Assembly: GCA_007693385.1 (NCBI GenBank)
Contig: REDR01000044.1
Location: 1-52,510, forward strand
Direction of reading: 5' to 3'
Source of the DNA: Anaerolineaceae bacterium
GTDB taxonomy: Bacteria > Chloroflexota > Anaerolineae > Aggregatilineales > Phototrophicaceae
DNA length: 52,510 nucleotides
In this document: positions 1 through 52,510 of the stretch, piece by piece
Numbering within the stretch: the first letter of the stretch is position 1
Layout of the letters: each line of letters begins with the position of its first letter
Notes under the pieces: generated by a model
The model's input: the letters and a program-made list of their open reading frames with translations, nothing else
Databases searched by the model: none
Told to the model about the DNA's origin: nothing
Program-made: the position numbers and the translations under genes

Positions 1-100
1 CCAGAACCTCCCCCGCGATGTATTCATAATCGCCTTCAAGCTCCGCCACGTAGCGATCAAATTCCGCCGCCGTCATGAATTGCTTCAATCCTGTCACCAT
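1..100 (-). CDS. Uma2 family (DUF820) protein, 5' end only
   Basis: Reading the minus strand from ATG at 100 gives about 33 residues before the window edge. The start includes MTAAEFDRYV and then a Y-E-Y-I-A-G-E-V stretch, which is the usual opening of Uma2-family proteins (PD-(D/E)XK-like fold, putative endonucleases, common in Cyanobacteria and Chloroflexota). A GAGG lies about 10 bases before the ATG at 100; a second in-frame ATG at 76 (MTAAEF) is the other possible start. Only the N-terminal motif is visible, so the catalytic residues cannot be checked. The family assignment is from motif memory. Confidence 0.55.
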   Translation of the reverse strand, partial: MVTGLKQFMTAAEFDRYVAELEGDYEYIAGEVL

Positions 101-263
101 TTTTCAGCGCCTCATTCGTTTATCTCACCCGATTTTAGTATACCGTATCCGTCAACAGGCGGCGGCGCGTAAACTTCACATACGAGATTCACCCTAACGT
201 TATTTGAACCAAGCGCCAGCATCGCCTATAATCATAGGTGACGGTAGACAAAAAGGCATCAGC

Positions 264-1019
264 ATGTCAAAACACACGGACATCCACAAGACAGCCGTAG
301 ATGACGGCGAAGCGACAGACGAACAACACGCGCCGGAATTGCCGGTGATGGATGGCGCGGACGCCGACGAGGGCGACACGCCGCCCATCGCTAAGGAGTT
401 CATCCGGCGGGCGATCCAGATGCTTGAGGAAGACGAGTCGCAAGAACTCATCAAGCTGACGCGGGAGCGCATCCGCGAGCCGATTGAACCGCCGTGGCCG
501 CTAGAGCAATTCTTCAACGGCGACATTGATCTGGAAAGCGAGCTGGCGATGCGCTTCAGCAGTACGCCGGTGATGTCTACCATTAAAATACGCAAATTAG
601 GGGCGAACGCGGGGCGCAGTGTGGCGACGCTGACCACACAGGACGGCGCGGCGCAGGTCATCTTTGATGCGGACGCCGAAAGCCGCGCCTTGCAAGCGTC
701 ATTCACGCTCGGCTCGATGCTGTCGCTCCGTTTCGTCCTGCGCGATCTGGTAGATCGCACGCGCTGGCTCTCGTTAATGCGGCGCGATGGCGGCGGGCTG
801 GCTTTCCTGTGGGGATCGCGGCGCTGGGAAAAAGACTACATCATCTGCATCGCCCGCAAGTATTACACCATTTTCTACGCTTTTTCGCCCAATGGCCTCG
901 AGGCGGCGGCGCGATTGACGCCAGAGATCACCGGCAAACTGCTCAACTGGCTGGAAAAAGCGTGGGGGGCGGAAGAAGAAATCAAGCGCGACAACAAGCC
1001 CGATATGCTGACGTGGTGA
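264..1019 (+). CDS. Hypothetical protein, acidic N-terminus
   Basis: A 251-residue protein that I do not recognise. The open frame extends upstream to a TTG at 204, but ATG 264 is preceded by AAGG at good spacing and is preferred. The first 50 residues are rich in Asp/Glu/Ala and look disordered. The rest contains a charged helix region (AKEFIRRAIQMLEEDES) and a mixed alpha/beta C-terminal half with many aromatic residues. There is no signal peptide or membrane segment. It is followed by a terminator-like hairpin, so it is probably monocistronic. No function is proposed. Confidence 0.75.
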   Translation: MSKHTDIHKTAVDDGEATDEQHAPELPVMDGADADEGDTPPIAKEFIRRAIQMLEEDESQELIKLTRERIREPIEPPWPLEQFFNGDIDLESELAMRFSSTPVMSTIKIRKLGANAGRSVATLTTQDGAAQVIFDADAESRALQASFTLGSMLSLRFVLRDLVDRTRWLSLMRRDGGGLAFLWGSRRWEKDYIICIARKYYTIFYAFSPNGLEAAARLTPEITGKLLNWLEKAWGAEEEIKRDNKPDMLTW

Positions 1020-1052
1020 GCGTACATTCACCCGCTCAGATTTTCAAACGTG

Positions 1053-1077
1053 GCGGCCATCGTGCCGCTTTTATTTT
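1053..1077 (+). terminator. Intrinsic terminator after the 264-1019 gene
   Basis: Arms GCGGC (1053-1057) and GCCGC (1064-1068) enclose a 6-base loop and are followed by TTTTATTTT. It lies 34 bases after the stop codon and before the next gene. Confidence 0.6.
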
Positions 1078-1121
1078 GTGATGTATCGTAAACGATGAAT
1101 CGTAAACATTGAGGAGAAGGC

Positions 1122-3173
1122 ATGAATCGCTTAAAAGACCAGACCAGCCCGTATCTCAAACAGCATGAAAATAATCCGGTAGATTGGTACCCGTGGGGCG
1201 AAGAAGCATTCCAGCACGCCCGCGAGCAGAATAAGCCGATCCTGTTGAGCGTTGGCTATAGCGCCTGTCACTGGTGCCATGTGATGGCGCACGAGAGCTT
1301 TGAGCATGAAGAAACCGCGCAGATCATGAACGCGCTGTATATCAACGTAAAAGTTGACCGCGAAGAGCGCCCCGACGTAGACGCGATCTATATGGAAGCG
1401 GTGCAGGCCTTAACCGGAAGCGGCGGCTGGCCGATGACCGTCTTTCTGTTGCCGGATGGTCGGCCATTTTTCGGCGGCACGTACTTCCCGCTAGAGCCGC
1501 GCATGGGCATGTCATCGTTCCGGCAGATATTGCACCGCGTCCATGATGCTTACGTCAACCGCTACAGCGGGATAGAAGCCGCCGCCAGAGGATTAACCGA
1601 ACGGCTCAAGCGCGATTTATTTCAAGGTGGCGGTGATGCCGACATGCTGAACGACGATCTGCTCGAAGTGGCGATCACGCAGATGACGACCAGCTTTGAC
1701 CGCAACAACGGCGGATTCGGCGGCGCACCCAAGTTCCCGCAACCGATGGGGCTGGAATTTCTATTGCGGCAACACGCCCGCACCGGCGATGTGAGCGCGT
1801 TACGGATGGTGACGCATACGCTGTATAAGATGGCGCGGGGCGGCATCTACGACCAGATCGGCGGCGGGTTCGCCCGTTATAGCGTCGATGCGCTGTGGCT
1901 GGTGCCGCACTTCGAGAAGATGCTATACGACAACGCGCAACTGAGCCGCGTCTATCTGCACGCATGGCAGGCCACCGGCGACGACTTCCTGAAGCGCATC
2001 GCGGAGGAAGTGTACGACTACATCCTGCGCGAAATGACCGCGCCGGAGGGCGGATTTTACAGCGCCACCGACGCCGACAGCGAAGGCGAAGAGGGTAAAT
2101 TCTTCGTGTGGACGGCGGAGGAAATCGCCGAGTTGTTGAATGCCGACGATTATCGGATCGCCGTCGCATACTGGGACATCAGCGCCACCGGCAATTTTGA
2201 GGGCAAGAGCATCTTATATGTGCCGGAGGACGACGAGACTATCGCCGACGAATTGGACATCAGCGTTGCCGCGTTGCAGGAGCGCATCGCGGCGATCAAA
2301 GATACGTTGTACGCGGCGCGGACGCATCGCGTGCATCCGGCGCTGGACGACAAAATATTGAGCGCGTGGAACGGCTTGATGCTGGCGAGTCTGGCGGAGG
2401 CCGCCCGCGTGCTGGAACGCGACGATTACCGGCAAGCGGCCATCCGTTGCGCCGAGTTTCTGCTGGCGAATCTGCGGACGGCGGAAGGCCGACTGTTACG
2501 CACCTACAAGGACGGTCACGCCAAGCTGAACGGCTATCTGGAAGACTACGCCAACATGATCGACGCGCTGATCGAGATGTATCAACTGACGTTCGATCCG
2601 CGCTGGTTCACCGCCGCCTGTGAATTGGCCGACGCGACGCTGACGCACTTCGCCGCGCCGGAAGGCGGCTTTTACGATACCAGCGACGATCATGAGGTGC
2701 TGGTGGTGCGCCCGCGCTCGGTGCAGGATAACGCGACGCCATCCGGCAATAGCATGATCGTGCATCAATTGTTGCGGTTGGCGGCGTATACCGGCGAAGC
2801 CCGCTATGAACAGGCCGCCCGTGACGCGCTGGGGCTACTGGCCGAACTGTTCAAACACTATCCGCAAGCGTTCGGCGAGGCGCTGAACGCGGTATCGTTG
2901 ATCGTCGCCGGTATGCACGAAGTCGCCATCATCGGCGATCCGCAGGCGGACGACACCCGCCAGCTATTGCGCGTGTTGCATGAGACGTATCGCCCGCATC
3001 TGGTGATCGCGCTGAGCGAAACCGGCGCGGGCGAGGATGCCGCCGTGCCGCTATTGCGCGGGCGCGACGAACGCGATAACATGCCGACTGCGTATGTCTG
3101 CCGCCGTTTCGCGTGCCAGTTGCCGGTTCACACGGCGGACGATCTGCGCCAGCAATTGAGCAGTGAGCAGTGA
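1122..3173 (+). CDS. YyaL/SSP411-type protein: DUF255 thioredoxin-fold plus (alpha/alpha)6 barrel
   Basis: 683 residues, close to full length for the YyaL / spermatogenesis-associated protein 20 family. The N-terminal DUF255 part has the family signature [13 protein letters not shown] (18-30) and a redox-like C-H-W-C motif (C49-C52) within [16 protein letters not shown]. The C-terminal two thirds resemble an N-acylglucosamine 2-epimerase-like helical barrel ([37 protein letters not shown]). The biochemical role of the family is not firmly established; in some annotations it is a thioredoxin-domain protein. GAGGAG sits 7 to 12 bases before the ATG, so the start is secure. The next gene starts shortly after the stop, suggesting co-transcription. 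Confidence 0.9.
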
Positions 3174-3219
3174 ACGAACGACTGCGTACATAGACCAGAC
3201 ATCAAATCAGGGGGACGAC

Positions 3220-4509
3220 ATGCCAGACGCCGCAAAAATCGAGGCGACTATCCGCGCCAATCGCTTGTTAAAGTTACCGGTCGCGTGGGACGACGAAATC
3301 ATTTATCCGTACTACGACGGGCTTTCGATCATGAACGTGTCGCGCTCGGTGTTGAATCTGCTGGGTGTGACGACCTCAGCGCCACTCAGCGCCGATGTGT
3401 GGGACGGGACACCGCCGGACGTAGACCGCGTGGTGTTGATCGTGCTGGATGGGCTGGGCTATCAGTTTTTGCATAACCTGTGCGCGGAGGATGCCACCGT
3501 CGCCGCCATTGTCGCTGATCTGACCGGCGGGCACGGCATCGCGCCGTTAACGTCCGTCGCGCCCAGCACCACCGCCGCCGCCCTGCCCGCTTACTGGTTG
3601 GCGCAACCGCCGGGCAGAAGCGGCATGTTGGGCACGGTGCAGTTTTTGCGTCAGCCGTCACTGCTGGCGGATATTCTGTTCTTCCGTCCGGCGGAGGGCG
3701 GCCACCCGCACGGCTCGCTGGAATCGTGGGGCGTGGATGCGGAGCAGTTCGTCACTCTGCCGACAGTCGCCAACCAGCTCAACGCGGTGGATGTGCCGGT
3801 GCATATCATGGTAGATCGGGCGCTGTTTGGCTCTGGCCTGTCGAAGATCATGCATCGCGGGAACGTGAACAGCGCCCTGCATCTGGGACAGAGCGATCTC
3901 TACCTGCGGCTGGCCGGATTACTGCGCGACACCGCCGGTCAGCGCTGTTACATCAGCGCGTACAATCCGGCATTCGATAGCGTCTCGCACGCTTACGGCG
4001 CGGATTCCTTGCAGGCCAAACACGAAGCGCGGATGCAGTTACAGAATCTGCACGCCGTCCTGCGTGATCCGGCCAACGGCCACGACGGGCGCACGCTGGT
4101 GATGATCGCGGCGGATCACGGCCACGCCGACGCGCCGAACCTGCTAGACATCCAGCGCGACGCGGCCTACGCGCCACTCACCGACGCGATGCGCTGTAAC
4201 TTCGGCGCGGAGGAACGGCTGGCTTATCTGTATCTGCGCGAAGGCACAAAAGCGGCAGTCATCGACTTCCTGCGCGAGACTCTGGCGGATCGCGTGGCGT
4301 GGGTGACGCGGGAGGAGGCGTTAGCCGCCGGATTATTCGGCACGGGCGATCTACACGCGGAGATCAGTCATCGCGTCGGCGATTTGATCGCGATTCCGCG
4401 CATGGGCACGCGCTTGATGGCCGCGCCGCATACCGCCCGCATGGTCAGCGCACACGGCGGGCTATCATCACGGGAGATGATGGTGCCGCTTCTATGGCAC
4501 ACGATTTAA
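3220..4509 (+). CDS. Alkaline phosphatase superfamily phosphodiesterase / nucleotide pyrophosphatase
   Basis: 429 residues. The superfamily metal site is visible: VVLIVLDGLG with Asp77, a nucleophile region VAPSTTAAALP around Thr117/118, a serine/histidine-rich stretch, and IAADHGHAD late in the protein as the second metal-binding Asp-His pair. This fits PF01663-type phosphodiesterases/nucleotide pyrophosphatases acting on phosphoester substrates; the substrate cannot be told. The frame is open from a GTG at 3163 that overlaps the preceding gene, but ATG 3220 has a strong GGGGGA ribosome site and is chosen. There is no signal peptide, so the enzyme is probably cytoplasmic. Confidence 0.85.
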   Translation: MPDAAKIEATIRANRLLKLPVAWDDEIIYPYYDGLSIMNVSRSVLNLLGVTTSAPLSADVWDGTPPDVDRVVLIVLDGLGYQFLHNLCAEDATVAAIVADLTGGHGIAPLTSVAPSTTAAALPAYWLAQPPGRSGMLGTVQFLRQPSLLADILFFRPAEGGHPHGSLESWGVDAEQFVTLPTVANQLNAVDVPVHIMVDRALFGSGLSKIMHRGNVNSALHLGQSDLYLRLAGLLRDTAGQRCYISAYNPAFDSVSHAYGADSLQAKHEARMQLQNLHAVLRDPANGHDGRTLVMIAADHGHADAPNLLDIQRDAAYAPLTDAMRCNFGAEERLAYLYLREGTKAAVIDFLRETLADRVAWVTREEALAAGLFGTGDLHAEISHRVGDLIAIPRMGTRLMAAPHTARMVSAHGGLSSREMMVPLLWHTI

Positions 4510-4534
4510 GACGTAGTAAGGAACACTGAATCAA

Positions 4535-5872
4535 ATGGAACAACAATTAACCGACGGACTGGTGATGCGGACGTTAAGCGCCGGATACGCGGACGACGCG
4601 GCACAGTTGCCGGATTTCTACGTGCGCGTTTTCAGCGAAGACGAGAGCGACCCGCATCCGGAATTTCTGGGAGAATGGACACACGACTTGATCGGCGGGA
4701 CACACCCGACGCTGACGCCGGATGATGTGTGGTGCGTGGTCGATCAACAGCGCGATGATAAAGTCGTGTCGGCGCTGTTACTCATCCCGCAGACATGGCG
4801 CTATGGTGATGTCGCCTTCGGGCTGGGGCGCGTGGAGCTAGTCGCCACTGACGCGCAATATCGCCATAAAGGGCTGGTGCGGCGCATGTTCGGCGCTTTG
4901 CACGAACGGAGCGCGGCGCTCGGCCATCTGGCGCAGGGCATCACCGGCATCCCGCACTATTACCGCCGTTTCGGGTATGGCATGTCGTTGCCGTTGGGCT
5001 ATCGCTGGGAGATCGCGTTCGCGCATGTGCCGGAGCGCAAAGCGGGCGAAGCGCCGCGCTTCAGCTTGCGTGCGGCCACCGTCCACGACGCGCCGCAAAT
5101 CGCAGAGTGGGACGCGGCGGACGGTCAACGCGGGTTGTTGAGCGTGGTGCGGACGGCGGACGATTGGCGCTACGAAATCACCGGCAAGCGCGATGAGTCC
5201 ATCGTGCGCTGGGATGTGTTGATAATCCAGCAGAACACGCCGACTCCGCGTGATGTCGGCTACGTCATCGCCCGCAAGGTGCGCGGTGCGCGGGTGGTAC
5301 AGGTCTATCAATACGTGATGGGCGATGAATCGTCGTATCTGGCGACATTCGATGATGTATTGCGCGGTCTGGTGGCGCACGGCGAAAGCATGACCGCCGA
5401 CGGCGATAAACCGGCGGGACTCATCAGCTTTTCCAGCGATATATCGGCGGCGATTGACACGCTAGCACGTAAGACCGGCGGCAGGTCGATCAATCCGCTT
5501 TACGCATGGTATATGCGCGTGCCGGATTTAGGCGCGTTTCTGCGCCACGTCGCGCCGGTGCTGGAACGGCGGCTGGTCGGTTCGGCGGCGCATCGCTTCG
5601 ACGGCGAAATCAAGCTGAGTTTCTACGATAGAAGCGGCCTGCTGTTGCGCTTCGCTGATGGGCGGCTGAAAGCGGCGGAGACGGTGCAGATTGGCGATGA
5701 GCGTGTGAACGGAGCGCTGGCCTATGATATGTTTCTCAATTTGATATTCGGGATGCACAGCCTGCGCGAGATTCAAACGGTCTTGCCGGAGTGCTGGCTA
5801 GATAAGACGGCGCACACCGTCATAGAGGCGATCTTCCCGCAGGGGCGTGCGCTGGTGTATCCGCGTGGATGA
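4535..5872 (+). CDS. Eis-like GNAT N-acetyltransferase
   Basis: 445 residues with the three-part build of the Eis (enhanced intracellular survival) family. An N-terminal GNAT domain carries the acetyl-CoA loop region VELVATDAQYRHKGLVRRMF (about 108-127) and the family hallmark GITGIPHYYRRFGYGMSL. A second GNAT-like domain follows, and the C-terminal about 110 residues resemble the sterol-carrier-like SCP2 fold (VNGALAYDMFLNLIFGMHSLREI). Eis enzymes acetylate amines, including aminoglycosides in mycobacteria; the substrate here is unknown. It starts 25 bases after the phosphodiesterase stop, so the two probably share an mRNA. Confidence 0.85.
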   Translation: MEQQLTDGLVMRTLSAGYADDAAQLPDFYVRVFSEDESDPHPEFLGEWTHDLIGGTHPTLTPDDVWCVVDQQRDDKVVSALLLIPQTWRYGDVAFGLGRVELVATDAQYRHKGLVRRMFGALHERSAALGHLAQGITGIPHYYRRFGYGMSLPLGYRWEIAFAHVPERKAGEAPRFSLRAATVHDAPQIAEWDAADGQRGLLSVVRTADDWRYEITGKRDESIVRWDVLIIQQNTPTPRDVGYVIARKVRGARVVQVYQYVMGDESSYLATFDDVLRGLVAHGESMTADGDKPAGLISFSSDISAAIDTLARKTGGRSINPLYAWYMRVPDLGAFLRHVAPVLERRLVGSAAHRFDGEIKLSFYDRSGLLLRFADGRLKAAETVQIGDERVNGALAYDMFLNLIFGMHSLREIQTVLPECWLDKTAHTVIEAIFPQGRALVYPRG

Positions 5873-5885
5873 TGGACGGTCAATC

Positions 5886-6353
5886 ATGACAGGACGACAA
5901 AAACCGCAAGACGATTTCCGCCATATCCTGCTGACGGTGGTCGGCGGGGCTTACACGGCGGCGGGCTATCATCTGGACGAGCGTCCGGTGCAGTGGGCGG
6001 GCGGGCGTTTTCGCTTCGTCAAGGCGCTGGATGATGGCGAATACGGCATCATCGAATATCAATTGCTGGCCTATGTCGATACGGAATGGTCAGCCCGCCA
6101 GCCGTCGCGCTTTAAGGTGACGTTGCGCCGAAGCGCGACGCCAGAAAGCAGAGGCGGCTATCAACGCGACCTGAGCGCATTGGTGGTTGAGGATTTCGGC
6201 GTGGCGATCCTGCCGAGCGCCGATCACTGGTGGACGTATCAAAATACGGAAACGCTGGGCAAAGCGCTACTAGAGGCCGGTCATCTGGTCATCGGTTACG
6301 GCATCCCGTTTCTGGCGGGCGACCTGAAACCGGATACATCAAACGACGGGTGA
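5886..6353 (+). CDS. Hypothetical protein, 155 aa
   Basis: A small soluble protein of unknown function. The open frame runs back to GTG 5847, overlapping the Eis-like gene, but ATG 5886 gives no overlap and is preferred, although its ribosome site is weak. There are no cysteines, membrane segments or recognisable motifs; the composition is mixed alpha/beta with several Tyr/Trp (ADHWWTYQN near residue 115). The 13-base gap after the Eis-like gene suggests translational coupling in the same operon. Confidence 0.7.
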   Translation: MTGRQKPQDDFRHILLTVVGGAYTAAGYHLDERPVQWAGGRFRFVKALDDGEYGIIEYQLLAYVDTEWSARQPSRFKVTLRRSATPESRGGYQRDLSALVVEDFGVAILPSADHWWTYQNTETLGKALLEAGHLVIGYGIPFLAGDLKPDTSNDG

Positions 6354-6360
6354 ACGTCGG

Positions 6361-6390
6361 TTGTAACGGCGGCCTAATGCTTGATAAAAT
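6361..6390 (+). promoter_or_regulatory. Possible promoter for the lytic transglycosylase lipoprotein
   Basis: TTGTAA (6361-6366) and TAAAAT (6385-6390) are separated by 18 bases. The -10 hexamer ends 7 bases before the ATG at 6398, which would put transcription start at or next to the start codon. Matches to consensus are partial. Confidence 0.35.
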
Positions 6391-6397
6391 CGGGCGT

Positions 6398-8848
6398 ATG
6401 AAACGACATCTTATCTTACTGTTCGCTATGCTGATGCTCCCTTTGCTATCCGCCTGCGCGGGTGATGAGGCGGAGATCGTCTATATCGTGGTGCCGAATG
6501 ACAATGCCGCCAATGCGCCCGCAGATGCCGCCGCAAGCGCGGATGCCGTGCCGCAAATGGTACAAAATGCGCCACAGGCCACCCCCACCCCCGACATTCC
6601 ACCGGAAATCACGTTGCAAATCGGGGATCGCTTCTCGCGTGATGGCCGCTTTGAAAACGCGGTCTACACCTATCAGATCATACTGGACGGCGGGGAAGCG
6701 ATCAGCGCGGAAATCCGCGCCGCCGCCGCGTATAACATGGCACAGGCCGCCCTGCGCGAAGGGCTTTTTGATTATGCGGTCAATGCGCTGAATAATTTGA
6801 TGGCGATTGCGCCGGATGATTACCGCAGTGTGCTGGCCTATTTCCTGCGCGGTGATGCTCATTCCGGGCTGGGGATGTGGGCGGAGGCGGTGGACGATTA
6901 CCGCCAGTATTTAACCTTGCGTCCGGGCGTCATCGACAGTTACGCCTATGAGCGCATCGGCGACGCGCTGATTAACCTCAACCAGTTCGACGCCGCGCTA
7001 GAAAGCTACGAGAACGCGACGCAAGCGACGCGAAGCCGCATCCCGCAGGCGGCACTCATGGAGAAGGTCGCCAACCTGCACCGCCTCAACGGGAATACAT
7101 CGCGGGCGGTGGCGCAATATGACGGCATACTGGAATTCGCGCAGACGTTCAACTATCGCGCTAGCATCGAATTGATGGCGGCGCAGACGCTACTGAACGC
7201 GGGCGACGATGCGGGCGGTCTGGCGCGGATGGCGCGGCTGTTCGGCGAATATCAGGGCGCACCCGCCGCGTATGAGGCGATGCTGACTCTGCTGGAAAAC
7301 GGCATCGAACTGAGCGGGGACGCGGTAGGACAGACGTACTTCATCGCCGGACGCTATGAGGACGCCATCGACGCCTTCAACCGCTTCACGACGGAGGTCG
7401 CGCTGACGGAAATTCCGCCGCGCCTGTATATACAACTGGGGCAAGCGTACCGCGCCGCCGGTAACTTCGACGCGGCACGGGTGGCCTTCCGCACCGTCAC
7501 CGAGCAATTCTCCAACGATCCGCTATTCGGCGATGCTCTGCTGGAAGGCGGGCGCACCTACTTCATGCAGGACGACATCCCCTCCGCGATTGAGCGCTAT
7601 CTGTTCATCGCGGATACATACGGCTATCTAGAGGCGACGGCGGCGGAAGCGCTATGGCGGGCGGCTTACCTGCATAATACCAACGACAACACGCCGGAAG
7701 CGCGGGTGCTGTTCACGCGGTTGGCGCAGACCTACCCGAACAGTGAGCAAGCGCGTAGCGGCCTGAGCATCGCGGCCAATACCGCCGTCCGCAACGATCA
7801 AGCGCCACTGGCCGAGACGCTGTTCGCGCAATTGGCGACACTGGCCGAAGGCACAGAACGCGCCGACGCCTATCTGAATCTGGGGCGGCTGGCGCTGGAG
7901 CGCGGCGACGCGCAGACCGCACGCGATGCGCTGGAAAACACGATAGCCGCCGCGCCGGACTCGTTCTTCAGCGCCCGCGCCCGTGACCTGATGGCGGGGC
8001 GTGATCCGTTCACGCCGCCCGCGACGCTGGTCTGGCGCTTCGATGATGTGGCGGAAATCACGGCGGCGGAGGATTGGCTGAGGGCGCAATTCAACATCAC
8101 GCAGGCGGGCGCGTTGTGGCCGTTAGCGGCAGAACTGGAAGCCGATCCGCGCCTGATTCGCGGGCGCGAACTGTGGGCGGTGGGCGCGTTCAACGAAGCC
8201 CGCATCGAGTTCAACGACATCATCAGCGAATATTCGGCGGACGGGCTGGCGTCGTATCAGCTAGCGATGGCGACGCGCAATATCGGCGCGTACCGGCCAT
8301 CCATCGCGGCGGCGGCTAACGTCATCATTCAATCCGACGTGGCGACGCTGGACGCGCCGCCGTTCATCGCTCGCCTGCGCTATCCGGCTTATTATGGCGA
8401 AGAAGTGCGCCGCATCACCGCCGAATACGGCATTGATCCCCTGCTGATGCTGTCGCTGATCCGGCATGAAAGCCTATTCGACACTTACGCCACCGCCGCC
8501 GCCGATGAGAAAGGCTTGACGCAGGTCGTACCGGCGACGGCGGCCTATATCGCGGAGCAATTGAACTGGCGTGACTATCAGCACCGCGACCTTTTCCGCC
8601 CGCACGCCGGAATCGAGTTCGGCGCGTTCTATCTGGCGGAGCAACTGAACCGCTTCGGCGGCAATGTGTACGCGGCGCTCGGCGGCTACAATGCCGGGCC
8701 GGGACGGGCGATCAACTGGCTGGAATTATCCGACAACGATAATGCCGATCGCTTCATGGCGAGCATCACCATCAACTCGACGCGGCAATACATCCAGATG
8801 ATTTACAATAATTACGCGATGTATCGTGTTCTCTACGGCGCAGATTAG
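6398..8848 (+). CDS. TPR-repeat lytic murein transglycosylase, lipoprotein (Slt70-like)
   Basis: 816 residues from ATG 6398. The N-terminus is a lipoprotein signal peptide (MKRHLILLFAMLMLPLLSAC, lipobox LSAC with Cys20). A Pro/Ala-rich linker follows, then a long run of TPR-type helices, and a C-terminal SLT domain with the catalytic Glu691 in LIRHES, a KGLTQVVPATA segment and the family YNAGPGRAINW motif. It should cleave peptidoglycan glycan strands to 1,6-anhydro products while anchored to a membrane. The frame is open upstream to 6230 inside the previous gene, but only ATG 6377 or 6398 make sense and 6398 starts exactly at the signal peptide. No Shine-Dalgarno is visible. Confidence 0.88.
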   Translation: MKRHLILLFAMLMLPLLSACAGDEAEIVYIVVPNDNAANAPADAAASADAVPQMVQNAPQATPTPDIPPEITLQIGDRFSRDGRFENAVYTYQIILDGGEAISAEIRAAAAYNMAQAALREGLFDYAVNALNNLMAIAPDDYRSVLAYFLRGDAHSGLGMWAEAVDDYRQYLTLRPGVIDSYAYERIGDALINLNQFDAALESYENATQATRSRIPQAALMEKVANLHRLNGNTSRAVAQYDGILEFAQTFNYRASIELMAAQTLLNAGDDAGGLARMARLFGEYQGAPAAYEAMLTLLENGIELSGDAVGQTYFIAGRYEDAIDAFNRFTTEVALTEIPPRLYIQLGQAYRAAGNFDAARVAFRTVTEQFSNDPLFGDALLEGGRTYFMQDDIPSAIERYLFIADTYGYLEATAAEALWRAAYLHNTNDNTPEARVLFTRLAQTYPNSEQARSGLSIAANTAVRNDQAPLAETLFAQLATLAEGTERADAYLNLGRLALERGDAQTARDALENTIAAAPDSFFSARARDLMAGRDPFTPPATLVWRFDDVAEITAAEDWLRAQFNITQAGALWPLAAELEADPRLIRGRELWAVGAFNEARIEFNDIISEYSADGLASYQLAMATRNIGAYRPSIAAAANVIIQSDVATLDAPPFIARLRYPAYYGEEVRRITAEYGIDPLLMLSLIRHESLFDTYATAAADEKGLTQVVPATAAYIAEQLNWRDYQHRDLFRPHAGIEFGAFYLAEQLNRFGGNVYAALGGYNAGPGRAINWLELSDNDNADRFMASITINSTRQYIQMIYNNYAMYRVLYGAD

Positions 8849-8955
8849 CGCCCGCGCTGGGCGTGGATAATTTTATAAAATCGCATCATTGCGCCGCTAT
8901 CCGTCATCGCACGGGGGAAATAACAGACGAAAATTATTCATCTTATGGGGGGATT

Positions 8956-9816
8956 ATGTACCAACTAGGCGACATGACATTGCATCTCATCAACGACGGA
9001 ATCACGATGGCCGATCCGGGCGGGCCGTTCGGACTGGTGCCGCGTGTGCTGTATCGCCGCTACTTCGAGCCGAACGCGGATTTCCTCATTCCGATGACGC
9101 TCCATAACCTGCTGGTGGAATCCGGCGGTCAGCGCATCCTGATTGATACCGGATTGGGCGATAAGCTGACCGAGAAGGACATCCAGCGCTGGGGACTGCA
9201 ACGCCCACAGGGGACGTTGACCGACGCGCTGGCGCGGCTGAATCTGACGCCGGACGACATCGACATCGTGATCGACACGCATCTGCACGGCGATCATTGC
9301 GCGGGGAATACGATCATCACGGCGGAGGGCGTCGTGCCCGCCTTCCCGAACGCGCAGTACGTGACGCAACGGCGCGAATATGAGGACGCCATCCGGCCTA
9401 ACGAGCGCACCGCCGCGACGTATCACAGCGTTAACTGGGATGTGTTGATGCAAAACGGGCAAATGCGCCTATTAGATGGCGATACGGTCATCGCGCCCGG
9501 CATCACCGGCGTGGTGACGCCCGGCCACACGCCGGGACACATGAGCGTTAAGCTGGAAAGCGACGGCCAGCACGCGCTATTCGTGTGCGATATGGCGTCG
9601 TATGCGGTGCATTTCGAGCGTCTGGCGTGGATGACCGCCTACGATGTCGAGCCGCTTGTCACGCTGGAAACCAAACGGCGCTGGCAAGCGTGGGCGCTGG
9701 AACACGACGCCCTGCTGATCTTCCCGCACGATCCCCAACGTCCGGCGGGACGGTTGCGCCAGGACGCCAGTAGCGGCAAGATGGCGCTGGAAACCGTCGC
9801 CATGCCGTATGCGTAG
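8956..9816 (+). CDS. MBL-fold metallo-hydrolase
   Basis: 286 residues. The metal-binding motif T-H-L-H-G-D-H-C starts at His109, and GHTPGHMSV supplies the next histidine; the CDMASYAVH and FPHD segments give the remaining ligands. The overall pattern resembles the AHL-lactonase/quorum-quenching branch of the metallo-beta-lactamase superfamily, but the substrate cannot be assigned. The frame is open from 8863, but ATG 8956 has a run of six Gs at ideal spacing and begins a normal family N-terminus. The gene converges on the next one, with a palindrome between them. Confidence 0.85.
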   Translation: MYQLGDMTLHLINDGITMADPGGPFGLVPRVLYRRYFEPNADFLIPMTLHNLLVESGGQRILIDTGLGDKLTEKDIQRWGLQRPQGTLTDALARLNLTPDDIDIVIDTHLHGDHCAGNTIITAEGVVPAFPNAQYVTQRREYEDAIRPNERTAATYHSVNWDVLMQNGQMRLLDGDTVIAPGITGVVTPGHTPGHMSVKLESDGQHALFVCDMASYAVHFERLAWMTAYDVEPLVTLETKRRWQAWALEHDALLIFPHDPQRPAGRLRQDASSGKMALETVAMPYA

Positions 9817-9849
9817 GGGCGATCAGGGCGCAATATATTGCGCCCCTAC
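9813..9849. repeat. Intergenic palindrome, family A (GCAAT core)
   Basis: GGGCGCAATATATTGCGCCC at 9826-9845 is a perfect 20-base palindrome. Outer arms GTAGGGGC (9813-9820) and GCCCCTAC (9842-9849) are also complementary and give an alternative longer hairpin. It overlaps the stop of the MBL gene and separates two convergent genes, so it could act as a bidirectional terminator. Confidence 0.8.
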
Positions 9850-9872
9850 ACGTTTTCGTCTGGATTGTTTCG

Positions 9873-10874
9873 CTACTGGTTGTACTTCTGCCATTCAGCG
9901 ATGGCCTGCTGAATGAACAGGCGCACGTCCTGATCTTCAACGTCGCTGACCGCCTCATAGTAGCGATCATCAACCTGAATCCGCACGCCGCCGTCCGGCG
10001 CGGGATGAATGTGAATGGCGCGTGTCGCGTATTCCGGCGTCTGGCGGCGCTTGTGCTGTAAATACGCTTCGATGGCTTCCGCGAGATTCAATTCCGGCAC
10101 ATCATCCACCTGATAAACGCCCTTGCCTGTCGGCTTCATGTGGTCTTCCAGCTTGTAGCTGGGGAGCTTGCCGGGCACATGCTCGGCGGGCGCGGCGGGC
10201 GCTTCTTCGATGGACGGCGGGTTGTCGTCCGGTTGATTAACCACTGTGGATAGCTCGCGCATTAATTCGACAAAATCTTGTTTGGTGTCGGGGTTGGCGG
10301 TCAGCGTGCGATAGGCTACGCCGTCGATCTGCACCATCAAGCGCCCGTCGCGGGGATCGCGCAGGACGGCGACTAGCTCCTCCGCCCGCACGATGCCGCC
10401 GGTGTTGAGTTCGACGCGATATTGCCGCTTGTCGCGGGTTGGCGCGGGTTGCGGCGCGGGTTGCGGCGCGGGTTGCGGCGCGGGTTGCGGTACAGGAGCA
10501 GATGCGGCTACCGGCAGGGATGCGGAGTCGTCCTCATCGTCGGCGCTAATCAGCATGTCGAGATCGGGCAGATCGTCCTCTCCTGCATCAGCATCTTCTC
10601 CGGCTGGGGCGGTTGCCTCCGGCGCGGTGATCGGCACGGCAGAAACGCCAGCCAGAGTCGCGGCCTGTGCGGATTGCGGCGCAGGGGGCGGCGATTTGCG
10701 CTCACGGCGCTTATTGAATAGCGGCTTAAAATAGACAAACCACGCGAACGCGATGAACAACAGCAACGTTGAGCCACACACGAACAATAACAACGATAAC
10801 GGCAATTGACTGAGGAAATCAGCGATGATGTCTTCGTTGGAGTCAGTGCCAATCTGCGCGAGCAAAGCCAACAT
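9873..10874 (-). CDS. Membrane-anchored hypothetical protein with Pro/Ala/Gln linker
   Basis: 333 residues. One N-terminal membrane segment (about 24-50, LLLFVCGSTLLLFIAFAWFVYF) is followed by basic residues, a long Pro/Ala/acidic linker, four APQP repeats, and two soluble C-terminal regions (one beginning YRVELNTGGIVRAEELV, one near the end, IHIHPAPDGGVRIQVDDRYYEAV). The two soluble regions resemble each other in being short beta-rich modules, each followed by a helix and containing a D-x-x-Y-R/Y-E-like strand. GGGAG precedes the ATG at good spacing. It lies just downstream of mutM on the same strand. I do not recognise a function. Confidence 0.75.
   Translation of the reverse strand: MLALLAQIGTDSNEDIIADFLSQLPLSLLLFVCGSTLLLFIAFAWFVYFKPLFNKRRERKSPPPAPQSAQAATLAGVSAVPITAPEATAPAGEDADAGEDDLPDLDMLISADDEDDSASLPVAASAPVPQPAPQPAPQPAPQPAPTRDKRQYRVELNTGGIVRAEELVAVLRDPRDGRLMVQIDGVAYRTLTANPDTKQDFVELMRELSTVVNQPDDNPPSIEEAPAAPAEHVPGKLPSYKLEDHMKPTGKGVYQVDDVPELNLAEAIEAYLQHKRRQTPEYATRAIHIHPAPDGGVRIQVDDRYYEAVSDVEDQDVRLFIQQAIAEWQKYNQ
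10441..10488. repeat. 12-bp tandem repeat, four copies, inside the 9873-10874 gene
   Basis: GGCGCGGGTTGC is repeated exactly four times and encodes, on the minus strand, the Ala-Pro-Gln-Pro linker. Identical units point to recent slippage expansion. Confidence 0.9.
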
Positions 10875-10889
10875 AATCTCCCTTTCGGT

Positions 10890-11708
10890 TTAGAGGGGCT
10901 GACAGACCGGACAAAAGTGCGTGCCGCGTCCGGCAACGCGAATCTTGCGGATGGTCGCGCCACAGGTTCGGCATGGCGCATCCGCCCGCCCGTAGACATA
11001 AAAATGATCTTGCGAATTGCCTTTCGTGCCGTCCGGTTTGCGATACCAGTTGATGCTCGCGCCTTCGTGCTGGACGCCCGCCGATAGCGCGGTGATGATG
11101 GCCGAATGGAGCGCGGCGACTTCATCAGCGCGGAGCGAATCGGCGGTGCGCTCCGGATGGATAGCGGCGCGAAACAGCGCTTCGTCGGCGTAGATGTTGC
11201 CGACTCCGGCGACGAACGATTGATCCAGCAACAGCGCCTTGATGTTGCGCGTGCGTCCGGCCAATCGCCCGCGAAATACATCGAGCGTGAAGGCGTCGTC
11301 GAGTGGCTCCGGTCCGATGTTGTCGTTGATCTGCGCGAAATCGGTCACCAGATACACGCGCCCGAATTTGCGCGAATCCGAAAAGCGCAATTGACGGCCA
11401 TCATCCAGATCAAGCCGGAAATGCACCCAGCGATCCGCCGCGTGGTCGTCATCCGCATCCGCCACATAAAGCCGTCCGGTCATCTTCAAATGGACGACCA
11501 GCAAATCATGCGTTAGCTCGCAGATGATGTACTTGGCGCGGCGGCGCACCGCCGCCACGCTTTGCCCCGCGATCCGCGCCGCGAAATCAGACGGCGGCGG
11601 GGTGTGGATGGTGCGCGGCCAGTCGTACCACATCGCGCCGATTGTACGCCCGATCAATGACGGGCGAATGTGACGGACAACCGTTTCAACTTCTGGCAAT
11701 TCAGGCAT
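10890..11708 (-). CDS. mutM: Formamidopyrimidine-DNA glycosylase
   Basis: 272 residues. It begins with the invariant MPELPEVETV, so Pro2 is the Schiff-base nucleophile and Glu3 the catalytic acid; the frame extends six residues upstream, which cannot be the real start because Pro2 must be exposed. Lys59 in RRRAKYII matches the conserved DNA-contacting lysine. The C-terminus has the H2TH region and a four-Cys zinc finger (CRTC...CPVC). It excises 8-oxoguanine and FapyG from DNA. There is no Shine-Dalgarno; a -10 hexamer sits six bases upstream of the ATG. Confidence 0.97.
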   Translation of the reverse strand: MPELPEVETVVRHIRPSLIGRTIGAMWYDWPRTIHTPPPSDFAARIAGQSVAAVRRRAKYIICELTHDLLVVHLKMTGRLYVADADDDHAADRWVHFRLDLDDGRQLRFSDSRKFGRVYLVTDFAQINDNIGPEPLDDAFTLDVFRGRLAGRTRNIKALLLDQSFVAGVGNIYADEALFRAAIHPERTADSLRADEVAALHSAIITALSAGVQHEGASINWYRKPDGTKGNSQDHFYVYGRADAPCRTCGATIRKIRVAGRGTHFCPVCQPL

Positions 11709-11714
11709 AGTTTT

Positions 11715-11720
11715 ATTGTA
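11715..11720 (-). promoter_or_regulatory. -10 element placed for a leaderless mutM transcript
   Basis: On the minus strand TACAAT ends six bases before the mutM ATG, which predicts transcription starting at about the A of the start codon. No convincing -35 is visible 16 to 18 bases upstream. Confidence 0.35.
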
Positions 11721-11820
11721 TCCCAATGATGAGCGATGGTGCGTGAAGGGTAGCGCGAGACCGCCCCGCCCGCCTTCACATTGTAATCAACCTGTGGGGT
11801 ATTTCAATATTTTGGCGATC

Positions 11821-11868
11821 TGGCGCAATCCATTGCGGTAAATCCGGCGCGATGTGTTGCGCCCCTAC
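11821..11868. repeat. Two adjacent family A palindromes
   Basis: CGCAAT-CC-ATTGCG (11824-11837, inside TGGCGCAATCCATTGCGG) is followed directly by GGCGCGATGTGTTGCGCC, which is a degraded copy ending in the CCCCTAC tail. They lie just upstream of the gcv promoter. Confidence 0.65.
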
Positions 11869-11897
11869 TTGCCAATGCACAGCGCTACCGATACAAT
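11869..11897 (+). promoter_or_regulatory. Promoter of the glycine riboswitch / gcv operon
   Basis: TTGCCA (11869-11874), 17-base spacer, TACAAT (11892-11897). Transcription should begin near 11903-11905, exactly where the riboswitch P1 helix starts. Confidence 0.75.
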
Positions 11898-11900
11898 GGA

Positions 11901-12043
11901 ATCACCTATGGAGAGAGTGCCGCCGACATCGTGCGGACGCCGAAGGGGCAAGCGGCCTGTCAATGCTGGGGCAGGCGCGAAACTCTCAGGCGAAAGGATT
12001 CGTAGGCGTGAGGTTTCTGGAGTCGCTTAGATGAAGCAACGAC
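11901..12043 (+). ncRNA. Glycine riboswitch, single aptamer with a 3' ghost-aptamer hairpin
   Basis: Conserved glycine-aptamer elements appear in order: GGAGAG (11910-11915), GCCGAAGGGGCAA (about 11939-11951) and AAACTCTCAGGCGAAAGG (about 11980-11997). CCTATG (11905-11910) pairs with CGTAGG (12001-12006) to close P1. Only one full aptamer is present. The following CTGGAG and hairpin GTCGCTT...AAGC..CGAC resemble the vestigial second aptamer of type-1 singleton glycine riboswitches. It precedes gcvH-gcvPA-gcvPB, the classic target, where glycine binding turns expression on. Confidence 0.92.
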
Positions 12044-12046
12044 AGG

Positions 12047-12078
12047 GCGAACAGCGATGATTGTCTGTTCGCTTTTTT
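12047..12078 (+). terminator. Riboswitch expression-platform terminator
   Basis: GCGAACAG (12047-12054) pairs with CTGTTCGC (12065-12072) and is followed by six Ts, 46 bases before the gcvH ATG. Its place directly after the aptamer suggests glycine-dependent antitermination. Confidence 0.85.
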
Positions 12079-12123
12079 GCATTTTGTATACATGAACAGG
12101 CGCTTTTTAGGAGAGAGAAAATC

Positions 12124-12516
12124 ATGGCAGATTTGAAATTCCCGGATGATGTACGCTACGCGAAGTCTGATGAGTGGGTGCGGGTTGAGGGCGACATCGC
12201 CACCATTGGCATCTCCGACTACGCGCAGGACGCGCTCAACGACATCGTTTATGTTGAATTGCCGGAAGTCGGCGACACGTTCGACAAGGACGACAGCTTC
12301 GGCTCGGTGGAGTCGGTGAAGGCGGCCAGCGACGTTTACGCGCACGTCGGCGGCGAAGTCGTGGAGATCAACGAAGCGCTAGAGGACGAACCGGAGATCA
12401 TCAACGCCGATCCGTATGGCAAGGGCTGGATGGTCAAAATCAAGTTGAGTGGCGAGGCTGATCTCAGCGATCTGATGGACGCCGAAGCCTATAAAGCCTA
12501 TTGCGAAGACCGCTAA
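12124..12516 (+). CDS. gcvH: Glycine cleavage system H protein
   Basis: 130 residues, normal length. The lipoyl attachment site is Lys66 in SVESVKAASDVYAHVGGEV. H protein carries the aminomethyl group on lipoate between the P, T and L proteins. ATG 12124 follows AGGAGAG; an in-frame TTG at 12061 lies within the riboswitch terminator and is rejected as start. It is the first gene of the riboswitch-controlled operon. Neither gcvT nor lpd is adjacent. Confidence 0.97.
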   Translation: MADLKFPDDVRYAKSDEWVRVEGDIATIGISDYAQDALNDIVYVELPEVGDTFDKDDSFGSVESVKAASDVYAHVGGEVVEINEALEDEPEIINADPYGKGWMVKIKLSGEADLSDLMDAEAYKAYCEDR

Positions 12517-12572
12517 GCCGTCTACGCGCCACCGATGCACGCTCATTTTTATTGTAAGCGAAGGCAAAAACC

Positions 12573-13910
12573 ATGAGTTACATTCCACATACCGAAGCTG
12601 AACGCCAACAAATGCTGGCCGCCATCGGCGTGACCACCATCGAAGACCTGTTCGAGGCGGTCCCGGCCACGCATCGCTTTCCGAAGTTGACACTCCCCGC
12701 GCCGATGAGCGAGATGGACGTGATGACCGAGATGGCGGCATTGGCCGACGCCAACGAACACGCGGGCGACTTCGCGCTGTTTCGTGGCGCGGGCGCTTAT
12801 CACCATTTCATCCCGTCGGCGGTGAACCATATCCTGCTACGCGGCGAATTTTACACCGCCTACACCCCGTATCAGCCGGAAGTCAGTCAGGGTACGTTGC
12901 AGGCCACATACGAATATCAAAGCATGATGTGTGCGCTGACCGGCATGGATGCGGCCAACGCCAGCCACTATGACGGCGCGACCAGTCTTGCCGAAGCGGT
13001 CACCGTCGCGCTGGAAGCGGGACGCGGCAAACGCAAGAAGATCATCCTCAGCCACGCGATTAACCCGCAATACCGCGAAGTCGTCCGCACCTATCATCAG
13101 GGCGGCGATGTGAAAGTCGTCGGGGATCGTGGACAGGCCAGCATCCCCGACCTCATCGACATGCTGGACGAGAATACCGCGATGCTCGCGGTCAGTTACC
13201 CGAATTTCTTCGGGCAGATTGACGACTTCAACGAATTGGCGGAGAAAGTCCACGAGGCCGGCGCTCTGCTGGTGATGGTGGTCAATAATCCGGTGGCGCT
13301 GGGCTTGCTGAAAAGCCCGGGCGAACTGGGGGCGGATATTGTAGTCGGTGAAGGCCAACCGCTCGGCGTGCCGCTTAGCTTTGGCGGGCCGTATCTGGGA
13401 TTCTTCGCGGTGCGCGAGAAGTACGTCCGCAAGATCGCCGGACGCATCATCGGCGAGACAACCGACATCGACGGCAAACGCGCCTTCGTGATGACGTTGC
13501 GCCCGCGTGAACAGGACATCCGGCGCGACAAAGCGACCAGCAACATCTGCACCAATCAGGGGTTGATGGCGATAGCGACGGCGGTCTATCTGTCGCTGAT
13601 GGGCAAGAACGGCCTGCGTAAAGTGGCCGAACTGAACTATCACAAAGCGCATTATGCCGCGCAACAGATTCAACATCTGGACGGCTACAGCGTCAACATG
13701 GAGCGCCCGTTCTTCAATGAATTCATGGTGACCTGCCCCGCGCCGGTCAGCCGTGTGAACGAAGCGCTGATCGCACAGGGTTTCATCGGCGGCTATGACC
13801 TGAGCGCTGATTATCCGCATCTGAAGGACACCATGCTACTCTGCGTCACGGAGATGAACAGCCGTGCCGAGATCGACGCGCTGGTGGACGTTTTGCAGGA
13901 GGTCGAGTAG
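12573..13910 (+). CDS. gcvPA: Glycine dehydrogenase (decarboxylating) subunit 1
   Basis: 445 residues, matching the N-terminal half of glycine decarboxylase in organisms with split P protein. Recognisable segments are SYIPHTEAERQQML at the N-terminus, FRGAGAYHHFIPSAV, YTPYQPEVSQGTLQATYEYQ and the ending AEIDALVDVLQEVE. This subunit has the type I PLP fold but lacks the PLP lysine, which lies in subunit 2; together they form the active decarboxylase. It starts 56 bases after gcvH and is separated from gcvPB by three bases. Confidence 0.96.
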   Translation: MSYIPHTEAERQQMLAAIGVTTIEDLFEAVPATHRFPKLTLPAPMSEMDVMTEMAALADANEHAGDFALFRGAGAYHHFIPSAVNHILLRGEFYTAYTPYQPEVSQGTLQATYEYQSMMCALTGMDAANASHYDGATSLAEAVTVALEAGRGKRKKIILSHAINPQYREVVRTYHQGGDVKVVGDRGQASIPDLIDMLDENTAMLAVSYPNFFGQIDDFNELAEKVHEAGALLVMVVNNPVALGLLKSPGELGADIVVGEGQPLGVPLSFGGPYLGFFAVREKYVRKIAGRIIGETTDIDGKRAFVMTLRPREQDIRRDKATSNICTNQGLMAIATAVYLSLMGKNGLRKVAELNYHKAHYAAQQIQHLDGYSVNMERPFFNEFMVTCPAPVSRVNEALIAQGFIGGYDLSADYPHLKDTMLLCVTEMNSRAEIDALVDVLQEVE

Positions 13911-13913
13911 ATC

Positions 13914-15437
13914 ATGAAAACAGCGACAATCGAAGCGACGACAAACCAGTACGACGGACTCGAGCCGCTCATCTACGAATTGAGCGCGGCGGGACGGATC
14001 GGCGTGAACCTGCCGGAGCCGGATGTACCCCTCAGCGATTTACCGGCGGATTTATTGCGCGATGACCTGAATTTGCCGGAAGTTAGCGAGAATGAAGTGG
14101 TGCGCCATTTCGTGCGGCTCAGTCAGTTCAATCATGCGATTGATACCGGCTTCTACCCACTGGGCAGTTGCACCATGAAGTACAACCCGAAGATCAACGA
14201 AGACGCCGCCCGCTTGACCGGCTTCGCGCATCTGCACCCGTTGACCGATGTCGAAGGGGCGCAGGGGGCGCTGGCTTTGATGTACCAGTTGCAGGAGTGG
14301 CTGGCGGAGATTAGCGGGTTTGCTGGCGTCAGCTTGACACCGGCGGCGGGCGCTCAGGGTGAATTCGCCGGAATCTTGATGATCCGCAAGTATCATGTGG
14401 ATCGTGGCGACACCCAGCGCACCAAGATTCTGGTGCCGGATAGCGCTCACGGGACGAATCCGGCGACGGTGACAATGGCGGGGATGCAGGTGATTGAGTT
14501 GCCATCGGACAAAGAAGGCAATGTCGATCTGGAAGCCCTGCGCGAAGCGTGCGCGGGCGAAAAAGCGGCCAGCATCGCCGGCATGATGATAACCGTGCCC
14601 AGCACGCTCGGCCTGTTTGACCGCAACATCTTGCCCATCGTACAGACGGTACACGACGCGGGCGGGCTGATGTACATGGACGGCGCGAACATGAACGCGC
14701 TGATGGGCGTCGTGAAGCCGGGCGAACTGGGCTTCGACGTGATGCACTACAACCTGCACAAGACCTTCTCCACCCCGCACGGTGGCGGCGGGCCGGGTAG
14801 CGGCGTCATCGGCGTGGCACAGCGTTTGATGGACTATCGCCCGGGCCCGATTGTAGACATCATCGAAGAGGCGGCGGGCGACCACGACGCGCCGCTTTAT
14901 GGCTGGACGCAACCGCCGAAGACCATCGGGCGGTTGAAGGCATTTCATGGCAACTACGGGATGCACGTCCGCGCTTATGCTTATATCCGCGTGTATGGCG
15001 GCACCGGCCTCAACGACGTGACGCGCCATGCGGTGCTGAACGCCAACTACCTCCGCGCCCGACTGAAAGACCATTACAAACTGCCGTATCCGCGCATCTG
15101 CGGGCACGAGTTCGTCATGGAGGGGCGTTTCGCGGATAGTGACGTGCGGGCGCTGGACATCTCCAAGCGCTTGATGGACTACGGCATTCACCCGCCGACC
15201 AACTACTTCCCGTTGATCGTGCCGGAAGCTCTGCTGATCGAGCCGACAGAGACGGAAACCAAGCAGACGCTAGACCGTTTCGTGGATGTGATGATCAGCA
15301 TCGCGGGGGAAGCCCGCGAGAATCCGGACATCCTGCACGACGCGCCGCATAATACGCCGGTGCGCCGTCTGGATGAGGTGAAGGCGGCCAAGCAGTTGGT
15401 GTTGTGCTGTGCGCCGTTGATGAAGCAGGTGGACTAA
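13914..15437 (+). CDS. gcvPB: Glycine dehydrogenase (decarboxylating) subunit 2
   Basis: 507 residues, the C-terminal half of split P protein. The PLP lysine is Lys283 in NLHKTFSTPHGGGGPG, and the substrate-binding stretch GFYPLGSCTMKYNPKIN is present near residue 78. It pairs with GcvPA to decarboxylate glycine and load the aminomethyl group onto GcvH. Only three bases separate it from gcvPA, so translation is likely coupled. A family B palindrome 22 bases after the stop may end the operon. Confidence 0.97.
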   Translation: MKTATIEATTNQYDGLEPLIYELSAAGRIGVNLPEPDVPLSDLPADLLRDDLNLPEVSENEVVRHFVRLSQFNHAIDTGFYPLGSCTMKYNPKINEDAARLTGFAHLHPLTDVEGAQGALALMYQLQEWLAEISGFAGVSLTPAAGAQGEFAGILMIRKYHVDRGDTQRTKILVPDSAHGTNPATVTMAGMQVIELPSDKEGNVDLEALREACAGEKAASIAGMMITVPSTLGLFDRNILPIVQTVHDAGGLMYMDGANMNALMGVVKPGELGFDVMHYNLHKTFSTPHGGGGPGSGVIGVAQRLMDYRPGPIVDIIEEAAGDHDAPLYGWTQPPKTIGRLKAFHGNYGMHVRAYAYIRVYGGTGLNDVTRHAVLNANYLRARLKDHYKLPYPRICGHEFVMEGRFADSDVRALDISKRLMDYGIHPPTNYFPLIVPEALLIEPTETETKQTLDRFVDVMISIAGEARENPDILHDAPHNTPVRRLDEVKAAKQLVLCCAPLMKQVD

Positions 15438-15458
15438 ACAGCAGGCGACGAGCATTCT

Positions 15459-15480
15459 GGGGCGTAGCGTGCTACGCCCC
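15459..15480. repeat. Intergenic palindrome, family B (GTAGC core)
   Basis: Perfect 10-base arms GGGGCGTAGC and GCTACGCCCC with a GT spacer, followed by TACA. It sits between convergent gcvPB and prs and probably works as a shared terminator. Confidence 0.85.
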
Positions 15481-15509
15481 TACACACCCCTTACGCGACG
15501 CCGTTTCGC

Positions 15510-16529
15510 TTATTCGTTGAATAGCTGGCCGACGCTGAGTCCCAGATGCGCCCGCCGGATGACTTCGCCTAGCAACGGCCCGACTGATAGCACTTTGAGG
15601 TTCGGCAGTTGATAGACTTCTGGCTGTTGAATGGTGTTGGTGGTGATGATCTCTTTGAAGCCGACCTGCGAGAAGCGCTCGATGGTCTTATCCGTGAAGA
15701 AGCCATGTGTAAACGCCAGATAGATGTCTTTCGCGCCGTTGTCGCGTAGCACTTTCGCCGCGTTCTGCACGCTTCCGGCGGTGTTGACTTCATCATCGAC
15801 CAGTAGCACGTTGCGGCCTTCAACATCGCCGATGATGGAAAGTACCTGCGGATTTTCCGCATTATCGACGCGGCGCTTCTCGACCAGCGCGACGGGCACA
15901 TCCAGCCGTTGCCCCCAGTTTCGCGCTTGCTTGGCGTAACCGAGATCGGTGGAGACGACGGTTAAATCCGGGATGTTTTTCTCCGCCACATAATCGCTGA
16001 GCAGGTAGAACGCGGTCAGCACATCGCCCGGGATATTGAAGAAGCCTTGAATCTGTCCGGCGTGCAGATCGACAGTGATATAACGGTCAACGCCGCTGGC
16101 CTCAATCAAGTTAGCGACCAGACGGGCGGAGATCGACACGCGGGGCTGGTCTTTTTTATCGGAGCGCCCGTAGGACATATACGGCACGACCACATTCACG
16201 CGCCACGCGGAATCACGCTTGAGCGCGTCCACCATAATCATCAATTCCATGAAATTATCGTGTACCGGCGCACTCATGGACTGCACGACGTACACATCCT
16301 GACCGCGCACGCTCTCTTTAAGCTGGATGAAGATATTCTCGTTAGAGAACGTGGTGCGCTCGTATACGCCGACAGGAAGGCCGAGATATTGCGCGATTTC
16401 TTCGGTTAATTCGGGGACGGACGAACCGCCAAACAATTTGATCTCGCCGAAGCCGCCCTGCCCGATGCTGGCCTGCAATTTGCTCTGATGTGATAGGGAT
16501 ATTTTCGTCCCTGGAATCTTGTCATTCAT
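15510..16529 (-). CDS. prs: Ribose-phosphate pyrophosphokinase
   Basis: 339 residues, about 20 longer than usual because of an N-terminal extension before the canonical IKLFGGSSVPEL start. Seen motifs: NENIFIQLKESVRGQDVYVVQS, the metal-binding DLHAGQIQGFF, and the PRPP loop LLVDDEVNTAGS, which departs slightly from the common VDD-x-I-D-T-A-G form. It makes PRPP from ribose 5-phosphate and ATP for nucleotide, His and Trp synthesis. GAGGAG precedes the ATG at 16529, which supports the extended start. Confidence 0.93.
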   Translation of the reverse strand: MNDKIPGTKISLSHQSKLQASIGQGGFGEIKLFGGSSVPELTEEIAQYLGLPVGVYERTTFSNENIFIQLKESVRGQDVYVVQSMSAPVHDNFMELMIMVDALKRDSAWRVNVVVPYMSYGRSDKKDQPRVSISARLVANLIEASGVDRYITVDLHAGQIQGFFNIPGDVLTAFYLLSDYVAEKNIPDLTVVSTDLGYAKQARNWGQRLDVPVALVEKRRVDNAENPQVLSIIGDVEGRNVLLVDDEVNTAGSVQNAAKVLRDNGAKDIYLAFTHGFFTDKTIERFSQVGFKEIITTNTIQQPEVYQLPNLKVLSVGPLLGEVIRRAHLGLSVGQLFNE

Positions 16530-16564
16530 GGTCTGCTCTCCTCACCATCTTCTGGTACGCCCGA

Positions 16565-17587
16565 TCATGTCGTGGACTTATCATACAGACTGAGCGCACG
16601 TTGTACAGCCTGCCCTGGCGACATCTCCCGCGAACTAATCGCCGCCACCAACGCGCCCCACTCCGCCGCGTCGATGCGTTCGATCATGCGCCGCGTCAGG
16701 GATTCGCGCAGGCGGTCAACCAGTTCAATCTGGATGCGCGTCGCTTCGATATGTGGCGCGATGCCCGCGCTTTGCAGATAGGCGCGGTGCGCGTCGATGG
16801 CGTCCAGCAGTTCGACGATGCCGCGTGATTCGGTGGCGACAGTCTGCACGACGGGCGGCAACCACAGGTCAGCATCGGGCGCGGGGTGCGGGGCGGGCAA
16901 GCGCTCCATCACACCATGATGATCGACCAGTTGCAGGCGCGAAGCCGGATGGCCGAGTTCCAGCATGTGGTTCAACGTGCGGGCGGCCTGCCCCGCGCCG
17001 ATCTGGTCAGCTTTATTGACCACCAGCACATCGGCAATTTCCAGAATACCGGCCTTGATCGCCTGTACATCATCGCCCATGCCGGGCGCGGTGACGACCA
17101 GCGTCGTACCCGCCGTCCGCACGATGTCCACTTCGCTTTGCCCCGCGCCGACGGTTTCCACCAGCACGACATCGAAGCCCGCCGCATCTAACACGCGGAT
17201 GGAGTCCCGCGTGGCCTGCGACAGGCCGCCCAGACTGCCGCGAGTCGCCATACTGCGGATGAACACGCCGTCGTCGCCCGCGTGTTGCTTCATGCGGATG
17301 CGATCACCGAGTATCGCGCCGCCGGAAAACGGGCTGGTCGGGTCTACCGCGACGACGCCGACGGTCTGCCCGCGCCCGCGATAGGCGGCGATCATCGCAT
17401 TGACCAGCGAGCTTTTGCCGGAGCCGGGCGCGCCGGTCACGCCGATGACGGCGGCGCGGCCTGTGTGTGGATACAGCGCGGCGAGCAGGTCGTCCATGCC
17501 CGCCCGCCCGTTTTCGACGATGGTCAGCGCCCGCGCTAGCGCCCGTCGCTGGCCGGATAACACGCCTTGAATGATGGTGTCAATCAT
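16565..17587 (-). CDS. meaB: MeaB/ArgK family GTPase, methylmalonyl-CoA mutase chaperone
   Basis: 340 residues. P-loop [12 protein letters not shown] (49-60), the switch-like [19 protein letters not shown], the [13 protein letters not shown] block and the NKAD guanine motif are all present, as is the C-terminal helical dimerisation tail. MeaB protects and reloads adenosylcobalamin on methylmalonyl-CoA mutase. Its ATG overlaps the stop of the upstream B12-binding subunit gene by four bases (ATGA), giving direct translational coupling and functional linkage. Confidence 0.93.
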
Positions 17588-17997
17588 GTGCCCGCCGTTC
17601 CGGTGGCGGCGACGATCTCGCGCACGCGGGCGACGATCTGCTCGCTGGTCGCGCCCGGCCCGAAGATACCGGCGACGCCGAGATCGGCCAGCGCCGCTTT
17701 ATCCTCATCGGGGATGATGCCGCCGAGAATGATCGGCACATCGTCCAGCCCGTTAGCGTTCATCGCTTCGCGGATGTGGGGGACGAGCGTCATGTGTGCG
17801 CCGCTGAGGATGCTCAGGCCGACGACATCCACATCTTCCTGCAAGGCGGCGGAGGCGATCATCGGCGCGGTCTGGCGCAGGCCGGTATAGATGACCTCGA
17901 AGCCGGCATCGCGCAACATGCGGGCGATGACCTTCGCGCCGCGATCATGTCCGTCGAGGCCGGGTTTAGCGATTAAAATGCGTGATTTTGTTTCCAT
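17584..17997 (-). CDS. Cobalamin-binding small subunit of methylmalonyl-CoA-type mutase
   Basis: 137 residues containing only the B12-binding domain. The cobalt-ligand motif is [12 protein letters not shown] with Asp15, His17 and Gly20 of the D-x-H-x-x-G signature; [13 protein letters not shown] and GIFGPG match the lower-axial loop and C-terminal part. In split mutases this pairs with a separate catalytic subunit; none is in the window. The frame is open upstream to 18138, but METKSR at 17997 is the natural domain start. The following gene is meaB, overlapped by four bases. Confidence 0.9.
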
Positions 17998-18036
17998 TTG
18001 ATGATCTTTTCTATCAAAACGAACTATTTTGCCTTG

Positions 18037-18042
18037 ATTATA
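18037..18042 (-). promoter_or_regulatory. -10 element upstream of the B12-subunit/meaB operon
   Basis: TATAAT is present on the minus strand, 39 bases before the ATG at 17997. No good -35 is seen at the expected distance. Confidence 0.4.
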
Positions 18043-18074
18043 ACAAACGCGGTACGATCTACACACACGGATGC

Positions 18075-18110
18075 GGGCGCGATTCAATCCGCGAGCGATG
18101 AATCGCGCCC
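18075..18110. repeat. Long-armed family A palindrome
   Basis: Arms GGGCGCGATTCA (18075-18086) and TGAATCGCGCCC (18099-18110) are perfectly complementary over 12 bases with a 12-base loop, followed by the CTAC tail shared with the other copies. Confidence 0.75.
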
Positions 18111-18157
18111 CTACGCCCGATGATGCGGCGGACAACAAATAACCGTTAGGCGAACGT

Positions 18158-18185
18158 TTGATAGTCTTAGGCGGTGTCTTATGCT
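18158..18185 (+). promoter_or_regulatory. Putative promoter of the sensor kinase gene
   Basis: TTGATA (18158-18163), 16-base spacer, TATGCT (18180-18185), 45 bases before the chosen start at 18231. Confidence 0.5.
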
Positions 18186-18230
18186 AAAATGGCGGGTGTG
18201 CGACCATGTTCATGGTATGGGGATGTTTCG

Positions 18231-21200
18231 ATGACTGCGACACCGGCGGCTAGGACAGAATCAGATTTTCATTCGGGCGAGATGAGCAGTAAGCGGATTC
18301 GGCTGGGCTTGCTGGCGGCATTGATGGCCGTGAGCGTGGTGCTGATGGTCGTCTATCTGGCGCTGGCGCTGACGTGGCGCGGCCAGCCCTTCATGGGCGT
18401 GACGGTTAACCACACGATGACGGTCAACGCGAGTTCACCCAATGGCAGTACGGCGTGGACGGGGCGCGAAGCCGGATTAAAAGCGGGCGATCAGATCACC
18501 GCCATCAACGGCCTATCCGTCGCCAATAACCGCAGTATGGCAATAGGAAGCGAGAGCTATAACGCGATCTTGCGCGATTTTAGCGTCGGCGATACGGTAG
18601 AAGTCGCGTTCCGCTATGATACCAACCTCATGACGACACCACGCGCTGACGGCGTGGCCTGCGCCGAGCCGGACGCCGAAGGCATGGCGGCGTGTAGCGT
18701 CTCGTTCGCGTTGATGTCCATGCCCGATGCCGACTTCTTCGCGTTCTTCGTGGTGCCGTTCGCCTCCGGCGTCATCGTATTGATGATCGCGGGCGGGCTG
18801 GTCTATCTGCGGCCATTCCTTGAGCATACATTTATAGTCGCGGTGACGCTGATATTGCTGGCGCTGGGCATGGGCGGCATCTTCGATTCCGCCACATCGC
18901 ACCAACTGACGCCGGTCTGGTTGTTGAGCATGATCGGGACGGGCACGGCCTTCATCACGATGGGGCTAATCTTGCCGCGTTCGATTCGTCCGGTAGTTCG
19001 CCAGCCTTATCTGCGCTTCATCCCGCCGATATTCGGCGCATTACTGGTGCTGTACGTCATCGACCTGTATAACACCGAAGCGCCAGTCGCGTCGCCGGTC
19101 AGCTTTCAGGTGAGCGTGGCGAGCGCGATTGTCGGTCTGGCGATTATGGCGGCGCTGGTCGGCTTTTATCACCGGCGCGTCGCACCGTCGCGCACATCAC
19201 GCGATCAAGCCAACATCATCATGATGGGCGCTCTGCTGGGATTGGCGCCGGGCATCTTCTGGATTGCTGGCCGCTTCTTCCCGACGGAATCGCCACTGAT
19301 GCTGAGCATCGAGGCTAGTCTGCCCTTCTTGATCGTACCTTCGCTGAGTCTGGTTTATGCGGTGTTGCAGGTGCGACGCTTCGACACAGATGAGGCGGTC
19401 AATCGCGGCATCACCTACTTCATCCTGTTCACCGCGCTGGGCATCGGCTACGGCTTGCTGGTGCTGGGGGCTTCTCTGCTAGCGACGGACACCATCGACG
19501 CCGATAACCCGCTTTTGATCGTGCTGACCATCTTCTTGATCTCGGCGCTGTTCGTGCCAGTGCGGACGAACTTACAGCGCCGCATCGACTCGATTTACTA
19601 TCGCGTGCGGCACGATTACCAGAGCAAGCTGGAACGGTTCAACCAGCAGGTGACATCGCTGGCGAGCGTCAATGTGCTGATTAAAGAGTTCCGTCAATTA
19701 TTGGACGATACAATTCAACCATTCAATACGCTGATATTCCTGCGTAGCAACCAGACCGGCGGCTATGTCGCCTATGGCGATCCTGTGCCGGAAACCGACA
19801 TCGTGTTCTCGGATAGTAGCGGCGTCATCAACTTGCTGGGCAATAGCGATGATCTGGTGTATCTGGAGCCGAATCAAGCATGGCCGCCGGAGCTACACAT
19901 CGACAAGACGCGGCTGGGCGTCATCAAAGTTATGGTGATCGCCGGTCTGCCCGGCGACGCGGTGCTGAATGGCTTCGTCGCTATTGGCCCGCCGCGTGGC
20001 CGCGAAGTCGGCTACAACTACGAAGAACTGCGCTTCATTCGTGGTCTGGTCGGGTCGCTCTCCATCGCCATCGAACGTGCGGCGGTCATCGAAACGTTAG
20101 AGCGAAGCGTGAAAGAACTTGAGGTGATGAGTTACGTCAGTCAGGCGGCCAACTTCACCATCGAGACGGAAGACCTGATGGAGCTACTCTCCGCGCAGAC
20201 CGCCCGCCTGACCGGATCGCCGTATTTTTATATCGTGCTGAAGGATACATCGACCGACCAGCTTTATTATGCGTTCTTTCAAGAGGACGATGACCGCCGC
20301 ACCGATCTTGAGGGGCGGCGCTGGCTGATGGGCGATGATCTGTATAGCGAAGTGATCCAAAGCGGCCAGCCGTTGCGCGTGGATAGTTACCGCTACGCGC
20401 TGGATCGGCGCGGCTACAAGATCAGCCTTGAAGCGCCGGACACGCAGGCATGGCTGGGCGTGCCACTGGTCACCGGCGGGCGCACGCTGGGCGCGTTGGT
20501 GGTCGCCGAGCGCAACCCCGAACGGCGCTATTCGCCCGACCAACAGCGCACGATGAATGACCTGAGCGCGTTGGCCGCCTCCGCGCTGGATAAGAGCCGC
20601 CTATTTAGCGAAGTGAACGCCCGTGCCCGCCAGCTAGCCGCGCTGAACGAAATCAGCCAGCAATTGGTGGCGACGGAGGGCGACTTTGACCGCCTGCTAG
20701 AAGTTATCACGACATCGGCGGTAGAAATCTTGAACGCGGAAGCCGGATCACTCCTGCTGACGGTAGAGGACGGCACGGACGAACTAGAGTTCAAAGTGGC
20801 GACGGGCAACACCGGCCAGCAACTCATCGGCAAGCGGTTGGCACGGGGGCATGGCCTTGTCGGGCGCGTGGCGCAAAGCGGCGAGCCGATCATCAGCAAT
20901 GACACCACCGCCGACCAGAACTGGGAAGGCGACATCGCGCAGGACTTCCGCACGCAATCGGTGCTGGCGGTGCCGCTTATCGCGCAGGATCGCGTCATCG
21001 GCGTGCTGGAAATGATTAACAAGCTGGACGGCTCGATTTACGTTGAAGAAGATGTGCGCCTGCTGACCACGTTCGCCGGACAAGCCGCCATCGCGTTTGA
21101 AAACGCCCGCCTGTTCCAGCAGACCGACCTTCAGCTTTCGCAACGTGTATTGGAGCTTGAGGCGCTAGAGCGCATTGACCGCGAATTGAACCGCAGTCTG

Positions 21201-22430
21201 GATTTAGACAGCGTGGCCGAAATCACGGTGCGCTGGGCGATTGAGAACAGTAACGCGGCGGCCGGTCTGCTCGGCGTGCCGGACGAAGAAGCCGGATTCA
21301 TGCAGATCGTCGCCACGCAGGGTTATACAGAAGCAGACGCCCCACCCGGCGCGGAGGGCGATATGTGGCCGATGGATCGCGGTATTGTGCGCCGTGTGTT
21401 ACGCACGCGCCGCGCTGATCTTCAGCCGTATGTCGATATGGACCCCGATTATGTGCCGAGCCTGCGCGGGGCACTCAGCCAGATCACCATACCGATGATC
21501 GCGGGCAACAACATCAGCGCGATACTCATTCTGGAGACTGACCGCGAGCCGCGCCTGAATTTGCTCGATCAAGACTGGGCGCAACGTCTGGCGGAACACG
21601 CCTCCATCGCGATTGAAAACGCGAAACTATACGCGGAAATCACGCAGGCCAACGAGACAAAGAGCGAGTTCATCGGCTTCGCGGCGCACGAATTGAAAAA
21701 TCCGCTAACGTCGGTGCGCGGCTATGCCTCATCGCTGGGCGGTTCGATGGCGGCTTCGCTATCGCCGGATCAGATCAAGCAATTCGCGGCCATCATCCAG
21801 AATAACGCGGAGCGCATGGACAGCATCATCTCCGACTTGCGCGACATCGCCCGCGACGATGCCGGTAAGCTCTCGATTTCGTTAGAGCCGGTATCCTTGC
21901 GGCAGGTGATGATCGACACATTGCTGAGCTTGCAGAAGCAGATCGAAAGCAAGGGGCAGACGGTGGTCAACGATGTGACCGAAGACCTGCCGCCGGTGCT
22001 GGGTGATCGCTCGCGCTTGACGCAGATCATGGTTAACTTCCTCAGCAACGCGCACAAGTACAGCCCGGAAGATACCACCATCCGGCTAGAGGCCGATGTG
22101 TTGCCGCGCTACGTCACGCGGAACGGGCGCAATCTGGGCGATGTGATGCACGTTCGCATCAGCGATGAGGGCATCGGCATGAGTCCGGAGACGGTCAGCA
22201 AGCTATTCACGGAGGACTACTTCCGCAGTGATAACAAGCAAGCCCGCGCACAGGAAGGTACCGGCTTGGGTATGATTATCACCAAGCGCTTGATCGAAGG
22301 GCATGGCGGCGATGTGTGGATTGAGAGCGAATTGGGCAGTGGCTCGACGTTCCATTTTGTCATCCCGCTTGCCAGCAACAAACGCGCCACACAGGAGAAC
22401 GAGAAAGCGAACGCGGATTCGGCGGATTAG
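18231..22430 (+). CDS. Multi-domain sensor histidine kinase: TM, PDZ-like loop, TM bundle, GAF domains, HisKA-HATPase
   Basis: 1,399 residues from ATG 18231 (GGGGAT upstream); the frame opens at 18174. One N-terminal membrane helix (about 24-47) is followed by a PDZ-like extracytoplasmic loop (REAGLKAGDQITAINGLSV), then about seven to eight membrane helices (about 170-445). The cytoplasmic part has an amphipathic linker, a GAF-like region, and three clearer GAF modules beginning near VMSYVSQAANFTIETEDL, LAALNEISQQLVATEG and LEALERIDRELNRSLDL. It ends in HisKA with the phospho-acceptor His1153 (AAHELKNPLTSVRGY) and a HATPase domain with N (NFLSNAHKYSP), G1 (DEGIGM) and G2 (GTGLGM) boxes. No response regulator gene is adjacent. 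Confidence 0.92.
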   Translation: MTATPAARTESDFHSGEMSSKRIRLGLLAALMAVSVVLMVVYLALALTWRGQPFMGVTVNHTMTVNASSPNGSTAWTGREAGLKAGDQITAINGLSVANNRSMAIGSESYNAILRDFSVGDTVEVAFRYDTNLMTTPRADGVACAEPDAEGMAACSVSFALMSMPDADFFAFFVVPFASGVIVLMIAGGLVYLRPFLEHTFIVAVTLILLALGMGGIFDSATSHQLTPVWLLSMIGTGTAFITMGLILPRSIRPVVRQPYLRFIPPIFGALLVLYVIDLYNTEAPVASPVSFQVSVASAIVGLAIMAALVGFYHRRVAPSRTSRDQANIIMMGALLGLAPGIFWIAGRFFPTESPLMLSIEASLPFLIVPSLSLVYAVLQVRRFDTDEAVNRGITYFILFTALGIGYGLLVLGASLLATDTIDADNPLLIVLTIFLISALFVPVRTNLQRRIDSIYYRVRHDYQSKLERFNQQVTSLASVNVLIKEFRQLLDDTIQPFNTLIFLRSNQTGGYVAYGDPVPETDIVFSDSSGVINLLGNSDDLVYLEPNQAWPPELHIDKTRLGVIKVMVIAGLPGDAVLNGFVAIGPPRGREVGYNYEELRFIRGLVGSLSIAIERAAVIETLERSVKELEVMSYVSQAANFTIETEDLMELLSAQTARLTGSPYFYIVLKDTSTDQLYYAFFQEDDDRRTDLEGRRWLMGDDLYSEVIQSGQPLRVDSYRYALDRRGYKISLEAPDTQAWLGVPLVTGGRTLGALVVAERNPERRYSPDQQRTMNDLSALAASALDKSRLFSEVNARARQLAALNEISQQLVATEGDFDRLLEVITTSAVEILNAEAGSLLLTVEDGTDELEFKVATGNTGQQLIGKRLARGHGLVGRVAQSGEPIISNDTTADQNWEGDIAQDFRTQSVLAVPLIAQDRVIGVLEMINKLDGSIYVEEDVRLLTTFAGQAAIAFENARLFQQTDLQLSQRVLELEALERIDRELNRSLDLDSVAEITVRWAIENSNAAAGLLGVPDEEAGFMQIVATQGYTEADAPPGAEGDMWPMDRGIVRRVLRTRRADLQPYVDMDPDYVPSLRGALSQITIPMIAGNNISAILILETDREPRLNLLDQDWAQRLAEHASIAIENAKLYAEITQANETKSEFIGFAAHELKNPLTSVRGYASSLGGSMAASLSPDQIKQFAAIIQNNAERMDSIISDLRDIARDDAGKLSISLEPVSLRQVMIDTLLSLQKQIESKGQTVVNDVTEDLPPVLGDRSRLTQIMVNFLSNAHKYSPEDTTIRLEADVLPRYVTRNGRNLGDVMHVRISDEGIGMSPETVSKLFTEDYFRSDNKQARAQEGTGLGMIITKRLIEGHGGDVWIESELGSGSTFHFVIPLASNKRATQENEKANADSAD

Positions 22431-22432
22431 GC

Positions 22433-22452
22433 GGGCGGGATACATTGCGCCC
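22433..22452. repeat. Degraded family A palindrome after the kinase gene
   Basis: GGGCG...ATTGCGCCC with the same total length as the other family A copies but a mismatched left half; only the outer five pairs remain. It lies just after the kinase stop codon. Confidence 0.5.
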
Positions 22453-22498
22453 CGACAATCCAACGGAAACCTGAAACACACCCGACGGTTTCGGCGCG

Positions 22499-22527
22499 TT
22501 GACAAAGGTGGCGCGAATCAGTATAAT
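22499..22527 (+). promoter_or_regulatory. Consensus promoter of rpsA
   Basis: TTGACA (22499-22504), 17-base spacer, TATAAT (22522-22527): both hexamers match the sigma-70 consensus exactly. Predicted start is near 22534, giving a leader of about 200 bases before rpsA. An inverted repeat GAAACC...GGTTTC lies just upstream of the -35. Confidence 0.9.
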
Positions 22528-22533
22528 CCCACG

Positions 22534-22733
22534 CGATCTTATGGGAGGGTAAGGCGTCTCCGGTGGGCTAAATCGGGTGAGCGTCTGTAAAAACTTTTGT
22601 GGCTTTCGAAACAAATACAGATGAATCACGGTGATGATAGGTCGGCGCATGGGGCATGGTGCGCGGGCTTTGTTTTGCTTACCGCTTTTCAAAGGATCAA
22701 TTTTTCGTAAGATTTTTAGGAGCTGATAATACA
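22534..22733 (+). other. Long 5' leader of rpsA
   Basis: About 200 untranslated bases lie between the promoter and the S1 start. Part of it (22656-22733) is open in the S1 frame from a GTG, but that peptide has no S1 character and the start has no ribosome site. GGCGTCTCC (from about 22555) and GGGTGAGCGTC (from about 22576) could form local structure. No known riboswitch or r-protein leader motif was recognised. Confidence 0.5.
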
Positions 22734-23924
22734 ATGCAAGGGGATCAAAGCGTTGATATGGTGGGGGAAATGGACTTCGCCGCCATGTTGGAAGCCTCGT
22801 TAGAGGAGAACGCCGTCGAGCGTGGCGACATCGTAGAAGGCACGATCTTGTCAATTGACAATCACGGCTTGATCGTGGGGGTGGGTACGCATGACGGCTT
22901 TGTACCGCGTCGTGACATCGAGCGCCTGCACCTGACGCCGGAGGATTACACGGTTGGCGATCAAATCGACGTGACCGTTATCCGCGCCGAAGACGACGAG
23001 GGTAATCTGGTATTGTCGGTTTCGCAAGCCCGCCAGAACGAAGACTGGCGACAGGCGGAGTCGTTAATGGAGCAAGATGAAATCTGGCAGGGCACGGTGG
23101 TAGACTGCAATCGCGGCGGGTTGATTTTGCTATTCGGCAACCTGCGCGGCTTCGTGCCGGCTAGCCATGTGATGGACTTGCCGCGCGGCATGAACGAAGA
23201 TGACCGCAAGAACTTCTTACAGCGCTATGTGGGCAATAGCATGGAAGTCAAGGTGATGGAAGTGAACCGCAAGCGTCGGCGGCTGGTATTCAGCCAGCGC
23301 GACGCGGGACGGGAGAGCCGCGAAGCTCGCAAAGAGTCCTTGCTGGACGAACTGAAAGAAGGCGAAACCCGTCGTGGCATCGTCAGCGGCCTGCGCGATT
23401 TCGGCGCGTTTGTCGATCTGGGCGGGGCGGATGGCCTTGTGCATATCTCCGAACTAGCGTGGCATCGCGTGAAGCATCCCAGCGACGTTTTGAACGTCGG
23501 CGATGAGGTGCAGGTGTACATCCTGCGGTTGGACGAAGAAGGCAAGCGCATCGGCCTGAGCTTGAAGCGCCTCCAGCCGAATCCGTGGACGCTGGTCGAT
23601 GAGATGTATCACGTCGGGCAGTTGGTCGAGGGCGTGGTCACCCGTACCGCGCAATTCGGCGCGTTCGTCAGCATGGAGCCGGGCATCGAGGCGCTGTTGC
23701 ACGTCAGCCAGATGAGCGACCCCTCCCCGATGGATGCGACGCTGGTCGCCAGCGAGGGCGAGAAGTTGCTGTTGCGCGTCATCAGCATTGAAACCGAGAA
23801 GCAACGGTTAGGCTTGAGCCTGAAAGAAGTGACCGACGAAGAGCGCGAGCGCTGGCAAGCGGGACACGTCGAGCAACAACAGCCGGAAGAACAACCTGAA
23901 GAAGCCGCTCCCGCGCTCGGTTAG
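22734..23924 (+). CDS. rpsA: Ribosomal protein S1-like, four S1 RNA-binding domains
   Basis: 396 residues with four S1 (OB-fold) repeats at about 30-99, 117-189, 211-280 and 297-366; repeats three and four carry the clearest signatures (GLRDFGAFVDLGGADGLVHISEL and the related AQFGAFVSMEPGIEALLHVSQ). The tail is acidic and Gln/Glu-rich. Four-domain S1 proteins are usual outside Proteobacteria, where six is common. It helps load mRNA on the 30S subunit. ATG 22734 follows AGGAG by 11 bases. It is transcribed from a consensus promoter and lies upstream of two other translation genes. Confidence 0.93.
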   Translation: MQGDQSVDMVGEMDFAAMLEASLEENAVERGDIVEGTILSIDNHGLIVGVGTHDGFVPRRDIERLHLTPEDYTVGDQIDVTVIRAEDDEGNLVLSVSQARQNEDWRQAESLMEQDEIWQGTVVDCNRGGLILLFGNLRGFVPASHVMDLPRGMNEDDRKNFLQRYVGNSMEVKVMEVNRKRRRLVFSQRDAGRESREARKESLLDELKEGETRRGIVSGLRDFGAFVDLGGADGLVHISELAWHRVKHPSDVLNVGDEVQVYILRLDEEGKRIGLSLKRLQPNPWTLVDEMYHVGQLVEGVVTRTAQFGAFVSMEPGIEALLHVSQMSDPSPMDATLVASEGEKLLLRVISIETEKQRLGLSLKEVTDEERERWQAGHVEQQQPEEQPEEAAPALG

Positions 23925-23974
23925 GCGCAATTCAGCGTGGGCGCAATTCAGCGTGGGCGCAATGACTTGCCCCC
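23925..23974 (+). repeat. Tandem 16-bp repeat plus family A-like copy after rpsA
   Basis: GCGCAATTCAGCGTGG occurs at 23925-23940 and again at 23941-23956, followed by GCGCAATGACTTGCCCCC, which looks like a decayed family A palindrome. It begins at the base after the rpsA stop. Confidence 0.75.
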
Positions 23975-23989
23975 CGCCAAAACAATCTG

Positions 23990-24015
23990 TAAGGGCGTAG
24001 CGTGCTACGCCCTTA
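23990..24015. repeat. Intergenic palindrome, family B, with compensatory changes
   Basis: Arms TAAGGGCGTAGC and GCTACGCCCTTA around GT. Compared with the copy at 15459 the outer pairs changed from G-C to A-T on both arms, so pairing is kept. It lies between rpsA and rpsU and could end rpsA transcription. Confidence 0.85.
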
Positions 24016-24044
24016 TGTCGCTAATAAATCTGGAATGCACCCAT

Positions 24045-24088
24045 CTATCGCGCTCGCCCTAGCCTTGCGCGATAGGGTTTGATACAAT
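24045..24088 (+). promoter_or_regulatory. rpsU promoter region with a perfect inverted repeat
   Basis: TGATACAAT (24080-24088) is an extended -10 element. Just upstream CTATCGCGC (24045-24053) and GCGCGATAG (24067-24075) form a perfect 9-base inverted repeat with a 13-base spacer covering the -35 zone, where no good -35 hexamer exists. This could be an operator or activator site. Confidence 0.5.
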
Positions 24089-24143
24089 CCATAAATTGGT
24101 ACATCAGCCAAAATTTAACGCGGAAAGGGGGTGAGAAGCAAAC

Positions 24144-24344
24144 ATGGCATCAGTGAAGTTGAAACCGAACGAATCACAAGAACAGCTACTACGCCGTTTC
24201 CGCAAACGTGTGACAAATGCGGGTATTCTGAGTACGGTGCGCCGCAAGCGCTGGCATATCTCCAAGAGCGAGCTACGCCGCATCGAGAAGAAAAAGGCGA
24301 TTCGTCGTTCGCGTCGTCGTCAACGTAAGGCAATGACCCGTTAA
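24144..24344 (+). CDS. rpsU: 30S ribosomal protein bS21
   Basis: 66 residues, very basic, with the family pattern in the middle (LLRRFRKRV) and a Lys/Arg-rich tail ([20 protein letters not shown]). bS21 sits near the anti-Shine-Dalgarno region of 16S rRNA. AAGGGGGTG precedes the ATG. It is followed by a terminator hairpin and infA. Confidence 0.92.
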
Positions 24345-24350
24345 CGATGC

Positions 24351-24380
24351 GCCATACCCGTGTATGCCATACCCGTGTAT
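24351..24380 (+). repeat. Exact 15-bp tandem duplication between rpsU and infA
   Basis: GCCATACCCGTGTAT occurs twice in direct succession (24351-24365, 24366-24380). Each unit contains CATAC-CCGT-GTATG, a small perfect hairpin. Confidence 0.85.
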
Positions 24381-24398
24381 GCGAAACGACAACACAGA

Positions 24399-24437
24399 CC
24401 GCTGTCATCGTTTGGTTGACAGCGGCTTGTTTGTTTT
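24399..24437 (+). terminator. Intrinsic terminator between rpsU and infA
   Basis: CCGCTGTCA (24399-24407) and TGACAGCGG (24417-24425) form a perfect 9-base stem followed by a T-rich tract (TTGTTTGTTTT). It is 32 bases before infA, so it may attenuate rather than fully end transcription. Confidence 0.75.
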
Positions 24438-24468
24438 AGCTACTGAACAGTTAACAGAAAGAGGACTT

Positions 24469-24711
24469 ATGACTAAGCAAGACGATAAAATCGAAGTTGA
24501 GGGCGTCGTCACCGAAGCCCTACCCAACACGCAATTCACAGTGGAACTTGATAACGGCCATCAAATTCTGGCTTATCTTTCCGGCAAGATGCGTAAATAT
24601 TACATCCGTATCGCGCTGGGTGACCGCGTGAAGGTCGAGATGAGCATGTACGACCCATCGCGGGGGCGCATCGTATTCCGGCACAAAGACGGCGGTTCAA
24701 GAAGCAACTAA
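24469..24711 (+). CDS. infA: Translation initiation factor IF-1
   Basis: 80 residues, one S1-like OB fold. Visible signatures are [21 protein letters not shown] and the ending [13 protein letters not shown]-1 occupies the ribosomal A site during initiation. The chosen ATG follows AGAAAGAGGA; the frame opens at 24364 in the tandem repeat, but that stretch carries the terminator hairpin and is not protein-like. Third translation gene in a row after rpsA and rpsU. Confidence 0.95.
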
Positions 24712-24795
24712 ACGCTTCGCCACCGGATAAACGGCCACAATTCACCTGATACCGTCGGGGATGATGTGACATCATAGCGCCCCCTGTATTCGATT

Positions 24796-25509
24796 TTATT
24801 CCGGCTTAACTCCCCAGTGTATCGCCATCGTCCCGAACATGAACACCTTGAAGGCGACATCGCGCACGCCCACCGATTGCATGATCGCGGTCAGTTCGTC
24901 CGGCGTCTTGAATGACTGCGTGGACTCCGGCAGATAGCGGTAAGCGTCCGCGCCCTGTTTACCACTGATGAGCCGCCCCATCAACGGGATGATGTACTTG
25001 AGGTGGATCATGATGAACGGGCGTAATAGGTTGTTGGGCGGCGGCGAGCTATCCAGAATGACCATGCGCCCGCCGGGTTTAAGCACGCGCAATTTCTCGC
25101 GCAAGGTCTGGTGAATGTCCGGCACATTACGCACCAGATAGCCGCTAGTCACCGCGTCGAAGGTGTTATCGGGGAACGGCAGGTTGAGCGCGTCCGCGCC
25201 CGCCCAACCGACATGATGGCCGAGTTTCTGACGCTGGCCGACAATCATCATCGGCAACGCGAAATCCGCGCCGATGACTTCCGCGCTCGGTTGCTGGCGG
25301 AGCGCCTCAAATGCGATGTCGCCGGTGCCGGTTGCCAGATCAAGCACTCTGCCATTGGGCGGGATGGCCGCCTTCTGGATGGTGTAGCGACGCCAGCGCT
25401 GGTCTTGTCCGCCGGTCATCAAGCGATTCATCAGGTTGTAACGTCCGGCGATGCGCCCGAACATATCTTGAACGTAGCGTGATTTCTCTTTGCCCTGTAG
25501 CTGTGCCAT
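24796..25509 (-). CDS. ubiE: Demethylmenaquinone / 2-polyprenyl-benzoquinol C-methyltransferase
   Basis: 237 residues, class I SAM methyltransferase of the UbiE/MenG type. N-terminal FGRIAGRYNLMNRLMTGGQDQRW is the family start; SAM motif I is VLDLATGTGDIAF; the post-motif NLPFPDNTFDAVTSGYLVRNVPD is diagnostic. It should methylate the quinone ring in menaquinone synthesis. It lies downstream of a UbiD-family gene on the same strand with a 50-base gap, so the two may be co-transcribed and both act on quinone precursors. Confidence 0.93.
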   Translation of the reverse strand: MAQLQGKEKSRYVQDMFGRIAGRYNLMNRLMTGGQDQRWRRYTIQKAAIPPNGRVLDLATGTGDIAFEALRQQPSAEVIGADFALPMMIVGQRQKLGHHVGWAGADALNLPFPDNTFDAVTSGYLVRNVPDIHQTLREKLRVLKPGGRMVILDSSPPPNNLLRPFIMIHLKYIIPLMGRLISGKQGADAYRYLPESTQSFKTPDELTAIMQSVGVRDVAFKVFMFGTMAIHWGVKPE

Positions 25510-25559
25510 CGGCCTATCGTTTTCCTTCCGTCCCTGTCTCTATACTGATAAACGTAAAA

Positions 25560-27194
25560 TCAATCATCACTCACCGCCAGAAGCGGCGTCTTATCCGCGA
25601 CGCACAGGCGAACGCGCCCCGCCGCCGTCACCGTCAGATCGCGCACAGGATCGGCGCAGGCCAGCACGTACCACGCCAGCTGACGTGCATCGTCCAGCCA
25701 CGTCACCCCTGCCGGAAGCACGATCAGATGATAGTCGGGGTTGGCATCGTGGACATGCGCCGCGCTCGTTGTCGCGTCATCCAGCACGACGACGGCGACG
25801 CCATCCCACGCCCGCCACGCGCTGACACCGGCCACCGGCTGAAAATCTGCGGCGGGTCGGGGCGATTCTGTGGCGTGTTTGGTCGTCGCATCCAGCGCTA
25901 TTTTACCGCCGAATCCGCCGCCAGTCGCCCCGTTTAGCCCGCTAACGTCGTGCGGATGCAGAAGGCCATCCGCCCGTATGATGTCGGCGTGCCAATCGAC
26001 ATGACACCGCACAGCCGATAGCACCGCGCCGATGTCGTGGACATCCACGCCGCGATCAACCACGATCACCGCCTTGGTGTGCGCCAGACTGCCCAGCCCC
26101 CACATCGCATGAATCGCCTTACGCACCGCGCCGCGCTCGCCGGTCGCGTGGCTGATGATGGTCAGGTTGCGGCCACAGCCAATATCGGGGCGGCTGATGT
26201 CGCATATATCGGCCAATAGCAGGCGCAATATCGGGAGCGTCAGGCGTTCAATCGCCTTGTTCATCAGGCGATGCTCCGACGAGAGCGTAGCGGGTACATG
26301 CAGGGGGAAGATGGCATCGCGGCGGTGGGTGATGGCGGTGACGCGCATCGCGGCGAAGCGAACACCGCCGATCATGAAGCCGCTATCGCTGGCGAACGTC
26401 ACATCATCGCGGATGTCGTCCATATCCAGCACGCCCTCAATGATGATTTCGGCATCGGCGGGCACATCTAGCGGTTGGGTCAGCGCACGGGAGAAAGGCA
26501 CAGCCTTGCGTCGAATCCAGCCAGCCAACCAGTACGGCGCGATGTTGGGCGGTAGCGGCACATTGGCGCACCACATCGCCGCCGGATCGCCGCCGATGAC
26601 CACCGCCACCGGCAATTGTCCCCGCGCTGTGTCGATGGGATGGCGCAATTCAATGCCGAGCAACGCATCAGACAGCACGACGACGCGGCCTGTGTGCGCG
26701 GATTGCCCGCCCGTGCCCGCCGTGATGATCTGCGTCATGGTGATGCCCGCGTGTGTCTCCCCCGCATAAAAGCGCACGGCAGGAAGTCGATGCAAAGACA
26801 GATCGCCGCGCTTGACCGCCTGCACCGGCACATCACGCGGGCGATTCGCGCTGGTTCCGGCGGTGCGTAAAGCGGTCATCACCGCGCCCGCCCGCCCGAT
26901 CAACGCGCCGAAGCTCAACGGCTCATCCAGCGTGACCAGCGCGTTCAAATTAGCGGCGAGGTCGTCCAGCTTATTGACGCCCAGCGCCCACGCCATGCGT
27001 TTCTCCGTGCCGAATAAGTTGGTCACAACCGGAAAGCCCAGCCCGCCCACATCGTCAAACCACATCGCCTTGCCAGCCTGCACCGGAGTCAGGTCAGTGA
27101 TCGCTGACGATGGCGCGAGGCGCTTCTCCACGCGGGATACTTGCCGCGATTGTTCCAGACGGATGATGAATTCATCTAAGCCACGATATGCCAT
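25560..27194 (-). CDS. UbiD-family (de)carboxylase homologue with a degenerate active-site motif
   Basis: 544 residues, full length for UbiD. The fold is clear from FPVVTNLFGTEKRMAWALG (54-72), PVAVVIGGDPAAMW (195-208), the LAGWIRRKAVP stretch, PADAEIIIEG (245-254), VTAITHRRDAIF (285-296) and the C-terminal GGGFGGKIALDATTKH. The block that normally reads E-G-P-F-G-(D/E)-x-T-G-Y is D-V-T-F-A-S-D-S-G-F here (about 264-273), so two acidic residues of the usual Arg-Glu-Glu set appear lost; Arg170 may be the retained arginine. UbiD enzymes use prenylated FMN. Activity is therefore uncertain; linkage to ubiE suggests a quinone role. Confidence 0.85.
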   Translation of the reverse strand: MAYRGLDEFIIRLEQSRQVSRVEKRLAPSSAITDLTPVQAGKAMWFDDVGGLGFPVVTNLFGTEKRMAWALGVNKLDDLAANLNALVTLDEPLSFGALIGRAGAVMTALRTAGTSANRPRDVPVQAVKRGDLSLHRLPAVRFYAGETHAGITMTQIITAGTGGQSAHTGRVVVLSDALLGIELRHPIDTARGQLPVAVVIGGDPAAMWCANVPLPPNIAPYWLAGWIRRKAVPFSRALTQPLDVPADAEIIIEGVLDMDDIRDDVTFASDSGFMIGGVRFAAMRVTAITHRRDAIFPLHVPATLSSEHRLMNKAIERLTLPILRLLLADICDISRPDIGCGRNLTIISHATGERGAVRKAIHAMWGLGSLAHTKAVIVVDRGVDVHDIGAVLSAVRCHVDWHADIIRADGLLHPHDVSGLNGATGGGFGGKIALDATTKHATESPRPAADFQPVAGVSAWRAWDGVAVVVLDDATTSAAHVHDANPDYHLIVLPAGVTWLDDARQLAWYVLACADPVRDLTVTAAGRVRLCVADKTPLLAVSDD

Positions 27195-27442
27195 ACTGCC
27201 CCGTCGTTCTATTGTTCGTTATGTTTAGAATATTTTGAAAGCATTATAAGATAGCACGATGAGATGTGCATGAGCTATACTGTACAGGTAGGCAAAAAAT
27301 TAGACAACGATTTTCCCGTTGATTCATACCGGCGGGCGCAATCCTTTACGCCCTATCCGTTTATGTCTGGATTATTTTCTTAAACTGCATCATTGCGCCC
27401 CTACGCACACAAGGCACGATGCTAAGGAGTATAAAAACACCC
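27195..27442. other. Divergent intergenic region, ubiD-like / methyltransferase
   Basis: On the minus strand TATAAT (27243-27248 reversed) could serve the UbiD-family gene, but the -35 is poor. GGGCGCAAT (27334-27342) and ATTGCGCCC (27392-27400) are the two arms of a family A element held 49 bases apart; the left arm also starts a decayed short copy. AAGGAG at 27424-27429 is the ribosome site of the next gene. Confidence 0.5.
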
Positions 27443-28438
27443 ATGACACTCAGATTCCATGAAATCGCCGAATCCAACCACCGCATTTTGAACCCGTTCA
27501 GCGCGGAAAAACTGGACTTGATCGGGCGTGTGCTGGAGATGGGCGAACAGACGCGCCTGCTTGATCTGGCGTGCGGCAAAGGCGAGATGTTATCACGCTG
27601 GGCGCAGGCTTACGGCGTGCGCGGCGTCGGCGTGGACATCAGCAACGTATTCATCGAAGCGGCCAGAGAACGCGCCTATCTGCTGGACGTGGGCGACAAG
27701 GTGACGCTGGTCGTGGGCGATGCCGCCGCCTATCCCGAGCCGCATCACGAGTTTGATATTGTGGCCTGTCTGGGCGCGACGTGGATCGGTGACGGGCTGG
27801 CCGGCACAATTGACCTTCTGCGGCAGGCGCTCAAGCGCGGGGGCGGCACGCTGGTCATCGGTGAACCGTACTGGTATCGCCAGCCAGCGCCCGATGTCGC
27901 CCGCGAATTGGATGTCGAGCCGGACACGTTCGCCACGTTGGGCGGTACGCTGGAACGCTTCGAGGCCGCCGGTCTGGAACTGGTGGAGATGGTACTGGCC
28001 GACTATGACGATTTTGACCGTTACGAGGCCAGCCAATGGCTGAGCGTGTCGCGCTTCCTCTCGGATAATCCCGATGATCCCGACGCCGACGCCCTGCGCG
28101 AGTGGATCGCCAAGAATCGCCGCGCTTATCTGCACTATGGGCGTGAATACATGGGATGGGGGGTGTTCGTATTGCGCCTGATGGACGACATCGCGCCGCC
28201 CGCAGACCCGCCGGAAACCGACCACAACGCGCCGGTTGGCATCGAGATCAACGACGGTATGTTGTGGGTGCGGTTGGATGATGGCCGCGTGATCGGCAAC
28301 CCGTTGACGTGGTATGCGTGGCTGGAATCCGCGCCGCCCGCGCTACAGCGCCACGTCGAAATGCATGACGGCTGGCTGGAATGGCCGTCACTGAATGGTC
28401 AGATTCGCGTCGCGGACTTGCTGAAGGGACGGCGATAA
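27443..28438 (+). CDS. SAM-dependent methyltransferase, unknown substrate
   Basis: 331 residues. The N-terminal half is a class I methyltransferase: motif I LLDLACGKGEMLSRWA (near residue 45), acidic post-I VDISNVFIEAARERA, and a motif IV-like DIVACLGATWIGDGL. The C-terminal about 100 residues form a separate acidic, Trp-rich module (GMLWVRLDDGRVIGNPLTWYAWLE) that resembles a DUF2442-like domain of proteins without known function. An ATG at 27419 is ignored because AAGGAG lies after it and before ATG 27443. It appears monocistronic. Confidence 0.85.
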   Translation: MTLRFHEIAESNHRILNPFSAEKLDLIGRVLEMGEQTRLLDLACGKGEMLSRWAQAYGVRGVGVDISNVFIEAARERAYLLDVGDKVTLVVGDAAAYPEPHHEFDIVACLGATWIGDGLAGTIDLLRQALKRGGGTLVIGEPYWYRQPAPDVARELDVEPDTFATLGGTLERFEAAGLELVEMVLADYDDFDRYEASQWLSVSRFLSDNPDDPDADALREWIAKNRRAYLHYGREYMGWGVFVLRLMDDIAPPADPPETDHNAPVGIEINDGMLWVRLDDGRVIGNPLTWYAWLESAPPALQRHVEMHDGWLEWPSLNGQIRVADLLKGRR

Positions 28439-28462
28439 CATGAGCTTTAGCTAAAAATCACT

Positions 28463-28491
28463 TTGACTCATCTCGATTTTTTGGCTATAAA
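28463..28491 (+). promoter_or_regulatory. Strong promoter of the branched-chain binding protein gene
   Basis: TTGACT (28463-28468), 17-base spacer, TATAAA (28486-28491). A perfect palindrome TTTAGCTAAA (28446-28455) lies just upstream and CTTAA...TTAAG just downstream; either could be a regulator site. Confidence 0.75.
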
Positions 28492-28552
28492 TAGTGGCTA
28501 GAGCTTAACCGTGTTTAAGTTCATCCCAATAATGCTTTTAGGAGGTAGGAAT

Positions 28553-29824
28553 ATGCGGTTTATAAGCAAGTTATCTTTGATGGCGTTGATGCTGTCGCTC
28601 GCCGCGCTTCTCGCGTTGCCGGTGGCCGCGCAAGACGACGAAGTGGTTGTACTGCCGGGTGACAATATCGTTCTCGGTTTTGCGGCGTCGCTGAGTGGTG
28701 ACACCGCGCCGTTCGGTATCGACATTCAGCGTGGTGTGGAACTGGCGCAGGAAGACCGCCCGACGGTGACGGTTGACGGCGTGGAATTCACTGTTGCGCT
28801 GGACGTGCAGGACTCGATGTGTAGCGCCGAAGGCGGTCAGGCTGTCGCCAACCGTTTCGCGTCCGACCCCGATATCGTCGCGGTGATCGGCCATATGTGC
28901 TCTAGCGCCTGTAACGCCGCCGCGCCGATTTACGACTCGGCTGGCTATAGCATGATTAGCCCGTCCTGTACCGCGCCCGGCCTAACCGCCCGCGACTACA
29001 CCAGCTTTAACCGTGTCGTTCCGCCGGATGGCATTCAGGGCGTGCTGGCCGCCGAATACATCTTCGACGTGCTGGGCATCACCCGCATCGCCACCTTGCA
29101 TGATGGCAGTGACTACGGTGATGGTCTGGTGGCCGTCGTGATTCCGGCGTTTGAAGAACTCGGCGGCGAGATCGTCGCTTCCGACGCGATCAACGTTGGC
29201 GATACCGACTTCCGCGCCCTGCTGGAGTCCTTCGCCGTGTTAGAGCCGGAAATGGTTTACTTCGTCGGTTTCCCGGCGGAAGCCGCTCTGCTGATCCAGC
29301 AATTCCCCGACGCCGGTCTGGATGATGTGGTCTTCATGGGTGCGGATGGTCTGGTCGGCACCGAGTACATCGAGCAAGCCGGTAGCGCTTCGGAAGGCAC
29401 GCTCGGCTCCGCGCCGATGCCTGTCGAGAGTGACGAACTGGACGCCTTCGTGGAACGCTACATCGAGACGTTCAACGAAAGCCCGCCCGGTCCGTACCAC
29501 CCCAACGGCTACGATGCCTATAACCTGTACCTGAACGCGATTGAGGCTGTCGGCTTCATCAACGATGACGGCGATCTGGTCATCAGCCGCGCCGACCTGT
29601 CCGAGTACCTGCGTTCGTTCACCGGCTACCCCGGCCTGACCGGTATGCTGTCTGCGGATGGCACCGGCGAGACTTCCGCCGCTTCCATCGGCTTCTATCA
29701 GGTGATTGATGGCCGCTTCGAGCTGGTTGACGTGTTGAGCGTCGGCGGTGAAGAAGAAGACGAAGAAGAAGATGCGGACGATGCCGACGAAGATATGGAT
29801 GAAGAAGACGATAGCGGATACTAA
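28553..29824 (+). CDS. Branched-chain amino-acid type ABC transporter substrate-binding protein
   Basis: 423 residues. A Sec signal peptide (MRFISKLSLMALMLSLAALLALPVAAQ) is followed by a periplasmic-binding-protein type I fold of the LivJ/Leu-Ile-Val family: IVLGFAASLSGDTAPFG at the N-terminus, ALDVQDSMCSAEGGQAVANRF, VAVIGHMCSSACNAAAPIY. The ligand could be branched-chain amino acids, other amino acids or urea-like compounds. The last about 25 residues are almost all Asp/Glu, unlike normal LivJ. Start ATG 28553 follows AGGAGG. The permease and ATPase genes follow after 145 bases containing a GC-rich hairpin, suggesting higher expression of the binding protein. Confidence 0.92.
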   Translation: MRFISKLSLMALMLSLAALLALPVAAQDDEVVVLPGDNIVLGFAASLSGDTAPFGIDIQRGVELAQEDRPTVTVDGVEFTVALDVQDSMCSAEGGQAVANRFASDPDIVAVIGHMCSSACNAAAPIYDSAGYSMISPSCTAPGLTARDYTSFNRVVPPDGIQGVLAAEYIFDVLGITRIATLHDGSDYGDGLVAVVIPAFEELGGEIVASDAINVGDTDFRALLESFAVLEPEMVYFVGFPAEAALLIQQFPDAGLDDVVFMGADGLVGTEYIEQAGSASEGTLGSAPMPVESDELDAFVERYIETFNESPPGPYHPNGYDAYNLYLNAIEAVGFINDDGDLVISRADLSEYLRSFTGYPGLTGMLSADGTGETSAASIGFYQVIDGRFELVDVLSVGGEEEDEEEDADDADEDMDEEDDSGY

Positions 29825-29872
29825 GCATCGTGCTTTCGGCAGAAACGTCTAGTTAATTGAGTGTGCAAAAAC

Positions 29873-29899
29873 AGAGGTGGGGTTCATGCCCCACCTTTG
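29873..29899 (+). terminator. Hairpin after the binding-protein gene
   Basis: AGGTGGGG and CCCCACCT form a strong stem around TTCATG, followed by only a short T run. It may protect the upstream message and partly terminate before the permease genes. Confidence 0.55.
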
Positions 29900-29969
29900 C
29901 TATAATCCGCGCTTGTGCAAAACGGCAATAAACAACATAAGAGCTTCATAATGGGGTAAAGGGGGCGCT

Positions 29970-31130
29970 ATGTCCAAAGGCTCAAGGGCTGTCAGATTTC
30001 GGGGCGGTGGTCTCGGGCTGTTCATCCAAAGCCCGCTACACATCGTCGGCACAGCATTTCTTCTATTTCTGGTCTACGTAGCCGTTAGCAATATTGCGGC
30101 GGGCGACTACACCTTGCGGCAATTCCTGCAAAATTTGATCTTCGGGCTGGCACAGGGCAGTATCTACTCGCTGATCGCGCTCGGCTATACGCTGGTTTAT
30201 GGCATCCTGTTCATGATTAACTTCGCGCATGGTGAAGTCTTCACGGCGGGCGCTTATTCCGGCTTCTTCACCATGTACACCTTCGCGCAGTCCGGCTTCT
30301 TGCAAGAAAACACGCTGATAGCGATCTTGCTGACCTTCTTATCCGGCACGATTGCGTCGGTGATGGTGGCCGTCGCGCTGGAACGGGTGGCATATCGCCC
30401 CCTGCGGAACGCGCCGCGACTCGTCCCGCTAATTACCGCCATCGGCGCATCTATCACGCTACAGCAATTATATTTACGCTTATTCGGCGCTAGTGCGCGG
30501 CGCTTCCCGGACATCAATTTGTACATCCTGCCGGACGTATTCACCGATTTAGAATGTCGTGTTGTGGATGGCGTGGAGCAATGTCTGGGCATGGACATCA
30601 TCGGCGGCATTTATCCGGTGGAGATTTTCGGCATTGCGTTACGTTTGCGCCCGATTTCGTTCATCGTATTCTTCGGGGCGTTGTTCATCATGTGGGCGCT
30701 GTGGATGTTCATCCAGAAGACCAAGACCGGACGGGCGATGCGGGCGGTGGCGGAGGATAAAAGCACGTCGGCGCTGATGGGAATCAACGTTGACCGCGTG
30801 ATCGTCACGACGTTCATATTGGGCGGGGCGCTGGCCGGTGCGGGCGCGGTGCTGTTCGTCATCATCCCGGGCAATGGACAGGTTAATCCGTTGATGGGCT
30901 TCTTCCCGGGCATTAAGGCGTTCACCGCCGCCGTTATCGGTGGGATCGGCAACGTGCCGGGCGCGATGTTCGGCGGGCTGTTTCTGGGCGTGGCGGAATC
31001 TGTCGGGCCGTCGTTACTGGGAATCAGCAATCAATTGCGCGATGTGATCTCGTTCGGGTTATTGGTGCTGGTGCTGATTTTCCGTCCAACCGGATTTTTC
31101 GGTGAGGTGTTGTCGGAGAAGAAAGTCTAG
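29970..31130 (+). CDS. livH: LivH-type branched-chain amino-acid ABC transporter permease
   Basis: 386 residues, membrane protein with about eight to nine helices. The LivH signature GLAQGSIYSLIALGYTLVYGIL and the following INFAHGEVFTAGAY are present, and the C-terminal GIGNVPGAMFGGLFLGVAE corresponds to the cytoplasmic coupling region. It is about 80 residues longer than E. coli LivH because of an N-terminal extension and a loop with two Cys (near 190-205). AAAGGGGG precedes the ATG. livM starts two bases after its stop. Confidence 0.93.
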   Translation: MSKGSRAVRFRGGGLGLFIQSPLHIVGTAFLLFLVYVAVSNIAAGDYTLRQFLQNLIFGLAQGSIYSLIALGYTLVYGILFMINFAHGEVFTAGAYSGFFTMYTFAQSGFLQENTLIAILLTFLSGTIASVMVAVALERVAYRPLRNAPRLVPLITAIGASITLQQLYLRLFGASARRFPDINLYILPDVFTDLECRVVDGVEQCLGMDIIGGIYPVEIFGIALRLRPISFIVFFGALFIMWALWMFIQKTKTGRAMRAVAEDKSTSALMGINVDRVIVTTFILGGALAGAGAVLFVIIPGNGQVNPLMGFFPGIKAFTAAVIGGIGNVPGAMFGGLFLGVAESVGPSLLGISNQLRDVISFGLLVLVLIFRPTGFFGEVLSEKKV

Positions 31131-31132
31131 CC

Positions 31133-33244
31133 ATGATACACAGAACAACGATCCCATACAGCCTGTATGCTTGCATCCCCATCGTCATCCTGACGCTGAC
31201 CGGCATCTTCGCCACGTTTGGCGGGCGCGACGTGATACGCGGCGAACTCAACCTGAGTACATTGACACTGGCCGCGATGGTGGGCATCACCGCGTATCTG
31301 GTCGGCGTGCAAGCCCGCGAGCGCGGCCTCGCCCTGACCGTCCTCAACGCGGCGCTATCCGGCCTGATTATCGCGCTGGTGCTATCGGCGCTGGTGCTAT
31401 TTGAAGCACAAAACGACCTGCGCTTCGTATTCCAGAATATCGGGCGCTCGGCAGGTGGCAACCTTAGCGGCAGTGTATTGACGGCGGGCAGGCCGATTAA
31501 CGCCGAAACCGGCGACTATCGCGGCCTGCTGGAAATGGCCGCCTTCTGCGTGACGTGGGCGGGCTTCATCAGCACGACGCTATTCTTGCCGCGTCGCCTG
31601 CGCGAAGTGATCTTCGTGGCCGCCATGCTGACGTTGACCATCTCGCTATCACAGGGACAGGTCAACAACATCATCACCCTGCCGGACGCGCTGGCGCTGA
31701 CGCTGGTGCTAGTGCTGGGCTACGTGGCGGCGGTCTGGGCGGAGGCGAACACCGGTCTCAGCGCGACGGCCAAAGCCGGAATCGGCGCGGGGCTAGGTTT
31801 GGCGGTGGCGGTTGGCATCTGGTTGATCGCGGGCGCGGGCGGGTTGGAGCGCGGCGGCGTGCTGTACGGTCAGGGCACACAGCCGGTCATCCTGTCGATG
31901 GTGGAAGATAGCCGCATCGTCGGGTTCTTCATCGCTATGATCTTAGCCGGTGCGCTAGGCGCGGTGTTGTCGCGCTCATCAGGGCAGGCGCATGATGCCT
32001 TCTGGTATCTGCTGGCCGGTCTGCTGGCGCTGGGCATCATCAACTCGCAACGGCGGGCGGATAATGTGTGGATCGCGGTCATCGGCGTGTTCAGCGTGCT
32101 GGCGCTGGCGCTGTACTTCGTGCCGCTACTGGGCAAACGCGCCCAGACCGCTTTCGAGCGCACACCGCCGAAGTTCCAGCGCAACGCGCAATGGTTCGCC
32201 ACCGGCACGGCGATGGCGATACTGTTTCTCGCGCCGCAGTTCATGGGCTTGTATGTGAGCAACGTGTTTAACCAGATCGCGCTATACGCGGTCATGGGCA
32301 TCGGCCTGAACGTGATGATCGGCTATACCGGTCTGCTCGATCTGGGCTATGTGGCGTCATTCGCCATCGGCGCGTATACGCTGGGCGTGCTGACCACGCC
32401 GAGTCTGGTCACGTGCGGCGGCTCGCTACCGGAGACGGCGGCGGACGTGGCGACGCAATGCACCGGCATCATGACCTTCTGGGAGGCGTGGCCGATTTGT
32501 GTGCTGTTCAGTGGCCTGACCGGTACCTTGCTGGGTATTCCGGTTCTGCGCCTGCGCGGGGACTATCTGGCGATTGTGACGCTGGGCTTCGGCGAAATCA
32601 CCAACCGCGTCATCCTGTCGAACGACTTCCGCGACCTGCTGGGCGGCGCTCAGGGCATCGCTGGCATCCCCAGTCCGGTGATTGATCTCGGCATGTTTAA
32701 TTCCGCATGGACGACCACGCTGAGCCGGTCTAACGATATGTACTACCTGTTCCTGTTCAGCGTGATAATTACGATGTTCGTCGTGTACCAGTTGGCGAAC
32801 TCGCGCACAGGCCGCGCATGGCGGGCGATCAAAGCCGATGAGGACGTGGCGCAGGCGATGGGCATTAACCTGATGAACAATAAACTGCTGGCATTCGGCG
32901 TTAGCTCGGCGTTCGCCGGACTGGGCGGCGCGGTGTTCGGCGCGTCGGTACAGGGCATCTTCCCGCGTAGCTTCACGTTGCTGGTGTCGATCAATGTGCT
33001 ATCGCTCATCATCATCGGCGGCATGGGGTCGATCCCGGGCGTGATTCTCGGCGCGTTCATCTTGATCGGCCTGCCGGAACTCCTGCGCGAACTGGACGCC
33101 TACCGCCTGCTGACGTTCGGCGCGTTGCTGGTGGTGGTGATGATCGTCAAGCCGGAGGGGTTGTTGCCGCCTAAGCCGCCAGAGCTATCCGAAGCGGGCG
33201 AAGCGGCACGACGATCATCCAACATGACGAAGGAGGCCGCCTGA
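31133..33244 (+). CDS. livM: LivM-type ABC permease with a long extra N-terminal membrane region
   Basis: 703 residues, against roughly 320 to 430 for typical LivM. The C-terminal half (from about residue 365) is canonical: NQIALYAVMGIGLNVMIGYTGLLDLG, the FAIGAYT segment, RGDYLAIVTLGFGEI, and GGMGSIPGVILGAFILIGLPEL. The first about 360 residues hold some nine further hydrophobic helices with short polar loops. This part is not obviously a second LivM copy. Stop and livG start overlap by one base (TGATG). There is no frameshift or stop at the junction, so it is a true fusion or extension. Confidence 0.9.
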   Translation: MIHRTTIPYSLYACIPIVILTLTGIFATFGGRDVIRGELNLSTLTLAAMVGITAYLVGVQARERGLALTVLNAALSGLIIALVLSALVLFEAQNDLRFVFQNIGRSAGGNLSGSVLTAGRPINAETGDYRGLLEMAAFCVTWAGFISTTLFLPRRLREVIFVAAMLTLTISLSQGQVNNIITLPDALALTLVLVLGYVAAVWAEANTGLSATAKAGIGAGLGLAVAVGIWLIAGAGGLERGGVLYGQGTQPVILSMVEDSRIVGFFIAMILAGALGAVLSRSSGQAHDAFWYLLAGLLALGIINSQRRADNVWIAVIGVFSVLALALYFVPLLGKRAQTAFERTPPKFQRNAQWFATGTAMAILFLAPQFMGLYVSNVFNQIALYAVMGIGLNVMIGYTGLLDLGYVASFAIGAYTLGVLTTPSLVTCGGSLPETAADVATQCTGIMTFWEAWPICVLFSGLTGTLLGIPVLRLRGDYLAIVTLGFGEITNRVILSNDFRDLLGGAQGIAGIPSPVIDLGMFNSAWTTTLSRSNDMYYLFLFSVIITMFVVYQLANSRTGRAWRAIKADEDVAQAMGINLMNNKLLAFGVSSAFAGLGGAVFGASVQGIFPRSFTLLVSINVLSLIIIGGMGSIPGVILGAFILIGLPELLRELDAYRLLTFGALLVVVMIVKPEGLLPPKPPELSEAGEAARRSSNMTKEAA

Positions 33245-34062
33245 TGGGTGACGTATTGTTAGATGTGCAGACGATAGTCAAGCGCTTCGGCGGTTTGACG
33301 GCGGTCAATCACGTTGATCTACAGATTGAGCGCGGCATGATCGCCAGCTTGATCGGGCCGAATGGCGCGGGCAAGACCACGTTCTTCAACTGCGTGACCG
33401 GCTTCTACAAGCCGGACTCCGGCGCGATCCTGTTTGAAGGCCAGCCGATACACGGCCTACGCACCGACTACATCCTGCGGAGCGGCGTCGCCCGAACGTA
33501 CCAGAACATCCGGCTCTTCGCCGATATGACGGTGATCGAGAATGTGCTGGTCGGAATGCACAGCCGCTTGCGGTCTTCGCCCATCGGCGCGATCTTCCGG
33601 CTACCAGCCACCCGCCGCGAAGAGCAGGCGGCGCTGGCGAAAGCGATGGATTTACTGGATTTCGTCGGGCTGACCGACAAAGGCGATTTGCTGGCGTCGA
33701 ATCTGGCGTATGGCTTTCAGCGCCGTCTGGAGATTGCGCGGGCGCTGGCCTCCGAGCCGCGCCTGTTGCTACTCGACGAGCCGACGGCGGGCATGAATCC
33801 CAACGAAACGGAGGCAATGACCACTTTCATCCGCAAACTGCGCGACGAGCTTGACCTGACTATCTTCTTGATCGAACACGATATGAAGCTGGTCATGGGC
33901 TTGAGCGATCAGGTCAGCGTAATGGATTACGGCGTCAAAATCTCAGAGGGTACGCCGTCGCATGTGCAGAATGACCCCAAAGTGATTAAAGCCTATCTGG
34001 GCACGTCGGAAGTCGATGAAGAATCCGGCGGCGTAATCGAAGACGCGGAGCTAGAATCATGA
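33244..34062 (+). CDS. livG: LivG-type ABC transporter ATP-binding protein
   Basis: 272 residues. Walker A GPNGAGKTTF (about 38-47), signature region AYGFQRRLEIARAL, Walker B LLLLDEPTAGMNPNE and switch His in IEHDMKLVM. The long insertion between Walker A and the signature and the ending VIKAYLG are LivG hallmarks. It powers uptake with LivF. The stop overlaps the livF start by four bases (ATGA). The extra C-terminal acidic tail (EVDEESGGVIEDAELES) is not usual. Confidence 0.95.
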   Translation: MGDVLLDVQTIVKRFGGLTAVNHVDLQIERGMIASLIGPNGAGKTTFFNCVTGFYKPDSGAILFEGQPIHGLRTDYILRSGVARTYQNIRLFADMTVIENVLVGMHSRLRSSPIGAIFRLPATRREEQAALAKAMDLLDFVGLTDKGDLLASNLAYGFQRRLEIARALASEPRLLLLDEPTAGMNPNETEAMTTFIRKLRDELDLTIFLIEHDMKLVMGLSDQVSVMDYGVKISEGTPSHVQNDPKVIKAYLGTSEVDEESGGVIEDAELES

Positions 34063-34775
34063 CCCTGTTAACAGTGGAAAACGCGCACACGTATTACGGC
34101 AAAATTCACGCGCTGAAGGGCATCTCGTTGACGGTGGAAGAAGGTGAAATCGTGACGTTGATCGGCGGGAATGGCGCGGGGAAAACGACCACGCTGAACA
34201 CGATCACCGGCATCGTGCCCACCGCAGAGGGGCGTATCTTGCTGAATGGCGACGACATCACGCATACACCGGCGCATGAGATCGTGTCTAAAGGTGTGGT
34301 GCAATCACCGGAGGGGCGCAAGATATTCACGCGGCTGACCGTGCGCGAAAATCTGGAAATCGGCGCGTATCAGCGCAACGATAGCGCCGGAATCGCGCGC
34401 GATATGGCCTACGTTTTCGAGCGCTTCCCGCGTTTGAAAGAGCGTGAAAAGCAGTTAGGCGGCACGCTCTCCGGCGGCGAACAGCAGATGCTAGCGATGG
34501 GGCGGGCGCTGATGGCTAGCCCGCGCATCCTGCTACTGGATGAGCCATCCATGGGACTCGCGCCGCTTCTGGTGGCCGCCATTTTCGACGTTATCACGTA
34601 TCTGAACCGCGAGAACGGCACGACGATCTTATTGGTGGAGCAAAACGCGGCGATGGCGCTCATCGTGGCGAATCGCGGCTATGTGTTGCAATCAGGGCGC
34701 ATCACGCACGCCGATGACGCCGACGCGCTCCGCAACGATCCCACCGTGATAGAGGCGTATCTGGGCGGGCATTAA
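34059..34775 (+). CDS. livF: LivF-type ABC transporter ATP-binding protein
   Basis: 238 residues, normal length. Walker A GGNGAGKTTT, signature LSGGEQQMLAMGRAL, Walker B ILLLDEPSMGLAP and VEQN instead of the H-loop histidine, which is typical of LivF. The ending DPTVIEAYLGGH matches the family. It is the last gene of the five-gene importer and meets prmA tail to tail with only five bases between the stop codons. Confidence 0.96.
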   Translation: MTLLTVENAHTYYGKIHALKGISLTVEEGEIVTLIGGNGAGKTTTLNTITGIVPTAEGRILLNGDDITHTPAHEIVSKGVVQSPEGRKIFTRLTVRENLEIGAYQRNDSAGIARDMAYVFERFPRLKEREKQLGGTLSGGEQQMLAMGRALMASPRILLLDEPSMGLAPLLVAAIFDVITYLNRENGTTILLVEQNAAMALIVANRGYVLQSGRITHADDADALRNDPTVIEAYLGGH

Positions 34776-34780
34776 CGCGG

Positions 34781-35704
34781 TCACGATGGATCACTGGCGG
34801 GGCGGCGGCAGACAATCGCCAACCAATCGCCCTGCTGGTGGCGGTCGTGCGGGATGAGGCCGGTCTGCTGTAGCGCCGCCTCCACTTCTTCAGCCTGCGA
34901 TTCGATCACGCCGCTAAAGATGGCGTAGCCGCCGGGCCGGACGGTCTGGCCGAGTCCATTCGCACACATGCCGATGATGACCGGCGCGATGATGTTGACC
35001 ACGATCAGATCAAAGCGGCGGGCGGACGTGATGACGGTTTCCAGCCCGCCCTGCCCCACGTCGATTTTAGACCCCACGCCATTCACGGCGATATTCTCCC
35101 GCGTTGATGTGACCGCTAGTTCGTCGATGTCGAGCGCCAGCACGCTGGCCGCGCCCAGTTTGGCGGCGGCAATCGCCAGAATGCCCGATCCACAACCGAG
35201 ATCAAGCACGCGCTGGCCGGGCTGGACGGTCTGCTCCAGCGCGATCAAACACAATTGCGTGGTGGGATGCGTGCCGGTGCCGAACGCCATGCCGGGATCA
35301 AGCGCGAGTTCGATGTCGTCCGCGCCGACGGGAATATCGTGCCATAGCGGACGAATCAGGATGCGCTGGCCGAGCCGGATCGGGTGATAATGGTCGCGCC
35401 ACACGTTCGCCCAGTCCTCATCATCGACGGTGCGATAAGTCGGCTGGGGCATCGGATACATCATGTTCATGTAGCGCAGACCATCTTCAAGCTGTTTTTT
35501 GGCGAGCGCGACATTTTCATCATCGGCCATATACGCCCGCACGGTCAGGCGCTCCGGCGGCGGCACGTCGGCTTCGCTGTAGGCTTCCGGCAGGATGCCT
35601 TCTTGCTCGATAGATATACCCTGATGACCATAACGCGACAACAAATCGGCGACGGCTTCCGCCGCTTCGCCGTCCACACTCAACGCAATCTCAATCCAGC
35701 GCAT
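34781..35704 (-). CDS. prmA: Ribosomal protein L11 methyltransferase
   Basis: 307 residues. N-terminal substrate-recognition domain, then a class I methyltransferase with motif I VLDLGCGSGILAIAAAKLGA and the PrmA block DPGMAFGTGTHPTTQLCL upstream of it; NIIAPVI gives motif IV (N-I-x-x-P). It trimethylates L11. It starts eight bases after the dnaJ stop with a GGGGG ribosome site, completing the common order dnaJ-prmA. Confidence 0.95.
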   Translation of the reverse strand: MRWIEIALSVDGEAAEAVADLLSRYGHQGISIEQEGILPEAYSEADVPPPERLTVRAYMADDENVALAKKQLEDGLRYMNMMYPMPQPTYRTVDDEDWANVWRDHYHPIRLGQRILIRPLWHDIPVGADDIELALDPGMAFGTGTHPTTQLCLIALEQTVQPGQRVLDLGCGSGILAIAAAKLGAASVLALDIDELAVTSTRENIAVNGVGSKIDVGQGGLETVITSARRFDLIVVNIIAPVIIGMCANGLGQTVRPGGYAIFSGVIESQAEEVEAALQQTGLIPHDRHQQGDWLAIVCRRPASDPS

Positions 35705-35712
35705 CAGCCCCC

Positions 35713-36852
35713 CTAGCTTCCGCTAAAAAAATCCCGCATCCGATCCATGAACCCCCGTCCGTTGGGCTGGGGCTGTACTTCACTGCCCAGCAATTCGCCC
35801 AACTGCTCGAAAGCGGCCTGTTGCTCCGGCGAGAGCTTGGTCGGGATTTCCACGCGCACATGCACCAGTTGATCGCCGCGCCCGCTATTCGTGCCATCAC
35901 TACGCAGACGCGGGAAGCCGCGCCCACGCAGGCGGAAGATTTTGCCGCTTTGCGTGCCCGCCGGTATGGTCAGCTCCACGTCGCCGTCAACCGTCGGCAC
36001 GATGATCTTATCGCCGAGCGTGGCCTGCACCACGTTAATCGGGATTTCCAGCAAGATGTCGTTCTCGCGGCGCACGAAATACTCATGCTCACGCACATCG
36101 ACCACCACATAGAGGTTGCCGGGCGGCGCACCGACTTCGCCGACATCGCCTTCGCCGCGCACCTGAATCTGTAGCCCTTCGCGCACGCCCGCCGGAATCT
36201 TCACGTTGAGCTTGGCGCGACGGCGCAAGCGCCCGCTTCCGTCGCACTTGGAGCAACGGTTTTCGATGATCGTACCGCGCCCACCACAGCGCGGACAAGG
36301 CGTGACGCGCACCATCGAGCCGAGAAACGTCTGTTGCACCTGCCGCACTTCGCCGGTGCCGTTACATTGCGGGCACGTCACCGGCGCTGAACCTTCCGCC
36401 GCGCCGACGCCCTCGCACTTGTCGCAGGTATCCAGCCGGTCAAATTCAATGTCGCGCTCCGTGCCTGCAACCGCTTCTTCAAAGTCAATCGTCACGCTGA
36501 CACGGCGATCACTGCCCGGACGCGGTCCGCGCTTGCCACTGGAACGCCGCCCGCCAAAAGCGCTGAATAAATCCTCGAATATCTCCTCGAAACCGGCGAA
36601 ACCGGCGCCATTGTATCCGCCCGCGCCCATGCCGGTAACTCCCGCATGGCCGAAGCGATCATAGCGAGCGCGTTTTTCGTCGTCGGATAGCACCTCGTAG
36701 GCTTCGTTGATCTCTTTGAACAACGACTCCGCGTTCGCTTCCTGACTGACATCAGGATGATAGCGCCGCGCTAACCCGCGAAACGCCTTTTTGATCTCGT
36801 CTTTGCTGGCGTCACGCTGTACGCCCAGAACTTCATAGTAGTCTCTCGCCAT
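35713..36852 (-). CDS. dnaJ: Chaperone DnaJ (Hsp40)
   Basis: 379 residues from MARDYYEVLG; the frame extends six residues upstream. J domain with the HPD tripeptide (YHPDV), a Gly-rich segment (GMGAGGYNGAGFAGFEEIF), four zinc-binding C-x-x-C-x-G-x-G repeats (CDKCEGVGA, CPQCNGTGE, CPRCGGRGT, CSKCDGSGR) and the C-terminal peptide-binding domains. It delivers clients to DnaK and stimulates its ATPase. It lies 114 bases after dnaK across a strong hairpin. Confidence 0.97.
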   Translation of the reverse strand: MARDYYEVLGVQRDASKDEIKKAFRGLARRYHPDVSQEANAESLFKEINEAYEVLSDDEKRARYDRFGHAGVTGMGAGGYNGAGFAGFEEIFEDLFSAFGGRRSSGKRGPRPGSDRRVSVTIDFEEAVAGTERDIEFDRLDTCDKCEGVGAAEGSAPVTCPQCNGTGEVRQVQQTFLGSMVRVTPCPRCGGRGTIIENRCSKCDGSGRLRRRAKLNVKIPAGVREGLQIQVRGEGDVGEVGAPPGNLYVVVDVREHEYFVRRENDILLEIPINVVQATLGDKIIVPTVDGDVELTIPAGTQSGKIFRLRGRGFPRLRSDGTNSGRGDQLVHVRVEIPTKLSPEQQAAFEQLGELLGSEVQPQPNGRGFMDRMRDFFSGS

Positions 36853-36912
36853 CAGATCACTCGCCCGCAATGCTTGATTTCTACAGTTGGTTTATGTCAT
36901 TAAAACGCATAA

Positions 36913-36942
36913 AGGGTAGGCGCTGGAAAAAGCACCCACCCT
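36913..36942 (-). terminator. Hairpin between dnaK and dnaJ
   Basis: On the minus strand a 12-base stem (two G-U pairs) with a six-base loop ends just before TTATGCGTTTTAA. It is probably a partial terminator or mRNA-stabilising hairpin after dnaK, reducing dnaJ relative to dnaK. Confidence 0.7.
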
Positions 36943-36966
36943 ATATTTATCACCGGATTTCAGCCG

Positions 36967-38919
36967 TTAGGCGTCGGTGTATTCCGCGTCGATCACGTCT
37001 TCGTCTTCGCCGGATTTCTTGCGGCCATTCGCACCCGCCGCACCATCCGCAGAGGCCGCGCCGCCCGCCGCCGCCCCACCAGCCGCCGCGCCGCCCGCCG
37101 GGGGCGCTTCGTTCTGCTGGTACATCTGGCCGCCCAATTGCTGGATGTGCGCCGTCAGGTTATCGACGGCGGGGCGGATTTGCTCAATATCTTGCGACTC
37201 TATCGCCTTGCGTACCGCTTCGATGTACTCGTTGGTCTGCGTCTTGGCGTCTTCCGGGATGCGCTCGTCGAAGTCGCGCAGGAGTTTCTCGGCGGAGAAG
37301 ATGGCGCTTTCCGCCTGATTCGACACTTCGATCAACTCCTTGCGGCGGGCGTCCTCGCTGGCGTGCGCTTCGGCGTCCTTCACCATCTGCTCGATCTCTT
37401 GATCGCTCAGGCCACTGCTGGCGGTGATGGTGATTTTCTGCTCGCGGTTGCTGGCTTTGTCCTTCGCGCTGACGTTCAAGATGCCGTTCGCGTCGATGTC
37501 GAAGGTGACTTCCACCTGCGGCACGCCACGCGGCGCGGGCGGGATGCCGTCCAGAATGAACTTGCCCAGTGACTTGTTATCCGTCGCCATCGGGCGCTCG
37601 CCCTGTACGACGTGGATTTCGACCTGCGTCTGATTATCCGCCGCAGTGGAATAAACCTGCGTCTTGCGCGTGGGGATGGTGGTGTTACGCTCGATCATCG
37701 GCGTCGCCACCCCGCCCAGCGTCTCCACGCCCAGCGTTAACGGCGTCACGTCCAGCAGTAGGATGTCTTTCACATCACCGGCCAGCACACCGGCTTGAAT
37801 GGCCGCGCCCAGCGCGACGACTTCATCGGGGTTGACGCCCTTCTTGGGCGGCTTGCCGAAGAATGATTCTACCGCTTTCTGAATAGCCGGCATCCGCGTC
37901 ATACCGCCGACCAGCAGAACCGCGTCAATTTCGCTCTTCTCCAGACCGGCATCTTTCAGCGCGGCGCGGCACGGGTCGATGGTCTTCTGCACTAAATCCT
38001 CAACCAGCGATTCCAGCTTGGCGCGGCTCAACGTGACGTTGAGATGCTTCGGGCCGCTGGCATCGGCGGTGATGTACGGCAACTGAATCTCGGTGCTGGT
38101 CACGCTGGAAAGCTCTTTCTTGGCTTTCTCCGCCGCTTCCTTCAGGCGTTGGAGCGCCTGCCGATCCTGCCGCAAGTCGATGCCGTTCTCTTTCTTGAAC
38201 TCATCAGCCAGCCAGCCGATGATGCGCTCGTCGAAGTTGTCGCCGCCGAGATAGGTGTCGCCGCTGGTGCTACGCACCTCAAACACGCCGTCGCCGACTT
38301 CCAGAATGGAAACGTCGAACGTACCGCCGCCCAGATCGTACACCGCGATCACCTGATTTTTATCTTCGGTGATGCCGTAGGCGAGGCTAGCCGCCGTCGG
38401 CTCATTGATGATACGCAACACTTCCAGACCGGCGATCTTACCGGCGTCCTTGGTGGCGTTACGTTGCGCGTCGTTGAAATACGCGGGCACGGTAATCACG
38501 GCGCGGTCAACCGGCTCGCCGAGATAGGCTTCGGCGTCGGCTTTGATCTTCTGCAGGATCATCGCCGAGACTTCCGGCGGGCTGTAGTCCTTACTGCCCA
38601 TCTTCACGCGCACATCGCCATTCGCCGCGCCAATGACGCCATAAGGCACGATGCCGGTTGTGCCCTGTACGTGCTTATCGTTGAATTTGCGCCCCATGAA
38701 GCGCTTGACCGAAAAGATGGTATTTTCCGGATTCACGACAGCCTGATTACGCGCCACCGTGCCGACCATCCGCACGCTTTCATCCTTGGGGTTAACCGCC
38801 ACCACCGACGGGATCAAGCGGTTGCCCTCCGCTGATGCGATGATCGTCGGCTCGCCACCTTCCATCACGGCGACGGCGGAGTTTGTCGTCCCTAAGTCAA
38901 TACCGATAATGCGTCCCAT
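36967..38919 (-). CDS. dnaK: Chaperone DnaK (Hsp70)
   Basis: 650 residues. Signature [18 protein letters not shown] at the N-terminus, [14 protein letters not shown], and [16 protein letters not shown] define the ATPase domain; the substrate-binding domain follows with [15 protein letters not shown]. The C-terminal lid ends in a Gly/Ala repeat tail and [13 protein letters not shown], the usual EEVD-like bacterial end. TAGGAGCAAGG precedes the ATG. It is the centre of the hrcA-grpE-dnaK-dnaJ cluster. Confidence 0.98.
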
Positions 38920-38977
38920 GTTTCCTTGCTCCTACTAAATGATTGCTTCTTCAGATGATCTCGATTTGAATATCCGA

Positions 38978-39625
38978 TTAATTCGCCACGCGCACCAGCG
39001 CCGGACGGACGACGACATCGCCGCAAATATAACCCTTTTGCACCGTCTCAATGATGTGGCCGCTTTCAACTTCGTCGCTTTCGCCCCGCGCAATCGCTTG
39101 ATGCAAATTGGGGTCGAATGGCTCGCCAGTTGGTTCAATCTCGTTGACGTTATATTCTTCCAGCAAGCGCATGAACTTGCCCTGAATCATCGACACGCCG
39201 TTCAGCCATGCGTTCTCTTTGAGTTCGTCCGGCAGATTAGCCATCGCACGATCAAAGTCGTCAATGATGGGGAGCAATCCGGCCAGCACGTCCGTCGTGA
39301 TCTTCTGGCGGGTTTGCACCTGCTCGCGCTCGATGCGCCGCTTATAATTCTGAAATTCGGCTAGCGTGCGTTGCCAGCCCAGCCGGTTACGCTCGTTTTC
39401 GGCCTGTAATTCGGCCATGCGCTCGTCGCTCCCCTCGCTATCGGGCGGTGGCGCGGCTTCAGCCTGTGATTCTCGTACCGCAGAGGTCTCCTGCGTCGCT
39501 AAATCAGCCTCCGCTTCGGACTCCAGTTCGGCCTCAATCGCGCTGGCCTCTTCGATGACTTCCGCCGGAATACTGTCTTCCGGACGTTTTCCTTTGCTGG
39601 CTTTATTGCTGTTTTTCTTTGCCAC
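38978..39625 (-). CDS. grpE: Nucleotide exchange factor GrpE
   Basis: 215 residues. The N-terminal about 85 residues are charged, Ala/Glu-rich and probably disordered, followed by the long helix (RLGWQRTLAEFQNYKRRIERE) and the beta-domain ending with GESDEVESGHIIETVQKGYIC-type family residues. It releases ADP from DnaK. The start codon is GTG at 39625, supported by GGGAGG nine bases upstream. It is separated from dnaK by 58 bases. Confidence 0.95.
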   Translation of the reverse strand: MAKKNSNKASKGKRPEDSIPAEVIEEASAIEAELESEAEADLATQETSAVRESQAEAAPPPDSEGSDERMAELQAENERNRLGWQRTLAEFQNYKRRIEREQVQTRQKITTDVLAGLLPIIDDFDRAMANLPDELKENAWLNGVSMIQGKFMRLLEEYNVNEIEPTGEPFDPNLHQAIARGESDEVESGHIIETVQKGYICGDVVVRPALVRVAN

Positions 39626-39767
39626 AGGCGATAACCTCCCACACTAAAACGATTGCTGTGCGCGTTCCAATCGTGACGCTCACAGTCTATCGCTACGATG
39701 ATAGAATTACGTAAACAACTTCATTGGAATTATATAAGCGCAATCTTAAACCGGCGGACGATGCGCG

Positions 39768-40862
39768 TCAATCCGGCTCATCCGGCGCATCAGAAGCGCT
39801 ATCTTCGCCCGCGCCTTGATCGTCGTATAGCTCGACCAGCATATCGGTCATCAGGCCGGAGACATACCGCACGGTATTGATCGCCCGCCCGTAGTTGATG
39901 TGCGTCGGGCCTAAGATGCCGACGGTGCCGGTGATCTGGCCGGGCACGCCATAACGCGACAAGACCAGACTCAACTGGCTTAATTCTTCCCAGCGCCCAT
40001 CACCGCCGACAATCACGCGCACATCGTCCGCGTCGGGGTTCACAAAATCGCTGAGGATGATGTCCAGAAAGGCGCGTTCCTCAAACACGCGCACCATCTG
40101 TTGAGCGCCCTCCCCGCCCTGAAAGTTACGCATCACTTCGCTGAGTCCGTCGCGGTAGATGGTTCTGCTGGGCGAACTGTCGGCGCGTTCCATGACTTCG
40201 GCCACCAGTTCGGCGACTTCGCGCTCTAACAGGCTAAGCTGGATACTCTTCACGCGGATTTGATGCGCGTACAGGTCAGCGCATAGCGCGTTGATGTGCG
40301 ATGCCGCCTCTGATAGCCGCGTCCCCGCCACCGGCTCGGCGAGGTTCAACATGCGCTGTTGCACGATGCCGCCATGCAACACCAGCACCAGCAGAACCAA
40401 CCGCCCTTGAATCGGCACTAGCTCCAGATGTTTGAAGCGCGTTGTCTCCGCGATGGGGGCTGTGACCAACGAGGCGCTTTGCGCGGTGCGGGCGAGGATG
40501 CTGGCCGCCGTCCGCATCCATTGCTCGGTGACAGTGGGCAACGACTGAAATTTGACGGTGATGTGCTTCTTCTCCGAATCGGTCAATGCGCTGTGATTCA
40601 GCAGGCGCGACACGAAATAGCGATAGCCGCTTTCGGTGGGCACACGTCCGGCGGATGTGTGCGGCGCGATGATGTAGCCCAGTTCTTCCAGCACCGCCAT
40701 CTCGTTGCGGATGGTGGCCGGACTGACGCCGAGATCGGCGCTGGCGTGAACGTGCTTGGAGCTGACCGGCTCCGGCGTCTCGGTATAGGCGCGGATGATA
40801 AAGGACAGGATTTTCTCCTGTCGTGTGGTAAGTTCTGGCAGTCTGGCGGCGTCCATGCTCAT
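39768..40862 (-). CDS. hrcA: Heat-inducible transcription repressor HrcA
   Basis: 364 residues. N-terminal winged helix (LTTRQEKILSFIIRAYTETPEPVSS, then LGVSPATIRNEMAVLEELGYI) followed by GAF-like and dimerisation parts with the late LGPTHINYGRAINTV motif. HrcA represses heat-shock genes by binding CIRCE (TTAGCACTC-N9-GAGTGCTAA). No CIRCE copy is visible before hrcA, grpE or dnaK. ATG 40862 or 40856 may be the start; neither has a strong ribosome site. The gene diverges from trxA. Confidence 0.95.
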   Translation of the reverse strand: MSMDAARLPELTTRQEKILSFIIRAYTETPEPVSSKHVHASADLGVSPATIRNEMAVLEELGYIIAPHTSAGRVPTESGYRYFVSRLLNHSALTDSEKKHITVKFQSLPTVTEQWMRTAASILARTAQSASLVTAPIAETTRFKHLELVPIQGRLVLLVLVLHGGIVQQRMLNLAEPVAGTRLSEAASHINALCADLYAHQIRVKSIQLSLLEREVAELVAEVMERADSSPSRTIYRDGLSEVMRNFQGGEGAQQMVRVFEERAFLDIILSDFVNPDADDVRVIVGGDGRWEELSQLSLVLSRYGVPGQITGTVGILGPTHINYGRAINTVRYVSGLMTDMLVELYDDQGAGEDSASDAPDEPD

Positions 40863-40915
40863 AGAAGCAACTCAAGTCTAACGATCATATTCCGTTCGGC
40901 GACTCTTTAGGCTAA

Positions 40916-40988
40916 GATACGTTAGTGTCCGATACGCTGGTATCCGATACGCTGTATCTGCCATAAAACAGTCGATACAAATTGTATC
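40916..40988. promoter_or_regulatory. Phased GATAC/GTATC array and palindrome in the hrcA/trxA divergent region
   Basis: GATAC starts at 40916, 40931 and 40946 (exact 15-base period) and again at 40974; GTATC occurs at 40940, 40954 and 40984. TCCGATACGCTG is duplicated (40928-40939, 40943-40954). The last pair forms the perfect palindrome GATACAA-A-TTGTATC (40974-40988). It looks like a multi-site operator serving one or both divergent genes. Confidence 0.6.
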
Positions 40989-41026
40989 ATGCCCAAGTCT
41001 CGAACGGATGACAAGTGGGCATTTTT
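40989..41026 (+). terminator. Terminator-like hairpin in the trxA leader
   Basis: ATGCCCA (40989-40995) and TGGGCAT (41016-41022) close a stem that continues with GTC/GAC after an internal loop and is followed directly by TTTT. It ends 22 bases before the trxA ATG and after the palindrome, so it could attenuate trxA. Confidence 0.5.
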
Positions 41027-41048
41027 CAAGTAAGGAGCTAATCAATCA

Positions 41049-41378
41049 ATGGGTAAGAAGACGCTGGAAGTAACACAGTCGAATTTCAAGAGTGCGGTAC
41101 TGGATTCCGAGAAGCCGGTACTGGTTGATTTCTGGGCGGAATGGTGCGGCCCGTGCAAGATGATCGCGCCGATTGTCGATGAGCTGGCCGCCGAGTATGA
41201 TGGCAAGATGGTCGTCGGCAAGCTGGACGCCGACGCGCACGGTAGCGTATTACAGCAATACAAAATCATGGGCATCCCGACGCTGATTCTATTCAAGAAT
41301 GGCGAGCCTGTGGTACGTATCACCGGCTATCAGCCGAAAGATAAGATCGTCAGCCGCATTCAGCAACACGTCCTGTAA
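41049..41378 (+). CDS. trxA: Thioredoxin
   Basis: 109 residues, normal length. Active site W-C-G-P-C-K with Cys33 and Cys36, the buried Asp in VDFWAEW, and the cis-proline in GIPTLILFKNG. It is a general cytoplasmic dithiol reductant. TAAGGAGCT precedes the ATG. The gene diverges from hrcA, sharing a repeat-rich control region, which suggests stress-linked expression. Confidence 0.97.
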   Translation: MGKKTLEVTQSNFKSAVLDSEKPVLVDFWAEWCGPCKMIAPIVDELAAEYDGKMVVGKLDADAHGSVLQQYKIMGIPTLILFKNGEPVVRITGYQPKDKIVSRIQQHVL

Positions 41379-41586
41379 AATCCCCCGATGCGCCGTCCGC
41401 CGCCCCGCAGTGGGTGGCTGGCCGGTGCGGGCGCTGAATTACGCCCACGCATCCCTCACAGCCCACTCCCGCAAGCGCGGTGACTTGTATCTAAGTTTAT
41501 TTACTGCTAAACTTTGGGTTATCATCAACTAACGAGCCTGTTTGTAACGTTATGCGCTACAGGTGAGGATTGAGGGAGTAATTCTA
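41379..41586 (+). other. Intergenic region before the oxoamine synthase
   Basis: 208 bases, GC-rich in the first half and AT-rich in the second. TTGTAT (41485-41490) and TAAACT (41508-41513), 17 bases apart, are a weak promoter candidate. GGGAG at 41573 is the ribosome site of the next gene. Nothing else is recognised. Confidence 0.35.
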
Positions 41587-42801
41587 GTGGCTGACTTATT
41601 CGATAAAGCAAAAAAATATACGCGGGCCAAAGAAGCAATGGAAGCCGGCCTTTACCCGTTTTTCCGCGCATTGAGCGACTCCGAAGGCACAACCGCCACG
41701 TTTGAAGGGCGGGAAGTCGTGATGCTCGGCTCGAATAATTATCTGGGGCTGACGACTGATCCCAGAGTACGCGGCGCGGCGGAAGAAGCATTGCGACGCT
41801 ACGGCACCAGCGTGACCGGATCGCGTTTTTTGAATGGCACGCTAGAACTGCATCTTGAGCTTGACCGCCGGTTGGCGGAATTCGTCGGCAAAGAGGCGGC
41901 GATGGTGTTTCCGACTGGCTATCAGACCAACGTCGGCACGATCTCCGCGCTGGTCGCCAAAGGCGATTATCTGATTATCGACAAAGAAGCGCACGCCTGC
42001 GTGGTGGACGGCGGCATGATGTCACGCGGCGAGATGAAGCGCTTCAAGCACAACGACACAGCCGATCTGGAGCGCGTGCTGGCAAGCCTGCCGGAAGACG
42101 CCGGTAAGCTGGTCGTGGTGGATGGCGTGTACAGCATGGGCGGCGACATCGCCCCACTACCGGGGATATTGCAGGTGTGCAAGCGCTACGGGGCGCGGGT
42201 GATGATCGACGACGCGCACGGCATCGGCGTGACCGGTGGCGGACGTGGCACGGCGGCGCATTACGGCCTGACCGATGAGGTCGATCTGATTATGGGCACG
42301 TTCAGCAAGAGCTTCGCCTCCATTGGTGGCTTCATCGCCGGTACTGCGGAAGTGGTGCATTACATCCAGCATAACGCCCGCGCGTTGATCTTCTCCGCCG
42401 CCCTGCCCGCGCCGAATGTGGTCGCGGTACTCAAGGCGCTGGAAATCATCGAGAGCGAGCCGCAACACGTCAAATCATTGTGGGAAAATGCCGATTACAT
42501 GCGCGACGGCCTGCGTAATCTCGGCTATAACGTCGGCAACAGCAACACGCCGATCATTCCGGTCATCATCGGCGAAGATTACCGCACCATGCTCTCGTGG
42601 CACGCGCTGATCCATGAGGGCGTGTATACCAACCCCGTCGGACCGCCCGGCGTGCCGCCCAACCAGAGTTTATTGCGTACCAGCTACATGGCGACGCACC
42701 GCCGCGAACATCTGGATCGGGCGCTGGCCGCGTTCGAGATCGTCGGCAACAACCTTGACCTGATCGCGCAGAAACAGCCGGATAGCACCATCGGCAAGTA
42801 A
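41587..42801 (+). CDS. Alpha-oxoamine synthase (KBL/BioF/serine palmitoyltransferase type)
   Basis: 404 residues, type I PLP fold. GSNNYLGLTTDPRV, the GTSVTGSRFLNGT block, the aspartate in MIDDAHGIGVTG and the PLP lysine Lys241 in TFSKSFASIGGFIAG define the family. The family condenses an amino acid with an acyl-CoA: glycine with acetyl-CoA (KBL), alanine with pimeloyl (BioF) or serine with palmitoyl-CoA (SPT). The S-F-A-S-I-G-G-F motif and ARALIFSAALP resemble bacterial SPT, but this cannot be settled by eye. The GTG start at 41587 is chosen because GGGAG lies nine bases upstream; another GTG at 41563 would put that site inside the gene. Confidence 0.88.
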   Translation: MADLFDKAKKYTRAKEAMEAGLYPFFRALSDSEGTTATFEGREVVMLGSNNYLGLTTDPRVRGAAEEALRRYGTSVTGSRFLNGTLELHLELDRRLAEFVGKEAAMVFPTGYQTNVGTISALVAKGDYLIIDKEAHACVVDGGMMSRGEMKRFKHNDTADLERVLASLPEDAGKLVVVDGVYSMGGDIAPLPGILQVCKRYGARVMIDDAHGIGVTGGGRGTAAHYGLTDEVDLIMGTFSKSFASIGGFIAGTAEVVHYIQHNARALIFSAALPAPNVVAVLKALEIIESEPQHVKSLWENADYMRDGLRNLGYNVGNSNTPIIPVIIGEDYRTMLSWHALIHEGVYTNPVGPPGVPPNQSLLRTSYMATHRREHLDRALAAFEIVGNNLDLIAQKQPDSTIGK

Positions 42802-42823
42802 GCACGCACAGGACGCCAAACAC

Positions 42824-42852
42824 AAAAAACGCCGGATTGCTCCGGCGTTTTT
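42824..42852. terminator. Bidirectional terminator between convergent genes
   Basis: AACGCCGGA-TTGC-TCCGGCGTT with A and T runs on either side; a perfect 9-base stem serving both the oxoamine synthase (plus) and the RND gene (minus). Confidence 0.9.
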
Positions 42853-42869
42853 GATTCTATCGTGCAGTC

Positions 42870-45800
42870 TTAAGAGGCGTCCCGCGTCTCGGCGTCCTTG
42901 CGGAAGGACAGCAGGCGATGGATGGGCGATAGCACGCTAAAGACCACCGGCACCACGATCAGCGTCAGGAACGTACTACTGAACACACCACCGATCACCA
43001 CTGTGCCCAGTTCCGACGCGATGATCGCGCCTTCTGATAGGCCGATGGCTAGCGGCGTCAGCGCGATGATGGTCGCCAACGAAGTCATCAGGATAGGCCG
43101 CAGACGCCGCCCGCCCGCTTCCACCAGCGCATCGTAGAGCGGCATCCCGCGCTCGCGGCGGTTGGAGCGCACGCGGTCGATCAGCACCACGCCGTTAGCG
43201 ATCACCAGACCGATCAACATCAGCAGACCGATCATCGCGGAGATACCCAGCACGCGATCCGTCAACGTCAGCGCGATAGCCGCGCCAATCGGGGCGACCA
43301 TGATGCTGAACACAATCGCCAGCCAATAGACGAACGATTGCATCGTCGCGCTGAGGATGATAATCACCAACCCGATCGCCAATATGATGGCGAAGCCGAT
43401 ACTCTGGAAGCCTTCCGTCTGCACTTCACTCTCGAAGCCTTCGCTGACGGTGAAGCAATCGCCGCCATTGTCGCCGGACGCGCACAGGTTCGGCGCGATT
43501 TCCGGTAGCGAACGGATGGCCTCAATCGCTTCTTGCGTCACGCCGATGGTATTCTCGGTGTTCAGTTCGGCGCTATAGGAGAAAGCCTCCACCCCATTCA
43601 CGCGGATGAACGTGGCGACGCTGGTATCGTCCGCCGCTTCGATGAAGTTACTGCTGGCACGGCTCAGGCCGTCGATGGCGTTGATGCGCTCGACGATCTG
43701 CTCGTTAAGCTCTGATGTCAACGGGCCGGACACCACCAGATCGAAGCCGCCGAAGCCGCCATCAGCGATAGCGGCCGCCTGCACCGTGACGTTATTGCTG
43801 ATCGGGCTACCGTCCGCGCATACGATGTCAGGGGCGCTATCCACGATGCCGACTTCCATCAAGGCGCGTTGTTCCGGCGAGTTGGCCGGCGCGGATGAAG
43901 TCGGGCAGGTGTTGAAGATGCGCTTAGCTTCTAGCTCAACTTCGCGGGTGATGTCGGCCAGTTCGCCTTCCGACACGCCCAGCCCAACCGTGATCGCCGC
44001 CCGATTTTCGGAGACGGCATTGCCGGTCAACAGAGCCTCAAAGCCAGCCGCACCGCCGCCGACGATGGTCTGTATCGCGGTGATGCTCTCCGCCGGATAC
44101 GTCTCCACGATCCAGTCTTCGAGCACGACGACAAGCTCATTGGTGCGCACGACGGATGTGCCGCCGGGCAATGTGACCTCAATCGACACTTGCGGCTCGC
44201 CGAAGTTCGGCAGGAAGGCGAACGGACGTTGCCCGAACAGGAAACCGGCCACACCGATGGAGGCGATAGCCAGCAAGATGACGCCGGATTTCGTCCAGCG
44301 ATTACGCAACGCGAACTCTAGCGACGGGCGATAGTATTGCGCCAGCCACAGGTCTTGATCTTCCGGCGTGTCTTCGATGTCGATGAACAGGTAAGCCAGC
44401 ACCGGCACGACGGTGATCGCCACCACGAACGAGCCGACCAGCGCATACGTCACCGCCAGACCGAACGGCAGGAAGAACGCGCCGATGATGCCGCCGGTCA
44501 AACCGAGTGGCAAGAACACGCTAGCGGCGATCAAGCTGGCGGCGAAGATGGCGGCGGATACGTCCCGCGTGCCCTGTATGATGGCATCTTTCTTGATGCG
44601 TTGTTTTTCTTCTTTGCTGGCATCGGCTAGCGTGCTGGTCACCTGTAGCTGACGGAAGATATTCTCCAGCACCACAATCGAGTCATCGACCACGCGCCCC
44701 ACCGCTACCGTCAAGCCGGAAAGCGTCATGATGTTCAGCGTCAGGTCACCCGGGAACAGGTTCAGCAAGAAGCCGAAGAAGCCGCCGCCTTCGCCTAGCG
44801 GAGTCAACAGCGTATTCATGGCGGGGGCGACCCAGTACATGCCGACGAGCGCGGTCATGATGGATAGCGGAATGCTGACCGCGATGACCAGCGTCGCCCG
44901 CCATGACGGATCGGGCACGTTACCCGGCCAGAACATCACCAGAAAACCGGCGATCACTCCGAAGATCAGCAGGACGCGCAACACCACATCTGCGCGATCA
45001 AACGCCAGACCCCAGTCGCCACCGGCATCGCCGACGTTCAGCGCGACCAGCGCAAATAGCGCGGCGAGAAATAGCGCGGTCATGATACTGCCGACCAGTC
45101 GCCGCCCGCGCAGATTCCACGTACCACCACTGAGGAAGATCAAGATGATGATGACCGCGAACACCGCGCCCAGACTGCCCTCACGGGCGACGCCTTCGAT
45201 TGATTCTTCGATGAAGCTGGATTGCTCGAACACCACGCCGATCTCGATATTGTCGTTTTCGGCGTCAATCGCGCTGAGCAGGTTGAACACCGCCGCATAG
45301 GTCGAGACGGTGTTGGCGTCCGCGTCCTTGAATACGGTGATGAACAGGCTGTCGTTGCCGTTGGTGCGCGTGATCTGGCTGGTCGGCTGGAAGAGATCAG
45401 CGCGGGCGCGGGCGCGTTCCTGCGCTTCTTCCGGCAGAACCGCCAGCGTCTCCTCCGGCAGTAAGGTCAACGCCCGATTCGAGAGCCGATTGAAGAAATC
45501 CGGATCGCGCTCCTGTATGTATTGCGCCGCCGAGCGCGGGAAGCCGCCCAACCATATCGGCGCGGAATTCTCGCCCTGCGGGTTGTCAAACAGGCTGTCG
45601 ATCAACTGTGCGCCATCCGCGAACGGGAAATCCGGCGGGAAGCGGAAGAAGTCATCAGCGCTGTTCAGTTCGATGTTGTAGAAGTTGCCGAGATTCTGCC
45701 AGCCCGGATTGAGGTCAGGCGCGGCGGGGTCGGCGGGTGGTACATCGCTGGCGTACAGCGCGGCCAACTGCGCGAACGCGGACTCGTCGGCATCAGCGCG

Positions 45801-48335
45801 GATTTCTAGCAGGCGCTCCGCCTGTGTGTCGTCGATACCGGCCAACCCTTCGATCTCGTCCACCGTCAGCATATTGAGCGTTTCGCTCGACATACTGAGC
45901 AACACGGCGGGTTCTAACGCCGCGAAGAAGTCCGGCTCAACCTCAAGGAAGATATTCACGATGTCGGGGCGCAGGCTGTCGATCAACCGCACGGTGTAGC
46001 TATCCAGCAATTCGCCGACTTCCGCCGAGCTAATGCGGTTCAACACGCCGGACACGCGCCCATCATCGCTGAGTGCGAAGATGTCATCGGTGGTGAAGAA
46101 GGTGCGCGGCGCGGTCAACGTCTGCGCTAGCAACGCCTCCCACGCTTCCGGCGCACGGTCAGCAGGCACATCAGCGCGGACGGATTCCGGCAGAGCCGCC
46201 ACCGCGTCATCGGTCAGGAAGACCAGCACCGGCGCGGGCAAGCTGGCGAAGAAGTCCGGCGCGGTCTCCGTGATGTAGGCGACGGCATCCGGCGGCATGT
46301 TGGCGAATAGGCCGCTTAACAGACCGGCGCTATTGGGAATGGCGAACAATTCCGGCAGGATGAAGCCGATAGGCACCGCCGGATTGAGCAGATCGTCCGC
46401 CGTCTGCAATGTCACCGGCGAGCCGGTGAATGTGGCGAGCAGTTCGGCCAGATCGCCCCATTCCGGATTAAGCGCGGGCGCGTCACTCTCAGCGACGGCG
46501 GGCGCATCCGCGCCAAGCACGGCAGAGGCGGAAGCGCTCAGCAGTGCGATTGTTTCCGGCGTCAGCGTCTCCGCGAAGTCGGCTTCGTTGGCGGCTAGAT
46601 AGGCGATATTGTCCGCCGATAGATTGCCGAGCAGAAGCGGCGCGAATTGGTCGAGCAAGCCGGGCGGCACATCCGCGAACCCTTCCGGCAGTTCATCCGC
46701 CGGGATTTGCGTCAGGTCGGGTGGATTCGCCAGAATGTTGAGGAATTCCGCCGCGCTGATCGTCTCCGCATCGAACAGGAAGCGGCCTTCTTCCGGCACT
46801 GTCAGCCCGAGCAGATCGCTTGTGTTCTGCAACGGCACGCCGAGCAAGTCCGATAGCTGGCCGAACAGCGCCGGTAATGGCGCATCTTCGACGGTAGTCG
46901 GCGGCGTCTCCGCGTCATCTTCGCTGATGGCGTCATCGGCATCCGTATCAGATGGCAGGTCGATCAACGCTTCAGCCAGCGTCAAATCACCGGTGGAGGC
47001 CACGCTGAACGTCGCTAGCGGAATATCCGAGAAGCTAAACGTGATTAACTGCGGCGGTTGGACGCGCCACGCATCCGGCAATTCAACCGGCGGGAGCGCC
47101 ACCGCTTCGGCAGATTCACCGGCGATGTTGGCCGCCATGATGCGGGCGGCGATGGCGTCGCGGGTGAAGCCGTCAAACAGCGCGATGACCTCATCACGGC
47201 TGGTCAGGTACGCGAACACATCATCCGGCAATGCCAGAATATGATCGGAGTCGAAATAGGCCGCCATCGTCGGGTCTAAGTCCAGCATACGCTCGACGGT
47301 ATCCAGAGTCAGATGGCTGGTCAGCCCTAGCGAACCGCGCACGATGCCATCGCGCAGTAGATTATTCAGCACACCGGCGGGCGTCAAACCGAAACCGACG
47401 ATTTCTAGCAGGTCGTTGGCGTCGTTGAACAGCGTCGGGGTGCCGTCGGCGGTGATGCGCCAGCTTTCCGGCAATTCGGGCACGTCAAGCGGGGCGGGCA
47501 CGGTCACATCCACCGCGCTCAAGCGTTCGATGGCGCTGTCGTCCAGTTCGCCCAGACCGTCCACCCGCGCCGAGACAATCGACCAGACATCAGGCGACAG
47601 GCGCAAGATTAAGCGGCCACCGGCCTCATCGGTGACGGTCTGCGGGGCGGGTTCGTCCTCATCAGTCGGCAAGGTTTCGCCGCCGCTAACGTCCACGTTG
47701 GCGACATTATCAATCGCACCCAACTGCGGCACGATCTCTTTATCAACCAGCCGTTGTAGCGCGTTCGCGCCGGATGTGGCTTCGTCTTCCTGTTGCGCCA
47801 TGTACGCCAGCACAATCTCAATCGTCGCGGTGTCCAGCGTCTCCCATATTTCCGGCGTTAGCTGGAACAAGAAGTTGGAGTCGCTCTCCGCCATGAACAG
47901 CAAGACATCCGGCGTCAAAGCCGCGATCAACGCGGCGGGGTCATCCGGCTCTAGCGCCCGCGATGGCAACCACACATCGCGCAGAGCTTCGCGGATTGTC
48001 TCCTGCAGAGCCGCTTGATCCTGTCCGAAGTCGTTAAACGCGGTGATGAACGATCCGAAGGACGATTGCGTTTCGGATTGCAGGTTGATGATCTCATCAA
48101 TCTGGCTCAACCGATCTTCAATCGGCTGGGTGACGATGGTCAACACCTGCTCGCTATCCATGCCGCTAGTCTGCGTCAGGATGATCGTCTGCGGGATTTC
48201 GATAGGGGGCAATAGCTCTTGATTCAGTTGCGTCCATGCGATGACACCTAGCGCCATCAGCACGAAGACCGCGCCAATGGTGAGCGCCCGAAAGCGCAAC
48301 GCGAAGCGCGTTATTTTATCTAAGATGAACCTCAT
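42870..48335 (-). CDS. Giant RND-family transporter with an about 850-residue repeat-bearing periplasmic insertion
   Basis: 1,821 residues; usual RND pumps have about 1,030. Residues 1-35 form TM1 and 40-125 a porter-like start (NQELLPPIEIPQTIILTQ). TM helices resume at about 1054, with the proton-relay helix GRVVDDSIVVLENI (1213-1226), a second porter domain (about 1380-1640) and a final TM bundle ending GGVFSSTFLTLIVVPVVF. Short RND-like pieces remain inside the insert (IDNVANVDVSGG at 209-219; RLILRLSPDVW near 241). Residues about 130-980 carry degenerate repeats: [LA]-P-x-x-W boxes near 287, 418, 621, 727 and 874; T-x-D-D-L-L-like boxes near 305, 505, 645, 748 and 892; and Y-I-x-E-x-x-P-D-F-F-like units near 143, 353, 572, 681, 789 and 933. 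No membrane-fusion protein gene is adjacent. Confidence 0.9.
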   Translation of the reverse strand: MRFILDKITRFALRFRALTIGAVFVLMALGVIAWTQLNQELLPPIEIPQTIILTQTSGMDSEQVLTIVTQPIEDRLSQIDEIINLQSETQSSFGSFITAFNDFGQDQAALQETIREALRDVWLPSRALEPDDPAALIAALTPDVLLFMAESDSNFLFQLTPEIWETLDTATIEIVLAYMAQQEDEATSGANALQRLVDKEIVPQLGAIDNVANVDVSGGETLPTDEDEPAPQTVTDEAGGRLILRLSPDVWSIVSARVDGLGELDDSAIERLSAVDVTVPAPLDVPELPESWRITADGTPTLFNDANDLLEIVGFGLTPAGVLNNLLRDGIVRGSLGLTSHLTLDTVERMLDLDPTMAAYFDSDHILALPDDVFAYLTSRDEVIALFDGFTRDAIAARIMAANIAGESAEAVALPPVELPDAWRVQPPQLITFSFSDIPLATFSVASTGDLTLAEALIDLPSDTDADDAISEDDAETPPTTVEDAPLPALFGQLSDLLGVPLQNTSDLLGLTVPEEGRFLFDAETISAAEFLNILANPPDLTQIPADELPEGFADVPPGLLDQFAPLLLGNLSADNIAYLAANEADFAETLTPETIALLSASASAVLGADAPAVAESDAPALNPEWGDLAELLATFTGSPVTLQTADDLLNPAVPIGFILPELFAIPNSAGLLSGLFANMPPDAVAYITETAPDFFASLPAPVLVFLTDDAVAALPESVRADVPADRAPEAWEALLAQTLTAPRTFFTTDDIFALSDDGRVSGVLNRISSAEVGELLDSYTVRLIDSLRPDIVNIFLEVEPDFFAALEPAVLLSMSSETLNMLTVDEIEGLAGIDDTQAERLLEIRADADESAFAQLAALYASDVPPADPAAPDLNPGWQNLGNFYNIELNSADDFFRFPPDFPFADGAQLIDSLFDNPQGENSAPIWLGGFPRSAAQYIQERDPDFFNRLSNRALTLLPEETLAVLPEEAQERARARADLFQPTSQITRTNGNDSLFITVFKDADANTVSTYAAVFNLLSAIDAENDNIEIGVVFEQSSFIEESIEGVAREGSLGAVFAVIIILIFLSGGTWNLRGRRLVGSIMTALFLAALFALVALNVGDAGGDWGLAFDRADVVLRVLLIFGVIAGFLVMFWPGNVPDPSWRATLVIAVSIPLSIMTALVGMYWVAPAMNTLLTPLGEGGGFFGFLLNLFPGDLTLNIMTLSGLTVAVGRVVDDSIVVLENIFRQLQVTSTLADASKEEKQRIKKDAIIQGTRDVSAAIFAASLIAASVFLPLGLTGGIIGAFFLPFGLAVTYALVGSFVVAITVVPVLAYLFIDIEDTPEDQDLWLAQYYRPSLEFALRNRWTKSGVILLAIASIGVAGFLFGQRPFAFLPNFGEPQVSIEVTLPGGTSVVRTNELVVVLEDWIVETYPAESITAIQTIVGGGAAGFEALLTGNAVSENRAAITVGLGVSEGELADITREVELEAKRIFNTCPTSSAPANSPEQRALMEVGIVDSAPDIVCADGSPISNNVTVQAAAIADGGFGGFDLVVSGPLTSELNEQIVERINAIDGLSRASSNFIEAADDTSVATFIRVNGVEAFSYSAELNTENTIGVTQEAIEAIRSLPEIAPNLCASGDNGGDCFTVSEGFESEVQTEGFQSIGFAIILAIGLVIIILSATMQSFVYWLAIVFSIMVAPIGAAIALTLTDRVLGISAMIGLLMLIGLVIANGVVLIDRVRSNRRERGMPLYDALVEAGGRRLRPILMTSLATIIALTPLAIGLSEGAIIASELGTVVIGGVFSSTFLTLIVVPVVFSVLSPIHRLLSFRKDAETRDAS

Positions 48336-48500
48336 GTGATTCCCTGCTCCTGCGATAGTTGGTTATTCATCTGTAAAAAAACGGTTTGCACCGTCAAAAA
48401 ACCTGTAACGTTATACGACAACACGCGATAAAAAGTCGTTAAATAGTCAAATGGGATGAAGTCGAAAGAAGATAATTTTTTGGGTAGAAAACCGGCTAAC

Positions 48501-48553
48501 TTAACAGGTGTTAACTACCGCAAAAGCATAGGGCGTTTCGGGGAAACTGTCAA
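48501..48553 (-). promoter_or_regulatory. RND promoter with an operator-like inverted repeat
   Basis: Minus strand: TTGACA (48553-48548), 17-base spacer, TATGCT (48530-48525). Predicted start is near 48518, immediately followed by TTAACA-CC-TGTTAA (48514-48501), a 6-2-6 inverted repeat placed to block initiation. The RND start lies about 180 bases downstream. Confidence 0.65.
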
Positions 48554-48636
48554 GGTGTCTCTAAAGTGTTTATTAGCTTTTGCCCTGTTGAGTGACGGCA
48601 ACACACCCGCCGCCGCCACATCTGACGAGAATCGTA

Positions 48637-48658
48637 GGGGCGTAGCGTGCTACGCCCC
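48637..48658. repeat. Intergenic palindrome, family B
   Basis: Same 10-base arms and GT spacer as the copy at 15459, preceded by GTA. It lies 12 bases after the dppC stop and may terminate that operon. Confidence 0.85.
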
Positions 48659-48670
48659 ATTGCGTCTCTG

Positions 48671-49567
48671 CTAGCGCGAACCGCGCAGGCGCGGGTCGAG
48701 CGCGTCGCGCAGGCCGTCACCGAGCAAGCTGAAGCCGAACACGGCGAGCATCGTCGCTAATCCGGGATATAACACGATATGCGGCGCGGAGAAAATATAG
48801 TTGCGCCCCTTCTGTAGCATGTTGCCCCACTCCGGCACATCCGGCGGCGCACCGAGTCCCAGAAAGCCGAGCGCGGCGGCGGCTTGAATAGCAACGGCCA
48901 TCTGTAACGTCGATTGCACGATGACCGGCGCGAGAACGTTCGGGAAGATGTGACGCCGCAGGATGTAGAAATTCCCCGCGCCCAACGCCCGCGCCGCCTC
49001 AACGAACAGTTCTTCTTTGTTGCTGATCGTCGAGCTACGCACCAGCCGCGCATAAATCGGTATGGATAAGATGCCGATAGCGATGATCGCATTTTCCAGA
49101 CTTGGCCCCAAGAAGGCGACCAGCAAAATCGCCAGCAAGATACTGGGGAAGGCCAGCATGATGTCAATGATCCACATGATGAAGTTATCAACCAGACGGC
49201 CAAAATAACCGGCGATGATGCCCATTGGCACGCCGACGGCAAGGCCAATCCCGACAGAAATCACGCCCAGCATCAGCGAGATTCGCGCCCCGTGCATCAA
49301 ACGCGATAGCATATCGCGCCCTAGCTCATCATTCCCGAGAATGTACTCCGAACTCGGCCCCTGACGCGCCATCGAAAGGTTCGCCAGATCGTAGTCATGC
49401 GGCGCAATCCACGGCGCGAATGCCGAGATAAACAGGAAGCTAGAAACGATGATCAAGCCCAGAACCGCCATCCGGCTACGCAAGATATTGCGTACAGTCG
49501 GCGACATCGTGAAACGGCTTTCACCGATTTCTGGCTCACTGGTAGATAATTGAACAGATGTAGTCAT
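48671..49567 (-). CDS. DppC/OppC-type ABC transporter permease
   Basis: 298 residues, about six membrane helices including an N-terminal one (AVLGLIIVSSFLFISAFAPWIAP) followed by the typical periplasmic PPSxxxxLGTDxxGRD-like motif (here GPSSEYILGNDELGRDMLSRL). The EAA loop reads EAARALGAGNFYILRRHIFPNV. The ending GLRDALDPRLRGSR is family-typical. It should form the channel with the DppB-like permease. GGTAGG precedes the ATG; the upstream gene ends 13 bases away. Confidence 0.93.
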   Translation of the reverse strand: MTTSVQLSTSEPEIGESRFTMSPTVRNILRSRMAVLGLIIVSSFLFISAFAPWIAPHDYDLANLSMARQGPSSEYILGNDELGRDMLSRLMHGARISLMLGVISVGIGLAVGVPMGIIAGYFGRLVDNFIMWIIDIMLAFPSILLAILLVAFLGPSLENAIIAIGILSIPIYARLVRSSTISNKEELFVEAARALGAGNFYILRRHIFPNVLAPVIVQSTLQMAVAIQAAAALGFLGLGAPPDVPEWGNMLQKGRNYIFSAPHIVLYPGLATMLAVFGFSLLGDGLRDALDPRLRGSR

Positions 49568-49580
49568 GATGTTTGCCTAC

Positions 49581-50522
49581 CTAATACTGAATACGCGGGT
49601 CAAGATAAGCGTACAGAATATCGACAATCAGATTAGTCAACACGAATCCCAGCGCAATGACCAGCACCGTCCCCTGTATGATCGGGTAATCGCGGTGTGT
49701 GATCGCGTCCACCAGCAGACGCCCGACGCCCGGCCACGCGAAGACCGTCTCGGTCAGCACCGCGCCGCCCAACAATGTACCGAACTGCAAGCCAATGATG
49801 GTGATGATAGGCAGTAGCGCATTCCGCAGGGCATGACGATAAATCACGAGGCTTTCGCGTTGGCCTTTGGCGCGTGCCGTGCGGATGTAATCCTGTTGCA
49901 AGACTTCCAGCATACAGGCGCGGGTCATACGCGCTTGAATCGCCATCGAGCTAGCGGCCAACGCGGTCACCGGCATGACCATGTGTTGCCATGTGCCGCT
50001 TCCCGTCGGCGGAAATATCGGCCCGGATAACCCTAAAGCACGCGGCAATATCACCGCGAAGAAGGCCATCAACATCAACCCTAACCAGAATATCGGCATA
50101 GATACGCCCAATAATGCGAAGATCATACTGCCGGTATCCAGCCATGAATTCGGCCTTGTGGCGGAGGCGATGCCGATGGGAATGCCGATTGCGGCGGCGA
50201 AGAATAGGCTAACAAGCGCTAGTGTGAGGGTACGCGGTAGGCGGATGCGAATTTCTTCGGTCACCGGAATACGACTACGCACCGAGCGCCCCATGTCGCC
50301 CTGCAACATGCGCCCCATATAAGTAGTGTATTGCACAAAAAACGGCTGATCGAGGCCGAGATTCTCGCGCACGGACGCGATATATTCCGGTGTTGCCAGT
50401 TCTCCAGCCAGCGCTCGCGCCGGATCGCCCGGCACCAGACGCAAGCTGAGGAAGACGATAAATGAAACACCGATCAGCGTCGGAATGGCTATCAACAAAC
50501 GTCGAATAATGAAATTAGTCAT
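49581..50522 (-). CDS. DppB/OppB-type ABC transporter permease
   Basis: 313 residues. It starts TNFIIRRLLIAIPTLIGVSFIVF, a classic DppB N-terminus, and has the RLVPGDPARAL motif, six membrane helices and the EAA loop RTARAKGQRESLVIYRHALRNALLPII. The end ILYAYLDPRIQY matches the family. It partners the DppC-like permease next to it. It follows the binding-protein gene after about 100 bases that include a stable hairpin. Confidence 0.94.
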   Translation of the reverse strand: MTNFIIRRLLIAIPTLIGVSFIVFLSLRLVPGDPARALAGELATPEYIASVRENLGLDQPFFVQYTTYMGRMLQGDMGRSVRSRIPVTEEIRIRLPRTLTLALVSLFFAAAIGIPIGIASATRPNSWLDTGSMIFALLGVSMPIFWLGLMLMAFFAVILPRALGLSGPIFPPTGSGTWQHMVMPVTALAASSMAIQARMTRACMLEVLQQDYIRTARAKGQRESLVIYRHALRNALLPIITIIGLQFGTLLGGAVLTETVFAWPGVGRLLVDAITHRDYPIIQGTVLVIALGFVLTNLIVDILYAYLDPRIQY

Positions 50523-50558
50523 AGATCGCTTGCTTTCTTAACGTTACAACACAACGAA

Positions 50559-50580
50559 GACGGAGCATGAGCGCTCCGTC
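50559..50580 (-). terminator. Hairpin between the binding-protein gene and the dppB-like gene
   Basis: GACGGAGC (50559-50566) and GCTCCGTC (50573-50580) form a perfect 8-base stem with a six-base loop and no T tract. It probably stabilises the binding-protein message or limits read-through into the permeases. Confidence 0.55.
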
Positions 50581-50625
50581 CTCGGGTGTTCAATTACTTA
50601 TTGAAATACGGCAGTCGCTTCGACA

Positions 50626-52176
50626 TTAATCTTTGTCGGCGAACGTCGCAATCAGGCTCTCGTCAGGATGCACGATGAAGCCGCTAACGTTGTTGCGGAT
50701 CGCCGTCACCTGAATTTCGCTGTAGAGGAACAGCCACGGCGCATCTTCCCAGATGATGCTGATAGCTTCATCGTAGGCGGCCAGACGTGCCTCTGGATCG
50801 AGCGTGGAGCGTGCTTCTTCTAGCAGAGCGTCCACTTCCGGATTGTCATAGAACGCACCGTTGAAGCCGGGCGGGTGCTCGGTGGAATGGAACAGCGCGA
50901 ATAGCGCGTAGTCCGCATCCATCGTCGGGACGCCCCAGCCGAGCATAGCGAACTGGATGTCATTTTCCGGCGCTTCGCGGCGGACATGCGGCACGTACTG
51001 CGTCCACTCTAGCGTGCGAAGCTCAACTTCGAGGCCGATTTCGCGCAACTGCGAACGGACGGCATCGGAGACCAGCGCATCCTGGCTGTAACGGCCAGTC
51101 GGGTGATACAGTTGAACGACGGTGCCCGGCTCGACGCCAGCTTCTTCGAGCAATTCACGGGCGCGATCCAGATCACGCGCATACGGTTCTTGCTCGGAAT
51201 AGCCGAAGATCGGCGGCGCGAACGGCGACTGGCTGACCAGCGCGGCGCCGTCGAACAGGCTAGCGACAATCGCTTCGTTATCGACAGCGTAGTTCACGGC
51301 CTGACGCACGCGCACATCGTCGAAGGGCGGCTCGGTCACGTTGAAGAAGATGTAGATGGTACGCAGACCGGGTGTAATCAGTACGTCCACGTCGGGGTTC
51401 ATCTCAAGACGGGGGATGTCTGCAGGCGGCACGCGCACGGCAACGTCAATCGTGCCGGCTTCGATCTCGATGATACGCGCACCGTCTTCTTGCACGACGG
51501 TGAAGATAACGGTATCAATCGCGGGCGCATCGCCCCAGTAGTCTTCGTTACGTTCCAGCACCACGCGCTCGGCGCGGTCCCATGCACCCAGTACATACGG
51601 GCCGGTGCCGATGGCTTGCGTCGCCATCGCGTCAATGCCTTCTTCGATCAGTGCCGGGCTAATCATCGCCAGCGCACCGTGCGAGAGGTGGGCGGGAAGC
51701 GGCGCGAAGGGGATCGCGGTGGTCACTTCGACGGTGTATTCGTCGATGACCTCAACCTGTGCCGGTTCGCCACCGACGACCAGCAGGAAGCGGAACGGCG
51801 CACCGTTATCGGCATCCAGCACCCAGTCGATGTTGGCTTTCACTGCTTCGGCGTTGAACGGCGTGCCATCGGTGAAGGTGATGCCTTCGCGCAGGGCGAT
51901 AGAATAGGTGTTATCGCTGGTCGCTTCGATGCTCTCGGCCAGAAGCGGCTCAAGCTCGCCTTCGGGATTCATGTTGAAAAGCGGCTCATAGATGTGTTCC
52001 AGCACCGAGAAGGACGGCGAGGAAGTGACCGTGTGGATGTTGGTGCTTTCGATGTCTGTACCGGAAGCAATCGTTAGTGTTTTGCCTTCCTGGGCACCCG
52101 CGCTCAGTTGCCAGCCGATAGCCAGCACCGCTACGAGCAGGACAGCGAAAACTTTGTACAAGTTACTCGGTTTCAC
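50626..52176 (-). CDS. Peptide/nickel-type ABC transporter substrate-binding protein (SBP family 5)
   Basis: 516 residues. A signal peptide (KVFAVLLVAVLAIGWQLSAGA) is followed by the family 5 fold: LTIASGTDIESTNIHTVTSS, SVLEHIYEPLFNMNPEGELEPLLAES, and the characteristic FNVTEPPFDDVRVRQAVNYAVD and APWLFLYSE near the end. The ligand may be peptides or other solutes. The frame is open to an ATG at 52212, but GTG 52176 is chosen because AAGGAGAG lies just before it and the signal peptide then begins properly. The permeases follow on the same strand. Confidence 0.93.
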   Translation of the reverse strand: MKPSNLYKVFAVLLVAVLAIGWQLSAGAQEGKTLTIASGTDIESTNIHTVTSSPSFSVLEHIYEPLFNMNPEGELEPLLAESIEATSDNTYSIALREGITFTDGTPFNAEAVKANIDWVLDADNGAPFRFLLVVGGEPAQVEVIDEYTVEVTTAIPFAPLPAHLSHGALAMISPALIEEGIDAMATQAIGTGPYVLGAWDRAERVVLERNEDYWGDAPAIDTVIFTVVQEDGARIIEIEAGTIDVAVRVPPADIPRLEMNPDVDVLITPGLRTIYIFFNVTEPPFDDVRVRQAVNYAVDNEAIVASLFDGAALVSQSPFAPPIFGYSEQEPYARDLDRARELLEEAGVEPGTVVQLYHPTGRYSQDALVSDAVRSQLREIGLEVELRTLEWTQYVPHVRREAPENDIQFAMLGWGVPTMDADYALFALFHSTEHPPGFNGAFYDNPEVDALLEEARSTLDPEARLAAYDEAISIIWEDAPWLFLYSEIQVTAIRNNVSGFIVHPDESLIATFADKD

Positions 52177-52354
52177 AGTGTCTCTCCTTGCAAAAAAATT
52201 TCTGCCTGACAAAAAATGAAATGACGAACGAAACTATCTATACGCGATGCGACGGGCACTTCTCCTTTACACACTAGATTAAACGAATACGAGAGATAGC
52301 TTAACACATCCTTGAAGATTCGGCCAATTTTGGTCTGGGCGTGGCGTGCGTAGA

Positions 52355-52374
52355 GGGCGTAGCACGCTACGCCC
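52355..52374. repeat. Intergenic palindrome, family B, reversed
   Basis: GGGCGTAGC-AC-GCTACGCCC. The AC spacer instead of GT, and the CCTAC tail on the same side, show this copy is inverted relative to those at 15459 and 48637. Confidence 0.8.
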
Positions 52375-52391
52375 CTACAGACATTTGTGGG

Positions 52392-52407
52392 GCGCAATAG
52401 ATTGCGC
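52392..52407. repeat. Intergenic palindrome, family A
   Basis: GCGCAAT-AG-ATTGCGC, perfect 7-base arms, 17 bases after a family B copy; the two families occur side by side here. Confidence 0.8.
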
Positions 52408-52510
52408 TTCACACTAAACTGCGCTCGCGCTGAAATGTGCCCGCGCTGAAGCACGCACTTACCCTTTAACCGCGCTTTGAAAGCTGGTAGCCTTCCGATT
52501 ATGACGGCAA

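Follow-up and report, generated by a model that had tools for sequence, protein, structure and literature searches.

An RND permease of an Anaerolineaceae bacterium with an acidic repeat-module array in its first periplasmic loop and PN2 porter pieces in swapped order

Background

Large helical insertions have been described in mycobacterial RND transporters such as MmpL10 (PMC12183618) and MmpL5 (PMC12501195). MmpL5 is the closest precedent for the pump described here. Its periplasmic domain 2 carries a coiled coil of 196 residues, required for efflux, for which a tube of 13 nm is predicted (PMC12501195). For SecDF and for hopanoid/NPC1-type proteins, insertion hot spots are placed between strand 2 and strand 3 and after helix 2 (SecDF only) in section 52 of PMC8277102. 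Among the AcrB-type (HAE1) pumps, AcrB itself has been docked to TolC in a model in which D256, on its first exposed hairpin, belongs to the interface between the two (PMC2292822). Members of the Chloroflexota, the phylum of the organism studied here, are considered monoderm, often with multilayered envelopes and without BAM and lipopolysaccharide genes, and some recent tomograms have a diderm appearance (PMC13319060).

Here we describe an RND pump encoded in a stretch of 52,510 nucleotides (the window; contig REDR01000044.1) from an Anaerolineaceae bacterium. A preliminary description of this DNA had proposed that the first periplasmic loop of the pump carries a long, repeat-built insertion; we analyzed this loop, the remainder of the protein, its relatives and its genomic setting.

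Results and discussion

RND identity of the pump

The gene (42870..48335, minus strand) encodes a permease of 1,821 amino acids and has a purine-rich stretch 5' of its ATG. The protein matched the Pfam family ACR_tran with 347.7 bits (cut-off 28; E 1.7e-103) and, as judged by profile, is a member of the RND superfamily. SecD_SecF_C also scored over the Pfam gathering score (27.2 bits vs 20.5), a match which, being far under the ACR_tran score, we read as reflecting the shared RND membrane fold; the NCBIfam SecD/SecF profiles 2A0604s01 (27.8 bits, cut-off 148.6) and transloc_SecF (25.6 bits, cut-off 160) both stayed under their cut-offs. The pump is the sole ACR_tran protein above the cut-off in the source genome (3.59 Mb, 97% complete), where one other match, on contig C101, fell below it.

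With the AcrB-type (HAE1) pumps the protein has in common the ACR_tran match, the transmembrane core, the porter domains and the aspartate pair of TM4. TM1 was placed by hydropathy at residues 11-38 (48222..48305, minus strand), and the first part of PN1 at residues 46-128 (47952..48200, minus strand), which correspond to ACR_tran positions 2-113 and match PN1 of AcrB and AcrD in the predicted model. PN2 strand 3, helix 2 and strand 4 occupy residues 990-1037 (45225..45368, minus strand; ACR_tran positions 270-354, and secondary structure). The pair D1217-D1218 (44682..44687, minus strand), which we take to be the proton relay by analogy with AcrB, lies in the motif GRVVDDSIVV within a conserved block (mean identity of 0.91 for residues 1201-1230 among 21 proteins).

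Outside its insertion, the pump had been regarded as a normal RND protein, a view that overlooked three features, i.e., the permutation of a porter domain, the loss of most of the DC subdomain, and an extra hydrophobic pair. This pair is specific to the family and represents two additional segments between TM2 and TM3, at residues 1078-1141 (44913..45104, minus strand); the pump shows 14 hydropathy peaks as compared to 11-12 in 23 of 24 comparison rows and 7 in one fragment. The loop between TM1 and TM2 spans approx. 1,018 residues, as compared to 298-326 residues in canonical RNDs from this class (23 proteins), and carries a net charge of -137, as compared to -3 to -23 in the same 23 proteins. 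The insert is acidic and low in lysine.

Six module copies in the first loop

Self-alignment of residues 216-985 confirmed the proposed self-similarity: the best two alignments scored 161 and 152, and none of 25 shuffles exceeded 81; a third alignment scored 89, and the remainder fell inside the shuffle range. A module profile of 75 positions identified six copies in the pump (E 1e-10 to 2e-15), all on the minus strand: copy 1 at residues 135-197 (47745..47933; E 1e-14), copy 2 at residues 336-398 (47142..47330), copy 3 at residues 563-618 (46482..46649; E 1e-10), copy 4 at residues 663-727 (46155..46349; E 2e-15), copy 5 at residues 779-839 (45819..46001; E 1e-13) and copy 6 at residues 914-977 (45405..45596; E 3e-15). 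Most relatives in the family carry five copies. A separate profile of the last module also detected further copies in the pump, and W, D, G and P positions are invariant in the insert across 32 family sequences.

The 75-position profile started from seven seed modules, taken from families f42, f40 and f23, and its final form was iterated on the same proteins that it scores, while the seed profile included no sequence of the window family. At E < 1e-3, the seed and final profiles yielded 173 and 311 matches, respectively, in 66 rows (near-duplicates counted), and neither matched any reversed or block-shuffled copy. The seed profile by itself gave weak matches at nearly the same six sites of the pump (E 1e-4 to 0.44); the strength of the pump matches thus comes through relatives.

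The three clearest units of the preliminary description, those with PDFF boxes, were correctly placed. Its motif counts were too high, as strict searches found three rather than five [LA]PxxW boxes and two rather than five [TS]xDD[LF][LF] boxes, the others being variants. Residues 130-980, all taken to be extra, do hold the module array, but residues 191-223 and 425-447 within them are RND PN2 and PN1 pieces.

The insert of the pump matched nothing in NCBIfam or Pfam at E up to 1, and no sequence of a solved structure up to E 10. Across the 17 members searched, the pump included, Pfam gave scattered weak matches (best 0.0015) that were mutually inconsistent and were rejected. Methyltransf_14 was rejected as well; in one relative (L161) it reached 26.4 bits over the module stretch for the whole protein (cut-off 23.5) with no single stretch passing, a score which is taken as chance summed over near-identical repeats.

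Predicted fold of the modules

Modelled alone with AlphaFold2, residues 725-985 gave a mean pLDDT of 85.1 (pTM 0.63) and were nearly all helical apart from a poorly modelled first 20 residues; modules 5 and 6, modelled with confidence (copy 6 with high confidence), are thus predicted to be ordered short helices. A model of residues 1-1075 built with 32 sequences was less confident (pLDDT 72.7, pTM 0.55), with parts of copies 3 and 4 below 50 (copy 3 at approx. 30-50). The idea of a helical, repeat-built insertion therefore holds for modules 5 and 6, for which a disordered filler is ruled out by the predicted order; copies 3 and 4 are poorly modelled.

The 1-1075 model as a whole matched RND pumps (best Foldseek E 1.3e-3). 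With residues 725-985, Foldseek found no match at E ≤ 0.001 in the PDB or among viral models, and the best VIA match was a chain of the Ent3 ENTH-Vti1p Habc complex (Z 4.2, rmsd 4.0, 96 aligned residues); these negatives cover the families present in the lists searched. Armadillo-like helical repeats (mesothelin, the MgtE N domain, armadillo) are weak structural neighbours of this model, and with no Foldseek match at E ≤ 0.001 and VIA Z values of at most 4.2 we claim no membership in that group.

As has been proposed for the coiled coil of MmpL5, the modules of three protomers could together build a tube, or a tall ring, as an exit for the substrate. This would agree with the RND precedent of the 13 nm tube predicted for MmpL5 (PMC12501195, section 6), with the placement of the array at the end of the pump from which substrate leaves and with the helical nature of its modules and the net charge of the loop. 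However, the modules consist of short helices rather than long coils, and their number varies from 1 to 8 across relatives, which would be unexpected in a tube whose length is fixed; we consider such a conduit improbable. When tested against the MmpL/HAE2 type, the pump insert was found not to be a long coiled coil in the second periplasmic domain; in this pump, modules of short helices take up hundreds of residues of the first loop.

Swapped pieces of the PN2 porter domain

A profile covering PN2 strand 1, helix 1 and strand 2 (66 positions) matched the pump in two separate halves of reversed order. Helix 1 and strand 2 (profile positions 33-65) were found at residues 191-223 (47667..47765, minus strand; E 3e-9), upstream of their own strand 1, and profile positions 5-34 were found at residues 425-455 (E 4e-7), so that the strand 1 piece lies approx. 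200 residues downstream. According to profile and model, residues 425-447 (46995..47063, minus strand) comprise the last PN1 strand and PN2 strand 1.

The swapped order was found in 33 of the 34 distinct family proteins, the remaining one being the downstream ORF of a split gene. Outside the family, 15 of 16 pump rows have this PN2 region in one piece, and the remaining row, L164, is a fragment that does not include it; 13 of the 15 relatives helped build the profile, L056 and L169 did not, and L163, L167 and L171 are near-copies. Among 23 canonical pumps, the profile matched along most of its length in eight, with its second half only in six and not at all in nine. The strand 1 half alone is weak in family relatives (E 1e-5 to 0.06), yet occurs at the matching place, and no other block within residues 121-990 is conserved as well as the one that holds it. 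Split ORFs in two relatives (L054 and L050/L092) could hint at an error of annotation or assembly, but the same architecture in 33 of the 34 distinct family proteins, from separate assemblies, rules such an artefact out for practical purposes.

The AlphaFold2 model of residues 1-1075 has strands at residues 211-218, 441-447, 994-1003 and 1030-1037, and its PN1 superposes on that of AcrD and AcrB over 90 residues (rmsd 1.7-1.8) including model residues up to 433. As the PN1 match runs to residue 433, the last PN1 strand is, in the model, supplied after an excursion of 300 residues. We infer that PN2 strand 1 may pair with strands 2-4 despite the swapped order.

Proteins of f6 and f7 have a module-bearing excursion inside PN1, ahead of its last strand, and copy 2 of the window family is the counterpart of the f7 excursion (z 11.7-32.8 for three f7 against six f1 proteins). 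An origin of the swap through tandem duplication and reciprocal loss found no support in this comparison, in which copy 1 is not a counterpart of the excursion (z -0.9 to 3.3) and copies 1 and 2 are only weakly alike (z 0.9-6.2). The insertion sites of the pump resemble the hot spots described for SecDF and the hopanoid/NPC1-type proteins, a likeness by site, with the pump using both hot spots in one loop. The section on these hot spots (PMC8277102, section 52) does not mention a swapped porter domain, and we found no report of this insert, of a permuted RND porter domain or of a Chloroflexi LysM-RND protein in the open-access papers searched.

Crown loss and growth of the array among relatives

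ACR_tran positions 114-269 are unmatched in the pump, and a DN/DC docking crown was not recognized. AcrB 723-725 to 790-813, which represent most of DC, are missing in all 16 derived proteins aligned, the pump included; as the end of this gap varies with the alignment, loss of the second hairpin (D795) is uncertain. In the pump, the gap falls in the second periplasmic loop at residues 1370-1645 (43401..44228, minus strand), where AcrB 724-792 has no counterpart. Of 28 derived rows, 25 have a loop of 214-240 residues, the exceptions being the pump (275), L049 (277) and L087 (344); the loop has 286-339 residues in the canonical pumps (23 rows) and 415-445 in the f44 proteins. By these alignments, the module array occupies the DN site and most of DC is gone.

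A tree of 53 chosen RND rows, made by a quick search of the C-terminal half with the insert excluded and showing long branches, placed all 30 insert-bearing rows together, separated from the others by a branch with SH-aLRT support of 100; the 30 include L164, a fragment from a contig end that has a module tail only (E 0.002). With canonical pumps as the outgroup, which any statement on the deepest members presupposes, two f44 proteins, L191 and L169, split first. Compared to E. coli AcrB, neither of these two deepest clade members has a missing stretch of more than 15 residues, and both keep an AcrB-like crown; their inserts, of 228 and 279 residues, respectively, are located at AcrB 252/253, with other, smaller inserts of up to 77 residues. 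The f44 insert thus lies beside the hairpin docked to TolC in the AcrB model. Later structures reportedly place the adaptor between AcrB and TolC. The insert of L169 consists of two modules flanking a LysM domain (E 3.1e-9), and that of L191 of one module and a stretch that is LysM-like by eye and is not reported by Pfam. Family f23 splits next (two modules, in a contig-end fragment), followed by the parting of f42 (four to eight modules) from f40 (four modules), f5, f6, f7 and f1.

In one f42 protein, a unit of 91 residues is repeated 2.6 times with 90% matching DNA, which shows recent tandem growth. Such fast change in module number, together with the acidic, low-lysine composition, is what one might expect of a passive spacer or adhesin, i.e., a surface decoration under weak constraint and unrelated to transport. 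However, the insert-bearing rows form one group in the tree, W, D, G and P positions are invariant, and the insert coincides with the change of the crown; we therefore regard a passive role as doubtful.

Adaptor, outer channel and envelope

Profile searches of the source genome found no OEP (TolC-type) protein and no Omp85 protein, each of which was detected in 7 of 14 control genomes. No RND_mfp adaptor scored over 94.9 bits, a score passed in 8 of the 14 controls, and the seven weak matches in the genome reached 16-21 bits; among 19 ORFs of the window that were scanned, Pfam searches likewise found no adaptor. As crown, adaptor and channel were each looked for and none was found, the pump, on present sequence data, is not a tripartite HAE1 pump. 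In comparison with the HAE1 type, the pump thus has DN replaced by the module array, DC cut, two extra hydrophobic segments and, in the window family, swapped PN2 pieces, in a genome with no adaptor or TolC above the cut-off.

The preliminary description had linked the insertion to an envelope that may lack a standard outer membrane, in which a tall stalk or solenoid of repeats might stand in for the adaptor. The absence of TolC-type, Omp85 and adaptor matches fits this proposal, but RNDs of canonical length are common in the same class: 108 of 396 class genomes have ACR_tran at E up to 1e-15, many of the class RND ORFs among the matches listed have approx. 1,030-1,140 residues, and all seven canonical-length proteins that were aligned (compared on the RND protein alone) retain the whole crown. 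The crown change hence does not simply follow from a missing outer membrane. A further suggestion, that the repeats grip the cell wall, fits the LysM domain of the deep relative L169, but the pump itself has no LysM domain. We thus infer only a possible cell-wall contact, from one certain LysM domain (L169) and one recognized by eye (L191).

Distribution of pumps and modules

The insert was matched in 33 of the 61 genomes nearest to the source genome (own included), in at least 37 of 396 genomes across the class at E up to 1e-6, and in at least 3 of 400 genomes across the phylum (own included); since the class and phylum searches scored 2 and 12 candidates per genome, respectively, these counts are lower bounds. 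Among 32 related records, 31 are labelled as Chloroflexi, Anaerolineae or groups within; the other one, labelled Pleurocapsa minor, probably represents a mislabelled bin.

In the source genome, a module alignment of 107 positions hit the pump alone (five sites at E up to 1e-7, the sixth at 0.07). Among 3,436 ORFs of at least 100 residues in the loci searched, 159 had a module match at E < 0.01, and these resemble the pump (E up to 1e-5) save for four f8 proteins (five rows) and one more protein, present in two copies (E 0.008). The f8 proteins, from four genomes, have approx. 440-480 residues, a start that by eye resembles a signal peptide, and one C-terminal module, and are probably secreted; the question of whether the module ever occurs outside RND proteins is thereby answered in the affirmative. 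In the one f8 protein that was tested, a domain of the squalene-hopene-cyclase type scored 31.5 bits (cut-off 26.1).

A conserved neighbour and the possible substrate

Facing the pump gene lies a convergent neighbour (41563..42798, plus strand) encoding a PLP enzyme nearest to serine palmitoyltransferase; the NCBIfam profile SerpalmtaseCFB gave 497 bits, under its cut-off of 640, yet was the best of the 13 families listed. Of 32 named loci, 25 encode the enzyme less than 0.8 kb from the pump; in two of these, L078 and L079, it lies upstream on the same strand as the pump rather than facing it. Seven loci have no adjacent enzyme, i.e., L073, L080, L086 and L090 (with at least 1.9 kb of downstream flank) and L065, L067 and L092 (with less than 1 kb). 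The enzyme was also found in eight family genomes with no detected pump (G004, G007, G009, G016, G018, G030, G033 and G035); it was not found at high identity in three pump genomes (G003, G024 and G028), and in the f6 and f7 genomes searched it is encoded on other contigs. Farther out, many loci have genes resembling HMG-CoA reductase or synthase, as labelled by eye.

These observations bear on the possibility that the pump exports a lipid of the sphingolipid or isoprenoid type, with the array as a lipid-carrier or shuttle surface. The conserved serine-palmitoyltransferase-like neighbour, the more distant HMG-CoA reductase/synthase-like genes and the module on a squalene-hopene-cyclase-type protein (one of four f8 proteins was tested) would agree with it, as would a report of Spt-like genes in Chloroflexota, among them Anaerolineae, which it names as possible producers of sphingolipids (PMC11334938). 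Conversely, persistence of the enzyme without the pump weakens a functional link between the two, the neighbour scores below the curated cut-off for serine palmitoyltransferase, and no mevalonate-type gene was found among the 19 window ORFs scanned. A lipid exporter of this specific kind is possible, if somewhat unlikely; as to the substrate, the hints make a lipid at most a reasonable guess.

Conclusions

Overall, we favor, with a probability of about one half, the reading that this protein is an RND exporter that needs no adaptor, with a rebuilt crown and an extracytoplasmic extension built into the protein itself. The sequences show, in one clade of Anaerolineae RND exporters, an acidic array of modules at the DN site and a shortened DC and, in the window family, a swapped PN2 order. 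On this reading, the proton-motive force would drive export through a porter domain that is able to fold from its swapped pieces and continues to cycle; the array would serve as an extension contacting or anchored in cell-wall layers, or as an exit path; the pump would work with neither adaptor nor outer channel; and an amphiphilic, perhaps lipid, substrate would be released beyond the membrane. A bolder version, in which the porter domain survived the swap across a whole bacterial family and the pump exchanged its crown for a repeat conduit of its own making that reaches the wall, a single protein thus acting as pump, adaptor and channel within an envelope that is monoderm and multilayered, strikes us as quite improbable.

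The relatives form a graded series, from pumps that retain the crown and have LysM beside one or two modules, to a changed crown with two modules and then four to eight, followed by a second insertion site and finally a swapped core, with an insert in the pump that, as noted, matched no NCBIfam or Pfam family. This series shows RND proteins departing from the tripartite plan, and it raises the questions of how an AcrB-type pump may operate where no adaptor or outer channel is detectable, and of how much rearrangement the porter fold may tolerate while it continues to cycle.

Additional features of the pump and its gene

The window pump, a 1,821-residue RND permease, carries an extra pair of hydrophobic segments between TM2 and TM3 (44913-45104, minus strand; residues 1078-1141). 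Among the proteins for which the motif count worked, the TM2-TM3 gap spans 76-78 residues in the family of the window pump as compared to 3-12 residues in other insert-bearing families. The window protein contains only four cysteines (1477, 1506, 1618 and 1627), all located in the second periplasmic loop, and cysteines are absent at the matching positions in most of the 11 relatives compared.

In two genomes, the pump gene is split into several ORFs (L054 in G047; L050/L092 in G028), reflecting either real decay or assembly error. A pump of the window's Chloroflexota family was also observed in a record titled Pleurocapsa minor (L077, JAHHHY010000001.1); given this family membership, the bin is probably mislabelled.

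Gene neighbours

The pump gene is adjoined by a serine-palmitoyltransferase-like gene (41563-42798), as are most pumps of loci L061-L091, and in many relatives genes that we named by eye as polysaccharide-deacetylase-like, HMG-CoA reductase-like, HMG-CoA synthase-like and thiolase-like lie beyond it. Both f44 pumps, the deepest insert-bearing ones, neighbour an SdrD_B-like domain protein (L169:6191-7423 and L191:4852-5886), possibly a cell-surface protein.

Spread of the module

A 91-residue module unit is repeated 2.6 times in tandem in the f42 pump of L161 (7315-8025), with DNA matching at 90%, which shows that this array has grown recently. The module also occurs outside RND pumps, since f8 proteins, which are probably secreted, carry a single C-terminal copy in four genomes (L057, L058, L059 and L060); the one f8 protein tested, that of L058, combines the module with a squalene-hopene-cyclase-type domain.
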